Positions 1 to 52,521 of a stretch of 52,521 nt of DNA are shown piece after piece. The stretch comes from an uncultured Chitinophagales bacterium. Lineage in GTDB: Bacteria; Bacteroidota; Bacteroidia; Chitinophagales; JAHDHT01. The stretch spans positions 1 through 52,521 of the forward strand of contig CALHDG010000102.1 in NCBI GenBank assembly GCA_938023075.1, in the 5' to 3' direction. The translations under genes were made by a program, and so were the position numbers. The notes under the pieces are model-generated. The model had not been told where the DNA came from, did not search any database, and was given only the letters and a program-made list of their open reading frames with translations. Every line of letters begins with the position of its first letter. Position 1 is the first letter of the stretch.

Positions 1-4
1 GAAA

Positions 5-217
5 TTTGTTGTACAACCAGTTAAATCAAATAACATAGTATACTATTGCCTTATGTGTCTATGTGGTTCAAAAAAACAAGTAGTTTGTTGTACAACCAGT
101 CAAATTAAATAACATAGTATAGCCTATGTGCACTATGTATCTATGTGGTTCAAAATATGTGGTTCAAAAAAAGCACGAAAATGGTTGAACACCAGGTAAA
201 TTAAATAGCATAGCATA
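5..217. repeat. Tandem repeat, three units, upstream of crotonase gene
   Basis: Three direct repeats begin near 5, 84 and 181 (spacing 79 and about 96). Units 1 and 2 are nearly identical and start with the perfect palindrome GTTGTACAAC (8-17 and 87-96), followed by TAACATAGTATA and, later, CTATGTGGTTCAAAA. Unit 3 is degenerate (GTTGAACACC, TAGCATAGCATA). A short internal duplication of TATGTGGTTCAAAA lies at about 130-167. It may be an operator array or a mutated minisatellite. The window edge may hide further units. Confidence 0.75.
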
Positions 218-267
218 GGTTTTTGTTTTAGAATTTGTAATGTCTATTTTTGGAATTTATAGATAAC

Positions 268-1086
268 ATGAATTATTTCGACAATCAACAAGTAAACGAG
301 GCATACAATCAAACCTATGCTTTTATTAAGGTGCAATTAAACGAGCACACCTTACAATTAACTTTAAATAGACCAGAAAAGAAAAATGCTATTCACCCAC
401 ATATGGTGCAGGAAATTGCTTTTGTTTTACAATATGTGCATCAAACTAAAATGATTAGAAATGTAGTAATTGATGCTGCCGGCGATGTATTTTGTGCCGG
501 TGCAGATTTAAAAGCCTTTATGGGTATGGTTGGTGAATTTAACTCCTCTATACCCAAAAGTGAGCAAGAAATTTTATTGGGTGAATTGTTTAATGAAGTA
601 CACAAACCCATTATTACCAAAGTAGAAGGCAATGTGTATGCCGGCGGTTTTTTCTTTTTGGCAGGTGCTCATTATGTAGTTTGCGATGAAGCGGTGGTCT
701 TAGGTTTACCCGAAGTAAAACGAGGCTTGTTTCCTTTTCAGGTAATGGCGGCTTTGTTAGAAGTAATGCCCAAACGCCAAGTAATCGATTGGTGTATTAG
801 AGGCTACAATTTACCGGTTAGCGAAGCCAAGGTGTTCGGTTTAGTGACTCATCTTACTCAAAAAGATACGATCAATCAAACCATCCAACAATTGATTGAT
901 GACATTAATGAAAATTCGCCAACTGCTATACGGCTCGGTCTGCAAGCCCTACACCAAATGAATCCTGCAAAAAAGCAACATCAATACCTAATGCAAATGT
1001 TGCAAAAAGCGGTGGGCTCAAAAGATGGGCAAGAGGGTTTATTGGCTTTTAAGGAGAAGCGTAAGCCGGTTTGGTTAGGAGAGTGA
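268..1086 (+). CDS. Enoyl-CoA hydratase/isomerase family protein
   Basis: A crotonase-fold protein of 272 residues, the usual length for the family. Family members hydrate or isomerise acyl-CoA thioesters in the cytoplasm, often in fatty-acid or branched-chain amino-acid degradation. Visible marks are the N-terminal LNRPEKKNAI block, the DVFCAGADLKAF oxyanion segment, EGNVYAGGFFF, and the LPEVKRGLFP block, which carries a Glu where catalytic crotonases have one. A TTG lies six codons upstream, but the ATG at 268 is preferred. The gene stands alone, so the substrate cannot be inferred. A 3-hydroxyacyl-CoA dehydrogenase gene occurs far away in the window but is not linked. Confidence 0.85.
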   Translation: MNYFDNQQVNEAYNQTYAFIKVQLNEHTLQLTLNRPEKKNAIHPHMVQEIAFVLQYVHQTKMIRNVVIDAAGDVFCAGADLKAFMGMVGEFNSSIPKSEQEILLGELFNEVHKPIITKVEGNVYAGGFFFLAGAHYVVCDEAVVLGLPEVKRGLFPFQVMAALLEVMPKRQVIDWCIRGYNLPVSEAKVFGLVTHLTQKDTINQTIQQLIDDINENSPTAIRLGLQALHQMNPAKKQHQYLMQMLQKAVGSKDGQEGLLAFKEKRKPVWLGE

Positions 1087-1381
1087 TTAATGTATTCGGA
1101 TGAACAATAAATTCATTTTTTTACAGTTATTAATAATATATTCTTATCCTTTATATTCGCTTTAAAATCGAATCTGCCATTGTATATATATTCTACTACG
1201 ATCCTTTTAAGTGTATACAAGTAATTGGTATAACGAACTTGTTACTATTACAAATAAACAAACGAAAATGTTAAACTAAATGGCTATGATAGTAGTATAA
1301 GTATAATAAACGACTCTATTCAAAACACACAAAATGCCCAAACATCAACCACCACATATTAGTTAACCAAACCTTAGAAAA
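1087..1381. other. Intergenic gap, nothing recognised
   Basis: About 295 AT-rich bases between two plus-strand genes. I see no convincing ORF, hairpin terminator, RNA gene or copy of the repeat families found elsewhere in the window. Confidence 0.5.
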
Positions 1382-2845
1382 GTGAAAAAAAACAAAGTAA
1401 TTGCGCAGTTAATTGCGCTACCCGATGAAGAGTTTAAGCTATTTGGAAAATTTGTTCGAAACCCTATTCATAACAAAAAGGAGACTGTTGCTCGTTTATA
1501 CGATTTTGTAAAGAAGAATTATCCGGCTTTTGATGAGCGGAAATTTACCAAAACCCATTGTGTTCTACACGTTTTTCCAGATTTAAAAGCAGACATAAAA
1601 CGGCAAAATGGAAAAGCAGATGCCTTAATTGCCAGTAAACTAAAAAACCCATTATACATTTTAAAAAAGCTGTTGGATGACTTTATACTACAACAAGCCC
1701 TTGCCGAACACAGCCACGAAAAAACGATATTGTTTATAAAAGCATTGTTTAAACGGCAAATGCAAGATCGGGCGTTTCAGCTGATTGATAAGGAGTTGAA
1801 GCGGTTGGATGAAATTAAGGCTAAAGATTTTTATCATCATTTTTATCAGTTTCAATTAAGGGAGCTGAAAGAAGGGGCTTGCTTAGATATTGTTAGTGCC
1901 GACCAACAGTTTTTTTTGAAAATGATCAATGATTTGGATTTGTTTTATTTGCATACGAAATTGAAGTTGGGATATGAAGCAAAAAGTAGAGAAGCATTAT
2001 TAGGACAAGTAAATAGCCTTGTTTTAGACTACGAACTGCAGAAATTAGTATCTGAAAATAAAATTGAAAATGTAACTTTAGCAATACAACTGTATGAAAA
2101 GGTTTCAAACCTTAATAAAACCAATAGTTTAGAATATTACCAAGAGATTAAACATCTCTATCTTAATAATTTTGATCAATTATGTTTAAAGGATCAAAAA
2201 GACATATTGATTTATTTATTTAATTTTTGTGTCAAATTCTGGCAAGAACAAGAATCAAAAACTGAAAATGAAAGATTTAGGGAGTTATTTGATTTGTATC
2301 AATTCGGATTAAAACATAATTTATTTTTAATTAATGGTTACCTTTCGGCAGACCATTTTAAAAATATTATTATCGCGAGTTCTTCTTTAGAAAAATTTGA
2401 ATGGGCAAGAAATTTTATTAAAACAAAAGCTGAATTACTTCAACCAGAAATAAAAGAAAGTATGGTAATATTAGCCAATGCCCAAATTGAAGATGCCGAC
2501 AGAAATAATGAAAAAGTGATTGCATTACTACAAGATGTTGAATTTGCCAATACTTATGATAACATTACAGCAAGATCATTATTACTTAGAGCCTACTATG
2601 AACTGAATGAATGGCATACCTTAGAGTATTTTTTAGAATCATTCACCAAATATTTAAAAAGGAATACCTCGATTAGTGAAGGGGTTCGTTTATCTTTAAT
2701 TAATATGATTAGATTTACGAAAATATTGATGCAAGCTAAGTTTAAAAATCATAAATTGAGTTTTTTACAAACTAAGTTGAATCAATTGTCTCCTATTTAT
2801 GGCAAATATTGGTTTGTGCGTAAAATTGAAGTACTTTATAAGTAG
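1382..2845 (+). CDS. Uncharacterised alpha-helical protein, 487 aa
   Basis: A long intact ORF starting with GTG (no ATG precedes the first well-formed segment). The product is rich in Lys, Leu and Phe, appears entirely helical, and has no signal peptide or membrane segment. Pairs of helices resembling TPR/HEAT-like repeats seem to run through the middle and C-terminal half, but no clear consensus is visible. Similar N-termini (a short helix, then FxxFVRNPxHNKK) occur, as I recall, in hypothetical proteins of Bacteroidota. No enzyme motif is seen. It is transcribed towards the T9SS gene, with a shared hairpin between them. Function is unknown; a scaffold role is only a guess. Confidence 0.7.
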   Translation: MKKNKVIAQLIALPDEEFKLFGKFVRNPIHNKKETVARLYDFVKKNYPAFDERKFTKTHCVLHVFPDLKADIKRQNGKADALIASKLKNPLYILKKLLDDFILQQALAEHSHEKTILFIKALFKRQMQDRAFQLIDKELKRLDEIKAKDFYHHFYQFQLRELKEGACLDIVSADQQFFLKMINDLDLFYLHTKLKLGYEAKSREALLGQVNSLVLDYELQKLVSENKIENVTLAIQLYEKVSNLNKTNSLEYYQEIKHLYLNNFDQLCLKDQKDILIYLFNFCVKFWQEQESKTENERFRELFDLYQFGLKHNLFLINGYLSADHFKNIIIASSSLEKFEWARNFIKTKAELLQPEIKESMVILANAQIEDADRNNEKVIALLQDVEFANTYDNITARSLLLRAYYELNEWHTLEYFLESFTKYLKRNTSISEGVRLSLINMIRFTKILMQAKFKNHKLSFLQTKLNQLSPIYGKYWFVRKIEVLYK

Positions 2846-2864
2846 TTGTCGAATAAATCAAATA

Positions 2865-2892
2865 TAACCCGAAGAAATTAATCTTCGGGTTA
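2865..2892. terminator. Bidirectional hairpin terminator
   Basis: An 11-bp perfect stem TAACCCGAAGA (2865-2875) pairs with TCTTCGGGTTA (2882-2892) across a 6-nt loop. It lies in the 70-bp gap between two convergent genes. T-tracts on either side are weak, so efficiency is uncertain. Confidence 0.7.
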
Positions 2893-2915
2893 CAATTATA
2901 TGAATCTTGTAAACG

Positions 2916-4388
2916 TTAATGACTTATCGTTAACTTTTCAATTTGATTTTCGATCCCCCTATCATTTTTGTAACTAATAAGATAAACTCCATTATCCAAA
3001 TGTTCAATATTAAGGGTTAACCTTTGCTGATTTGCTTCAATTGAAGCAGTATAAACTTCTTTTCCTACTAAATCATGAACCTTCAAAACACCCTGTTTAA
3101 CCAATGCATCCTTTAATTGAATATTAACTTGCTTGTTTGCTGGATTAGGATAAACGCGAATTGATTTAGAACTAATATCGCTGGCAGTTTTGCAATGTAT
3201 CCATTGATCTCGAAGGTTAATATCATCTAATTGTGTTGGACAGGCAAATGGAGCATAACTCCATTTTAAGCGGATATCATAATCCCCTTCTGGTAAATTC
3301 TCTACCCGGTAATATTCATTTGCCGAAGGTACAGTTATATAGTTTTGACCACCATTAATGCTAATGAGCATATTCAAGTTTGGGTTTTTTTGAACCCAAT
3401 TGATCTGTAACCACCCATTGCTGTTTCCACAAGTAGGATGTCCCCAACTGCGGGTTGCATCGTGCGATAGATCTTGAATATTTATATCGTCTAAGATAAA
3501 TCCGTACCCATAGGCTCCAAGTTTAACGCGAACATCATAATCATCTGCTGCCAAATTATAAACTGAATGGCTATTAGCATTTGCTACCGATTCATAAGTA
3601 GATCCACCATCTATACTCACATATACATCATTATACATTGGAGCATTGGACCAATCAATTGTTAATGAGCCATCGTCAACAGTGCAAACGTGCATCCAAC
3701 TGCGGCTAAAATCAGCAATACTAAATTCGGGATAGACGCAAGGTAAGGTAAAAGTTTCATTAATTGTATTACCATTTAGTGTAAAAGTATTAGAACCTCT
3801 ACTTACATCCAATATATAGTAGGCATTTGTAATTCTAATCATTTCTGTAAAATCACGGTTATTATTGATACAATCTCCAAAATTAGCTGTATGGTAGCTA
3901 TCATCTTTTTGAGAAGAATCTACTATTAAAGCAACAACAGCTTTAGTAGGGTCTGGTGTATAACAATCGCCATTCGGTAATTGCATTCCATTTTCAAAAG
4001 CTGTTTGTACCCGTATAGTACCAGAACCTACAATACCGCTTTGGTGACCGGTTGCTCCATAACAAAACAATAAGTCTTCACCATCTACATGTAGGTCTCC
4101 AAAGTGCTCTACATCTAAATCAAATGAAATACCAATAATATCACTGAGTTTGCTAATAGTTTCTCCTGGTCCTACCGGAGGCATCTCAATATCAATAGCT
4201 AAATGAGCGGCATAATCAAGTAAGTAATTTCCATTGGCATCTTGTCCATTGGTTTGGCTAATAACCACTTCTTCAATGGAAGCCGTTATATTAGGCGTTT
4301 GAGCAAATCCGGCGGCACTAAAGGTCATAAAAGCTAGCAGGTAAATAGTTCTCGTTAAAAATTCATTTAATGTTTTAATCTTATTCAT
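2916..4388 (-). CDS. Secreted protein with T9SS type A sorting domain
   Basis: A 490-residue exported protein. Residues 1-29 form a Sec signal peptide ending near AAGFA. Roughly residues 225-310 and 311-400 are two related modules; each contains a TRSW or SRSW start, a central SIDGGSTY or SINGGQNY, a DYD(V/I)R strand and LDDIN at the end. The last 80 residues, beginning SIRVYPNPANKQ and ending YKNDRGIENQIEKLTISH, match a type A C-terminal T9SS sorting domain. The protein is probably released or attached at the cell surface. No catalytic motif is visible; an adhesin or matrix role is inference. Confidence 0.85.
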   Translation of the reverse strand: MNKIKTLNEFLTRTIYLLAFMTFSAAGFAQTPNITASIEEVVISQTNGQDANGNYLLDYAAHLAIDIEMPPVGPGETISKLSDIIGISFDLDVEHFGDLHVDGEDLLFCYGATGHQSGIVGSGTIRVQTAFENGMQLPNGDCYTPDPTKAVVALIVDSSQKDDSYHTANFGDCINNNRDFTEMIRITNAYYILDVSRGSNTFTLNGNTINETFTLPCVYPEFSIADFSRSWMHVCTVDDGSLTIDWSNAPMYNDVYVSIDGGSTYESVANANSHSVYNLAADDYDVRVKLGAYGYGFILDDINIQDLSHDATRSWGHPTCGNSNGWLQINWVQKNPNLNMLISINGGQNYITVPSANEYYRVENLPEGDYDIRLKWSYAPFACPTQLDDINLRDQWIHCKTASDISSKSIRVYPNPANKQVNIQLKDALVKQGVLKVHDLVGKEVYTASIEANQQRLTLNIEHLDNGVYLISYKNDRGIENQIEKLTISH

Positions 4389-4613
4389 TGTTTAATGTTT
4401 ATTTGGTTAACTAATACGTTGCAAAGATGTGCCCTCTTTCCGGTTTTTCATTGGACAAAATTTGCCCTTTTTCTTATTGAAATCAGGCTTTTTTAATATG
4501 ACTGTAGAAATCAAATAATTGATAATCAATACATTGCTAAAAACGAAAACAATAAAAGTTTCTTGTCAAATTCAAGTTTTTTGAAGAAAAAATAGGACCA
4601 TAAAAGACTAAAA

Positions 4614-5528
4614 TTAACGCAAATACCGCGCTTCAAAACCCAATAAACCTTGCAAACCGCCGGTATGAATGGCAAGAAGGTGCTCCTCTTCTGTAAATTT
4701 TCCTTGCTGAATACTGTCAACAAGACCATACATCATCTTCGCGGTATATAATGGGTCCAAATCAATTTGATAAGTAGATTGGAATTGTTGCATAAATTGT
4801 AACAGCGCATTATTATACTTAGCAAAGCCACCAAAATGATACTGATGGTTCAATTGCCAATTGGTAAAAGAACAATTGTTGGCTGCCAAAGCTGATTTGA
4901 TGCTTGTGCTAAAATCAAACTTTAACACACTAAAACCAAGTAAAGTAGCTTTGTGTTGACTTCCGAGAATTAAGCCGGTAAAAGTGCCACCTGTGCCAAC
5001 AGGTACGACAATAGTGGAGAAAGCAGATAGAACATTATCTTCCCAAATTTCTTGAACTCCTTTTAATGCCAAAGCATTGCTGCCACCTTCGGGCACTATC
5101 CAATAATCAGGAAATTGTTGTTGCAAACGTTCGGTTTCCTGTTCTTTGCTCTGATAAGTTGATCGATCCCAATAAATCAATTGCATACCGTGTTGTTGGC
5201 AAAATTGCAAAGTAGGGTTGGTTTTTTGTTGCCACTCTTTCCCTCTAACTATCCCGATGGTGTTAAAGTTAAAGGCTTTTCCAGCAGCTGCGGTGGCATG
5301 CAAATGATTTGAATAAGCTCCACCAAAAGTAAGTATTCCAGCCAAATCTTGTTGCTGTACATGTTGAATGTTGTATTTTAATTTCCGCCATTTATTGCCT
5401 GAAACGAAAGCACCATGCTTGATTGAAGGATGATTTAAATCCTCGCGTAAAATAGATAACTGAACCCTAGTTTTAATTCCCCAAGCGGTTAAATCAATTT
5501 TTTGTATAGGGCTGCCAGTGGTTTGCAC
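4614..5528 (-). CDS. PLP-dependent ACC deaminase/D-cysteine desulfhydrase family
   Basis: A 304-residue fold-type II PLP enzyme. The cofactor lysine is expected in FVSGNKWRKLKY (K46), followed by FGGAYSNH (residues 68-75), VPEGGSNALALKG and the phosphate-binding VPVGTGGTFTG. Family members deaminate 1-aminocyclopropane-1-carboxylate or desulfhydrate D-cysteine; in bacteria lacking ethylene biology D-cysteine desulfhydrase is more likely. The start is GTG and overlaps the stop of the upstream pcm gene by one base in a TAGTG junction, which suggests translational coupling. Exact substrate is not settled by sequence. Confidence 0.85.
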   Translation of the reverse strand: MQTTGSPIQKIDLTAWGIKTRVQLSILREDLNHPSIKHGAFVSGNKWRKLKYNIQHVQQQDLAGILTFGGAYSNHLHATAAAGKAFNFNTIGIVRGKEWQQKTNPTLQFCQQHGMQLIYWDRSTYQSKEQETERLQQQFPDYWIVPEGGSNALALKGVQEIWEDNVLSAFSTIVVPVGTGGTFTGLILGSQHKATLLGFSVLKFDFSTSIKSALAANNCSFTNWQLNHQYHFGGFAKYNNALLQFMQQFQSTYQIDLDPLYTAKMMYGLVDSIQQGKFTEEEHLLAIHTGGLQGLLGFEARYLR

Positions 5529-6229
5529 TACTTGTTTAACCGTTTTAATGCAGTACCGGTTTCACTTTCTATCCCTTTTAACATCGGTACGAAAACAAAA
5601 TCGGCTCCTTCCACCATCAGTGTTTTGTCACCTTCTTTTTGTATCAACAGCATGTGTTGCGAGGTTTTTGATTTATTGACCGGCACCACCATCCTCCCTT
5701 TATTTTTAAGTTGTGCAACTAAAGCTTTTGGAATTTCAGGTGCTGCCGCAGTGACAATAATTCTATCGAAAGGCGCTTCGTTGGCTAAGCCTTCAAAACC
5801 ATCTTGATGATAACTTTGAATCGCCTCATACCCTAAAAAAACAAATTGCTTGCTTGCCTTTTGATGCAAAATGGCATGCCGCTCAACAGTATAAACACTT
5901 GCTTCCATAGCATGTAAAATGGCTGCTTGATAACCACTGCCAGTTCCAATTTCCAGCACTTTCATACCAGATTCTACCGCTAACAACTCTGTTTGATAAG
6001 CCACCGTATAAGGTTGCGAAATGGTTTGGTTGGCATCAATGCGCAAGGCTATATCTTTATAGGCTAAATGTTCAAAAGTCTTATCTACAAATAAATGTCG
6101 GGGCACTGCCAACATCGCCTTTAAAACTGCCGGCTGATGTATGCCTTTGGCTTGTAATTCTTCCACTAATTTTTTTCGTAAACCCTTATGTCGAAATGTG
6201 TCTTGCAATTGCTTTGTTCTTATTAACAA
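5528..6229 (-). CDS. pcm: Protein-L-isoaspartate O-methyltransferase
   Basis: The product uses S-adenosylmethionine to methylate isoaspartyl residues in damaged proteins, starting their repair. Hallmarks are TISQPYTVA (residues 69-77), the SAM-binding VLEIGTGSGYQ (91-101), and FDRIIVTAAAPEIP. Length (233 aa) is slightly above the E. coli enzyme because of an N-terminal helix. The only plausible start in frame is TTG at 6229, since a stop lies three codons upstream. It is first in a two-gene unit with the PLP enzyme. A family H repeat lies directly upstream. Confidence 0.92.
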   Translation of the reverse strand: MLIRTKQLQDTFRHKGLRKKLVEELQAKGIHQPAVLKAMLAVPRHLFVDKTFEHLAYKDIALRIDANQTISQPYTVAYQTELLAVESGMKVLEIGTGSGYQAAILHAMEASVYTVERHAILHQKASKQFVFLGYEAIQSYHQDGFEGLANEAPFDRIIVTAAAPEIPKALVAQLKNKGRMVVPVNKSKTSQHMLLIQKEGDKTLMVEGADFVFVPMLKGIESETGTALKRLNK

Positions 6230-6252
6230 TAAGTATCATTAATTAATAAATT

Positions 6253-6410
6253 ATTAGAAGCGAAACTGATAACTTCTATCAAAGGGGCTCCCCGCTTTCC
6301 GCTCAAATGCTATTTGCCAGGCTGCATATGCTGCGCTGCAAAATAGCATAACCGCTGCAATCGGGGCTAATTTTCAAGCCTCTGTGCTTCGTAGATGTGT
6401 TCTTTATCAT
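6253..6410 (+). repeat. Family H palindromic element, copy 1
   Basis: Starts with AGAAGCGAAAC, then CCCCGCTTTCCGCTC, a stem arm ATGCTATTT, a loop, the partner arm AAATAGCAT, and ACCGCTGCAATCGGGGC, ending near GCTTCGTAG. The conserved outer blocks recur in at least nine other intergenic copies in the window, while the arm sequence is particular to this copy. Confidence 0.9.
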
Positions 6411-6507
6411 CAAATCTTTATCAATACAACAATCAATAATTCGTACTTAATAATTAATAATTTGTCGCAACAAAGTTAACAGACTTTGGTTTACATGTTG
6501 GGCTTCA

Positions 6508-6539
6508 TTGGTATAATTTGCGAATTAACCGTACTTTCG
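6508..6539 (+). promoter_or_regulatory. Candidate Bacteroidota-type promoter for Sel1 gene
   Basis: TTG at 6508-6510 is followed after 21 nt by TACTTTCG (6532-6539), close to the phylum consensus TTG-N19-21-TAnnTTTG. The gene starts 20 nt further on. Only pattern matching supports it. Confidence 0.5.
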
Positions 6540-6558
6540 GATTTTAAATCAAACTAAC

Positions 6559-7488
6559 ATGAAAAAATTTATTTTTATCACAATATGTATTTTGTTTACT
6601 GTAGCTGGTTTTGCTCAACAAAATTGGTGGGATAAACCAACCGCAGAAATTAAACAACTAATCAAAAAGTGGGAAGCTACCAAAGATGCGATTTCGTTAA
6701 ACAATTTGGGATATTGCTATGCTTTCGGCTTAGCCGTTCCACAAAATTATGAAAAAGCCTATTCCTACTATAAACAATCAGCAGAAAGCCAATATCCAAC
6801 AGCCTATACCAATTTGGGCGATTTTTATATGGATGGCTACCACGTTCAAAAAGATGCTGGCAAAGCAGTTAACTACTACATACAAGCTGCAATGTTAGGC
6901 GAGGTTTTTGGCATGACCAAATTAGCCGAATGTTATCTACAAGGTAATGGACTTGATAAAAATAATTCCAAAGCTATTGAGTGGTTACAAAAAGCTGCTG
7001 AAAAAGAACACGCGCCGGCTCAAAATAATTTGGGTACCATTTATTTACGAGGTAAAGCCGCCGAACAAAATTTTGATTTGGCACTTCAATATTTTGAAAA
7101 AGCCGCCAAGGCAGAGTTATCTACAGCGTTTATGAATTTGGGTAGAATGTATCGATTAGGACTTGGGGTAAATAAAGATTTTGATAAAGCACACAACTAT
7201 CTAAAACAAGCCGCCAATGCCAACGAAATGTTTGGTTTATACGAGTTTGCCAACTTGTATTATAATGGTGAAGGCGTTGAACAAAATTTTACGGAATCTT
7301 TTAAATATTACAAGCGTTCTGCCGATCTTGGTTTTGTTAAAGCACAAATGAATTTAGGATATATGTATGAAAATGCACAAGGCGTTGAAAAAAATGTAGA
7401 AAAAGCAAAATTTTGGTATGCCAAAGCTGCTGCACAAAATGATGTAACGTCTAAATTCCGGTTAGAGGCTTTAAAAAGCAGTCAGTAA
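6559..7488 (+). CDS. Exported Sel1-repeat (SLR) protein
   Basis: A 309-residue protein with a Sec signal peptide (about residues 1-19, cleaved near VAGFAQQ) followed by about seven Sel1-like repeats of 36 residues, seen as recurrent ALA/GxGVxxNxxKAxxYYxKAA patterns (for example GLGVNKDFDKAHNYLKQAA and GVEKNVEKAKFWYAKAA). SLR solenoids are protein-protein scaffolds, frequently in envelope stress or surface signalling. The signal peptide places it in the periplasm or on the surface. No partner is suggested by the neighbours. Confidence 0.88.
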   Translation: MKKFIFITICILFTVAGFAQQNWWDKPTAEIKQLIKKWEATKDAISLNNLGYCYAFGLAVPQNYEKAYSYYKQSAESQYPTAYTNLGDFYMDGYHVQKDAGKAVNYYIQAAMLGEVFGMTKLAECYLQGNGLDKNNSKAIEWLQKAAEKEHAPAQNNLGTIYLRGKAAEQNFDLALQYFEKAAKAELSTAFMNLGRMYRLGLGVNKDFDKAHNYLKQAANANEMFGLYEFANLYYNGEGVEQNFTESFKYYKRSADLGFVKAQMNLGYMYENAQGVEKNVEKAKFWYAKAAAQNDVTSKFRLEALKSSQ

Positions 7489-7501
7489 GAGATTACTGAC
7501 T
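7480..7501. terminator. Hairpin terminator between convergent genes
   Basis: A perfect 9-bp stem AGTCAGTAA / TTACTGACT with a GAGA loop; the Sel1 stop codon lies inside the stem. T-tracts are short, so strength is uncertain. It separates the Sel1 gene from the convergent hicA-like gene. Confidence 0.55.
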
Positions 7502-7530
7502 AGTCAAATTTCCAAAAATTTAAATCAAGG

Positions 7531-7755
7531 TTATTTTGAGGTCAATTCTTTATTAAAATATTCGGGTTGTAAGCTAACGTTAAGTTGTTCGGCAGCAATG
7601 GCTTGCAATTGTATGTAATCTATATCACTATTAAGTGGTATACAAATTACGATATGTCCTTTTTTATAAAAACTATGAGTAGCGGTAGCAGAATGAAATG
7701 TTGCCCCATGGTCTTCAATAAACTTTCGCGCTATTTCGTTTTTTATCTTTTCCAC
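7531..7755 (-). CDS. HicA-like toxin candidate
   Basis: A 74-residue basic-to-neutral small protein with GTG start. The segment HGATFHSATATHSFYKKGHIV followed by CIPLNSDIDYIQLQAIA resembles the HicA dsRBD-like fold, in which a histidine near a GSHH-type turn is catalytic; here the turn reads ATATHSF. HicA toxins cleave mRNA. It lies 3 bp downstream of a HicB-like gene in the same direction, an arrangement typical of toxin-antitoxin pairs, although antitoxin-first order is less common for HicAB. The assignment depends strongly on the neighbour. Confidence 0.6.
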   Translation of the reverse strand: MEKIKNEIARKFIEDHGATFHSATATHSFYKKGHIVICIPLNSDIDYIQLQAIAAEQLNVSLQPEYFNKELTSK

Positions 7756-7758
7756 TCT

Positions 7759-8082
7759 CTATGAATAAACAAAAATATTAAATAGTTGAGGCTTGCTTGA
7801 GTTTTCTTTTGAGCCGTTTGTTTCTTCCACTATTTTTGAGGTCCAGCCAAATTCAAGCAAAGCTTTTTTTAAAGTTTTTTCTGCTAAGTGAATTTTGAAA
7901 AAACCTTCTAAGGCATGCTTTAAATCTTCTAAGGCATCTTGTTTGCTTTCGTTAGAATATCCAATTACTTTTAAACCAGCACAATAGGCAATCCACCCCT
8001 TTTCTTGCTCGTCCATCGTAATGTCAATGTCAGACAGTGCTAATTCATTATTTTGTTCATTTATTTTAATGACTGTTGCCAT
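7759..8082 (-). CDS. HicB-like antitoxin candidate
   Basis: A 107-residue protein with the HicB partial RNase H-like pattern: ITMDEQEKGWIAYCAGLKVIG, then SNESKQDALEDLKHALEGFF and a C-terminal KTLKKALLEFGW helix. No C-terminal ribbon-helix-helix or HTH DNA-binding domain is obvious, so autoregulation may need a partner. It is upstream of, and almost abuts, the HicA-like gene (gap 3 bp). A family A mobile element lies about 150 bp upstream of its start. Confidence 0.65.
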   Translation of the reverse strand: MATVIKINEQNNELALSDIDITMDEQEKGWIAYCAGLKVIGYSNESKQDALEDLKHALEGFFKIHLAEKTLKKALLEFGWTSKIVEETNGSKENSSKPQLFNIFVYS

Positions 8083-8236
8083 TGTTTAGTTTTAATTTGA
8101 GTTCAAATCTAATTAAATTTTAATAAATATCGTTTGACATGTGAGGACAACATTTAACGAATTTTTTGATTTGATTCGCAAATTTATTAAACTTTATAGC
8201 ATAGCCAGTCTTTTTACCGATAAACTTTCTTAATAA

Positions 8237-8393
8237 GGAATGATGAGAATATAAATGTTCAAATTTTAGCGAAGAGATTTTTCGATATACGAGGCAAAAA
8301 TCACAATCTTAGTAGGGCTAAGAAGAGTATTTTTAACAAAGTAGATCGGAAAATCTCAAAGTTAAAAATGGACAGTTATTTTTGAATTGTTCC
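8237..8393. mobile_element. Family A fold-back MITE, copy 1 (157 bp)
   Basis: Begins GGAATGATGAGAA and ends TTGAATTGTTCC, flanked by TAA on both sides (8234-8236 and 8394-8396), which reads as a 3-bp target duplication. The whole element is an imperfect palindrome whose apex is CTTAG-N5-CTAAG. It encodes nothing. Other copies have the same length. Confidence 0.85.
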
Positions 8394-8396
8394 TAA

Positions 8397-8595
8397 GTGG
8401 AGCATTTAGTTGCAGATAATAAATGAGCATCTACCAAGAGCTTACCTATAAATTTCAAATAACACCAATTTGATTATTATTTCCATATGTTTGGTGAGGA
8501 TCAACTTTGGCAAACAATGTTAAAAAGAAGAGAAACCATCTGCTAAAAAACATGAAAAAGCGACTACCTTTACCGCCTTAACAGAGCGTAACCTA
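8397..8595. other. Leader region of purF-like gene
   Basis: About 200 bases between the family A copy and the PurF-like start. TACCTTTA at 8565-8572 is a possible -7 box; no convincing -33 partner was found. No purine riboswitch-like fold was recognised by eye. Confidence 0.3.
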
Positions 8596-10476
8596 ATGAG
8601 TGAACAAATTAAGCATGAATGTGGTATTGCATTTATTCGTTTGTTAAAACCTTTTCAATTTTATATTGATAAATATGGCACACCATTGTATGGCTTAAAC
8701 AAGCTGCACATATTAATGGAAAAGCAAAAAAACCGTGGGCAAGATGGCGCAGGATTGGTTTCGCTAAAATTAGATATGCCTGCCGGACAAAAATATTTTA
8801 ACCGGATGCGCTCAAACAATCGAAATGCCATTAACAAGATTTTTAAAAATATTTATCAAAAATTTGGGAAGGTTAAAAAGAAGCATTTTACTGATGCCGA
8901 TTGGCTTAAACAACATATATCGTACACGGGCGAAGTTTTGTTGGGACATTTACGCTATGGCACACACGGTAAAAATGAGATAGAACAGTGCCATCCCTTT
9001 TTGCGCCAAAACAATTGGATAACACGCAATTTAATCATGGCGGGCAACTTTAATATGACCAATACCAATGAACTGTTTGATCAGTTGGTGGATATTGGAC
9101 AGCATCCAAAAGAAGAATCGGATACCGTAACTATTTTAGAAAAAGTTGGACACTTTTTAGATGAAGAAATTCAAGTATTGTTTAGAAAGTACAAAGATGA
9201 AGGTTGTGGCAGAAAAGACATTACCGACAATATTGTTAAACATTTAGAGCCTCAAAATTTTCTAATACGGGCAGCCCGCGATTTTGACGGAGGTTATGTA
9301 ATGGCAGGCATTATCGGGCATGGAGATTCTTTTATTTTACGTGACCCAAATGGTATTCGTCCGGCATATTTTTATAAAGATGATGAATTGGTAGTAGTGG
9401 CTTCTGAACGCCCTGCGATACAAACAGCAACTTTTGCCAGCATTGAAAAAATAACAGAATTAACTCCGGGATCAGCCTTAATTGTTAAAAAAAATGGTTT
9501 AGTTGAAGAACGTGAAATTTTACCGGCTGCTACAAGAAGAGCGTGTTCTTTTGAACGTATCTATTTTTCGCGAGGCAACGATGTTGATATTTATCAGGAG
9601 CGGAAAAAGTTAGGTTATTTAATGGCAGCTTCCGTTTTAAAAGCAATCAAATATCAGGTGGATGAGGCTGTTTTTTCATTTATACCCAACACGGCAGAAG
9701 TTGCTTTTTACGGTTTAGTAAAAGGTTTAGAAGAACATTTAAATGCAAGCAAAATTAAGGCTTTAAAAGAGGCTAAAGATGAAGCCAGCATACAAACCAT
9801 CTTAAATAATAAAATACGGATAGATAAAATTGCGATTAAAGATGCAAAATTACGAACCTTTATTACGCAAGATAAAGGCAGAAATGAGATGGTTTCTCAC
9901 GTATATGATGTGACTTATGGCGTTGTTAAGAAAGGAGCGGACACTTTAATTATTATTGATGATTCTATTGTTAGAGGAACAACCTTGCGTGAAAGTATTA
10001 TAGAAAATTTAGATCGACTTACTCCTAAAAAAATTATAGTGTTGTCTACAGCCCCGCAAATTCGTTACCCAGATTGTTATGGTATTGACATGTCGAAAAT
10101 GGGTGATTTTATTGTATTTAAAGCCGCATTACATGTTTTAAAAGAGCAACAACAAACTGCGTTGTTAAATGAAGTGTATCAACAATGCCTTGCCGAAAAT
10201 AAAAAAGAAATTCCAGCGAATAAAGTAAAGTTGTTGTATGATAGTTTATCAGAAGCAGCTATTTCAGAAGCCGTCGCAACTTTGGTTACCGCCCCGCATA
10301 TTCAAGCGGAGGTTCAGGTAATTTATCAAAGTATTGATAACTTGCACAATGCCTGTCCTAATCATTTAGGTGATTGGTATTTTACGGGTAATTATCCAAC
10401 CGTTGGAGGTAACCGGGTTGCCAACCAAGCCTTTATTAATTATATGGAAGGGCGGGGTGATGTTAGAGCTTATTAA
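8596..10476 (+). CDS. Long amidophosphoribosyltransferase (PurF-like) protein
   Basis: Residues 9-330 form a class II (Ntn) glutamine amidotransferase domain: HECGIAF (nucleophile C9), MEKQKNRGQDGAGLVS, GHLRYGTHG, AGNFNMTN and RDPNGIRPAYF. The C-terminal part is a type I phosphoribosyltransferase with the PRPP loop IIIDDSIVRGTT. At 626 aa it is about 120 residues longer than E. coli PurF, the extra length lying inside the glutaminase domain and at the C-terminus. PurF makes 5-phosphoribosylamine in purine synthesis. Long paralogues occur in Bacteroidota to my memory, so it may be the sole PurF or a second copy. No purine genes adjoin it. Confidence 0.85.
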   Translation: MSEQIKHECGIAFIRLLKPFQFYIDKYGTPLYGLNKLHILMEKQKNRGQDGAGLVSLKLDMPAGQKYFNRMRSNNRNAINKIFKNIYQKFGKVKKKHFTDADWLKQHISYTGEVLLGHLRYGTHGKNEIEQCHPFLRQNNWITRNLIMAGNFNMTNTNELFDQLVDIGQHPKEESDTVTILEKVGHFLDEEIQVLFRKYKDEGCGRKDITDNIVKHLEPQNFLIRAARDFDGGYVMAGIIGHGDSFILRDPNGIRPAYFYKDDELVVVASERPAIQTATFASIEKITELTPGSALIVKKNGLVEEREILPAATRRACSFERIYFSRGNDVDIYQERKKLGYLMAASVLKAIKYQVDEAVFSFIPNTAEVAFYGLVKGLEEHLNASKIKALKEAKDEASIQTILNNKIRIDKIAIKDAKLRTFITQDKGRNEMVSHVYDVTYGVVKKGADTLIIIDDSIVRGTTLRESIIENLDRLTPKKIIVLSTAPQIRYPDCYGIDMSKMGDFIVFKAALHVLKEQQQTALLNEVYQQCLAENKKEIPANKVKLLYDSLSEAAISEAVATLVTAPHIQAEVQVIYQSIDNLHNACPNHLGDWYFTGNYPTVGGNRVANQAFINYMEGRGDVRAY

Positions 10477-10483
10477 TGTATAA

Positions 10484-10530
10484 TATCAAATTGACCATAA
10501 AGTGACACAAAAATTTTGGAATTCATTTGG
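10484..10530. mobile_element. Truncated end of a family B element
   Basis: After TAA at 10481-10483 the sequence TATCAAATTGACCATAAA, then GTGACACAAAAATTTTGGAATT, matches the inverted right end of the complete family B copy at 43689-43850. Only about 47 bp remain. Confidence 0.7.
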
Positions 10531-10650
10531 TAATAAACTCTCCAATTGTTTTAGCAACTTGTCCGATTGCATTAAAAAAATCTGCATTATCACATACTTC
10601 CAAGAAGGTATGCAAATATTCAGTCTTCCGATTATGAGAAGATTTGCACC
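10526..10650 (-). pseudogene. Fragment of COG3636-type addiction-module antidote gene
   Basis: Reading the minus strand gives KTEYLHTFLEVCDNADFF followed by NAIGQVAKTIGEFITK and a stop supplied by the adjoining element end. This resembles the segment before the HTH in probable addiction-module antidote proteins (EYLxxxLEEGD...INAIGxIAKAIGM). The start and the DNA-binding half are missing. The 120-bp piece is sandwiched between a family B end and a family A copy, so insertion or recombination at both sides probably destroyed it. Assigned from memory of the family. Confidence 0.5.
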
Positions 10651-10655
10651 TCTAA

Positions 10656-10972
10656 GGTATAATTCAAAAATAACTGTCCATTTTTATCTTTGAGATTTTC
10701 CGATTTACTTCATTAAAAATACTCGTCTTAGCACCACTAAGGGATGGTGACAAAATAAATTACTCAAATTGGAGTAGATTATTTTTTTCCTGACGAGGCG
10801 AAAAACGCAGTCTTAGTAGCACTAAGACGAGGCTTTTCAACGAAGACAGGGAGAAAAAGAACTAATCTAAATGGGTAAGTTATTTATTCACAATCCCTAA
10901 GCCTGCGTTTTTTAACTTGTATATCAAAAAATCTCTTTGCTAAAATTTGAACATTTATTTTTTCATCATTCC
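10656..10972. mobile_element. Family A MITE, copy 2, interrupted by copy 3
   Basis: Starts GGTATAATTCAAAAATAAC and ends TTTTTTCATCATTCC, with TAA on both flanks (10653-10655, 10973-10975). It is split at its apex by another family A element. Removing that 157-bp insert and one 3-bp duplication leaves exactly 157 bp. Confidence 0.85.
10741..10897. mobile_element. Family A MITE, copy 3, nested inside copy 2 (157 bp)
   Basis: Starts GGGATGGTGACAAAATAAA and ends TTATTTATTCACAATCCC. TAA at 10738-10740 and 10898-10900 flanks it; both come from the CTAAG half of the host element's apex. Internal sequence carries the CTTAG-N5-CTAAG apex of its own. Confidence 0.88.
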
Positions 10973-11005
10973 TAATCAAAACAAGTTACTTTAAAAGCAA
11001 ATGCC

Positions 11006-13189
11006 CTACAGTTTCGTTCTACTACTTTGCAATGCCTCAACAAACGGCTGCTTATACAATCGCTGACCCGTCGCTTTATAAATAGCATTGGCAATAGCAC
11101 CGCCTGCAGGCGGAAGTGAGGGTTCGCCTAAACCAGTTGGGCTAGCATCGCTTTGTACAAAATGCACCTCAATTTCGGGGGCTTCCATATTTCTAATTAA
11201 ACGATATTGATGGAAATTGGCAGCAGAAGGTTTACCTTCATCAAAGCTAAAATTACCAAACATAGCGTGACCAATACCGTCAACTATGCCTCCTTCAACT
11301 TGATTTTTGGCTGCTAAAGGATTCACTACTATGCCACAATCTACCGCACAAATCACTTTCAATATCTGCGGCATATCATCCACCATTTGAAGGTGGGCAA
11401 TTTCTGCCACATGCGTATTATGAGAATAATAGGCACTAAAGCCTTGGTAAATTCCATCTGCCAAGTTTTGATTCCATTGTCCTTTTTCAGCAACTAAACG
11501 GATTACATTCTGCATCCGTTCTGGCGAATATTCAATCGCTTCATCTTTAGCTGCAACCGGTTTGGCTTGCTCTAACAAATCTAAGCGAAGTTGAACGGCA
11601 TCCACATTGAGTTTTTCGGCTAACTCATCAAAAAAGTGTTGCTCTGCAAATGCAAGAAAATTAGTGTACGGCGCACGCCAAGCTCCTGTGGTAATATTGC
11701 TTTCTAATAAATGTAAATCTACCTGATAATTGGGTATCGCTCCTGCAGGAAAGAAATGTGGTATCAATCCAAACATATTTCTATTAACAGCAACTTCTTT
11801 TAAGTGATATCCTGTAATCGCTCCGTTTTTAAGAGAAGCTTTTATTCTATATTTTGAAGCAGGTCTATAAGTGCCTGCGGTCATATCATCTTCGCGGGTA
11901 AATTGCAGTTGAATGGGCGCATTGACCAATTGAGATATTTGAGCAGCTTCGGTAGCGAAGTCACCATATAAACGTCTGCCAAATCCACCACCCATTCGAG
12001 ACATACCGACACTTACATTTTCGGGTTTTAAGCCCAATTGTTCAGCTACGGTATCTTGTGTCCATTTTGGGGTTTGAATGGGTCCGTATAAGTCGGCTTT
12101 ATCGTTTTGTACGTGGGCGAAAAAGTTCATGGGTTCTAAACAGTTGTGCGGTAGAAAAGGGGCTTCATATAAACGCTCAATCACTTCATCGGCTTCCGCA
12201 AAGGCTTGTTCAATATTGCCATCTTTTCTTGGCGACTCTTTTGGTTCGGTATCCAACAAGGCTTTCATAGCCTCATCATGTTTTGGAGTACTTTCTGCAT
12301 TTTCAGCAACACTCCATTTGGCTTTTAGAACTCGTTTACCTTTTATAGCCGCCCAAGTAGACGTGGCGACTATCGCTATTTTATTATTTAGTATATTTTC
12401 TTTTTCATCACCACCAAAGGCAATCACTTCTTTTACGCCATTTATTGCTTTGGCTTCAGTATCATCAAAAGATGCCAAGGTTTGCCCAAATGCAGGCGGA
12501 CGCAAAGCTGTTGCATACAACATCCCTTCTCTTTTTGTATCAATACCAAACAAGGGTTTTCCCGTAATGATTGCTTTTATATCAATATTACCTCTTTCCG
12601 TTCCAATAATAGTAAACTCAGCAGGGTCTTTTAGCTTTACGTTTTCTGGCACTTCAAGGCTAGCCGCAATAGAAGCCAACTCACCATAAGTTAAGCTATT
12701 GCCATTGGCATCTTTTACCAACCCTTTTAAGGCGGTACAATTTGCCGGATCAATTTTCCATTGTTGAGCGGCTGCATTAATTAGCATTTGTTTTGCCGTT
12801 GCTCCTGCCTTGCGCAAACTGTCCCAACCTTTTCTAATGGATTGACTGCCACCTGCTACCTGCCTGTCAAAGTCGTTTGATAAAGGCGATTGTTCAACTG
12901 TTACCCTATTCCAATCCACGTCTAATTCCTCAGCAACAATCATCGGCATACTGGTTTTTACATTCTGCCCAATTTCTGGATTGGGTGACATAATAGTGAC
13001 CATACCATTCTCCGCAATTTTTAAAAAGGCGTTAATAGTATGCCATTCCTTTGGTAATTGATTCAGCGTTTCAATTTTAGTTAAGCTGCCATAGCTCATC
13101 CAATTAAAACCCAATATCAAACCAGAACCGGTTAAAGCGGTTTTCTTAAAAAAAGATCGTCTATTTATATTGTTATCTACTAATTTCAT
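11006..13189 (-). CDS. Molybdenum-cofactor oxidoreductase large subunit (IorB/xanthine dehydrogenase family)
   Basis: Large molybdopterin-binding subunit of an aldehyde oxidase/isoquinoline 1-oxidoreductase-type enzyme, 728 aa. The start at 13189 exposes a Tat signal, NNINRRSFFKKTALTGSG. Later motifs include VAEELDVDWNRVTVEQSP, the Mo-binding MGGGFGRRLYGDF, GAWRAPYTNF and the C-terminal GLGEPSLPPAGGAIANAI, where the Glu is the expected catalytic base. It follows the 2Fe-2S subunit by 25 bp. Substrate (aldehyde, N-heterocycle) cannot be read from sequence. The Tat signal suggests a periplasmic enzyme receiving electrons into a cytochrome. Confidence 0.88.
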   Translation of the reverse strand: MKLVDNNINRRSFFKKTALTGSGLILGFNWMSYGSLTKIETLNQLPKEWHTINAFLKIAENGMVTIMSPNPEIGQNVKTSMPMIVAEELDVDWNRVTVEQSPLSNDFDRQVAGGSQSIRKGWDSLRKAGATAKQMLINAAAQQWKIDPANCTALKGLVKDANGNSLTYGELASIAASLEVPENVKLKDPAEFTIIGTERGNIDIKAIITGKPLFGIDTKREGMLYATALRPPAFGQTLASFDDTEAKAINGVKEVIAFGGDEKENILNNKIAIVATSTWAAIKGKRVLKAKWSVAENAESTPKHDEAMKALLDTEPKESPRKDGNIEQAFAEADEVIERLYEAPFLPHNCLEPMNFFAHVQNDKADLYGPIQTPKWTQDTVAEQLGLKPENVSVGMSRMGGGFGRRLYGDFATEAAQISQLVNAPIQLQFTREDDMTAGTYRPASKYRIKASLKNGAITGYHLKEVAVNRNMFGLIPHFFPAGAIPNYQVDLHLLESNITTGAWRAPYTNFLAFAEQHFFDELAEKLNVDAVQLRLDLLEQAKPVAAKDEAIEYSPERMQNVIRLVAEKGQWNQNLADGIYQGFSAYYSHNTHVAEIAHLQMVDDMPQILKVICAVDCGIVVNPLAAKNQVEGGIVDGIGHAMFGNFSFDEGKPSAANFHQYRLIRNMEAPEIEVHFVQSDASPTGLGEPSLPPAGGAIANAIYKATGQRLYKQPFVEALQSSRTKL

Positions 13190-13214
13190 TACTGCATATT
13201 TAAGTGGATAGAAC

Positions 13215-13670
13215 TTATTTTTCGGATGCTGTTTTAACGGCTGCGTTAATGCGGTTGTAAGTACCGCAGCGGCAAATGTTCCCATGCATCGCGCCTTTTA
13301 TTTCTTCTTCGCTGGGTTGTGGATTTTTTTTAAGAAAAGCAGCGGCTGTCATTATTTGCCCACTTTGGCAATAGCCACATTGCGGTACATCGTGCTTTAC
13401 CCAAGCTTGCTGCACCGGGTGGCTACCATCTTCCGAAAGTCCTTCAATAGTAGTAATCGCTTTATCACCAATTGCAGAAACCGGCATAATACAAGCTCGT
13501 AAAGCATTACCATCTACGTGAATAGTGCAGGCTCCACATTGCGCTATCCCACAACCGTATTTGGTGCCGGTTAAATTTAGTTCATCTCTTAATACCCATA
13601 AAATGGGCGTATCTTCATCTGCCGTTACTTGGTAGGGTTTACCATTTACATTGAGAGTATATTGTTGCAT
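13215..13670 (-). CDS. 2Fe-2S small subunit (IorA type)
   Basis: A 151-residue ferredoxin-like subunit. The N-terminal plant-type cluster ligands are C40, C45, C48 and C60 ([13 protein letters not shown]...RAC); the C-terminal helical domain holds C98, C101, C133 and C135 (QCGYCQSG and ICRCGTY). It passes electrons from the molybdenum centre of the next gene's product. It lacks its own signal peptide, consistent with export by hitchhiking on the Tat signal of the large subunit. A separate FAD subunit gene is absent, as is usual for the IorAB type. Confidence 0.9.
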
Positions 13671-13771
13671 ATGCCTTAAATTATCTAATATAAAGGTAGT
13701 AATTACAATAAGAAAATTAGTAAAAACATTGTTTTAATTTTAAATAAATCTGTATTTAAACACAAGAAAGT

Positions 13772-14671
13772 TCAAGGTATAATTGCTGTTTGTAGCTTAA
13801 TTAGGTTACGAGTTGTTAACATCGCACCTTTTTTGGTAAGGTGATCGCCATCGGGTGTAAAACAATCATCAGTTAATGCAAAGGAGTTCAAATCTATTTG
13901 TGTGAGTTTGTTTTCGTATAAAATTTTTTTGTACTTATTTAAATAACTAATTGGAATTTGCACATTGTAAAGATCATTCGAAGGAGTTTTTATTACAGTT
14001 AGCTCAACGTTTTTTGCCTCACATAAGCTGATGATTTTTTTTAGATATTGAATATTGAACATAGAAAATTCCCGTGGTTTCTGTTCATTAAAATATTGAT
14101 GTTGTATTCGTTTGTTTATAGAAAGTGTATCTGCTTTTAAATAGACAAAAGTATTATCGTAGCCACCAAGAAACTCAAAATCAGGTTGGTATTTAACTGA
14201 ATGCATACCCGCCTTTACTATACTTTTAAAAAATGTGCGTGGGTGAGCTAAGTTCCAACGCAACAATTGTAGTTTTTGGTTAAGCGGTAACATATAAAAA
14301 TATTTGGAAGTCAATGCATGCGCTCCCTTTCCGTATATAAAATTATTAAAGTAAGATGAGAGGTTGTGATAGCTAAATCCTAAATAAATTTTTTCAATAT
14401 GATCGTTAGCCGCTAATATTCTTTTTATTTTATGGTAAGAAAAGTAATAGGTTTCGGCACTACAGCCCAAATTTTTACCATTGGTTAACAAAGAATCGTT
14501 TATAGCCTTTTTTATATGCGAATCTCCTACATAAATTTCTGTAATATGAATTGGAAGTGAACAATTAACCGACAACAAACTGATATAATAAATGAAGATG
14601 GCTGCTAACAAACTGATCAGCAATATGGGTATGGCAAAAAAAATGAATAGTTGATTGATAAATTTTTTCAC
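13772..14671 (-). CDS. Membrane-anchored SGNH-like protein, partner of MBOAT
   Basis: A 299-residue protein with one N-terminal transmembrane segment (about residues 8-34) and an extracytoplasmic domain. EIYVGDSHIKKAI places a GDS-type Ser at residue 51, and FTPDGDHLTKKGA near the C-terminus supplies the Asp and His of an SGNH triad, as in AlgJ/AlgX/DltD-like proteins. It starts with GTG 17 bp after the MBOAT stop. By analogy it may take or hand over an acyl group on a surface glycan. The acceptor is unknown. Confidence 0.7.
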   Translation of the reverse strand: MKKFINQLFIFFAIPILLISLLAAIFIYYISLLSVNCSLPIHITEIYVGDSHIKKAINDSLLTNGKNLGCSAETYYFSYHKIKRILAANDHIEKIYLGFSYHNLSSYFNNFIYGKGAHALTSKYFYMLPLNQKLQLLRWNLAHPRTFFKSIVKAGMHSVKYQPDFEFLGGYDNTFVYLKADTLSINKRIQHQYFNEQKPREFSMFNIQYLKKIISLCEAKNVELTVIKTPSNDLYNVQIPISYLNKYKKILYENKLTQIDLNSFALTDDCFTPDGDHLTKKGAMLTTRNLIKLQTAIIP

Positions 14672-14688
14672 TTAACGAAGTAACGTAT

Positions 14689-16137
14689 TTAAAACTGAAA
14701 ATAAATAAATGCTTCCTCCTTTTTACCAAACAACAGCACAATGGCAATAATCAAATAATAAACACAATACCGAATTGGTTGATTACCTACCTTTCCTAAT
14801 CCATCTAAGGCGTGTTGTCCTTCTCTACCCAACCATTCTGCTATTATAAAAACCACTATTAATACAGCAGTAATTTTAAAATGAACAACATCGTTAAATT
14901 GTGCTAAGCCTAAAAATGGCTTAGTAAAAATATTACATATGTATTGTGAAGCATGCGTTAAATTTTCTGCTCTAAAAAAAATGAAAGCCAACACCGTTAA
15001 AGCAAAAGTGCTTAGTATTTGAACACCTTCTTTAATTGATGGTAAATATCTTCCATAGGCAACAACGTGCGGTTGCTTAAGGTGTTTTTTATACATCAAT
15101 AAGGGTACATAATAAAGGGCATGTAAGCCTCCCCAGATGATAAAAGTCCAGTTTGCGCCATGCCAAAAACCACTCACTATAAAAACGATAAAAATATTTC
15201 GAATGGTATTCGCTTTGCTTTGCTTACTTCCACCAAGCGGTATAAATACATAATCTCTAAACCAGGTAGATAATGAAATATGCCACCGCCGCCAAAATTC
15301 AGCCATGTTTCTTGAAAAGAACGGGAAATTAAAGTTTTGCTTAAGATTAAAGCCAAACAATTTTGCCGTTCCAATAGCCATATCAGAATAACCTGAAAAA
15401 TCACCATAAATTTGAAGGGTAAAAAACAAAGCTCCGACTAATAAAGTACCTCCAGAGTAATCAGCTGTGTTTTCAAAAATTTGATTCACATAAATGGCGC
15501 AATTATCTGCAATAACTACTTTTTTAAATAATCCCCAAAGCATTTGGCGTAAGCCGTCTACCGCCAAAGCATAATTAAAAGATCGCTTAGCCAAAAATTG
15601 TGGCAATAAATGGGTGGCTCTTTCAATTGGTCCGGCAACCAACTGTGGAAAAAAACTTACAAATGCCGCAAAGGCAATAAAATTTTGAGTGGGTTGTAAT
15701 TTTCTGTTGTATACATCAATGGTGTAGCTTAGTGTTTGAAAAGTATAAAAACTAATGCCAACAGGTAGTATAATGTTTAAAGTATTGGGCTGCATGCTTG
15801 TTCCGAAAATTGAAAAGGCTGCGGTAAAATTCTCTACAAAAAAATTGTAATACTTAAAAACGGCTAAAATTCCAATATTGACCAATATGCTACACCACAA
15901 TAATGCCTTTCTTTTAGTATGATTATTTTCGTTGTATAATGTTCGACCAACTGCATAATCAACCATCGTACTAGTTAATATAAGGGCAAGAAATCGCCAA
16001 TCCCACCAACTGTAAAATACATAGCTGGCAATTACAATAAAAGCGTTTTGTATTTGAAGGTTTTTACTATTGATGAGCCAATAAAATGTAAAAACAATGG
16101 GTAAGAAAACAGCAAAATCAAGTGAATTGAAAAACAT
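14689..16137 (-). CDS. MBOAT family O-acyltransferase (AlgI/DltB-like)
   Basis: A 482-residue polytopic membrane protein with about ten hydrophobic segments. Family marks are RRWHISLSTWFRDYVFIPLG and, later, VSGFWHGANWTFIIWGGLHA, whose His in the WHG segment is the expected catalytic residue. MBOAT proteins move acyl groups across the membrane to acceptors such as alginate, teichoic acid or peptidoglycan. The following gene encodes a GDSH/DxxH protein, the usual partner type. No polysaccharide cluster adjoins, so the two genes may act on a polymer made elsewhere. Confidence 0.9.
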   Translation of the reverse strand: MFFNSLDFAVFLPIVFTFYWLINSKNLQIQNAFIVIASYVFYSWWDWRFLALILTSTMVDYAVGRTLYNENNHTKRKALLWCSILVNIGILAVFKYYNFFVENFTAAFSIFGTSMQPNTLNIILPVGISFYTFQTLSYTIDVYNRKLQPTQNFIAFAAFVSFFPQLVAGPIERATHLLPQFLAKRSFNYALAVDGLRQMLWGLFKKVVIADNCAIYVNQIFENTADYSGGTLLVGALFFTLQIYGDFSGYSDMAIGTAKLFGFNLKQNFNFPFFSRNMAEFWRRWHISLSTWFRDYVFIPLGGSKQSKANTIRNIFIVFIVSGFWHGANWTFIIWGGLHALYYVPLLMYKKHLKQPHVVAYGRYLPSIKEGVQILSTFALTVLAFIFFRAENLTHASQYICNIFTKPFLGLAQFNDVVHFKITAVLIVVFIIAEWLGREGQHALDGLGKVGNQPIRYCVYYLIIAIVLLFGKKEEAFIYFQF

Positions 16138-16237
16138 ATATCAATTCTTGTTGCTTATGAATGTTCTTATAAAAAATTTACTATTCAATTTTGCTTGTAT
16201 TCTTAACCTAATCGCCTGTTTGGTATTACAGACACCT

Positions 16238-16801
16238 TTAGATGGTCATAATCTCTTCTTCCTTCGCTTTAATCAGTTTATCTATTTTGGTGCCATAATC
16301 TTTGGTCAAATCGTCAATTTTGGCGTTCACTTGTTTCGAGAGGTCTTCTGTAATTACATCCTTTTCTAATTTTTTAATCTCATCGTGTGCTTCCCGCCGG
16401 GCATTCCGTAAAGATACTTTAGTGTCTTCACCTTCTGCTTTGGCTTTTTTTACGTATTCTTTTCTACGTTCTTCGGTTAGCGGTGGCAACGAAATTAAAA
16501 TAGTTTCTCCATCGTTTTGTGGGGTTACTCCAAGGTTCGCTGCAAAAATGCCTTTTTCAATTTCTACTAAAGCACCCTTGTCGAAAGGCTTAATTACAAT
16601 AGTTTTGGCATCCATACTGCTAATACTTGCCAATTGATTTAAGGGCGAACGTGCCCCATAATATTCTGCATATACATTGTTAAACATGGCGGGTGTTGCT
16701 TTACCCGTTCTAATTTTTGAAAGGGAATCTACCAAATGCTCCATAGATTTATCAAAGGAATCTTTAAGCATATCTATTACTAATTGTACTTCTTCTGTCA
16801 T
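16238..16801 (-). CDS. frr: Ribosome recycling factor
   Basis: 187 residues, the usual length. The protein splits post-termination ribosomes with EF-G. Typical blocks include LSKIRTGKATPAMF, the central LISLPPLTEERRKEYVKKAK and RNARREAHDEIKKLEKD. It follows pyrH by 26 bp, a widespread order in bacteria, and the two are probably co-transcribed. Confidence 0.97.
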   Translation of the reverse strand: MTEEVQLVIDMLKDSFDKSMEHLVDSLSKIRTGKATPAMFNNVYAEYYGARSPLNQLASISSMDAKTIVIKPFDKGALVEIEKGIFAANLGVTPQNDGETILISLPPLTEERRKEYVKKAKAEGEDTKVSLRNARREAHDEIKKLEKDVITEDLSKQVNAKIDDLTKDYGTKIDKLIKAKEEEIMTI

Positions 16802-16827
16802 GGTTTTTATTGAATATGGTTTAACAA

Positions 16828-17526
16828 TTACTGCACTAATGTACCAATTTTTTCTCCTTTTACTACTTTTAATAAGTTGCCAGGTTTATTTATATCAAAA
16901 ACAATAATGGGTAACTTGTTTTCTTTACACATCGTAAAGGCAGTTAAGTCCATTACTTTTAATGAATTTTCTAAAATGGTTTCAAAATTAATGGTTTCAT
17001 ACCGCTCTGCGTTTTTGTCTTTTTCCGGATCGGCAGAATACACGCCATCAACCCGTGTACCTTTTAATAAAACATCAGCACCAATTTCAGTTGCACGCAA
17101 TGCAGCAGCAGTATCTGTAGTAAAATAAGGATTACCAGTACCCGCTCCAAAAATAACAACCCTCCCTTTTTCTAAATGACGAATCGCTTTTCTTCTAATA
17201 TACGGTTCCGAAATTTTATTCATCTCAATAGCACTCATTAAGCGGGTAGGAATGTTTAACTGTTCAATTGCGTTTTGCAAAGCCATGCCGTTAATCAACG
17301 TAGCTAACATACCCATATAATCTCCCTGAACTCTGTCAATCCCACTTTTTTCGGCATTTAAGCCTCTAAAAATATTACCTCCCCCAATTACAATGGCAAT
17401 TTCTAACCCTTCATCAGCAATTGATTTTACCTCGTTTGCGTATAGTTTGGCAGCCTCGGGGTCAATACCATATTGCTGATCGCCCATTAACGATTCTCCA
17501 CTTAGTTTTAATAATACTCTTTTCAT
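16828..17526 (-). CDS. pyrH: UMP kinase
   Basis: Amino-acid-kinase-fold enzyme that phosphorylates UMP to UDP. Recognised by [12 protein letters not shown] at the start, [11 protein letters not shown], and [21 protein letters not shown]. The start at 17526 ([10 protein letters not shown]) is chosen over a codon 12 nt upstream because it matches the family N-terminus; the product is 232 aa. First gene of the pyrH-frr pair. Confidence 0.96.
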
Positions 17527-17677
17527 AGCGATATCCATGCCAGCAAAATTAGCTTGCGGTTTTCATATTTCAAAATAGGCTGAACGATTTAATTTATAAT
17601 TGATGGATGCTTAATTTTTTTTGGTTCTACTACAAATCTAATGAGACGTATTGAAAAGTACTTTATAAATTTTTTAA

Positions 17678-17760
17678 ACTACCCCGACCTTTTTCTTTGA
17701 TAAAGCCCACCTACCGATGTGTCGGTACAGGCTCTTCAACACTTTAAGGCGAATTAGTCC
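17678..17760 (-). repeat. Family C interspersed repeat, copy 1
   Basis: Read on the minus strand: GGACTAATTC...GGTGGGCTTT...AAGAAAAAGGTCGGGGTAGT. The middle holds a small hairpin ACCGA/TCGGT. A second copy with a different central hairpin lies at 32950-33013 on the plus strand. Confidence 0.7.
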
Positions 17761-17818
17761 GGCTAACTTTGCATATTTTAATATCTAATGTTTCTATTAA
17801 AATGCACATAGTACTTTT

Positions 17819-17975
17819 TTTTAGAAGCGAAACCAGCAAACAATTTAGAAAGGCGCAGCCCGCTATCCACTCAAATGCCATTTTGCAAACGCTGCAAATC
17901 CATCCTGCAAATGGCATAACCGCTCCTATCGGGGCTAAAAATCCAACTTCACCCGGCTTCAATAACCTTACCAAT
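17819..17975 (+). repeat. Family H palindromic element, copy 2
   Basis: TAGAAGCGAAACC start, then CCCGCTATCCACTC, arm AAATGCCATTTTGCA, loop, partner TGCAAATGGCATAACC, then GCTCCTATCGGGGCTA. The arm has changed relative to copy 1 (GCC against GCT) and its partner has changed to match (GGC against AGC). Confidence 0.88.
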
Positions 17976-18092
17976 TAAAAGTTCAACTAAGCTATTGCTA
18001 TAAGTTTATATTTTATCTTATCAAAAATGGCGTACTCATTTTTTTTTGATGCTCTTAAAACTTCTACCTATTTTGAGCCTTCAATAAAGCCA

Positions 18093-18866
18093 ATGAAAAA
18101 AATACAACTAATTTCATACAACGTAAACGGTATAAGAGCTGCCTTAAAAAAAGGTTTCGATCAATGGGTAAAAGAAACCAATTTCGACATCTATTGTTTA
18201 CAAGAAACCAAGGCGCACAAAGAACAAGTAGACAACACTTGGCTTGAAGCATTGGGCTATCATCATTATTGGTTTAGTGCCCAAAAAAAAGGCTATAGCA
18301 GTGTAGCTATATTTACCAAAACCAAACCGGAAGAAGTGATTTATGGGATGGGCAAAAAGTTGTTTGACAGCGAGGGTAGATCAATTTTAATGGTTTTTAA
18401 AAAATTTGCCTTGGTCAACGTTTATTTTCCGTCGGGCAGCTCGGGTGAAGAAAGACAAGCCATAAAAATGAAGTTTTTAAAAGCCTTTTTACCTTATGCT
18501 AAAAAGTTGAAAGAACAATATAAGAATTTAATTATTTGTGGCGATCATAACATCGCTCATCACGAAATAGATATTCATAATCCAAAATCCAATAAAAAAT
18601 CGTCGGGCTTTTTGCCAGAAGAACGGGCATGGATGACTAAATATTTAGAAGCCGGTTTTACAGATGTTTTCAGGCATTTTAATGAAGACCCACATCACTA
18701 TAGTTGGTGGAGTTTTAGAGCAAACGCACGAGCCAATAACAAAGGTTGGAGAATCGATTACTTCATAACGAGTTCAGCAATGCAAAAGCATCTAAGCCAA
18801 GCAAGTATTTTACCTGAGATAAAGCATTCTGACCATTGTCCACTATACTTAGAAATAAAAATGTAA
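18093..18866 (+). CDS. xth: Exodeoxyribonuclease III
   Basis: A 257-residue EEP-fold AP endonuclease/3'-5' exonuclease for base-excision repair. Motifs are SYNVNGIRAALKKGF, CLQETKAHKEQ (metal-binding Glu), the PEERAWM block, YSWWSFRANARANNKGWRID and the terminal SDHCPLYLE with the catalytic His. The DNA-binding motif reads GDHNIAHHEIDI (usual GDxN). The start at 18093 is preferred over an upstream codon because it matches the family N-terminus. Confidence 0.95.
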   Translation: MKKIQLISYNVNGIRAALKKGFDQWVKETNFDIYCLQETKAHKEQVDNTWLEALGYHHYWFSAQKKGYSSVAIFTKTKPEEVIYGMGKKLFDSEGRSILMVFKKFALVNVYFPSGSSGEERQAIKMKFLKAFLPYAKKLKEQYKNLIICGDHNIAHHEIDIHNPKSNKKSSGFLPEERAWMTKYLEAGFTDVFRHFNEDPHHYSWWSFRANARANNKGWRIDYFITSSAMQKHLSQASILPEIKHSDHCPLYLEIKM

Positions 18867-18887
18867 TGATCTAATAAAATGAATTAA

Positions 18888-19091
18888 TCATTTTTGATAA
18901 GGATGGTGCTTACCTAGCCGGGCACCTATAATGTTTTTAGACACAAATTTTCTAATAAACGTTCGTTCTTTTTTATGGTTATTAATGTCAATTTGTTCAT
19001 CAACAATCGCAGTTACTCTTACGTTGTTGTAGTATTCTCTACCCCAACTGTTTGGGCAATAACTATCTGGTCTTTTGCTGTTTCGTTCCAT
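18888..19091 (-). CDS. Small uncharacterised protein, 67 aa
   Basis: From the ATG at 19091 the product begins MERNSKRPDSYCPNSWGREYY and ends in a basic KFVSKNIIGARLGKHHPYQK tail. Short proteins with a MERN...CPNxWG opening recur in Bacteroidota in my memory, but no function is known to me. A single Cys remains where relatives seem to have a CPNCWG pair. It converges on the exonuclease gene with a 21-bp gap. Confidence 0.55.
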   Translation of the reverse strand: MERNSKRPDSYCPNSWGREYYNNVRVTAIVDEQIDINNHKKERTFIRKFVSKNIIGARLGKHHPYQK

Positions 19092-19274
19092 CTTAAAAAA
19101 TTTGAAGTTTAACAAAACGCTTTGGAATGACATTTAAATATAGTCGAAAAAAATCATTTATCCAAATTTTTTATAAATCTATAAATTTAAAAAGTGAAAA
19201 AATAAAATTGAAAAGTGGTAAAGTTGGTAAGTAGTACGCTTAAAAAATTGCTATTACTGAATTGAGGTATTCAA

Positions 19275-22175
19275 TTATCTTAACAGCGTAATGTTTCCTT
19301 TTTCATAAAAAGGTTCATCAAAATAGGTGATACCAACTGCATAAAACATATATACCCCAGCATCTTGTGGAACGCCATTATAGGTGCCATCCCAAGAACT
19401 TTCAACGTTATTGGTTTCATATACTTTTTCGCCCCAACGGTTGTAAATTCTAAACACGTCCAAATCTTTCACTCCTCTAGTAGCAATTCCAATACCATCA
19501 TTTATACCATCGTTATTTGGGGTAAAAGCTGTGGGTATCCATAGGTTAAACTTTTGATCAACGGTTACCATTAATGAATCTGAAGCCGTACATCCGTTAT
19601 CAGCAATGGCAATTAATTGATAGGTCATATCACGTAAAGGCTGTGCAGCAGGTGTTAAGTTATTGGTGCTGCCGATTAAGTCAATTTGTGGTGTCCAAAA
19701 ATATTCGGTAACCCCAAAAGTATCAATTTCTCCATTAAATTGAATAATATCACCAATATCAATATCAAAGTTCCAACCGGCATCTACCCAAGGTAATTCT
19801 TTTACCTCCACATCAATTTCAGCAATAGTGGTATAACAATGATTAGAGATTTCAACTGTAAAAATTTCGTCGTCAGATAAAATGATAACCGGTTTAGAAG
19901 CATCCGTATCAAACCCTAAGTTAGGCGACCAATTATAAAAATCACCGCCAGAGGCGTTTAGCTGAAACGGTGTGTTTTTGCAAACTAAAGTATCGCTACT
20001 TACAATGGCTTCTATCGGTTCTTCAACTTCAATTATTAAAGAATCGATTATCTCGCAACCATAAGTTGTATCAATTACTTTTAAAATATAAGTAGCCGTT
20101 TCAAAAGGAACAACGGTTGGATTGACTATAACCAATGAAGATAAATAATCGTTCGGTTGCCATCTATATTGTAACGTATTGGTATTTCCATAAGCAGCTT
20201 CAGCTATAATATTTAAGTTGATGTTATCGGCTTCACAAGCCATCAAGTCTTCACCCATCTCTAACGTAGGAGATGGTCTTACATGAACATCAACTTTATC
20301 TTGTGCTACACAGCCATTAGGATCTTGTACATATAGGGTATAAGTAGTGGTTTCTTCAGGAAAAACTGTTGGATTTTCAATATCTAAACGGCTTATTTTT
20401 GTAGTATCCGTAGATAGCCAACTATAGCTAACCGGAATATTAACCGCACTGCTTAGCTTTACCGAATCACCCATACAAATATTGTGGTCTTCGCCAACAT
20501 TCAATTCAATCTCTTCATATATAGTAATCGATTCAGTTTTAACGGCTTTACAACCATTATTTGCGGTTACTTCCAAATAAACATTATAGTCTCCTGGTTC
20601 CGGAAATTCATGTTCTATATTTTTATCGGTATATATTTTAGAAATGGTACTATCGGCATTGTACAAAACCCAGTTCCAATTTTCTATGCCGCCTATATCA
20701 ATATCAGATGAATCGGAAAACTCAACAGGCTGTGCATCTAAACATAAAGCCGTATTGCCATAGTTCGATTCTGGCGTGGCTTTCAAATCAATACTTTCAT
20801 TATGAACTGCTACACAACCCAATTCGGTTTTAATACTTAAGGTAACATTATACCTACCCGGTTTATCATATTTTTTTGTGGGATTGGTTTCATTAGATAT
20901 GGATAGCGAATCATCTCCAAAATCCCATATCCATTCGGTTACTATTCCATAATCTGAAGTACTAATATCGGTAAACTGAACGGGCGTGGTAAAACAATTG
21001 GCATCGTACCTAAATTGTGGTATTAGAGTTGGATACAAACTCAACTCAACAATAGCAGTGTCACTGCATTCAAAATCAGGATCGGCTACCAGCATAATAG
21101 TATAAACACCCGTATCTGGATATTCGTGAATAGGATCTTTTAAAGTAGAGGTATTGTATGGAGAAGCCGGGTCGCCAAAATCCCAATAATAAGAGTCGGC
21201 TCCGACACTTTCATTCTCAAATTGTACATCAAAGCCTTCACAATCTTTGATGATAAAAATACCTTCCTGTGTTATATCGTCTGATTTTACATTGGCTTTT
21301 ACAATGCCACAATCAGAAATATTAAATTGAAAATCTCTTACTGAGGTGCTAAGCAATTGATTATTTCTAAATTCTTTTACACAAATGCCTACCACAAATT
21401 GCCCAACCATATCAGGAAAACCGGTTAGCTTGCCAGACACAGGATCTATATTTAGGGGAAACATATTTCCTCCTATCTGATCATCTTCACCGAAACCCTC
21501 CTCCCATGTAATAGGCTGATAGGGTGGCTTTGAAGCAACAATTGGTTGTGGGTCTTGCGGGTTGGCTCCTCTGTAAGGCGTACACAATTCATAAACTAAC
21601 GAATCTCCGTCTAAATCAGTGGCAGAATTATCAAACTCTAAAGGAAAACCCGCACAAATTACAATAGGTGGAAAATTATCGAAAACCGGAGAATTATTGC
21701 AAATGGCTACACCGCTAGGTGGTATAACTACTTCATAAGTTGAACCGGTATCGCCTGGTTGAGTAATGTTGTTAATGGTATTATTACGGCAACAACGCTG
21801 ATACACTAATCGATAACCAGAATCAGAAGGAGGTAAGGTTATGTTTTTTCTATACCCTAAGGCTTTTTCGACACATACATCTGGCACAGTCTCTAAACAT
21901 AATCCTTCAATATTCGGACTTATTCTCTTTCTGCCGGTTAAATTCAATTCTTCACTTCTTAAAAAGTTATTATTTCCACCAAAAATGGTGATTGTTGCCG
22001 GGTCATCAAAATCGGCACACATCGTACAATTACAATCTCTGTAAATGGATAATTCTATCAAATAGTTGTTACCGCTCTCGCACTTATAAGATAACTCACC
22101 CCCTATTAGATGGTTGGCTTTAACATAGCCATTAGCAATAATCAGTATTGCAATTAAAGAATATAGTTTTTTCAA
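19275..22175 (-). CDS. Large PKD-domain protein with gliding-motility/T9SS type B sorting domain
   Basis: A 966-residue exported protein. Residues 1-20 are a signal peptide (cleavage near VKA/NHL); the mature start NHLIGGELSYKC is common in such proteins. Several PKD-like beta-sandwich domains occur in residues 300-560 (YYWDFGDPAS, WIWDFGDDS), then further Ig-like repeats with DGCxASDS-like ends. The final 85 residues contain IPTAFTPNNDGINDGIGI, YNRWGEKVYE and GVYMFYAVGITYFD, the type B sorting domain. Many cysteines suggest disulfides. Probably a surface adhesin or matrix protein. Confidence 0.92.
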   Translation of the reverse strand: MKKLYSLIAILIIANGYVKANHLIGGELSYKCESGNNYLIELSIYRDCNCTMCADFDDPATITIFGGNNNFLRSEELNLTGRKRISPNIEGLCLETVPDVCVEKALGYRKNITLPPSDSGYRLVYQRCCRNNTINNITQPGDTGSTYEVVIPPSGVAICNNSPVFDNFPPIVICAGFPLEFDNSATDLDGDSLVYELCTPYRGANPQDPQPIVASKPPYQPITWEEGFGEDDQIGGNMFPLNIDPVSGKLTGFPDMVGQFVVGICVKEFRNNQLLSTSVRDFQFNISDCGIVKANVKSDDITQEGIFIIKDCEGFDVQFENESVGADSYYWDFGDPASPYNTSTLKDPIHEYPDTGVYTIMLVADPDFECSDTAIVELSLYPTLIPQFRYDANCFTTPVQFTDISTSDYGIVTEWIWDFGDDSLSISNETNPTKKYDKPGRYNVTLSIKTELGCVAVHNESIDLKATPESNYGNTALCLDAQPVEFSDSSDIDIGGIENWNWVLYNADSTISKIYTDKNIEHEFPEPGDYNVYLEVTANNGCKAVKTESITIYEEIELNVGEDHNICMGDSVKLSSAVNIPVSYSWLSTDTTKISRLDIENPTVFPEETTTYTLYVQDPNGCVAQDKVDVHVRPSPTLEMGEDLMACEADNINLNIIAEAAYGNTNTLQYRWQPNDYLSSLVIVNPTVVPFETATYILKVIDTTYGCEIIDSLIIEVEEPIEAIVSSDTLVCKNTPFQLNASGGDFYNWSPNLGFDTDASKPVIILSDDEIFTVEISNHCYTTIAEIDVEVKELPWVDAGWNFDIDIGDIIQFNGEIDTFGVTEYFWTPQIDLIGSTNNLTPAAQPLRDMTYQLIAIADNGCTASDSLMVTVDQKFNLWIPTAFTPNNDGINDGIGIATRGVKDLDVFRIYNRWGEKVYETNNVESSWDGTYNGVPQDAGVYMFYAVGITYFDEPFYEKGNITLLR

Positions 22176-22212
22176 ATTAAATTTGCTTGTGGTCTATTGG
22201 CATTAAATTTAG

Positions 22213-22232
22213 TTAAGTTTGTGCAAACTTAA
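22213..22232. promoter_or_regulatory. Palindrome overlapping candidate -7 boxes
   Basis: TTAAGTTTGTGCAAACTTAA has 9-bp perfect arms. Each strand contains TAAGTTTG, a match to TAnnTTTG, so this could be a -7 box for the PKD gene starting 38 bp downstream on the minus strand, or an operator covering it. Confidence 0.45.
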
Positions 22233-22366
22233 TAATGCTTAAGTAAAAACCAACGGATTAGACTTAAATTTAATAGTATATTATTCATTGAATCGAATTG
22301 TAAATAGATGATTAGCAATTATTAACTCAATTTTAGCAATTAAAAAAGTAAAATGTTAAAATAGCA

Positions 22367-22573
22367 TTAGCGAACTTCTAAACTTGCAAAATCAGCTTTT
22401 TCTTCAGAAAATTTATTATTTTCTGCTTGTTTTTCCCCAATAAGTTCATTTGGCATCATATTAGAGGCATCTGTTATAATTTCGTCGTTGGTAAATGTAT
22501 CAGAAAATACCAAGCGAAGTACAATATGAATACCTATAATTAATGGAAAAATACCTTTTTTAAGTCTTTTCAT
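22367..22573 (-). CDS. Small membrane-anchored protein, 68 aa
   Basis: From the ATG at 22573 the product is MKRLKKGIFPLIIGIHIVLRL..., one signal-anchor-like hydrophobic segment after a basic start, followed by an acidic, Asn-rich tail. No family recognised. The start is chosen because it gives a positive-inside N-terminus; an upstream ATG would add 13 residues. It may be a real small membrane protein or a chance ORF. Confidence 0.4.
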   Translation of the reverse strand: MKRLKKGIFPLIIGIHIVLRLVFSDTFTNDEIITDASNMMPNELIGEKQAENNKFSEEKADFASLEVR

Positions 22574-22905
22574 TTTTTGTAGTTGTTTTGTTGGGCTAAA
22601 AGTAGAGCGCAAAAATTTACAATAAAATTACTTTTTGTACAGCTAATCATTGAAAATTTGACTAAATAAGTCTATTTTTACGGTCTTTTTTTTTACAATT
22701 TGATGTTTATCAATGTTTTATGGGTTACACAAGTATCCTATTATCATAAAAAAACTCAATATTATACTATGCATAATTTTTTTTTAACTTATATAATTTT
22801 TCAGTTTTCAAATGAAATAGCCATATTAAAAAATGGTTATGCTACCTTTGAAAACAAATTACTAATGCCAAATTATACAATTTTTAATTCGAAGTTTAGT
22901 AACTG
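22574..22905. other. Divergent gap between small membrane gene and S9A peptidase gene
   Basis: Very AT-rich. A 68-codon open frame ending at the peptidase start was judged non-coding. TACCTTTG at 22843-22850 is the only notable signal. Confidence 0.4.
22843..22850 (+). promoter_or_regulatory. Candidate -7 promoter box for S9A peptidase
   Basis: TACCTTTG fits TAnnTTTG and lies 56 bp before the start codon. A clear TTG at the right distance upstream was not found, so support is partial. Confidence 0.45.
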
Positions 22906-24963
22906 ATGAAAAATGGAGTAAAATTTAAATATCCTATTACCAAAAAATCAGAGAAATCAGATGATTATTTTGGTGTCAAGATAAAAGACCCTTACCGGTG
23001 GTTAGAAGATTCGTCTTCTTCCGAAACAAAAAATTGGGTGAAATTACAAAACCAACTCACAGAAAATTTCATTTCAAGTATCCATTACCGGTCAAATATT
23101 AAAAAACGTTTAACTGAGTTATGGAATTATAAGAAAGTAACAATACCGATTAAAATGGCAGGTAATGTTTTCGAACTGAGAAATAATGGTTTAGAAGAAC
23201 AAGATTCTTGCTACATTAAACGTAAAGGAGAAAGCACCTATCAACTGTTAATTGATGCTAAAAAACTTTCTGATGATGGTACAGCTTCTATTGCTCGCTT
23301 GTTTCCTTCGGATGATGGTAAGTATTTGGCTTATTCTGTATCAAAATGTGGCTCGGATTGGTTAGAATTTTTTGTAATTGATTTAAAAACCGGTCAACAC
23401 CTGCCTGACCATATTAGTTGGATAAAATTTTCGCCAATTTCGTGGTACCGCGATGGCTTTTTTTACAGTAGTTTTTCAAATCAACAACCCGATACACCTA
23501 ATCAAAAAACATATAGTAAGGTTTATTATCATAAAATTGGGAGCTCTTCAAATGAAGATGTATTAATTTATGAAGATAAAGACGGCTCAGCAATTGGTTC
23601 GGCAGTAGGGGTATCTTCTGATGATCAATTTTTATTTTTATTCAATTTTCAGGGTACGCATGGGTACAATGTTTCTTACCGTAAAGTAAGTACCAAAAAA
23701 GAACCATTTATTTCCATATTTACTAAAAAAGGCTACGATTTTCAGATACTAAGCAACAATAATGAAAGCATAACAGTACACACTAACTTTAAAGCGCCTA
23801 ATTATAAACTAGTTAAAATTTATTTTGACAAGTTAGATCCGGAATTTTGGGAAGAATTAGTGCCTGAAAAAGAATACTGCATTTATTGGGCATATTCTGC
23901 CGGTGGTAAATATATAATTCAATACCTAAAACATTTAGAATCTGTTTTAGAAGTGTATGATGAAAATGGAAAATTCATAAACACCATCCCCATTCCTGAA
24001 AAAGGATCAATTAAAGATATGATTTTATCTAATTGGAATGATTCTGATGTATTTTTAAAATTTGAATCCTACATTTATTCTCCAACCATATACAAATATA
24101 ATATTGAGTCGGAAGAACTTACTGTACATGACAATACTAAAATTGACATTAAACGAGATAACTATGTAAGCAACCGTGTTTTTTATACTAGTAATGACGG
24201 CACTCAAATACCCATGTTTATCACCCATAAAAAAGGAATTAGTTTAGATGGAAACACCCCTACACTTTTATACGGATACGGTGGTTTTAAAAACCCTAAT
24301 TTGCCTTCATTTGATGTATCAAAACAATTTTTTTTAGAACAGGGCGGTATTTACGCCGTAGCCAATATACGAGGTGGTGGTGAATATGGTAAAGATTGGC
24401 ATCAGGCAGGTATGTTGGAAAAAAAGCAAAACGTTTTTGATGACTTTATTGCCGCTGCGGAATATTTAATAGAAAAAAATTATACCAATGCTGATAAATT
24501 GGCAGTTTCTGGCAGAAGTAACGGTGGCTTGTTAGTTGGTGCTGTTTTAAACCAACGACCAGATTTGTTTAAAGTAGCACTACCCATGGTTGGTGTTATG
24601 GATATGTTACGCTACCATAAATTTACCATTGGCAGAGCATGGACAGTAGAATATGGAAGCAGCGAAGTTGAAGAACAATTTAAATATCTGATTAAATATT
24701 CCCCCTTACATAATATTGAAGCTAAAAAATATCCGGCTACTTTAGTTTTAACAGCCGACCACGATGATAGAGTAGTGCCGGCGCATTCTTATAAATATAT
24801 TTCTACTTTACAAGAATATCAAATAGGTGAAGCTCCTGTAATTATTAGAATAGATAGCAATGCCGGGCATGGTAGTGGAAAATCTACCAATCAATTAATT
24901 AACGAATGGACGGATATATGGAGTTTTGCAATGTATAATTTAAAAATGGAATTTACAACATAA
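22906..24963 (+). CDS. Prolyl oligopeptidase (family S9A)
   Basis: A 685-residue cytosolic-looking protein: YPITKKSEKSDDYFGVKIKD at the start, a seven-bladed propeller (about 70-400) and a C-terminal alpha/beta-hydrolase domain. Catalytic Ser is residue 538 in SGRSNGGLL, Asp lies in TADHDDRVVPAHS and His in SNAGHGSG; PTLLYGYGGF supplies the oxyanion region. It cleaves after proline in short peptides. No signal peptide is visible, while many Bacteroidota homologues are exported. It converges on the phosphatase gene with an 8-bp gap. Confidence 0.94.
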   Translation: MKNGVKFKYPITKKSEKSDDYFGVKIKDPYRWLEDSSSSETKNWVKLQNQLTENFISSIHYRSNIKKRLTELWNYKKVTIPIKMAGNVFELRNNGLEEQDSCYIKRKGESTYQLLIDAKKLSDDGTASIARLFPSDDGKYLAYSVSKCGSDWLEFFVIDLKTGQHLPDHISWIKFSPISWYRDGFFYSSFSNQQPDTPNQKTYSKVYYHKIGSSSNEDVLIYEDKDGSAIGSAVGVSSDDQFLFLFNFQGTHGYNVSYRKVSTKKEPFISIFTKKGYDFQILSNNNESITVHTNFKAPNYKLVKIYFDKLDPEFWEELVPEKEYCIYWAYSAGGKYIIQYLKHLESVLEVYDENGKFINTIPIPEKGSIKDMILSNWNDSDVFLKFESYIYSPTIYKYNIESEELTVHDNTKIDIKRDNYVSNRVFYTSNDGTQIPMFITHKKGISLDGNTPTLLYGYGGFKNPNLPSFDVSKQFFLEQGGIYAVANIRGGGEYGKDWHQAGMLEKKQNVFDDFIAAAEYLIEKNYTNADKLAVSGRSNGGLLVGAVLNQRPDLFKVALPMVGVMDMLRYHKFTIGRAWTVEYGSSEVEEQFKYLIKYSPLHNIEAKKYPATLVLTADHDDRVVPAHSYKYISTLQEYQIGEAPVIIRIDSNAGHGSGKSTNQLINEWTDIWSFAMYNLKMEFTT

Positions 24964-24971
24964 GCAGCTTT

Positions 24972-25667
24972 TCATATTGAAAGTGTGTTTACCCTATCTG
25001 ATTGCCAATACTCCTGCGTATCCACATTCATAATAGTCAACTTTCCATTTCTACCGGCACCCTGGTCCAAATTCCAAACATTACCTCTGCAAACCGGTTT
25101 TAAATCAGGATGTTTTCTAGAAGTTTGAATATGCCCTATAAAAACTGGTTGGTTTTTAGTTTCAGCACCATTTTCTAAACGATATGATACCGACCGTAAT
25201 TCTTCCTTCTGCAAGGCGTGCCACATTTTTTTTGAAAACACAAGGTCATCTACATTGTTTTCTTTTAAACTTTTATGTACGTTAAAACCGGCGTGTACAA
25301 ACAAACGGTCTAGCTCATCTACATAAAAAACTTTTCCACGATATAAAAAATCTGCATGCTTATTTATCAAATTTCTACATTTTAAATAAGCTTCAATTGA
25401 TTGGTTTCCTCCCTTATTTAACCATCCTTCGGCTATATAATTATGCTGTAACCAATCTCGCAACCATAAATCGTGGTTACCTAGCACATGTATTAAATTT
25501 TTAACATGTTTTAATCGCTCAATGCATTGAGGTACATAATCACCTCTATCGGCAATATCGCCCAAACAAATCAATCGGTCTTCTTCGTTTTTAAAACCTG
25601 ATCTTTCTAAACATTGTTCTAAAGCTATATATTTACCGTGAATATCTCCTATGGCAAAACGTCTCAT
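24972..25667 (-). CDS. Serine/threonine protein phosphatase-like metallophosphoesterase
   Basis: A 231-residue PPP-family phosphatase. Metal-binding motifs are in order: GDIHGKY (residues 7-13), LGDIADRGDY, LGNHDLWLRDW and later VHAGFN and FIGHIQT. Bacterial members dephosphorylate proteins or dinucleoside polyphosphates; the sequence does not separate these. The final part, VWNLDQGAGRNGKLTIMNVD, is typical of the small bacterial branch. Single gene, convergent with the peptidase. Confidence 0.9.
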   Translation of the reverse strand: MRRFAIGDIHGKYIALEQCLERSGFKNEEDRLICLGDIADRGDYVPQCIERLKHVKNLIHVLGNHDLWLRDWLQHNYIAEGWLNKGGNQSIEAYLKCRNLINKHADFLYRGKVFYVDELDRLFVHAGFNVHKSLKENNVDDLVFSKKMWHALQKEELRSVSYRLENGAETKNQPVFIGHIQTSRKHPDLKPVCRGNVWNLDQGAGRNGKLTIMNVDTQEYWQSDRVNTLSI

Positions 25668-25825
25668 TACTTTTGTAGAAATTTTAACAAGCGAAGGGGA
25701 GTGTATATTTTACTAAACAAATACTTTGCCATATTCGTATTTTTTTGTAAACAGTAAATGCTTCATTAAAAAGTTATCTAATTTTTTCGTCATTTTGTAA
25801 TTTAATTGCGCATCTTTACCTTTAA

Positions 25826-27316
25826 ATGAACTACAATAAAATTGAAACGCTGGCACAATTAAAAGCAAGTGGCTGGCAATCAAAAAGTATTAAAACAGAA
25901 TTACGAGACAATTTAATTGACCGATTAACCAATAAACAAACGGTATTTGAAGGCATAGTTGGTTTCAATAATACGGTTTTACCTGATATTGAGCGAGCTA
26001 TATTAAGCCAACACAATATTTTACTGCTTGGTTTAAGAGGGCAAGCCAAAACCCGTATTGCACGAATGATGGTACATTTGTTAGATGAGTATATCCCCAT
26101 AGTGGCAGGCTCTGAATTAAATGATGATCCTTTTCAACCGATTTCGCGTTTTGCCAAAGATCAACTTGCTGAAAAAGCGGAGGATACCCCAATTAGTTGG
26201 GTGCATCGAAATGAAAGATATGTAGAAAAACTGGCAACACCCGATGTTTCGGTAGCCGACTTAATTGGAGATGTAGATCCCATAAAAGCAGCTAATATGA
26301 GGTTGTCGTACGCAGATGAACGGGTTATTCATTTTGGCTTGGTGCCACGTTCGCATCGTTCCATATTTGTAATTAATGAATTGCCCGATTTACAACCGCG
26401 TATTCAGGTGGCGTTATTTAATATTTTACAAGAGGGCGATATACAAATAAGAGGATTTAATTTACGCTTACCCTTAGATATTCAATTTGTGTTTACAGCA
26501 AACCCAGAAGATTATACCAATAGAGGCAGCATTGTTACCCCGTTGAAAGATAGAATAGAAAGTCAGATATTGACACACTATCCATCTACTATTGAGTTGA
26601 GTAAACAAATTAGTTTACAAGAAGCCCGGCTTAACGAAAGCCAAAAAACCAAAATTAATGTACCAGAACTGATTGAAGATTTAACAGAAGAGATTGCTTT
26701 TGTAGCACGCGAAAGCGAATATGTAGATGAAAAAAGTGGCGTATCGGCAAGACTAACAATTACTGCTCGTGAAAATTTATTTTCTACTGCAGAAAGAAGA
26801 AGTTTAATCAATCAAGAGAAAAAAACAACTGCCCGAATTTCTGATTTAAGTGGGGTAGTGCCTTCAATTACCGGTAAAATTGAATTGGTATATGAAGGAG
26901 AGCAAGAAGGACCTTTTCTGGTAGCTATTCAACTAATTGGTAAAGCGGTGCGAAAGCAATTTACCAACTATTTTCCCGATCCGGAATCTTTTAAAAAAAG
27001 AAAGGAAGCCAACCCATATCAAAAAATAATTGATTGGTTTGCCCAAGATAATACATTGGATTTTTATAATGACATATCGAATAAAGAATATAAGAATACC
27101 TTATTTTTAATACCGGGTTTGGCAGAAATAGTCGATCAATATCAAGGCAAAAAAAGTGCGGAAGAAAAGTTGTTGTTGATGGAGTTTTTATTGCACGGTT
27201 TAGCCGAATATTCTTTAGTGGGCAAAAATTTAATACGAGCCGGTTATCAATTTAAAGATTTATTTGGGTCGATGTTTAATATGGATGAAGATGATGATTA
27301 TGAAGAGTACGAATAA
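25826..27316 (+). CDS. Magnesium-chelatase/MoxR-like AAA+ ATPase
   Basis: A 496-residue AAA+ protein. Walker A is LLGLRGQAKTRIAR (about residues 67-80), Walker B SIFVINELPDL (about 179), sensor 1 FVFTANPEDYTN (about 217), and PLKDRIESQ holds the arginine finger. It resembles the chelatase I subunit branch that works with a von Willebrand A (VWA) partner to remodel targets or insert metals. No VWA gene follows, only repeats. The C-terminal tail is very acidic (MDEDDDYEEYE). Function is unassigned. Confidence 0.82.
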   Translation: MNYNKIETLAQLKASGWQSKSIKTELRDNLIDRLTNKQTVFEGIVGFNNTVLPDIERAILSQHNILLLGLRGQAKTRIARMMVHLLDEYIPIVAGSELNDDPFQPISRFAKDQLAEKAEDTPISWVHRNERYVEKLATPDVSVADLIGDVDPIKAANMRLSYADERVIHFGLVPRSHRSIFVINELPDLQPRIQVALFNILQEGDIQIRGFNLRLPLDIQFVFTANPEDYTNRGSIVTPLKDRIESQILTHYPSTIELSKQISLQEARLNESQKTKINVPELIEDLTEEIAFVARESEYVDEKSGVSARLTITARENLFSTAERRSLINQEKKTTARISDLSGVVPSITGKIELVYEGEQEGPFLVAIQLIGKAVRKQFTNYFPDPESFKKRKEANPYQKIIDWFAQDNTLDFYNDISNKEYKNTLFLIPGLAEIVDQYQGKKSAEEKLLLMEFLLHGLAEYSLVGKNLIRAGYQFKDLFGSMFNMDEDDDYEEYE

Positions 27317-27423
27317 AAAACACTTTAGTGGTGTTGGCTTGGCAATCGGGGTTAGTTTTTCAGGTTCTTTCCGTATTTGGTTGCTAAACAGTGGATGACA
27401 TCATAGGGTTATTTAGCCACTAA

Positions 27424-27579
27424 GGAACGATGAGAAAATAAATTTATCAACTCTGATAAAGTCATTTTTTGATAGACAAGTTTAAAAACGTAGGCTTAGT
27501 GGGTCTAAGACGAGGCTTTTCGAAGAAGTATATCGGAAAATGGTAAAGTCAGATGGTAAATTTATTTTTTTATCGTTCC
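27424..27579. mobile_element. Family A fold-back MITE, copy 4 (156 bp)
   Basis: The cleanest copy. It starts GGAACGATGAGAAAATAAA and ends with TAAATTTATTTTTTTATCGT plus TCC, so about 23 terminal bases pair with few mismatches. TAA flanks both sides (27421-27423, 27580-27582). Apex CTTAGTGGGTCTAAG. Confidence 0.9.
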
Positions 27580-27597
27580 TAAGTGTTCTTTTATGAA

Positions 27598-27850
27598 TCG
27601 AAAAATTCAGCATTCAACAATCGGTGTTCGACATTCGATATCTTTTTTGGATGCTTATTTAATGAAAATCGATTAACAAATATGGTATATTGATTGATTG
27701 TTAATGTATAAATATGAAAGACACTTAGATAGAATTGGGGTGTTTAGCGGCTATCATAATGCTTCAGAATTTGAGCCCACGAAGTATATAGGTTTACGGA
27801 AAGCGGGTGGCGTGTTGATATAAAGCTCAAATGTTTTTACTTCAAAAAAA
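27598..27850. repeat. Family D repeat plus degenerate family H remnant
   Basis: Positions 27598-27652 carry AAATTCAGCATTCAACAATC and a run of TTCG-containing words ending TTCGATATC; a copy lies at 31134-31190. From about 27715, GAAAGACACTTAGATAGA, then TTTAGCGGCTATCATAATGC and GGAAAGCGGG, match a decayed reverse family H element (compare 31260-31365). No gene is seen in 27317-27905. Confidence 0.55.
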
Positions 27851-27905
27851 TAAATTGAAAAGTGTGTAAACCACTTTATTGTTTAGATGAGTTTGACAAG
27901 TAAGG

Positions 27906-28952
27906 TTATTGATAATTTTGTAATGTATAAAAAAACAGGTTGATATCACTATTCTCAAATATTATGTCAGATTTTATTAAGCAACTTTCAAATGTTTCAT
28001 AGTTTAGATGAGAGGTGTAGAATGGATGTCCTTCAATTGGATGTTCAAAACCTATAAAACTTCCTAACTGATAGCAGTTTTTTTCATAATTATATTCTAT
28101 AGCCAGGTTTTGATGCTTTTGTTCATGAAAAATTTTAATAAATAAAGGATTTGCCAGCTCGCTTTGCTCATCAATATAATTAATGAAACCTTTATCTAAA
28201 TATGGATAATACATAATTTGGTGGTTGATATTACTGCCTGTCATTAACTTTGATAAATTGGTTAGTTTTTTTTCGATGACCAAAGCCGGCAACTCGTCCG
28301 TTTTCAATTCATCAAAGGGTAGCCAGGCATCTTTGGCAGGTTCATAATAATTAACTTTGCCTATACGTAACTTGTAATCAAATTTTGGAAAGCCAGGTAC
28401 AACGTAACCAGGGTAATAATATTGGAACCGGTTTTTTCTGCTATAATCAATTTCTGCCAACATGGTATAAAAGCCCAAACTATAAGCAGCATAAGATTCG
28501 TCGTATACACCTAAAATACTGGCAATGCTTTTTAAACCAACATCAAAAAAACTAACGGCAATTAACTTTTTTTGATCATAAACAGCAATTTCATAGGTAT
28601 TAAAAACCGAGTTTTGAAAGTCATCTTGTAGATATCTTTTTAAACTTACCGGTACCTGTTGATGATACTTTTGTCGAAATTGTTGATACAGATTTTCTTT
28701 TTCCGTACTAAAAAATGATTTTCGACAGATGGTTGTAAATTGATTATTTTTATTAATGAGTTTGCGTAACCTTTTTTTAAACTGATAATCTAATAAAGAT
28801 AATCGAACACGAACCGGAGAATATAACTTGCCTCCAAAGTTTATGATATTGGCAGAATTTACGCCTTGACCGGAACGAAACCAGCCTTTTGACAAAAAGT
28901 AATCTAACTTTTCACCATAGATATTGTTTGAATAGTAATATTGTGTAAACAT
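27906..28952 (-). CDS. Arginyl-tRNA-protein transferase (ATE)-like protein
   Basis: A 348-residue protein resembling ATE/leucyl-transferase enzymes that add amino acids from tRNA to protein N-termini. The GNAT-like C-terminal half shows NTYEIAVYDQKKLIAVSFFD, the long YSLGFYTMLAEIDYSRKNRF helix, YYYPGYVVPGFPKFDYKLR and a W in KDAWLPFDE, all typical of ATE_C. The N-terminal half has a RSGQGVNSANIINFGGK stretch where ATE proteins carry a Cys-rich zinc or heme segment; those cysteines are absent. It may be a distant paralogue with another substrate. Confidence 0.7.
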   Translation of the reverse strand: MFTQYYYSNNIYGEKLDYFLSKGWFRSGQGVNSANIINFGGKLYSPVRVRLSLLDYQFKKRLRKLINKNNQFTTICRKSFFSTEKENLYQQFRQKYHQQVPVSLKRYLQDDFQNSVFNTYEIAVYDQKKLIAVSFFDVGLKSIASILGVYDESYAAYSLGFYTMLAEIDYSRKNRFQYYYPGYVVPGFPKFDYKLRIGKVNYYEPAKDAWLPFDELKTDELPALVIEKKLTNLSKLMTGSNINHQIMYYPYLDKGFINYIDEQSELANPLFIKIFHEQKHQNLAIEYNYEKNCYQLGSFIGFEHPIEGHPFYTSHLNYETFESCLIKSDIIFENSDINLFFYTLQNYQ

Positions 28953-29071
28953 ATTGAAAGGTATTATTTTGTTTATAAAGTTACAAGTTAAAAATAACTT
29001 TTATAGCTGTTCTTTATAATCAAATGGGTATTATGATATTAAATGCTTAATCGTTATCATTGCAATTGATT

Positions 29072-30229
29072 ATGCCAGAATTTCCATCATATATAAGCTC
29101 TAAATTGCCTCATCAGGGAACTACAATATTTACCACCATGTCGGCATTGGCAAATAAACACGATGCCATTAATTTATCTCAAGGTTTTCCTGATGAGAAA
29201 GCTCCTAGGGCATTGGTTAGCTTAGTTGCGCAATATATGCGGAAAGGCTTTAATCAATATGCTCCGATGGCTGGTTTACCTTATTTAAGAGAACAGCTGG
29301 TTGCCAAAGCCAAAAAACTGTATGGCATAAAGTATAATCCTGAAACTGAAGTAACCATTACTTCGGGAGGAACGCAAGCCATTAATGCAACCATTATGGC
29401 TTTGGTAAAAGAAGATGATGAGGTAATTATACTTCAACCGGCATATGATTCTTATGCACCATCGGTAGTACTTGCTGGCGGGCGACCGAAATTTTTTGAT
29501 TTAACCTTACCTGAGTATTCTATTGATTGGGATCAAATGAAGATGTTTATTAATGGTCGAACAAAAATGATCATAATTAATAATCCGCATAATCCATCAG
29601 GGTCAATTTTAAGCAAAGAGGATTTACAAGAATTGGACAAGATAATTGCCGGACGTGATATTATTGTATTGAGCGATGAAGTGTATGAACATTTAATTTA
29701 CGATGGTGCGCAGCACGAAAGTGTAATGAATTATCCGAACTTGCAAAGCAAAAGTGTGGTTGTTTATTCTTTTGGGAAAACTTATAATTGCACCGGCTGG
29801 AAAATTGGCTATTGTTTTGCACCTGAGGCTTTAACTAAAGAAATCAGAAAAATTCATCAATTTCAAGTCTTTTCAGTAAATACACCTATTCAAATGGCAT
29901 TAGCTGATTTCTTAAATGAAGAAGAACATTATCTGAATCTGAAAAACATTTATCAGGAAAAGCGTGATTATTTTGCCAAAGCCCTCAGTAAATCTAAATT
30001 TGAGTTGTTGCCTTGCAAGGGCAGTTATTTTCAATTAGCATCTTACCAAAACATTACTCAAGAAAATGATTTTGATTTTTGTGTAAAACTCACCAAAAAG
30101 CATGGGGTAGCGGCTATACCTATATCTTCTTTTTATCAGACGAAACAAGATCATAAAGTAATTCGTTTTTGTTTTGCGAAACAGAAAAAAGTGTTGAAAA
30201 AAGCAGCAGAATTATTATGCAACATTTAA
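29072..30229 (+). CDS. Methionine/glutamine-type aminotransferase (YbdL-like)
   Basis: A 385-residue fold-type I PLP enzyme: DAINLSQGFPDEKAP, FNQYAPMAGLPYLRE, TSGGTQAINATIMAL, NNPHNPSGS, SDEVYEHLIYD and SFGKTYNCTGWKIGY with the Schiff-base Lys. These features match the kynurenine/glutamine transaminase and methionine aminotransferase branch. The ATG at 29072 is preferred to a TTG four codons upstream. It overlaps the next gene, a nitrilase-fold amidase, by 13 bp. The known metabolic pairing is glutamine transaminase plus omega-amidase in methionine salvage. Confidence 0.92.
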   Translation: MPEFPSYISSKLPHQGTTIFTTMSALANKHDAINLSQGFPDEKAPRALVSLVAQYMRKGFNQYAPMAGLPYLREQLVAKAKKLYGIKYNPETEVTITSGGTQAINATIMALVKEDDEVIILQPAYDSYAPSVVLAGGRPKFFDLTLPEYSIDWDQMKMFINGRTKMIIINNPHNPSGSILSKEDLQELDKIIAGRDIIVLSDEVYEHLIYDGAQHESVMNYPNLQSKSVVVYSFGKTYNCTGWKIGYCFAPEALTKEIRKIHQFQVFSVNTPIQMALADFLNEEEHYLNLKNIYQEKRDYFAKALSKSKFELLPCKGSYFQLASYQNITQENDFDFCVKLTKKHGVAAIPISSFYQTKQDHKVIRFCFAKQKKVLKKAAELLCNI

Positions 30230-30984
30230 ACGTAACCTTAGTACAAACTGATTTAGTTTGGCAAAACCCAAAAGCTAACCGCAAACAAATAGGCTTGCTG
30301 TTAAAAAAGATTTCGATGCCGACTAATGTAGTGGTATTACCCGAAATGTTTAGTACAGGCTTTAGTATGCAGCCAAAAAAACTGGCAGAAAAACCGAACG
30401 GAATAACTGCCAAATGGATGAGTGGCTGGGCAGCTCGCCTTAATGCAGCTATTGTAGGTAGTATTATTGTTAAAGAAAAAGATAACTATTATAACCGTTT
30501 AATTTGGATGCCACCAAACGGTGTACCTCAATTTTACGACAAAAAGCACTTGTTTACACTGGCAGGAGAACATCAATGTTATACAGCAGGAGCAGAACGA
30601 TTAATTATAAAAAATTATATGGGCTGGAATATTTGTCCGCTTATTTGTTATGATCTTCGTTTTCCAGAATGGGCAAGAAATACAACAGACTTCGATCTAT
30701 TGATTTACGTAGCCAATTGGCCCACACCCCGCATAGATGCCTGGACCAACTTACTTCAAGCGAGGGCAATAGAAAACCAATGCTATACAGTAGGCGTTAA
30801 CCGAATTGGGAAAGATGGAAAAGACAATGCCTATAATGGAAACAGTGCCGTTAACGATTTTAAGGGAAATGCGATGCTGCGTATTGCCGATAGCCCTTTT
30901 GTGCATACCATTACACTCGAGAAAAAACCAATGAGGCAGTTTCGTCAACAATATCCTTTTTTGGGAGATATGGATGTAGCTTAG
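30217..30984 (+). CDS. Nitrilase-family omega-amidase (YafV/Nit2-like)
   Basis: A 255-residue carbon-nitrogen hydrolase. The catalytic triad is visible as Glu in VVLPEMFSTGF, Lys in YDKKHLFTLAGEH and Cys in WNICPLICYDLRFPEW. It would hydrolyse the omega-amide of alpha-ketoglutaramate, drawing the coupled transamination forward. The start at 30217 lies inside the aminotransferase gene (13-bp overlap) and matches the usual N-terminus (LNVTLVQTDLVWQ). Co-translation is likely. Confidence 0.92.
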   Translation: MQHLNVTLVQTDLVWQNPKANRKQIGLLLKKISMPTNVVVLPEMFSTGFSMQPKKLAEKPNGITAKWMSGWAARLNAAIVGSIIVKEKDNYYNRLIWMPPNGVPQFYDKKHLFTLAGEHQCYTAGAERLIIKNYMGWNICPLICYDLRFPEWARNTTDFDLLIYVANWPTPRIDAWTNLLQARAIENQCYTVGVNRIGKDGKDNAYNGNSAVNDFKGNAMLRIADSPFVHTITLEKKPMRQFRQQYPFLGDMDVA

Positions 30985-31133
30985 AGGCTTTGAAGGTGAT
31001 AGGAAATGGAAAGATTCCGATTGGGAGGGATAGACAAAGTGGCTAGATGGGAGTGCCCTCAGAATTATAGCCCCGATTTCCAAGCTAACAGCACTAAAGT
31101 GCATTGAGTTGTTTAGCGGCTAAAGTTGTTTTT

Positions 31134-31190
31134 CGAATGGAAAAATTCGTCATTCAAAATTGGGTGTTCGGTGTTCGATATTTTTTGGTA
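31134..31190. repeat. Family D repeat, copy 2
   Basis: GAAAAATTCGTCATTCAAAA, then GGGTGTTCGGTGTTCGATAT, parallels 27598-27652. The preceding stretch from 30985 holds no gene. Confidence 0.5.
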
Positions 31191-31274
31191 GACCATTTAA
31201 TGAATAACGAGTATCGAGTTATTTTTAATGTATAAATAAAATACAATCAATATTCATAAAGACATTTAGATAGA

Positions 31275-31366
31275 GCACTAGCGGTTATGCCGCCAACGGA
31301 GTGCGGCATTTTAGTGGATGGCGGGACTAAACTTTCTACGACCCCTAGCCTTTCGCTTCAAAAAAA
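31275..31366 (-). repeat. Family H element, divergent copy
   Basis: On the minus strand: TTTTTTTTGAAGCGAAAGGC, later CCCGCCATCCACT, arm AATGCCGC, loop ACTCCGTTG, partner GCGGCAT, AACCGCTAG. The arms are GC-rich here, unlike other copies, yet remain perfectly paired. Confidence 0.75.
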
Positions 31367-31367
31367 A

Positions 31368-32267
31368 TTAAAGTAAACACAACAACTCTGCCTTTTCAGG
31401 CATACAAAGCAGATAATTAAAATGCTTACTTTTTTTAATATGGGTTTGTTGAAACAAACCTTGTTCATCATCAACATCAAAATACAAATAGCCTAAATGT
31501 TGAACAGCCGCTTCTATTTGTTGCCCAATGTCATCTTCTAAAACTTCTATCAGCATGGTGGGTTTAAATTGATCTAAATAAGGTTGAAATCCTTTTAAAA
31601 CTTGTGGTTCAAAAGTCTCCACATCAATTTTAAGTAAATCGATGTTCGTTAATTGATGTTGTTCAATTAAGGTAGCCAATTGGTGTACCGGCACTTTCAA
31701 CTCAATTTGATTTTGTTGAAAATTTTTAGCTAGGCTCGCCGACGAAACATCACCCAATAAAGTATTCACATCGTAAAAAGTAGCTTCCCCGTCAAAATCG
31801 CTGAGCGCACAATTAATACAGTTAAGGTTAAATTGATTGAGCTGATTGTTTTTTTGGAGCAGTTGATAAATGCGAGGCAAAGGTTCAATGGCATAAACCT
31901 GTGCCGAAGGATTAACAGCTTGCGCCAACAATGCATACACGCCGGTGTTCGATCCAATATCAAAAATAACATCAGCGTTTGCAGCAAGACGTTGCCAAAT
32001 ATTTAAGGATTCTTTTTCCCAACAATGGTCTATGCCTTTCCAGAAAATATTGTTTTCAATAAAAAAGCCGGGATTGTGCATTTTAAAAGAGGCACCCGAT
32101 TGAGCAACAATATCGAAGGCGCCTTTAAAACGTAAATACCACTGCCAATTTTCTGGTACTAGTCCAGCATTTTTTAAGCCGGTAAATAGTTGTTTTTTAA
32201 AAGGAATGGCATGATAGGCTTTCTCAACAAAACGATGACGAACTAACTTTTTGGCAATACTTTTCAC
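31368..32267 (-). CDS. FkbM family methyltransferase
   Basis: A 299-residue SAM-dependent methyltransferase. VIFDIGSNTGVYALLAQAV is the SAM-binding loop, then VYAIEPLPRIYQLLQKN, ALSDFDGEATFYDV and the FkbM-typical LLKIDVETFEPQVLKGF and LIEVLEDD. FkbM-fold enzymes O-methylate sugars or secondary metabolites. GTG start. It sits alone, so the acceptor is unknown. Confidence 0.88.
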   Translation of the reverse strand: MKSIAKKLVRHRFVEKAYHAIPFKKQLFTGLKNAGLVPENWQWYLRFKGAFDIVAQSGASFKMHNPGFFIENNIFWKGIDHCWEKESLNIWQRLAANADVIFDIGSNTGVYALLAQAVNPSAQVYAIEPLPRIYQLLQKNNQLNQFNLNCINCALSDFDGEATFYDVNTLLGDVSSASLAKNFQQNQIELKVPVHQLATLIEQHQLTNIDLLKIDVETFEPQVLKGFQPYLDQFKPTMLIEVLEDDIGQQIEAAVQHLGYLYFDVDDEQGLFQQTHIKKSKHFNYLLCMPEKAELLCLL

Positions 32268-32358
32268 TTAAAAAAGGTAAACGGCTTTAAATTAAATTGC
32301 AATATTAGTAAATTTATGTAGCAATAAACTATGGGTTGATTAACTTCGTTGTATAAAT

Positions 32359-32895
32359 ATGCGATTGGTTTTTTGGATATTATTGCTATTAGGGATGGTC
32401 AATGGATCGAATGAAAAGTCGAATACTTTATCCAATGAAATTTATTGGAGCAGTACCCAACCCTTGCAATGGGCTGATTTTCAAGGGAAACCGCGCCCTT
32501 GGAGTGTTTTTGTGGCACAAACCGTTTCGGTAATTGAGCAAACCTATTCTTGCGACGGTGACCAATTTACTTTCGATATTAAAGCCAAGTTTAACTGCAG
32601 TAAAAGCTGGACGAAAACCAATAAACATCCGGAAGTATTATTACACGAACAAAAGCACTTTGATTTAACCGAAATTTATGCGCGCAAAATGCGAAAGGCT
32701 TATCGCCAACTCAACAACCCCTGCCAATATTCTATGGAAGATTTAGGAAAAATTTATGATGAATATTTTTTAGAGCTCCGGCATATGCAAACTTTATATG
32801 ATATCGAAACCGATCATGGGTTAGACGAAGCCGACCAACAAATTTGGAATGAAAAAATTGCCAAGCAGTTGATGGAATTAGATGCTTATCAATAA
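32359..32895 (+). CDS. Secreted DUF922-like putative zinc protease
   Basis: 178 residues with a Sec signal peptide (about 1-17, ending VNG). ASTQ-type strand IYWSSTQPLQWADFQGKP, then VLLHEQKHFDLTEIYARKMRK. The HEQKH helix has the form of an HExxH zinc site, as annotated for DUF922. C27-type disulfide pairs may form from the four cysteines. Activity is unproven for most members. Confidence 0.75.
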   Translation: MRLVFWILLLLGMVNGSNEKSNTLSNEIYWSSTQPLQWADFQGKPRPWSVFVAQTVSVIEQTYSCDGDQFTFDIKAKFNCSKSWTKTNKHPEVLLHEQKHFDLTEIYARKMRKAYRQLNNPCQYSMEDLGKIYDEYFLELRHMQTLYDIETDHGLDEADQQIWNEKIAKQLMELDAYQ

Positions 32896-32949
32896 ATTTT
32901 AAATTTATCTTTTTATATCCTTATCTTACCACAGATATTTATGATGTCT

Positions 32950-33013
32950 GGACTAATTCCCCTTCACAAGGTGAAGGGGTGGGCTTTTTCGCAAGAAAAA
33001 GGTCGGGGTAGTG
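32950..33013 (+). repeat. Family C repeat, copy 2
   Basis: GGACTAATTC, then a perfect hairpin CCCCTTCAC-AAG-GTGAAGGGG (32959-32979), GTGGGCTTTTTCG and AAGAAAAAGGTCGGGGTAGT. The same flanks as copy 1 surround a different hairpin. It may terminate transcription of the DUF922 gene. Confidence 0.7.
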
Positions 33014-33069
33014 ATAGACTTGAATATCAAATATTGATTAACGAATGAAGATTTTTGATTTATATATAA

Positions 33070-33846
33070 ATGAACAATACATTAAAACAACAATTTGATT
33101 TAACTGACAAGGTTGCTATTTTAACGGGTGCTTCAAAAGGCATTGGTAAAAGTATGGCGCATATATTGGCAACCTATGGAGCCAAAGTAGTGATCAGCAG
33201 TCGCAAGCAAGAAAGTGTTAACGAAGTAGCCGATGAATTGAAACAACAAGGTTTAGAAGCCACTGCTATTGCCTGCCATGTGGGCGACGCTGGTCAATTG
33301 ACCAACCTGGTTGACCAAACCATTAGCACTTATGGCAGGGTAGATATTTTAATTAACAACGCGGCGACCAATCCGGTTTTTGGTCCCATAGCAGATATGA
33401 CTGAACAGGTGTTTGACAAGGTGATGAACGTAAACGTAAAAGCCTGTATGACGCTCAGCAATTTGTGTTTTCCACATATGAAAAAGCAAGGCGGTGGCTC
33501 CATAATTCACATTGCCTCTATTGAAGGCTTAAAACCTTCGCCGGGTATGTCGTTATATAGCGTTAGCAAAGCCGCTTTAATTATGTTGAGCAAAAGTCAA
33601 GCAAAAGAGTGGGGTGCCTTAGGCATTAGAAGCAATACCATTTGCCCCGGCTTAGTACAAACCAAATTTAGTGCTGCCCTCTGGCAAAACGAAAGCATCT
33701 TAAACAATTTTATTGGTCAATTGCCTTTAGGCAGAATGGCGCAACCCGATGAAATGACCGGCATCGCGCTCTTTTTGGCATCCGATGCTTCAAAATTTTG
33801 TACGGGAAGTGTGTATGTTGCCGACGGTGGGCATATGATTGTGTAG
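33070..33846 (+). CDS. Short-chain dehydrogenase/reductase
   Basis: 258-residue classical SDR. TGASKGIG (19-26) binds NAD(P), NNAA is at 96-99, and the triad is S150, Y163 and K167 (IAS...YSVSK). SSRK after the second strand suggests NADP preference. The C-terminus (PDEMTGIALFLASDASKFCTGSV) is typical. Sequence resembles the SDR group often annotated near acyl-CoA dehydrogenases and short-chain alcohol metabolism, but no neighbour fixes the substrate. Confidence 0.92.
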   Translation: MNNTLKQQFDLTDKVAILTGASKGIGKSMAHILATYGAKVVISSRKQESVNEVADELKQQGLEATAIACHVGDAGQLTNLVDQTISTYGRVDILINNAATNPVFGPIADMTEQVFDKVMNVNVKACMTLSNLCFPHMKKQGGGSIIHIASIEGLKPSPGMSLYSVSKAALIMLSKSQAKEWGALGIRSNTICPGLVQTKFSAALWQNESILNNFIGQLPLGRMAQPDEMTGIALFLASDASKFCTGSVYVADGGHMIV

Positions 33847-33864
33847 CTTAGCAGATGACAGAAG

Positions 33865-33903
33865 TCAGATTGCTTTGCTGCGAGATATCAGATCGCTTTG
33901 CTG
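33865..33903. repeat. Short direct repeat, two units
   Basis: TCAGATTGCTTTGCTG (33865-33880) and TCAGATCGCTTTGCTG (33888-33903), period 23 bp, just after the SDR gene. Confidence 0.7.
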
Positions 33904-33934
33904 ACAGAGAATAGACACATTAGATATTATTTTC

Positions 33935-34100
33935 TTTTTGAAGCGAAACGAAATGGCTTGCAAAAAAGGCAGTCCTGCTTTCCGTTCAAATGCTGCGGCT
34001 ATGCTTCATTGCCTGCGCTTCGGGCAGCATAACCACTGCAATCAGGGCTAGTTTGCCAACTTCGCTCCGCCAAACTTTCGTAAAAAACTTTTGCCATAGC
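33935..34100 (+). repeat. Family H palindromic element, copy 3
   Basis: TTTTTGAAGCGAAAC start, CCTGCTTTCCGTTC, arm AAATGCTGC, loop, partner GCAGCATAACC, ACTGCAATCAGGGCTA, ending near CCAAACTTTCG. Outer blocks are slightly mutated; arms pair. Confidence 0.85.
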
Positions 34101-34183
34101 AGTCGTAATTTTTGCAACCAGAATTTGGGATTACCAAAAATCAAATATATAAAAACACCCCACTTTATGTAAATCAATAACAA

Positions 34184-34978
34184 ATGGAAATCAAAAAAAC
34201 AACAGAAGGGAAACAGTACCAATACCAACTATTAAACAACAATCAAGAAGTAGCCCGCATTAAAGGCATGCTATTCAACGAGCAAATTGTAATAAGTCTC
34301 TACGAGTTCAGCACTACAAACAAGCTCCACGAAAAGGAGTACGCCCAAAAGCTCGGAAAACCATTTATAGAAGATTGCCGGAAAAACGACTCGACCATCA
34401 TAGTAACCCAATCAGAAAAAACCAAGCAAGCCATTTGGTTTTTAGAGCACAATCAATTTACGCGCAAGTTTACTCATTACGTTTTTGAAAACGACTTAAC
34501 CCAACTCAACAAACCACAATTTTCTTTTGACCTAAAACCCTTCCACGAAATTGATTTAGCAAGCTATCAAAAAATATATTTCGAGTGTTCAAAAGGAGAC
34601 CCGGAAGTCGATTTAACCGGACATACCCCTCAAAGCCATTATGAAAGAGACCAAAAAGAAATCGGTGATTTATGGAATGAAGCATTAATGCATTTGGTCT
34701 ATTTTGAAAACACCCCAATTGGCGTATTAAACTTACGCACCGAAGAACACCCTAAAAACAACATCTTAGAAGGCTCCATCAATTACCTTGGTTTAATACC
34801 CACTTACCGAAAACGAGGTTTAGGCAAAGCCCTGCATTTAACTGGTCTACATCAACTAAAAGCCTTAGGTTGCCAAAACTATTTCGGCGGTACTGAGGCT
34901 AATAATCGAGCGATGTTGCGAACTTTTGCTGCTAATCGGTGTTTTGAAACTTTGGTGCAGTATTATTATCGGGTTTGA
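34184..34978 (+). CDS. GNAT family N-acetyltransferase
   Basis: 264 residues. The C-terminal GNAT domain has the acetyl-CoA pyrophosphate loop in YRKRGLGKALHLTG (preceded by INYLGLIP) and the final TEANNRAMLRTFAANRCFET. The N-terminal 110 residues form a second, less conserved lobe. Substrate unknown. The gene lies just after a family H element. Confidence 0.82.
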   Translation: MEIKKTTEGKQYQYQLLNNNQEVARIKGMLFNEQIVISLYEFSTTNKLHEKEYAQKLGKPFIEDCRKNDSTIIVTQSEKTKQAIWFLEHNQFTRKFTHYVFENDLTQLNKPQFSFDLKPFHEIDLASYQKIYFECSKGDPEVDLTGHTPQSHYERDQKEIGDLWNEALMHLVYFENTPIGVLNLRTEEHPKNNILEGSINYLGLIPTYRKRGLGKALHLTGLHQLKALGCQNYFGGTEANNRAMLRTFAANRCFETLVQYYYRV

Positions 34979-35222
34979 TGTTTTGGTATGATGGTTTTTG
35001 ATGTTGTTTCTTTAATTTCTCAATGATTTTAAAGTGATTGAAAATTTATAAGGCGTTTAAATAATGTATGAACAGAAAGGCAGAAAATAATGACTATATT
35101 TTGATTTGGAAAGATATTGACTCTGCTAACGAAGGTGATTTAAGGTAAGTTATCGATAAATAGACTATATTCAAGCTCGAAAATTTTATCAAACGATAAA
35201 AGAGAGGTGATGTATATAACAT

Positions 35223-36447
35223 ATGACAAGAGATATAATTATACTATTATGTATTTTTCTCCTGCTTTGTGCGGCGTGTGAGAAACAAAAAACAACCATT
35301 ATACCCGATATCCAAAATCCACTAGATTCAATTGATAATATCAATCCATTTGATACCTTGTTAATCTGGAAAATTGAAGATGGTTTTAAATCTCCCGGAT
35401 ATCTTAAATTATATGAGGATTTAATTGTGACAAGTAAAGAACCTGTTTTAGGACAAACTATTGTAAGTGCTTACAAGTCTGAATGCGGCGAATTGGAATG
35501 GGAATCCTTTGAATATATCACACATTCCAAGGTCTCATAAATCAAAAATAATTGGTGACGCAGTTGTGGAGAATTCTCAAAAATATCAATGGATATTAGA
35601 TGCTCAAACTGGTAATGAATTAGGAAAAATGAATGTAAAAGAAGATATTGGCGAAAATTTTACCAGAAATTCAGTAATTAATTACACAAATGATATTTTG
35701 ACTATTCAAGTTAAAACACACAATTATAGCACAACTTATATTTTTGATCTTTACACACAAAGTTATCGTAAAATATTTGAAGTGAAAAGTGATAGTATAT
35801 ATAACTATCATCCCTTAGCACCAGTTACGCATATGTTAACAAATGGTGATACTATAATATATTCATTAGCACATAAATATGATCATTTAACTAATAAACA
35901 AGAAGTTGATTTGTATTGTTATAATATTACTAAACAAAACATATTGTGGCAACAAAATAGTTTTGATTCACATTTCAACGTTTATCCAACTCAAATAGAT
36001 ATAGAGACTAAATCTATTATAGTTTTAGGCTTGCGTTGCGTGTACAGTTTCGACTTATTGACTGGCAAAGAAAATTGGAGACACGAAAGGGGTTGGCCAC
36101 ATAATATGCTAGGTAGTAATTATTTAATTGAAAAAGAAAAGGTCATTTTTGGAGAAGATATAGGACCGGTTGTAGCACTCAATAAATTTAATGGTGAGTT
36201 GATTTGGGAAAACGATGAGTTTTGCTGTCAAATACACGATATAAAAGTATATGAGAATTTGGTGTTGGCAAATGGTGGCTGGCTTATGTTTTTAGATTTG
36301 GAAACTGGAAAAACAAAATACATAATTAAAGATCCTGATGTAAGCAGCAATTTATTTGGTGGCACCGCAATAGATACAGCACTAAAACGCCTTTACATTG
36401 CCGATTATAGCTATTTGTATGCTTTAGAAATTCCAACTTTTGAGTAA
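35223..36447 (+). pseudogene. Frameshifted lipoprotein with WD/PQQ-like beta-propeller
   Basis: The first frame (35223-35540) encodes a lipoprotein signal peptide, ILLCIFLLLCAACEKQ, with lipobox Cys, followed by DTLLIWKIEDGFKSPGYLKL. The rest is in the next frame (35467-36447): KYQWILDAQTGNELGKM, WRHERGWPHNM, ALNKFNGELIWENDEF and FLDLETGKTKY, typical propeller blades. The shift lies at about 35515-35550, so about 400 residues would be restored by one indel. It may be a real pseudogene, a sequencing error or, less likely, programmed frameshifting. Confidence 0.8.
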
Positions 36448-36475
36448 GGCAAACAGTTCAACAAATACAAACAGA

Positions 36476-36508
36476 AGGATGTTTCAATCAATGAAACATC
36501 CTTTTTTA
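36476..36508 (+). terminator. Rho-independent terminator
   Basis: Stem GGATGTTTCA / TGAAACATCC (10 bp perfect, 5-nt loop) followed by TTTTTTATTTT. It follows the propeller lipoprotein gene and faces the convergent small HTH gene. Confidence 0.9.
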
Positions 36509-36516
36509 TTTTGCTC

Positions 36517-36702
36517 TTAATCGTGTTTAAGTAAATTTTCATAACCCAATTTAATTAAAATATCTCTAATCTCGTCTGGGGGTATCAATCTTGCTTTAAG
36601 TAAAATCCCTTCACTTTTTAACCATCGGTTTAAAGTATTTCTATGTACGTGTAAAATATTGGCAAGTTCTTGTCGAGTAATTGGTTGATTAAGTTTCATC
36701 AT
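36517..36702 (-). CDS. Small helix-turn-helix protein, 61 aa
   Basis: ITRQELANILHVHRNTLNRWL is a clear helix-turn-helix of the Fis/MerR-like type, followed by a short helix and IPPDEIRDILIKLGYENLL. So small a protein resembles excisionase-like or DNA-invertase-C-terminal HTH domains. It could be an autonomous regulator or a remnant. It shares the terminator with the upstream gene. Confidence 0.65.
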   Translation of the reverse strand: MMKLNQPITRQELANILHVHRNTLNRWLKSEGILLKARLIPPDEIRDILIKLGYENLLKHD

Positions 36703-36891
36703 ATAAAATTAAATCAAATAATGAACAAAGGCGAGTTTTTTTTGTTGACAACAAAGTTGTAGTAAACTACCATTAAATATACCAAATTTCAAAAGCAAGA
36801 AACGGATAAATCCTCATCGTCTTGAAACTATTACTCCAACATCCACCAACCCAATTTCAATTCCCCACTCCTTTTCCGTAATTTCGCCCCA

Positions 36892-37782
36892 ATGAAAAAA
36901 ATAGCAGTGATAGGGGCTGGCACCATGGGCAATGGCATCGCCCACGTTTGTGCCTTGAAAAACTTCAACGTGCAATTAGTGGATATTTCGGAAGCCGTTT
37001 TAGAAAAAGCAGTGGCTACCGTTACCAACAATTTAGACCGGATGGTGAGCAAAGAAAAAATTACCGATGCCGAAAAAAGGGCTGCACTCCAAAACATTCA
37101 AACCTTCACCAATATGGAAGAAGGCTTACAAGAAATAGATCTCGTAATAGAAGCCGCTACCGAAAACGTAAACTTGAAACTAAAAATCTTTAAACAAGTA
37201 GATGAGTTAGCACCGGCTGAAGCCATTTTGGCTAGTAACACCTCGTCTATATCTTTAACTAAAATTGCCGCTGCCACGCAACGCCCCGAAAAAGTAATTG
37301 GCATGCATTTTATGAACCCCGTGCCGGTAATGAAATTGGTTGAGATCATCAGAGGATACTCCACCTCTAACGAAGTAACCCAAAGCATTATGGACTTATC
37401 CAAAACCTTAGGCAAAGTACCGGTTGAGGTGAACGATTATCCCGGCTTTGTCGCCAACCGTATTTTAATTCCTATGATTAACGAAGCGATCTATACCTTA
37501 TACGAAGGAGTAGCCGGAGTCACCGAAATTGATACCGTGATGAAATTGGGCATGGCACACCCTATGGGACCTTTACAATTAGCCGACTTTATTGGTTTAG
37601 ATGTGGTGTTGGCAATTACCCAAGTATTGCATCAAGGTTTCGGCAACCCGAAATATGCCGCTTGCCCCTTGCTAACCAATATGGTTACTGCCGGCAAATT
37701 AGGCAGAAAATCAGGTGAGGGTTTTTATGTATACACCAAAGGCAGTAAAGACTTGATTGTTGCTCCATCTTTTAAAAGTTAA
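36892..37782 (+). CDS. 3-hydroxyacyl-CoA (3-hydroxybutyryl-CoA) dehydrogenase
   Basis: 296 residues. Rossmann loop VIGAGTMGNGIAH (G8, G10, G13), SNTSS at 115-119, catalytic His at 139 in GMHFMNPVPVMKLVE and Glu at 151. Oxidises 3-hydroxyacyl-CoA with NAD. Short single-domain length fits the Hbd/PaaH type. A TAATTTCG box (36879-36886) ends only 5 bp before the ATG, suggesting a very short leader. The PAP2-like gene follows after 5 bp and may be co-transcribed. Confidence 0.93.
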   Translation: MKKIAVIGAGTMGNGIAHVCALKNFNVQLVDISEAVLEKAVATVTNNLDRMVSKEKITDAEKRAALQNIQTFTNMEEGLQEIDLVIEAATENVNLKLKIFKQVDELAPAEAILASNTSSISLTKIAAATQRPEKVIGMHFMNPVPVMKLVEIIRGYSTSNEVTQSIMDLSKTLGKVPVEVNDYPGFVANRILIPMINEAIYTLYEGVAGVTEIDTVMKLGMAHPMGPLQLADFIGLDVVLAITQVLHQGFGNPKYAACPLLTNMVTAGKLGRKSGEGFYVYTKGSKDLIVAPSFKS

Positions 37783-37787
37783 GCCAT

Positions 37788-38396
37788 ATGAAACAAGTAG
37801 CCCAAATAGTTAGTGTTATATTTCATCCTTTATTGTTACCCACCTATACTTTTTTGTATGTGATGTACATCAATCCATACATTGTTGGGGGTTGGGCGTC
37901 ACCACAAATGAAAATTGCGATAATTCAGGTTTTTATCAACTCTTTCATTTTTCCGGTATTGGTGATGCTGTTACTAAAAGGCTTGGGCTTTGTTGACAAC
38001 CTCCAACTCAAAACCCGTGAGGAACGTTTTGTCCCTTTCATCGCCACCATGATTTTTTATGTGTGGACCTATTTCGTTTTCAGCCGCAGCGGTTTACCCG
38101 AAATTTTTAGCGATATTATTTTGGCAGCGACCTTTGCCATTGTGCTTGCTTTTTTAACTACCATATTATATCATAAAATTAGCTTGCACGGCATGGGAAT
38201 GGGTTTATTATTTGCCTTTATCATTAACACGGTCGCCATGTCGCAGTTAAACTTGCTGCCATTCGTATTTCTAATAATTTTACTATCTGGCATTGTTGGT
38301 ACTGCCCGTTTATTGTTGCAAGCCCACCAACCTCGTGAGTTGTATGCAGGCTTTGCCGTTGGTTTGCTTTGTATGAACATTGCTTTGTTATTGTAG
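37788..38396 (+). CDS. PAP2-like membrane phosphatase family protein
   Basis: 202 residues with about five to six transmembrane segments. KTREERFVPF, KISLHGMGMG and ARLLLQAHQPRELYAGFAVG occupy the places of the three PAP2 phosphatase motifs, though key residues (RP, SGH, SRxxxxxHxxxD) are only partly kept. It may act on lipid phosphates or be a non-catalytic relative. It lies 5 bp after the hydroxyacyl-CoA dehydrogenase gene. Confidence 0.65.
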   Translation: MKQVAQIVSVIFHPLLLPTYTFLYVMYINPYIVGGWASPQMKIAIIQVFINSFIFPVLVMLLLKGLGFVDNLQLKTREERFVPFIATMIFYVWTYFVFSRSGLPEIFSDIILAATFAIVLAFLTTILYHKISLHGMGMGLLFAFIINTVAMSQLNLLPFVFLIILLSGIVGTARLLLQAHQPRELYAGFAVGLLCMNIALLL

Positions 38397-38602
38397 TATG
38401 TTTATTTTAATGTTTTTTATATGAAAATAATGTTTTTAATTAGAAAAGTGAAAGCAGCAGAAGTGTGCAATTTTGGTAGCTAAAAACAAAGATACAATTA
38501 AGCTCCGGAGGAGCGATACACTATATCCATAGTGACACCTATTTCTTTAGTAGCGCGTTAAGAAATGAATGAAGTCTTGATTATTTTTAGTTCTTTTTTT
38601 AG
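38397..38602. other. Gap with short palindrome
   Basis: No gene. GCTCCGGAGGAGC at 38502-38514 is a palindrome with a one-base offset. The family H copy 4 begins at the right. Confidence 0.4.
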
Positions 38603-38805
38603 ACAAAGTTTATCAAAGTGTTTGATACTTTCCTGTTTTCGAGTGCTCCGTTTTTTCTTTCAACGAAGAACCGAAGTTTGCAAACTAGCCCCGATTGCAG
38701 CGGTTATGCAATTATGCAGGGCAGGTTTTGAAGCATAGCAATTGCATTTGAGCGGAAAGCGGGACCAAAGCTATTTTAATGCCACAAGGTTTCGCTTCAA
38801 AAAAA
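38603..38805 (-). repeat. Family H element, full length, copy 4
   Basis: Near-complete element of about 203 bp. Plus-strand order: GACAAAGTTTATCAAAG end, ACGAAGAACCGAAGTTTG, TAGCCCCGATTGCAGCGGT, stem ATGCAATT...AATTGCAT, TTGAGCGGAAAGCGGGA, and GGTTTCGCTTCAAAAA at the other end. It defines both element ends together with copy 5. Confidence 0.88.
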
Positions 38806-39094
38806 ATAAATGCAAAAGCGTTACTACTTTAGTTTTTGGATAAACTTGTCTTATTCTGAATTTTATGTAGCGGCAGCAATTTTTTCAAACTTACCGGATT
38901 GCACTTTGCATAAGATAAAAACAAAAAATACTATAAGCCTAAGCTCTTGCAAGATTAACTTATCTGTTGAAATAGATTTTAAAAATTTCCGTTAATTCAT
39001 TAGTTCATATTTTTACATTAATTTTCATAAATATTTAATTGTTCAAATTTTTATAAAATAGAAAAATAGTTATTTTTTAATAACTTATTTGTGT

Positions 39095-39355
39095 TTATTC
39101 ATTTGAAATTATTGCTAAACAACATATTAATATTGACCCTAAAATGTAATACAATTTTCGGTTTATTGTTGGTTCTGAAGTATCGGGATTAAAAAATACT
39201 TGCCGTACCGAAGTTTCAGGATACCTGCGTTTGAATCTCACCAAAACAAATTCAAAATTATAGTGTCCGGGTGCAATACCATAAGACAATGCAATTGGGA
39301 TTAGAGCTATTCCAGTAAAGATTAAAAGTGATTTTTGATATGTTTCGATTTTCAT
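39095..39355 (-). pseudogene. DUF4345-like gene remnant read through a family B element
   Basis: From the ATG at 39355 the product opens with MKIETYQKSLLIFTGIALIP and SYGIAP, matching the first helix of DUF4345-like membrane proteins as I recall them. Then the frame enters a decayed family B element (39130-39270), encoding GHYNFEFVLVRFKRRYP, and ends in a hydrophobic ILGSILICCLAIISNE tail. The 86-codon ORF is intact, so it could be expressed, but the DUF4345 core is missing. An HxlR fragment nearby fits a broken DUF4345/HxlR locus. Confidence 0.55.
39130..39270. mobile_element. Decayed family B element (partial)
   Basis: ATTGACCCTAAAATGTAA, GGTTTATTGTTGG, AAAAAATACTTGCC and CTGCGTTTGAATCTCACCAA, then TTCAAAATTATAGTGTC, follow the order of the complete copy at 51396-51557. 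About 15-20 bp of the right end are missing. Confidence 0.75.
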
Positions 39356-39407
39356 TTGAAAATAATTTAATATATTAAGTAAATTTAAATTGAATTTATA
39401 ATACAAA

Positions 39408-39581
39408 ACAATTACTTCCAGGTTAAGAGAGTTAGAAAAAGATGGAATAATTCACAGAGAAGTATATGCCCAAGTTCCTCCTAAAGTTATTTATACCTTA
39501 ACCCAAAAGGGAGAAAAATTAAAACCTGTTTTTAACGAACTTAAAAAATGGGGTAATGAGAATTTTTTGCATCAAATATAA
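39408..39581 (+). pseudogene. C-terminal fragment of HxlR-type regulator gene
   Basis: Without a start codon, this frame reads TSRLRELEKDGIIHREVYAQ, VPPKVIYTLTQKGEKLKPVF and NELKKWGNENFL before a stop, which is the winged-helix second half of an HxlR regulator. The recognition helix and N-terminal Cys are gone. It lies next to the DUF4345 remnant. Confidence 0.75.
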
Positions 39582-40170
39582 TTTTCTCAAATCATTTTTT
39601 TTTGATAAAAAATTATCTTTTAATTATGGAAGGTGAAAATTGACAAAAGAAAATAATAACATTGTAAAAGGTAGCATTATTAAGCCAAATGATATGAGTA
39701 AAAAAATACTACGACAACTTACAACTAATGTAACGACTGAATGTTCGGTTAATAAGTTGTAGAACGGGTATTAAAACAATGTCAGATTATTTCATTTTGA
39801 AGCAAGCGGCTTCCGGTTAAGCAGGCAAGTACTAGTTAAATTTTCTAGTCCTTGTTTTTCAAACCTTAATATTATAATTATTTAACATTTTATAGTCGAG
39901 GTAAAAAGCAGCATTCTCCAGAATAAAAACAAGATTAAATTAAGGATTTTTACGGTAAAATTGAGAAAATAAATTTCAAAAAGACGACATTTCACTTATT
40001 GCTAATCAAGTTTTGAGGTTAGTGATAATTCTGAATAAGTTGGCAATAAAATAAACAGGAACTATTATTTAAGCAGAGCCGTTCAATCAATATCTGTCAC
40101 ATAAAATCAGCTTAAGTATTAGCATTTGATGGACGGTAAAATTCAAAATTGTGTAATAAAAATAAATTTA
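39582..40170. other. Gap with one short open frame
   Basis: A 40-codon TTG-initiated frame at 39640-39762 (TKENNNIVKGSIIKPNDMSK and on to ECSVNKL) could be a gene remnant but matches nothing I know. The remainder shows no gene or known repeat. Confidence 0.35.
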
Positions 40171-40785
40171 ATGAAAGTATTAATTATAAGTATGTCATTT
40201 TTTTTAATGGCTTTTTTATCACTAATTTCATGTAACAAAAACAATATGGAAATGCAAAAAGAAATGGAAGTTCAAAATAATACACCCTCAACTGTAATAG
40301 AGTATCAGGCTTTACCTGTTCGACCAGGTACTCGTCCGGAAACCACACCCAATATACCGCATATGCAAATTAACTTGGATATAGTACAGGAGGTTCACGA
40401 AGAAATGGTGCGGCGTATTTACTCCATACCCGGGGTTGAGGAGCAACCATCTATAATACTATCGTGGCAGGGTTTGTGGATAGAAGACCACTTAACCTTG
40501 GCTGAGCCAGGTGCGCTACTTGGTGGCAGGGAGTTTGGTCACATTCATGATGATGGGAGTTTGCATATATTTTTAGAACCTAAAAGAGCTAAAGAAGCCA
40601 TAGCAGCCGGTTGGGCGGTACTACATCCCTTTGCTGCTAAGGGAAGAAAAGGCTGGGATGGTTTTGTAATGTTGTATACGCCACAATCTATTGAAGAACT
40701 GAATACAACTTTTCAACTGATTGTTGAGGCTTACAACTATGTTACCGGGCAAGCCTTTGTAGCTACTGATTTTTATGATGGATAA
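40171..40785 (+). CDS. Lipoprotein with luciferase-domain (DUF5519-like) fold
   Basis: 204 residues from the ATG at 40171. The signal peptide ends in LSLISCNKN, a lipobox, so it is probably membrane anchored. The domain REFGHIHDDGSLHIFLEP, KEAIAAGWAVLHPFA and FVMLYTPQSIEEL matches the small luciferase-domain proteins (DUF5519). Despite the name no light-producing chemistry is implied; function is unknown. A strong terminator follows. Confidence 0.75.
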   Translation: MKVLIISMSFFLMAFLSLISCNKNNMEMQKEMEVQNNTPSTVIEYQALPVRPGTRPETTPNIPHMQINLDIVQEVHEEMVRRIYSIPGVEEQPSIILSWQGLWIEDHLTLAEPGALLGGREFGHIHDDGSLHIFLEPKRAKEAIAAGWAVLHPFAAKGRKGWDGFVMLYTPQSIEELNTTFQLIVEAYNYVTGQAFVATDFYDG

Positions 40786-40816
40786 ACAAACAATGGGGGT
40801 TAATAGGGTGAAAAGA

Positions 40817-40844
40817 GGGAGTCGTTTTGCGGCTTCCTTTTTTT
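40817..40844 (+). terminator. Rho-independent terminator
   Basis: GGGAGTCG pairs with CGGCTTCC (8 bp, two G-U pairs) over a TTTTG loop and is followed by TTTTTTT. Confidence 0.85.
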
Positions 40845-40970
40845 ATTTTGAAGCGACAATTTATTGGTCTCCTTTTTTAGGTTTAAAATCTCGTACTTCA
40901 GTTCGATAAATTTAATTCAATTTTTCAGACAAGTTTATCTCAACAAAAAAGTAATTGACATTTTTTGATA

Positions 40971-41173
40971 TTTTTGAAGCGAAACCATTTAGCTTTACAT
41001 AAACACCCGTCCCGCTTTCCGCTCAAATGCAATTGCTACGCTTCAAAATCTGCGCTGCAAAATTGCATAACCGCTGCAATCGGGGCTAGTTTTCAAACTT
41101 CGGTTCTTCGTAGAAAGAAAAAAACGGTCACAAACCAAAACAAGAAAGTATCAACCACTTTGATAAACTTGTC
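40971..41173 (+). repeat. Family H element, full length, copy 5 (203 bp)
   Basis: TTTTTGAAGCGAAACC, CCCGTCCCGCTTTCCGCTC, arm AAATGCAATTGC, loop, partner GCAAAATTGCATAACC, GCTGCAATCGGGGCTAG, CTTCGGTTCTTCGTAG, and the far end TGATAAACTTGTC. A separate GACAAGTTTATC remnant lies 40 bp upstream. Confidence 0.92.
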
Positions 41174-41215
41174 ATTTTTACCAAATTTTTGAATTGAAGA
41201 ATAGTTTGCTCATCT

Positions 41216-41268
41216 CCCACAAGTCTTTTTGACTTGTGGCACCAAAACTGCAAGTCTTTTTGACTTGC
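41216..41268. repeat. REP-like hairpins CAAGTC...GACTTG, left pair
   Basis: CAAGTCTTTTTGACTTG occurs twice (about 41220-41236 and 41251-41267), the first followed by TGGC. Two similar hairpins lie on the other side of the RAYT remnant. Confidence 0.8.
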
Positions 41269-41342
41269 ATTCTAAAACGAAGCACCATCATAAATTGGGC
41301 GTAATCTTCAATGGCTATTCAAGCCGACATAAGTGCTGCCGC

Positions 41343-41490
41343 TTAAACAATAAAATTTGTGGACTCTAAAACCAAACCTGCTTTCATTGGGTTATGATAA
41401 ATGTACGCTAACTTTTGGTCAATCATATTTCCTTCAATTTCTATTGGGTGTTGCCAACGCTGATAATTTTTATTGTTAATGTTTTTCTTT
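41343..41490 (-). pseudogene. REP-associated tyrosine transposase (RAYT) remnant
   Basis: The minus strand encodes RKKNINNKNYQRWQHPIEIE, then DQKLAYIYHNPMKAGLVL, the C-terminal segment of Y1-type RAYT transposases (xxYQxWQxxxHPIExx...KLxYIHxNPVxAGxV). Past the stop, a shifted frame gives EDYAQFMMVLRF, resembling the following DYAxxKGLLxV block. The N-terminal HUH and tyrosine region was not found, so the gene is dead. RAYTs process REP hairpins; two CAAGTC hairpins lie on each side. Confidence 0.75.
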
Positions 41491-41589
41491 CTAACTACCC
41501 AGAACATATACAATATTAAACCATTTGAATTATAAAATTTGCAATTGCTGCTCATTATTGTACAAGATACAAATTTCATGGTGTTTGAT

Positions 41590-41645
41590 TGCAAGTCAAC
41601 AAGACTTGAATGGAAATAAATCACAAGTCGAAAAGACTTGCGGCA
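41590..41645. repeat. REP-like hairpins CAAGTC...GACTTG, right pair
   Basis: CAAGTCAACAAGACTTG (41592-41608) and CAAGTCGAAAAGACTTG (about 41625-41641), the latter followed by CGGCA. Arms are constant and loops differ. Confidence 0.8.
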
Positions 41646-41866
41646 GATTGGGACGCATTTAAGCAATACATAATTGAACCAGAAATTATCCAAAGGAAAA
41701 AGAGACGAATGAAATTCTGGCACTCTTTCAGGAAAAGCATTTTTTAAAAAGCTATATACTACTGGAAATTATCTTGCATTTCTGTCAAAGATGTGTAAAT
41801 TATTGCTGTGCATTGCCTAATGCTCATTTGCGTAAAAGAGGCTTTTGAGATAAACCTTATAATCCG

Positions 41867-41895
41867 TTTTGATTAAGTAAATTATGCTACTTTTG
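41867..41895 (+). promoter_or_regulatory. Candidate promoter for two-component genes
   Basis: TTTTG (41867-41871) and TACTTTTG (41888-41895) with a 16-nt gap, slightly shorter than usual. The kinase start lies 23 bp downstream. Confidence 0.5.
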
Positions 41896-41918
41896 AAGAA
41901 ACAATCAAATCGGAAAAA

Positions 41919-42920
41919 GTGAATAACAAAATACTCCGGCAACTAATACTTAGGGGATTACTCATTTCTCCAATAATCTCTGTATTAATATGCTCCCCGC
42001 TATACCTTGTAAGAGTAGATCCACAAATTACATTTTTTAAATTATGGTTCAATTTGACCGTGGGTACTTTAGTGTGCTGGGCATTACAAAGCCTTATTTT
42101 TTCTTTTTTTAAAAAGAGAGGCTACGCTAATTGGCATTACTTAGTCTTTTTCATGATGCTCATTATTGTTTTGGTATTTAGCACCACTCCATTTATTTCT
42201 GAATCAAATGAATTCTTTAAATCGTCTACTACAACTGATATTTTGTTGTTGCGATTTTCATTATTGTCTGCTATTAGTCTTATAATTTATTTGATTATTG
42301 ATTTGGTTTACACACAAGAAAAAAGAGTTCAATTGATTGAAGAAAATGCGACACTTCAATTTTCTAATTTGGAAAGCCAATACAAATTATTAAAAGCGCA
42401 AATCAACCCGCATTTTTTATTCAATGCCTTAAATATCTCAAAATCGTTGATAAAAACCCAACCTCATAATGCGGAAAAATATATCGTACAATTATCTGAG
42501 TTTTTAAGACGCTCTATAAATAATCAACAGAAATTGATTACGCTTCAAAAAGAATTGGAGAACTGTAAACAATATATAGATTTGCAAAAAGTACGTTTTG
42601 AAAATGCGTTTATTTATACTGTAAATGTAGAGGAGATTCATCTCAACAAAAAGCTACCTTTTTATGCCTTAATTATTTTGGTCGAAAATACTTTTAAGCA
42701 CAACTCTTTTACAAAAGAAATCCCTTTAAAGATTGTTATAAAGATGGTGGACGATAATTATGTAATGGTCAAAAATAATCTCAACGCTAAAAATGGCGTA
42801 GTTTCAACGCATACAGGTTTATCTAATTTAAACCAAAGAAGTAAAATACTTTCTGATACTGAAATTAAGATTGAGAATGATGGTCAACACTTTTCTGTAA
42901 AAGTAAAACTGATTGACTGA
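41919..42920 (+). CDS. LytS-type sensor histidine kinase
   Basis: 333 residues with four membrane segments in residues 12-130, then a His_kinase domain: KAQINPHFLFNALNISKSL puts the phospho-acceptor at H165, and LIILVENTFKHNSF plus GLSNLNQRSKIL form the ATP-binding site. No extracellular sensor domain is visible, so the membrane part itself may sense. GTG start. Its stop TGA overlaps the regulator's ATG, so the two are translationally coupled. Confidence 0.93.
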   Translation: MNNKILRQLILRGLLISPIISVLICSPLYLVRVDPQITFFKLWFNLTVGTLVCWALQSLIFSFFKKRGYANWHYLVFFMMLIIVLVFSTTPFISESNEFFKSSTTTDILLLRFSLLSAISLIIYLIIDLVYTQEKRVQLIEENATLQFSNLESQYKLLKAQINPHFLFNALNISKSLIKTQPHNAEKYIVQLSEFLRRSINNQQKLITLQKELENCKQYIDLQKVRFENAFIYTVNVEEIHLNKKLPFYALIILVENTFKHNSFTKEIPLKIVIKMVDDNYVMVKNNLNAKNGVVSTHTGLSNLNQRSKILSDTEIKIENDGQHFSVKVKLID

Positions 42921-43675
42921 TGAGAATATTGATTATTGAAGATGAACAATTGACTGCCAATGACTTCGCCTTTTCGATAGAAGAACTACGCCCCAACATT
43001 ACCGTAATTAACATATTGACTTCCGTAAAATCGGCAATTACTTTTTTGAAAACAAAACCTACCATTGATTTAATTTTTTCTGATATTCAATTGACCGATG
43101 GCTTGAGTTTTGAGATTTTTGAAGCCGTAGAAATTGATGCTCCTATCATTTTTTGTACAGCCTATGATGAGTATGCTTTGAATGCATTTGATGTTAACGG
43201 AATTGCCTATCTACTCAAACCCTTTACTACAGATGCGATTAAAATGGCAATTGAAAAATTTGAAAATCTAACCCAACAAAAAGATAATAAATTAGCTAAA
43301 CTGCTTCAGTATATGGAGCAATCTAATAAACCCAAAGTAAGCTCTACCATTTTAGTTTATCAAGGTGAAAAAATCATTCCGGTTTCTTTTAATAATATTG
43401 CATTAGTATATTTAAAAAATGGTTTAGTTAAACTCCGCACCTTTGATAATCAAATATTTATAGTTTCTGAAACTTTAGAAGAACTAAACAAAATGAAAAA
43501 TTCCAACTTCTTTCGAGTCAATCGCCAATACCTTGTCCACCAAAAAGCCATTAAAAATGCAGCTAAGTATTTTAACCGAAAATTAATATTGCATCTCCAT
43601 ATTCCATTTGAAGAAAAAATTATAATCAGTAAAGAAAAAGCCCCTGCTTTTTTAGATTGGTTAGCGCAAAGCTAA
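42920..43675 (+). CDS. LytTR-family response regulator
   Basis: 251 residues: receiver domain (acidic D8 and D9 region IIEDEQ, phospho-acceptor D55 in IFSDIQLTDG, K in YLLKPF) and C-terminal LytTR DNA-binding domain (residues about 145-245, VYLKNGLVKLRT, FFRVNRQYLVHQKAI). It works with the LytS-type kinase upstream. Targets are not shown by position; no LytTR binding-site pair was recognised. Confidence 0.93.
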   Translation: MRILIIEDEQLTANDFAFSIEELRPNITVINILTSVKSAITFLKTKPTIDLIFSDIQLTDGLSFEIFEAVEIDAPIIFCTAYDEYALNAFDVNGIAYLLKPFTTDAIKMAIEKFENLTQQKDNKLAKLLQYMEQSNKPKVSSTILVYQGEKIIPVSFNNIALVYLKNGLVKLRTFDNQIFIVSETLEELNKMKNSNFFRVNRQYLVHQKAIKNAAKYFNRKLILHLHIPFEEKIIISKEKAPAFLDWLAQS

Positions 43676-43688
43676 AGCGAGTACCTAA

Positions 43689-43850
43689 TACCAAATTGAC
43701 CATAAAATGTAACACAAATTTCGGTTTAATATTGGCGATCTCTTCGTTAAAAATACTCGCCATAGCTGATGGTTATGTCTGCGTTTTTTGCCTTGAGCTC
43801 ACCAAATTAATTCCAAAATTTCTGTGTCGCTTTTTAAAGTCAAATTGGTA
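43689..43850. mobile_element. Family B fold-back element, complete copy (162 bp)
   Basis: TACCAAATTGACC at the left pairs with GTCAAATTGGTA at the right; TAA flanks both sides (43686-43688 and 43851-43853). The interior holds CGTTAAAAATACTCGCC and TCTGCGTTTTTTGCCTTG, shared with family A. Confidence 0.9.
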
Positions 43851-43882
43851 TAATTCAATAAATCTTTTTAAAATGAATGTTT

Positions 43883-44215
43883 AACAAGTTTATCAAAGTA
43901 GTTGATACTTTCTTATTTTAGATTGTCTCTGTTTTTTTCTTCTCGGCGAGATTTGCAATCTCGCCGCATTTTCAATAATTACAACCAAAACAAGCATTTG
44001 TAATGCGACATTTTTGCCAACAACTTTTATAGAATCATCTCTTTCAGAAACGAAAGTTTTGCAAAGGCAAGCTGCCAACGAAGCAGCAAAGTCACCAATC
44101 TAAACCCGATTGCAGCGGTATCCTTTTTGTAGAACGGAGTGGAACAAAAAGATTTAGCGGAAAGCGGGACTTCCCTTTCAACGAAGCAAAGGGTTCGTTT
44201 TCTAATTAAGAATAC
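43883..44215 (-). repeat. Family H element (copy 6) interrupted by family J (copy 1)
   Basis: AACAAGTTTATCAAAGTAG at 43883 is the H outer end. A perfect hairpin with arms GGCGAGATT/AATCTCGCC (43945-43965) and then AAGCATTTGTAATGCGAC (to 44009) form family J inside it. The H core follows (44104-44170): CCGATTGCAGCGGTATCC, arms CTTTTTGT/ACAAAAAG, and TTTAGCGGAAAGCGGGA. Confidence 0.85.
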
Positions 44216-44311
44216 GAATGGATATAGCGGAATTGACGGGTATTCGTTTTGCAGGTAGCTTTAAATAATAATATTTACATAAATAAAGTTGGGTTAATTA
44301 TTTCTTTCTTT

Positions 44312-44467
44312 GGAATGAGAAAAAAATAAATTTACATGCTGACTTTGCAATTTTCTGATATACTTCGTTGAAAAGCCTCGTCTTAGCCCCACTATGACTA
44401 CGTTTTTCGCCTCGTCTATCAAAAAAATGCTTTATCATAGATGGTAAATTTATTTTCTCATCATTCC
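44312..44467. mobile_element. Family A fold-back MITE, copy 5 (156 bp)
   Basis: GGAATGAGAAAAAAATAAAT at the left, ATTTATTTTCTCATCATTCC at the right, flanked by TTT on both sides (44309-44311 and 44468-44470). So the 3-bp target duplication need not be TAA. Confidence 0.88.
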
Positions 44468-44552
44468 TTTAACTTGTAATTTTTATAGGATTTTTAGCAA
44501 AGAAATATCAAAAAGTTACTAAATTGACTTTAAAGTAATTGGCTTATAAAAT

Positions 44553-45128
44553 TTGAAAAGATTAATAGACAAACTAAAAAGTTCAATGGCGCTTTCAACA
44601 GAAGCGGAACAGTATATTTATACGATTGCAAAAGAAAAAACAGTACTTAAAGGAGACATTTTAATAAGGCAAGGCGAAACAGTAAATAAAACTTACTTTG
44701 TTACAGATGGTTGTCTTCGTTCGTTTTGTATGGACAAAGATGGGAAGGAACATACCTTACAGTTTGCAATTAAAGATTGGTGGATTAGTGATTTTATGGC
44801 AATATATAATCATGAGCCTGCTTCGCTTGCGGTGGAATGTATCACCAATTCAACCGTTATTGAATTTAATGCCAAGCAGCTCAATGAGATTTATAGCCAA
44901 TATCCAGCATTTGAAGCATTTCAACGAAAAAATTTAGAGCGACACGTTGTTAGCTTGCATAAAAGAATTTTAAATCAATTGCAGCTAACCGCTTTAGAAC
45001 GATACAACTTATTTCTTGAGCAATATACTGATATTGAACAGCACACGCCCAATTATCACATTGCCTCTTATTTAGGTATCACCCAACAAAGCCTTAGCCG
45101 GATTAGAGCAGAAAAAGCAAAGAAATAG
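44553..45128 (+). CDS. Crp/Fnr-family transcriptional regulator
   Basis: 191 residues; starts with TTG. Residues 15-120 form the cyclic-nucleotide-binding-fold beta roll (LKGDILIRQGETVNKTYFV, TLQFAIKDWWISDFMA), although the classic cAMP Arg/Ser pair is absent. The C-terminal HTH (IASYLGITQQSLSRIRAEK) is short, typical of the Bacteroidota branch. It may control the Hsp31-like gene 66 bp downstream. Confidence 0.85.
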   Translation: MKRLIDKLKSSMALSTEAEQYIYTIAKEKTVLKGDILIRQGETVNKTYFVTDGCLRSFCMDKDGKEHTLQFAIKDWWISDFMAIYNHEPASLAVECITNSTVIEFNAKQLNEIYSQYPAFEAFQRKNLERHVVSLHKRILNQLQLTALERYNLFLEQYTDIEQHTPNYHIASYLGITQQSLSRIRAEKAKK

Positions 45129-45194
45129 ATTTATTACCATAGGGTAATTTTTATGTAGAATGGGTTTTCTATTTTTGTTTGAAAAATAAATAGT

Positions 45195-46049
45195 ATGCTT
45201 AAAAAATTGTTTGGTTTTGCTCCTAAATTGGAGCCCGACGGGTCTTACAGTCCATCGAAAATGGCATTAAAAATGGGCGTTGCTGATAAGACTGATTTTG
45301 AAAATATCACTTACAATAAATATGATGGTGAAAAATCCAAAATCTTGGTGATATTTACTGAAGAGAAAAACTTGAGAATGAAAAACGGCAAATTATTTTC
45401 TACCGGAAACCATCCTGTGGAAGCTTTATTGCCTATGCTTCATTTAAAAAATGCGGGGTTCAATTTTGAAATAGCAACGCCAACAGGCAAGCCGGTTGTT
45501 TTCGAAATGTGGGCTTTTCCTGGAAAAGATGAACACGTAAAAGCCATCTACAATGAGCATCAATCCAGTTTTGAAAAACCACTTAAATTGACTGATTTTA
45601 TCAACGCCTCTTTTGGTCAATCAAATTCGTATGCGGCTGTTTTTGTGCCTGGTGGTCATGGTGCGATGATAGGCATTCCAGAAGACGAAAACGTTGCAAA
45701 AATACTTAGATGGGCACACGAAAATGATTTGTTTACCATTAGCCTATGTCACGGACCAGGAGCATTTTTATCAACCACTTTAAACAATCAAGAATTTCTT
45801 TACAAAGGTTATAATATGGCGGTGTTTCCTGATTCGGTAGACAATAAGACCCCAATGTTTGGTTATTTGCCAGGCAAAATGCCTTTTGGATTAAGTGAGC
45901 CTTTAAAAAGTTTGGGCGTTAAATTGATGAATACTAAAATGGATAAGACCGTATGTGTAGACCGAAAATTAATAACCGGTTCAAGTCCTTTAGCATCAAA
46001 CGAACTTGGTAAATTGGCTGCCGAAACCTTATTGAAGGCACTAAAATAA
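45195..46049 (+). CDS. Hsp31/HchA-like DJ-1/PfpI family protein
   Basis: 284 residues. GNHPVEALLPMLHL holds E76, and FTISLCHGPGAFLS holds the nucleophile C185 with H186. VPGGHGAMIG (151-160) matches HchA-type proteins. Such proteins act as glyoxalase III/deglycase or holding chaperones. Class 1 DJ-1 length (284 aa, extra N-terminal lid) supports HchA rather than PfpI. Crp/Fnr regulator upstream. Confidence 0.85.
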   Translation: MLKKLFGFAPKLEPDGSYSPSKMALKMGVADKTDFENITYNKYDGEKSKILVIFTEEKNLRMKNGKLFSTGNHPVEALLPMLHLKNAGFNFEIATPTGKPVVFEMWAFPGKDEHVKAIYNEHQSSFEKPLKLTDFINASFGQSNSYAAVFVPGGHGAMIGIPEDENVAKILRWAHENDLFTISLCHGPGAFLSTTLNNQEFLYKGYNMAVFPDSVDNKTPMFGYLPGKMPFGLSEPLKSLGVKLMNTKMDKTVCVDRKLITGSSPLASNELGKLAAETLLKALK

Positions 46050-46064
46050 CCGTACTTCAAAAGT

Positions 46065-46215
46065 TGTTTTTTAGAAGCTAAACACTCAACAACTAAAAAA
46101 CACCCGTCCCGCTTTCCGTTCCAATCTTTTTGTTCCGCTCTGCTCCACAAAAAGGATTTCCTCTGCAATCGGGGCTATTTTGGAGGCTTCGTGCTTCGTT
46201 GCAAAGGCTTTTTTT
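46065..46215 (+). repeat. Family H element, copy 7
   Basis: TTTAGAAGCTAAAC, CCCGTCCCGCTTTCCGTTCC, arm AATCTTTTTGT, loop TCCGCTCTGCTCC, partner ACAAAAAGGAT, TTCCTCTGCAATCGGGGCTA and GTGCTTCGTTGC. It has the CTTTTTGT arm type, shared only with copies at 44.1, 47.5 and 48.3 kb. Confidence 0.9.
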
Positions 46216-46267
46216 GTGAGTTGGAAACGCACTCACCTACAATCCAGACGAACAAGTAGTACACATA

Positions 46268-46298
46268 TTGCGTACACTCAAGAAAAGCAGTATATTTG
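46268..46298 (+). promoter_or_regulatory. Candidate promoter of higBA locus 1
   Basis: TTG (46268-46270), 20-nt spacer, TATATTTG (46291-46298). It ends only 4 bp before the GTG start of higB, implying a leaderless or nearly leaderless transcript if both calls are right. Confidence 0.55.
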
Positions 46299-46302
46299 CT
46301 AA

Positions 46303-46635
46303 GTGAAGGTCAGAATAATCAAGTGGAAAAACGTCTTAAATTATTGTGAATCAAACAAAAAGATGCTAAAAGCATTCAATAGGTTCTATGATGTAGCTAA
46401 TGAAGCTACTTGGTCAAACCCACAACAAATTATTCAAGCCTTTAATAATTCGGATTTAGTTACCTGTAAAAAGCAAAAAACCACTCGAATTGTATTTAAT
46501 GTTGGGCAAAACAAGTACAGATTAGTAGTCGGATATTACTTTGCTAAGAAAGAAACAATTCTCTATGTAAAATTCGTTGGTACTCACAAGCAATATGATG
46601 CAATTGATGTATGCAAAGTTGAAATGTTCAAATAA
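46303..46635 (+). CDS. higB: HigB-type toxin (RelE-like mRNA interferase)
   Basis: 110 residues, GTG start. RIIKWKNVLNYCE, RIVFNVGQNKYRLVVGYYF and LYVKFVGTHKQYDAID are the conserved HigB blocks. It cleaves mRNA on translating ribosomes when not held by its antitoxin. Appears complete. Antitoxin gene follows 9 bp downstream; toxin-first order is typical of HigBA. Confidence 0.92.
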   Translation: MKVRIIKWKNVLNYCESNKKMLKAFNRFYDVANEATWSNPQQIIQAFNNSDLVTCKKQKTTRIVFNVGQNKYRLVVGYYFAKKETILYVKFVGTHKQYDAIDVCKVEMFK

Positions 46636-46644
46636 AGGAAAACA

Positions 46645-47046
46645 ATGAGATATAAAAAGATAAAATCAATGGAACAGTATAACCAGTACTGTGAAAGACA
46701 CGAAAAGCTGACCTACAAAGACTACGAGGGAAACATAGAAGAAATAGAATTGATTCAAATTCTAATTGATGAATATGAAAGCAGAACAATTGAAAAGCCA
46801 AATGGAATGAATCCTGTTGAAATGATTCAGTATTTAATTGATGAGAACGGTCTATCCAAATCTCAACTTGCAAACCAACTGCAAGTATCAAAACAACTTA
46901 TCACGGACATTTTGAACTACCGAAGAAACATTAGCAAAACTATGGTCAATAAACTCTCCGAACGATTTTGCCTAAACCCATCGGCATTTAGCAAACCGTA
47001 TAATCTGAAGAACTCAAAACCAAAAAAAATTAGACAAACAGTATAG
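46645..47046 (+). CDS. higA: HigA-type antitoxin, XRE HTH
   Basis: 133 residues. The N-terminal half is acidic and helical; the C-terminal HTH reads LSKSQLANQLQVSKQLITDI with LNYRRNISKTMVNKLSERF, the usual HigA XRE fold. It neutralises HigB and probably represses the promoter. Complete and next to an intact toxin gene. Confidence 0.92.
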   Translation: MRYKKIKSMEQYNQYCERHEKLTYKDYEGNIEEIELIQILIDEYESRTIEKPNGMNPVEMIQYLIDENGLSKSQLANQLQVSKQLITDILNYRRNISKTMVNKLSERFCLNPSAFSKPYNLKNSKPKKIRQTV

Positions 47047-47149
47047 AAGGAAGGACTATAGTTAACAAAATATGATCACGGTATACCTTAGTGGGATTCG
47101 CCGGATGTATTCATTCCATTATAACCAATTAAAAAAAAAGGAAACTAAA

Positions 47150-47352
47150 GTGAGTAAAATAATAGTTATCATTCCACTTTTTTCAAGTATTTTCTTTGCA
47201 GGTTGTTTTAAATGGGCGGCGAGAGCAAAAGACAAACTTCCAAAACAAACTGCCTTACATAAAACATATAATTATAATGGAAAAGTAATAATAATTGGTG
47301 CAGGAGCTTCTGGATTGGCAGCTGCAAAAGTATTAGAACAAAACAATATCCC
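47150..47352 (+). pseudogene. Flavin amine-oxidase lipoprotein, 5' fragment
   Basis: GTG start gives MSKIIVIIPLFSSIFFAGC, a lipoprotein signal peptide, then [20 protein letters not shown] and the FAD loop [20 protein letters not shown]. The frame is cut after KVLEQNNI by a family J hairpin at about 47353, leaving only the dinucleotide-binding start. A second, longer copy begins at 48654; the shared part is nearly identical. Confidence 0.8.
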
Positions 47353-47585
47353 ACTCTCGGCGAGATTTGCAATCTCGCCGCAACTTTATTTAAAAAACCA
47401 AAGCCAGCATTTGTAATGCGACCTGTTTAATACAAATCTACTAAAAAAAACGTTCAGCAAAAAACCAACAACGAAGCACCGAATCCACCAATCTAAACCC
47501 GATTGCAGCGGTATCCTTTTTGTGGAGCAGAGCGGAACAAAAAGATTTAGCGGAAAGCGGGACTACGCCAATAAAATGCAGGTTC
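47353..47585 (-). repeat. Composite J+H repeat, copy 2
   Basis: Family J hairpin arms GGCGAGATT/AATCTCGCC at 47359-47379, GCATTTGTAATGCGAC, an intermediate 75 bases, and an H core at 47496-47562 with arms CTTTTTGT/ACAAAAAG. It begins inside the amine-oxidase reading frame. Confidence 0.85.
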
Positions 47586-47782
47586 TAATTAACCAGGAAT
47601 TTAGTACTATTGAAGGCAACTGGGAATAATTGAAAAAGCTTGCCTTTTCGTTTTTGAAACCATTCATAACTAAAATCTAATCTTCCATTTTTCTTTTCAT
47701 GTGGTATGGTCAATTCAAGTCTTTTTAGTTACCAACTAAAACTTCTATAGAGAATCTACTTGAAATTGTTTAAATTTGAACA

Positions 47783-48019
47783 ATGCGTGCAGTAGAACTT
47801 AAACAAAAGATTACAGACCAACTTTCAAAAATTGATGATGTTGATTTTTTAAATGGAATGGTCAATTTATTAGAAAACAATGCTCCAAATCAATTGTATA
47901 AGTTGAGTACTTACCAGGAAAACCGGATTGAAGATGCCAGAAAGGAATTTGCAGCAAGGAATACTTCATCAGATGAACATGTGCAAGATAATGTTGCTAA
48001 ATGGCTGCAATCGAAATAA
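47783..48019 (+). CDS. Antitoxin candidate paired with ParE-like toxin
   Basis: 78 residues: MRAVELKQKITDQLSKIDDV, a helical N-terminus, and an acidic, Asn-rich C-terminal tail ending NVAKWLQSK. Small proteins with this opening pair with ParE/RelE toxins in Bacteroidota. The toxin gene starts inside its last codons (19-nt overlap). No HTH is evident. It is intact although its toxin is truncated. Confidence 0.7.
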   Translation: MRAVELKQKITDQLSKIDDVDFLNGMVNLLENNAPNQLYKLSTYQENRIEDARKEFAARNTSSDEHVQDNVAKWLQSK

Positions 48020-48198
48020 GATGGACTTCGGCGGCAGAAGCTGATTTAATAGATATAATGGAATTTTATTATGAAAGAAATGACAATATTGATTATAGCC
48101 TAAAAATAAATGATAACATTAAGTCGCATATACAGCTTTTAAAACAACATCCCTTTTTAGGAAGGCCAACTAAGCATAAAAATGTTCATTCTCAATAA
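48001..48198 (+). pseudogene. Truncated ParE/RelE-type toxin
   Basis: IEIRWTSAAEADLIDIMEFY, then YSLKINDNIKSHIQLLKQHP and FLGRPTKHKNVHS correspond to the first 60 or so residues of ParE (AxxDLxxIxxYxxER...LxxxPxxGR). The C-terminal strands (usually RxxxxxxYxIxY...IxILRIxHxRR) are replaced by the J+H composite repeat at 48187. It is probably inactive. Confidence 0.8.
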
Positions 48199-48425
48199 TT
48201 ACAACCAAAGCAAGCATTTGTAATGCGACATTATTGCCAATAACTTTTCCAGAATCACCTCTTTTTAAAATGAACGTTTCGCAAGCGCAAACTACCAACG
48301 AAGCAGCGAAGCCTCCAACCTAAACCCGATTGCAGCGGTATCCTTTTTGTGGAACGGAGTGGAACAAAAAGATTTAGCGGAAAGCGGGACTACCTTTTCA
48401 ACGAAGTAAATTGTTCGTTTTCTAA
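48187..48425 (-). repeat. Composite J+H repeat, copy 3
   Basis: CATTCTCAATAATTACAACC, AAGCATTTGTAATGCGACAT and an H core (48322-48390) repeat the order at 43966-44210 closely. The GCGAGA hairpin itself is missing here; the break lies at the toxin junction. Confidence 0.85.
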
Positions 48426-48653
48426 TTTAAAAAACGAGTCTAAAAAGTAAAACTACTCCTTTTTTAAACTCCTTTTTTTCAATCTCTAATCTCGCTGAGC
48501 GTAAGGCTATTTTTGAGGCTTCGGCTTTTCATAGAAAGGTTCGTATAGTCAAATCAAAATATCAACATTTTGATTAACTTGTCAGATATTTTAGATAGAA
48601 TTATCTTAAAAGATTAGAACAGCATTAAAACGAACAGTATTGAAATAAAAAAT
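48426..48653. repeat. Partial family H element (right end), plus gap
   Basis: AAGGCTATTTTTGAGGCTTCGG near 48502 and ATCAACATTTTGATTAACTTGTC near 48588 match the right half of family H. The remaining bases hold no gene. Confidence 0.5.
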
Positions 48654-49290
48654 ATGAAAGAATTATTCAGTTGGTCATTTATAACTTTACTGGTTTTAAG
48701 TTTTCTTTTTTCAAGTTGATTTAAATGGGCGGCAAGAGCAAAAGACAGACTTCCAAAACAAACTGCCTTACATAAAACATATAATTATAACGGAAAAGTA
48801 ATAATAATAGGTGCTGGAGCATCTGGTTTGGCAGCTGCAAAAGTATTAGAACAAAACAATATCGATTACCTAATTTTAGAAGCTACCAATAGATATGGTG
48901 GACGTTTGAAAAAAGATACCACTTTAGCTGACTTTCCAATTGATGTTGGTGCGGAGTGGATTCATAGTGCACCAATTACTTTAAACGTATTAAAAGGAAA
49001 AAAAGGTAACGAAATTGATGAAGAACTCATCCCTAATTATTAATAGTTTACTCAATGATTTAGACCAAATGTTTCAAGGAAAAGCATCTGCCGCATTTAC
49101 CGGAAATTATATAATTGAAAATTGGGGGCAACATAAATTTACACAAGGAACCTGGACACAAGCCATTCAAGAAAAAAAATCACAATTAAAAATACTCAAC
49201 AAAGCACTAAAAAATAAAGTCTATTTTGCTGGAGAAATTTATGATGTATATCGGCAAATGGGTGTGCCTGGTGCAATATTGTCTGGTTAA
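48654..49290 (+). pseudogene. Flavin amine-oxidase lipoprotein pseudogene
   Basis: A signal peptide MKELFSWSFITLLVLSFLFSS is followed by TGA at 48717-48719 exactly where copy 1 has its lipobox Cys codon TGT; the frame then continues [44 protein letters not shown] and [11 protein letters not shown] to a stop at 49043. The C-terminus reappears in another frame (to 49290), LLNDLDQMFQGKASAAFTG ... KVYFAGEIYD ... MGVPGAILSG. The middle of the enzyme (probably more than 150 residues) is deleted. Confidence 0.85.
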
Positions 49291-49327
49291 TATTCTATTG
49301 ATAAATTACTAACAGATGAACAATAAT

Positions 49328-49350
49328 TCTCGGCGAGATTGCAAATCTCC
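49328..49350. repeat. Family J hairpin, degenerate copy
   Basis: TTCTCGGCGAGATTGCAAATCTCC between the amine-oxidase pseudogene and hxlR-like gene; one arm has lost bases. Confidence 0.6.
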
Positions 49351-49368
49351 ATAAAACTCATCAAGATG

Positions 49369-49797
49369 TCATTTGATTATTTTGATGTCTTGAATCATCG
49401 AATTATATCGTTTCTTTACAGTAGATATAATCAATGACCTTTCTAAATCCAATCCCTCAATATCATTAATTTGATTGAATTTACGCAAGTGCTTATCTCC
49501 CCAAATGCTTATATCAACAAGAATTGAGGACAACTCAATCGCCTTCTCAGTAAGCAGGTAAATATTTTCTTTTTTGTTGTTTGCCTGCTTTTGCTTAGTA
49601 ATTAAGTTATAGGAAGTTAATAATTTTAAGCGGGAAGAAAGAATACTTGGAGCAATCTGCTCATCTGATGAGGAAAATTCCTTGAATGTCATTTTATGAT
49701 GCAATAGCATATCTCGTAAAATAAGTAAAGACCATTTATCACCAATTATATCTAATGTTGAAGCTATCGGGCAACCTGAACGAAAATTACTTTTCAT
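49369..49797 (-). CDS. HxlR-family transcriptional regulator
   Basis: 142 residues. MKSNFRSGCPIASTLDIIGDKWSLLILRDM is typical, with the redox-type Cys at residue 9, then the winged helix (ILSSRLKLLTSYNLITKQKQ). HxlR proteins often sense electrophiles or oxidants and regulate a divergent enzyme gene. Here an alpha/beta hydrolase gene is transcribed away from a shared 80-bp region with two operator-like repeats. Confidence 0.9.
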   Translation of the reverse strand: MKSNFRSGCPIASTLDIIGDKWSLLILRDMLLHHKMTFKEFSSSDEQIAPSILSSRLKLLTSYNLITKQKQANNKKENIYLLTEKAIELSSILVDISIWGDKHLRKFNQINDIEGLDLERSLIISTVKKRYNSMIQDIKIIK

Positions 49798-49811
49798 TTT
49801 TTTGAAATTAT

Positions 49812-49860
49812 TACTACTGTTTTGATAGTAATTATTACTTTTGCTATTATTTTAATAGTA
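49812..49860. promoter_or_regulatory. Paired operator-like repeats in hxlR-hydrolase intergenic region
   Basis: TACTACTGTTTTGATAGTA (49812-49830) and TGCTATTATTTTAATAGTA (49842-49860). Both fit TRCTAYTRTTTTRATAGTA, an imperfect palindrome, with starts 30 bp apart (about three helical turns). The second lies 18 bp from the hydrolase start codon. Confidence 0.6.
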
Positions 49861-49877
49861 AAAATAGAAATTTTTCG

Positions 49878-50852
49878 ATGATTAACCAAGATAAATTAAC
49901 CAAAATCAATTTGTACGATAAGCTAAATGCTGCTTTTGTCAGTCTCATAACTCCCGAAATGTCAGGGTTGAATAAAATCAGAAAGCAAAATTCTTATTCA
50001 AAAGAACCTACTTTAAAACAACCATTTGACATGCCATTAGAATTCATTTCTATAGACGGAGTTAAAATAAGAATGGCAAAATCTGTTATTGATAGTCAGC
50101 ATAAAGAAACAATTGTTCTGTTATCTGCCTTTCCGCACACTATCATTGCCTATTCACCAATATGGGAAACTTTAAAAAAAGACTATAACCTTTATACCTA
50201 CGATTTGCCAGGATTTGGTGCAAGTGAAACGAAATCTGAATATATGTCCTTTAAGTTTCAAGGGAACTTTTTAAATTCTTTTTTGACACATTTTGATATT
50301 GGAGATTCACATTTAGTTGCTCCTGATGTTGGTATGGCAAGTGCATTGTCGTATGTTATCAACCATAAAAACAAAATAAAATCATTGATGATTGGTGACG
50401 GACCTGCTGTATTGCCTGCATCTGAACCGAGCATTATGAAAAAAATGGTGCATTCGAGTTTTTGGCGGACTATGTTCATCATTGCAGGAAGTGGTGCTTT
50501 GATTGAATCTGCAAAGAACTTAGGGAATGTCAAATATGTTCCAAATAAATATGAAATATCAGACTATAAAAAATCACACAAAGGAAAAGTAGCCAACAGT
50601 ATGAAGTGGTTTAAAAAGTACCCCGAAGCCTTAAAAGATATTGACAGCAATCTGAAAAACATCCAAATACCTACAAAAATATTTTGGGGAGCACATGAAG
50701 CTATTTTACATAAAGAAAATGGAATAAACCTAAACAAACGAATGCCTAATAGCGAACTTGAAATATTCGAAAATTGCGGACATTTTGTTTATCAGGATGA
50801 TTACCCCAAATTTATCAGGTTGATACAAGCTTGGGTCGAAAAACATCAATAA
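49878..50852 (+). CDS. Alpha/beta hydrolase with Asp in nucleophile position
   Basis: 324 residues. DLPGFGASE (109-117) and the elbow HLVAPDVGMASALSY place Asp at 150 where serine hydrolases have GxSxG, as in epoxide hydrolases and haloalkane dehalogenases. Acid Asp/Glu and His follow in KIFWGAHEAILHKE and ENCGHFVYQDD. No HGxP oxyanion loop is present, but AFPHT is at 85-89. A dehalogenase or epoxide-hydrolase activity is inference. Divergent from an HxlR regulator that may control it. Confidence 0.85.
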   Translation: MINQDKLTKINLYDKLNAAFVSLITPEMSGLNKIRKQNSYSKEPTLKQPFDMPLEFISIDGVKIRMAKSVIDSQHKETIVLLSAFPHTIIAYSPIWETLKKDYNLYTYDLPGFGASETKSEYMSFKFQGNFLNSFLTHFDIGDSHLVAPDVGMASALSYVINHKNKIKSLMIGDGPAVLPASEPSIMKKMVHSSFWRTMFIIAGSGALIESAKNLGNVKYVPNKYEISDYKKSHKGKVANSMKWFKKYPEALKDIDSNLKNIQIPTKIFWGAHEAILHKENGINLNKRMPNSELEIFENCGHFVYQDDYPKFIRLIQAWVEKHQ

Positions 50853-50864
50853 AACGATATCTAT

Positions 50865-50985
50865 TCTTTACGAGATTGCAATTCTCACCGTAATTGTATC
50901 GTAACATTTGTACAAACTTATCGCATTATAAATGCTTGCTTTAGTTTTTAAAATATAGATGCGGCGAGATTGAAAACTCCGCCAA
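50865..50985 (+). repeat. Family J repeat, copies around 50.9 kb
   Basis: ACGAGATTGCAATTCTCACCG (50870-50890), then ACTTATCGCATTATAAATGC TTGC (50917-50940) and GCGGCGAGATTGAAAACTCC (50961-50980). The stretch from 50914 to 50956 is repeated almost exactly at 52479-52521. Confidence 0.75.
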
Positions 50986-51171
50986 GAGTGAAGATAAATT
51001 TTATCATTTGTAAATGAAAAAATCGTTTCAAAATGCTTAACTCATAATAACTTATCGAAATAGCTTGATTTTTTTGATTATATAATAGATATATCCATAA
51101 TTTTAGATGTAAACCTAATATAGATTGCAAAAATTTGTTGCACAATAGACAACTTTGGTTTAAATTGCAGT

Positions 51172-51669
51172 GTGAGAATACATCTGATTAAAGAAAAGAC
51201 AATTTATGAGTACATTACATCAAACCCGGAGGCAGAATCAGGTTTTAAGAATTGGCTAAAGATTATAAATGGTTCAACATGGCATTTGCCCTCTGATGTA
51301 CTGAAATCTTTCAATTCAGCTGATATACTTGGAAATGGAACAAAACGTGTTGTATTCAATATCGGTGGAAACAAACACCGGTGCATATGTACTGATACCA
51401 AATTGACCATAAAATGTAAGACAAATTTCGTTTTATTGTTGGCGATATTTTCGTTAAAAATACTCGCCGTAGCCGTTGGCTATGCCTGCGTTTTTTATCT
51501 CAATCTCAACAAAATAAATTCAAAATTTTAGTGTCACTTTTTATAATCAAATTGGTATTACTCATTTGGTAAAGCGTTTGTTCATTTGTTTATAAATTGG
51601 ATTGGAACTCACTTACAATATAATAAAATTTGTGATCAACAATTACAATACACAGTTTCAAAATATTGA
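51172..51669 (+). pseudogene. higB toxin gene interrupted by a family B element
   Basis: GTG start; RIHLIKEKTIYEYITS through KRVVFNIGGNKHRCICT follows HigB. A 162-bp element enters at 51396 and introduces an early stop near 51531. After the element the same frame resumes YSFGKAFVHLFINWIGTHLQ and YNKICDQQLQYTVSKY, stop at 51667-51669. Removing the element plus one 3-bp duplication restores the frame and gives 21 residues between NK and GTH, the same as in the intact higB at 46303. Confidence 0.88.
51396..51557. mobile_element. Family B fold-back element in higB, 162 bp
   Basis: TACCAAATTGACC at the left and ATCAAATTGGTA at the right are inverted. TGA (51393-51395) and TTA (51558-51560) flank it; a TTA duplication with one later substitution is the simplest reading. 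The length equals the copy at 43689-43850. Confidence 0.9.
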
Positions 51670-51670
51670 T

Positions 51671-52105
51671 ATGGTAAAACAATTCAAAATAATTAGAACA
51701 AAAAAACAGTACTATGAATACTGTAACTTACTTGAAGAACTTGTCAAAACCAATAAGAAAAAGGATTTAGATGACATTGAACTTTTGACGCTTCTAATCA
51801 AAAAATGGGATAATGAAAACTTGCCAAAATTGGATACTGACCCAATTGAATTGATTAAGGCACTTATGGAAGAAAATAAAATTAAAGCAATTGATCTTGC
51901 AAGAATATTAGAAGTAAATAAAAGTACAGTTTCGAGAGTGCTTAACTATCAAAAAGGCCTTTCAAAAAAATCAATTCGAATTCTTTCGGAGCATTTTTGT
52001 ATTGCACAAGAAGCTTTAAATAAATCTTACAAATTGAAGAATGAAATTAATAGAAAATTCAAAAATGCTTCATTGATGAATACTGTAAAAGAAATGGCAG
52101 GGTAA
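51671..52105 (+). CDS. higA: HigA-type antitoxin, XRE HTH (partner of broken higB)
   Basis: 144 residues from the ATG at 51671, one base after the old higB stop; an upstream start at 51602 lies in the interrupted toxin frame. The HTH is IKAIDLARILEVNKSTVSRV with LNYQKGLSKKSIRILSEHF. Closely resembles the antitoxin at 46645 in layout. Intact although the toxin is not; its promoter may now lie in or near the inserted element. Confidence 0.88.
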   Translation: MVKQFKIIRTKKQYYEYCNLLEELVKTNKKKDLDDIELLTLLIKKWDNENLPKLDTDPIELIKALMEENKIKAIDLARILEVNKSTVSRVLNYQKGLSKKSIRILSEHFCIAQEALNKSYKLKNEINRKFKNASLMNTVKEMAG

Positions 52106-52117
52106 AAAGCACTCGAC

Positions 52118-52270
52118 ATGATCAACATAATGAAAACAAAATATGACGAAGGGATTGAATATGTTGCTATCAGATGCCTAAAACAAGTAAAAACTATTAA
52201 TGAAGTATCTGATATTATCGGATTACTAAGGAATGATGAGAAAATAAAAAGGAAGATGAACGAGGGCTAA
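52118..52270 (+). CDS. Small ORF, possible gene remnant
   Basis: A 50-codon frame: MINIMKTKYDEGIEYVAIRC, LKQVKTINEVSDIIGLL, then RNDEKIKRKMNEG. The last residues are read from TAAGGAATGATGAGAAAATA, which matches a family A left end (52227-52246), so the original gene may have been cut there. No family recognised. Confidence 0.35.
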   Translation: MINIMKTKYDEGIEYVAIRCLKQVKTINEVSDIIGLLRNDEKIKRKMNEG

Positions 52271-52521
52271 CAACTAAGGCTTCGATGGGTCGGCACAACC
52301 AACAATGAAGCCCCTGTTGCACGGATGCCGCCAAGCGGATTTTAATACTATGGTATATCGTTAATTTGGTAAGGTTATCTGATAAGGATTGATGCTTAAA
52401 TATACCAAATTTCCATTGAAAGCCTACCTCCTCCATTATTTCGCAGTATAACGTTGTACGTTGAAAATGGCATTTGTGCAAACCTATCGCATTACCAATG
52501 CTTGCTTTAGTTTTTAAAATA
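52271..52521. repeat. Terminal gap with family J copy at window edge
   Basis: No gene is seen. CACTATGGTATATCG-like words near 52348 may be decayed element ends. From 52479 the sequence matches 50914-50956 (CGCATTACCAATGCTTGC, then TTTAGTTTTTAAAATA) and runs off the window, so the J repeat continues outside. Confidence 0.6.

Follow-up and report, generated by a model that had tools for sequence, protein, structure and literature searches.

Family A, a set of roughly 157-bp hairpin repeats dispersed through the genome of an uncultured Chitinophagales bacterium, is very probably a non-autonomous, fully palindromic, MITE-like DNA transposon that inserts at TWA with a 3-bp duplication and is presumably mobilized in trans by a DDE transposase. 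The family is apparently undescribed (a literature search of incomplete coverage returned no description of it) and recently active, has a clear insertion chemistry, and is present in about one-fifth of the genomes sampled from a single order. The window analyzed here is the whole of a 52,521-nucleotide contig (CALHDG010000102.1; C102 of a 6.12-Mb, 288-contig assembly), in which one copy is nested inside another; the order-wide, structure-conserved element family of the MITE kind is of more interest than the nesting.

Results

The nested pair occupies positions 10656-10972 of the window. The outer copy, on the minus strand, is split into 85 bp before the insertion (10656-10740) and 72 bp after it (10901-10972) and is flanked by TAA at 10653-10655 and 10973-10975. 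The inner copy (10741-10897, plus strand, 157 bp, GGGATGGTGAC subfamily) lies between TAA at 10738-10740 and TAA at 10898-10900, in a CAC-TAA-G site (hyphens set off the duplicated bases) of the outer apex, and its conserved, asymmetric apical core, GAGGCGAAAAACGCAG..CTTAG....CTAAG..CGAGGCTTTTCAACGAAG, spans 10795-10845 (plus strand). Removal of the inner 157 bp with one TAA leaves an outer copy of 85 + 72 = 157 bp, in agreement with the first-pass annotation, which had described a complete copy inserted into another and had taken this as transposition with a 3-bp duplication. An empty-site query was made from 60 bp on each side of the inner insertion, joined, minus one TAA (120 positions). 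It aligned without gaps over 120/120 positions to L222:16172-16053 (98.3%) and, again gapless over 120/120 positions, to more than 10 further uninterrupted copies elsewhere (92 to 97%), so the joined flanks represent a precise empty site, seen here among paralogous repeats rather than in the sister strains where the annotation had proposed to look. The inner and outer copies are of separate subfamilies, sharing 110 identical positions with 14 gap positions, and the outer copy is identical to the copy at 8237 at 137/157 positions. The inner copy is about 99% identical to G000:C5:5777-5934, which has different flanks and occupies an unrelated CTAA-..-TAAG site, and so close a twin at an unrelated site points to recent movement.

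Coordinates, lengths, and matching direct flanks previously assigned to the other copies in the window also hold: 8237-8393 (plus strand, 157 bp, TAA), 27424-27579 (plus strand, 156 bp, TAA), and 44312-44467 (minus strand, 156 bp, atypical TTT). The copy at 27424 interrupts another interspersed repeat at CACTAAGTG, and that host repeat supplies gapless empty sites, with more than 20 uninterrupted matches. A gapless empty site was likewise obtained for L157:6842-6995, a family A copy inserted in a core of the related family C. Further nesting was found at L134:19703-19859 (inside 19620-19934), with partial cases at L149 and L179.

To count family A, 1.85 Mb of the genome, a sample in which contigs carrying copies are over-represented, was scanned with an iterated profile, and 104 near-full copies with both flanks were recovered. 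In 638 kb not picked for matches there were 13 near-full copies, which scales to roughly 125 genome-wide. Lengths do not vary freely: 100/104 copies measure 155 to 161 bp, most commonly 156 bp (n = 42) or 157 bp (n = 25). The elements are paired end to end, with terminal inverted repeats and no transposase open reading frame (ORF); the lack of an encoded transposase had already been noted for the window copies.

The 3-bp flanks are identical in 71/104 copies (shuffles: mean, 29.4; maximum, 40), and four-base identity occurs in 0/104. About one-third of copies have no identical 3-bp flanks, although in roughly half of this group the mismatch is confined to a single base. Matching flanks are TTA (33), TAA (29), ATA (4), AAA (2), and three others (TCA, 1), so that TNA makes up 63/71. 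Were these bases part of an inverted repeat, TTA would face TAA; mixed TTA/TAA pairs are seen in five copies only, and the agreement of the flanks is therefore direct rather than inverted. The preference proposed earlier, for A/T targets, is not for A/T in general but for TWA. Within TWA, C-TWA-G is enriched: it is the context of 10/62 insertions at TWA but of 2.1% of all TWA sites in the DNA. As 62/71 duplications are TTA or TAA, the TTT/AAA site at 44312 is an exception. The 3-bp duplication also separates family A from REP/RAYT (tyrosine transposase) elements, which make no target duplication.

Several variant forms were observed in the same DNA. Palindromes of 54 to 69 bp with family A ends and no core lie at L145:2928-2981, L234:19535-19603, and L236:1876-1929, at least two of them with matching TTA flanks; they may be deletion products or mobile core-less forms. 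In a few copies (L177:3817-3976 and L134:9966-10123), the core is partly replaced by a small TCCCGAA.TTCGGGA hairpin. Family ends also occur singly, as stretches of about 20 bp, and in several cases sit just past gene stop codons (L157:7213, L165:1839, L209:3907, and L147:14382; in relatives, L331).

Family C is represented in the window by an element at 43689-43850 (minus strand, 162 bp, ends TACCAAATT..AATTGGTA, TAA duplication) and another at 51396-51557 (minus strand), both with the same core as family A. Copies are mostly 162 bp, and the family A model matches them over their full length (E value, 8e-9); the core-to-core local score is 18, against a maximum of 15 in 2,000 shuffles. TAA or TTA duplications flank 5/7 perfect-ended copies, which is weak evidence on its own beside a shuffled mean of 3.2; in a looser set judged by eye, most copies have them. 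Families A and C differ in their ends but share one core and, apparently, one chemistry.

By nucleotide comparison, family A was seen only in the host genome among 41 searched. A covariance model built from 26 host copies found full-length matches (positions 1 to 157) in 84/398 genomes of the host's order, representing 47/165 genera, often with at least seven matches per genome and with E values down to 2.6e-22 in other genera; neither method found family A in the sole genome from the host's own taxonomic family. Hairpins in relatives are 157 to 162 bp long. Of 15 elements examined in 14 other genomes, 13 have identical 3-bp sequences abutting the two ends of the model match (TTA, 7; TAA, 5; TCA, 1), all TNA. 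The cross-genus alignment was made with MAFFT and was not fitted to the structure, and in it 93.9% of cells pair, with compensatory (double) changes in 32/46 pairs. Double-changed cells number 148, against 43 in shuffles and 23 to 36 with partners slid; the structure-aware search favors paired relatives and the structure was drawn from the same alignment, so the size of this covariation, not its existence, may be inflated.

Conservation is highest away from the termini: 1.75 bits in the AATAART box (columns 14 to 20), 1.65 in its partner, 1.5 in the A/T box, and 1.45 to 1.5 in the core halves GAGGCRAAAAACGYAGNCWTA and CTANGNCGAGGCTTTTYAACGMAG, against 1.0 bit per column in the terminal 13 columns and mostly 0.3 to 0.9 in the arm stretches between. 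The core motifs CGAGGC and ACG(Y/M)AG, read directly from the alignment, occur in the same order on either side of the loop and therefore lie opposite one another in the hairpin, giving internal mismatches that are conserved. The same type of element is thus spread over the host's order, its length, boxes, asymmetric core, and TNA duplication kept while the arms diverge and covary.

The first-pass annotation had suggested looking for an autonomous insertion sequence (IS) with the same GGAA..TTCC ends; none was found in the searched part of the genome. PF01609, PF13359, PF01610, and PF13586 were searched in the genome, whose assembly is broken at collapsed multi-copy IS, and no hit carries family A ends (PF13586 gave nothing above the cut-off). 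An IS1031-type transposase gene sharing the terminal repeats was likewise absent from the searched part of this assembly, which is incomplete at multi-copy IS. The end-pattern search was extended to three highly contiguous relatives: matches were near control level in G383, whereas G173, a genome in one contig, and G182 have real ends but no paired element of greater length within 1.5 kb. Plasmid and phage collections contained no match to family A, and a single viral-contig match to the core pattern was judged by eye to be chance. With no autonomous element carrying family A ends found, the partner and its family are inferred from the duplication and the target alone.

Individual candidates were rejected as follows. 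A multi-copy DDE_Tnp_4 (PF13359) IS with four identical ends at contig edges initially appeared to have ..TTCTCATTC-TTA in common with family A, but comparison of the four copies placed the true end at ..GGGTAACAAGTCT. These identical ends break four contigs (G000:C221:8320-8491, C155:37741-37858, C153:1-119, and C230:10202-10320), and this IS is recently active and collapsed in the assembly. On contig C33, an ISL3-type transposase end beside GGAATGAGAAAAAAATAAC belongs to an ISL3 element that has inserted into a family A copy (L229:6503-6661), some 19 bp in; the ISL3 ends, GGCTAATTCWTTTTTTGAGG, are known from relatives. The ISL3 element on contig C144 has its own GGTTCTACAAG ends, GGAATG ends are not paired around any of seven PF01609 places, and the solo family A ends in the 1.6 to 1.85 Mb examined are truncated copies beside ordinary genes, with no transposase.

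Discussion

In the mechanism that we favor, a DDE transposase acting in trans, for which the IS5/IS1031 type is the likeliest source, would bind the ends of family A, perhaps through the conserved subterminal AATAART boxes, which are the best candidate binding sites. It would mobilize the element and cut C-TWA-G with a 3-nt stagger, leaving gaps that the host would fill. Selection would act on the apical core, either for a role in the transposition complex or as structured RNA or DNA, and both arms could change together if one arm were copied from its partner by fold-back.

An IS5-superfamily (IS5/IS1031-type) transposase acting in trans is our best guess for the mobilizer, with perhaps an even chance of being correct. 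The analogy is with the IS1031 subgroup of the IS5 family, which makes exclusively 3-bp TNA duplications (PMC12016507), and with eukaryotic PIF/Harbinger relatives, which duplicate TWA, NuwaII of the PHIS superfamily having a C-TNA-G target (PMC4482050). Family A resembles IS1031 in its 3-bp TNA duplication but lacks a transposase ORF, and its ends start with GG or GT, whereas the IS1031-group element ISLrh starts with GA; the genome, moreover, yielded no partner with family A ends and no PF13586 hit above the cut-off. PIF/Harbinger elements (Tourist-type MITEs) and NuwaII are eukaryotic and are like family A in target and duplication only.

Among bacterial elements, close parallels are MITEs such as ERIC, RUP, Correia, and MITEAba12, which are also short and palindromic, with no ORF, many intergenic copies, a target-site duplication, and presumed mobilization in trans. 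Family A differs in its 3-bp TWA duplication, its variable terminal sequence and conserved internal core, and its single length and architecture kept across 47 genera, with no partner IS known. In MITEs, the termini are usually better conserved than the interior. In family A the outermost 13 columns carry 1.0 bit per column and the inner core about 1.5, which counts against end-driven transposition and is unusual for an element moved through its terminal repeats only. This reversed pattern (variable ends, conserved middle, and covarying arms) makes it testable which part of the hairpin the transposase reads and how the arms change together.

One alternative, to which we give a minor but real share of belief, is that the mobilizer reads the hairpin itself (the apical core and boxes, as a cruciform or single-stranded) rather than the terminal sequence, with the arms renewed by fold-back copying; the ends could then diverge with no loss of structure, core, or length. 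Arms differ between subfamilies and genera, yet about 94% of cells pair; the core and boxes hold about 1.5 to 1.75 bits, against 0.3 to 1.0 in most of the arms; and family C has unrelated ends with the same core, a similar length, and the same duplication. Against hairpin recognition, there are short derivatives that lack the core but keep intact ends (L145:2928-2981, flanked flush by TTA, and L234:19535-19603), which are maybe post-insertion deletions, and the 3-bp duplication fits DDE chemistry, of which it is a classic product on double-stranded ends. A broader version, similarly tentative, would see an order-wide class of structure-defined mobile hairpins identified by their constant length, a pair of subterminal AATAA boxes, and an asymmetric apical core, the terminal sequence being free to vary provided that both arms pair; under it, the unrelated ends of families A and C, joined to the same core and TWA chemistry, would reflect recognition of hairpin DNA or of the core instead of classical terminal repeats.

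For the nesting, site preference is enough. The family A apex reads CTTAG....CTAAG and so offers one or two near-ideal CTWAG targets; of the 2,574 CTWAG sites in the DNA analyzed, 172 fall in family A apexes. A degree of self-nesting is therefore expected, and about 0.7 of the ten CTWAG insertions should fall in apexes from site preference alone (the counts are small, and the sample is enriched for contigs with copies). That the transposition machinery prefers hairpin tips, in the way that some IS prefer REP palindromes (PMC1525189), is unlikely. Several nested or hairpin-core insertions would fit it (10741 in the window, L134:19703-19859, L179, and L157:6842-6995 in a family C core), but they amount to about 4/104 insertions, numbers too small for a second rule to be needed beside the 0.7 expected. 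The REP case is alike in having a palindromic repeat as the target of IS elements (PMC1525189) and differs in that here the inserting element and its target are of the same family. The nested insertion is an ordinary consequence of target preference.

It is less likely still that family A serves mainly as a structured RNA gene or a regulatory hairpin, with dispersal a side effect. Strong covariation across genera and the conserved internal mismatches in the core would suit an RNA, and the host genome also carries many copies of the Flavo-1 RNA. However, no Rfam family matches family A above threshold, the duplications and empty sites indicate that the unit itself moves, and some 100 copies scattered through a single genome are what a transposon typically leaves. 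Flavo-1 (RF01705) is, like family A, a multi-copy structured repeat of this genome but differs in sequence and fold; its covariance model has no match at 10600-11050 and matches elsewhere in the window.

An origin of the nesting without transposition, through two copies recombining or slipping during replication, is scarcely credible: the pair does consist of related palindromes, a kind of sequence prone to rearrangement, but a complete 157-bp unit lies between exact TAA duplications, the empty site is gapless in more than 10 paralogs, the two copies come from different subfamilies, and the 99% identical twin of the inner unit sits elsewhere.

Two further features of the window concern other repeats. 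Four Flavo-1 RNAs (44098-44175, 46101-46180, 47491-47568, and 48318-48395) are embedded in family B, a longer interspersed repeat of which there are about 99 long copies in 1.85 Mb and whose head is shared by the family E repeat; it may be that Flavo-1, too, travels within a mobile repeat. At positions 60-218, a 63-bp direct repeat is present in two copies 96 bp apart (75% identical).
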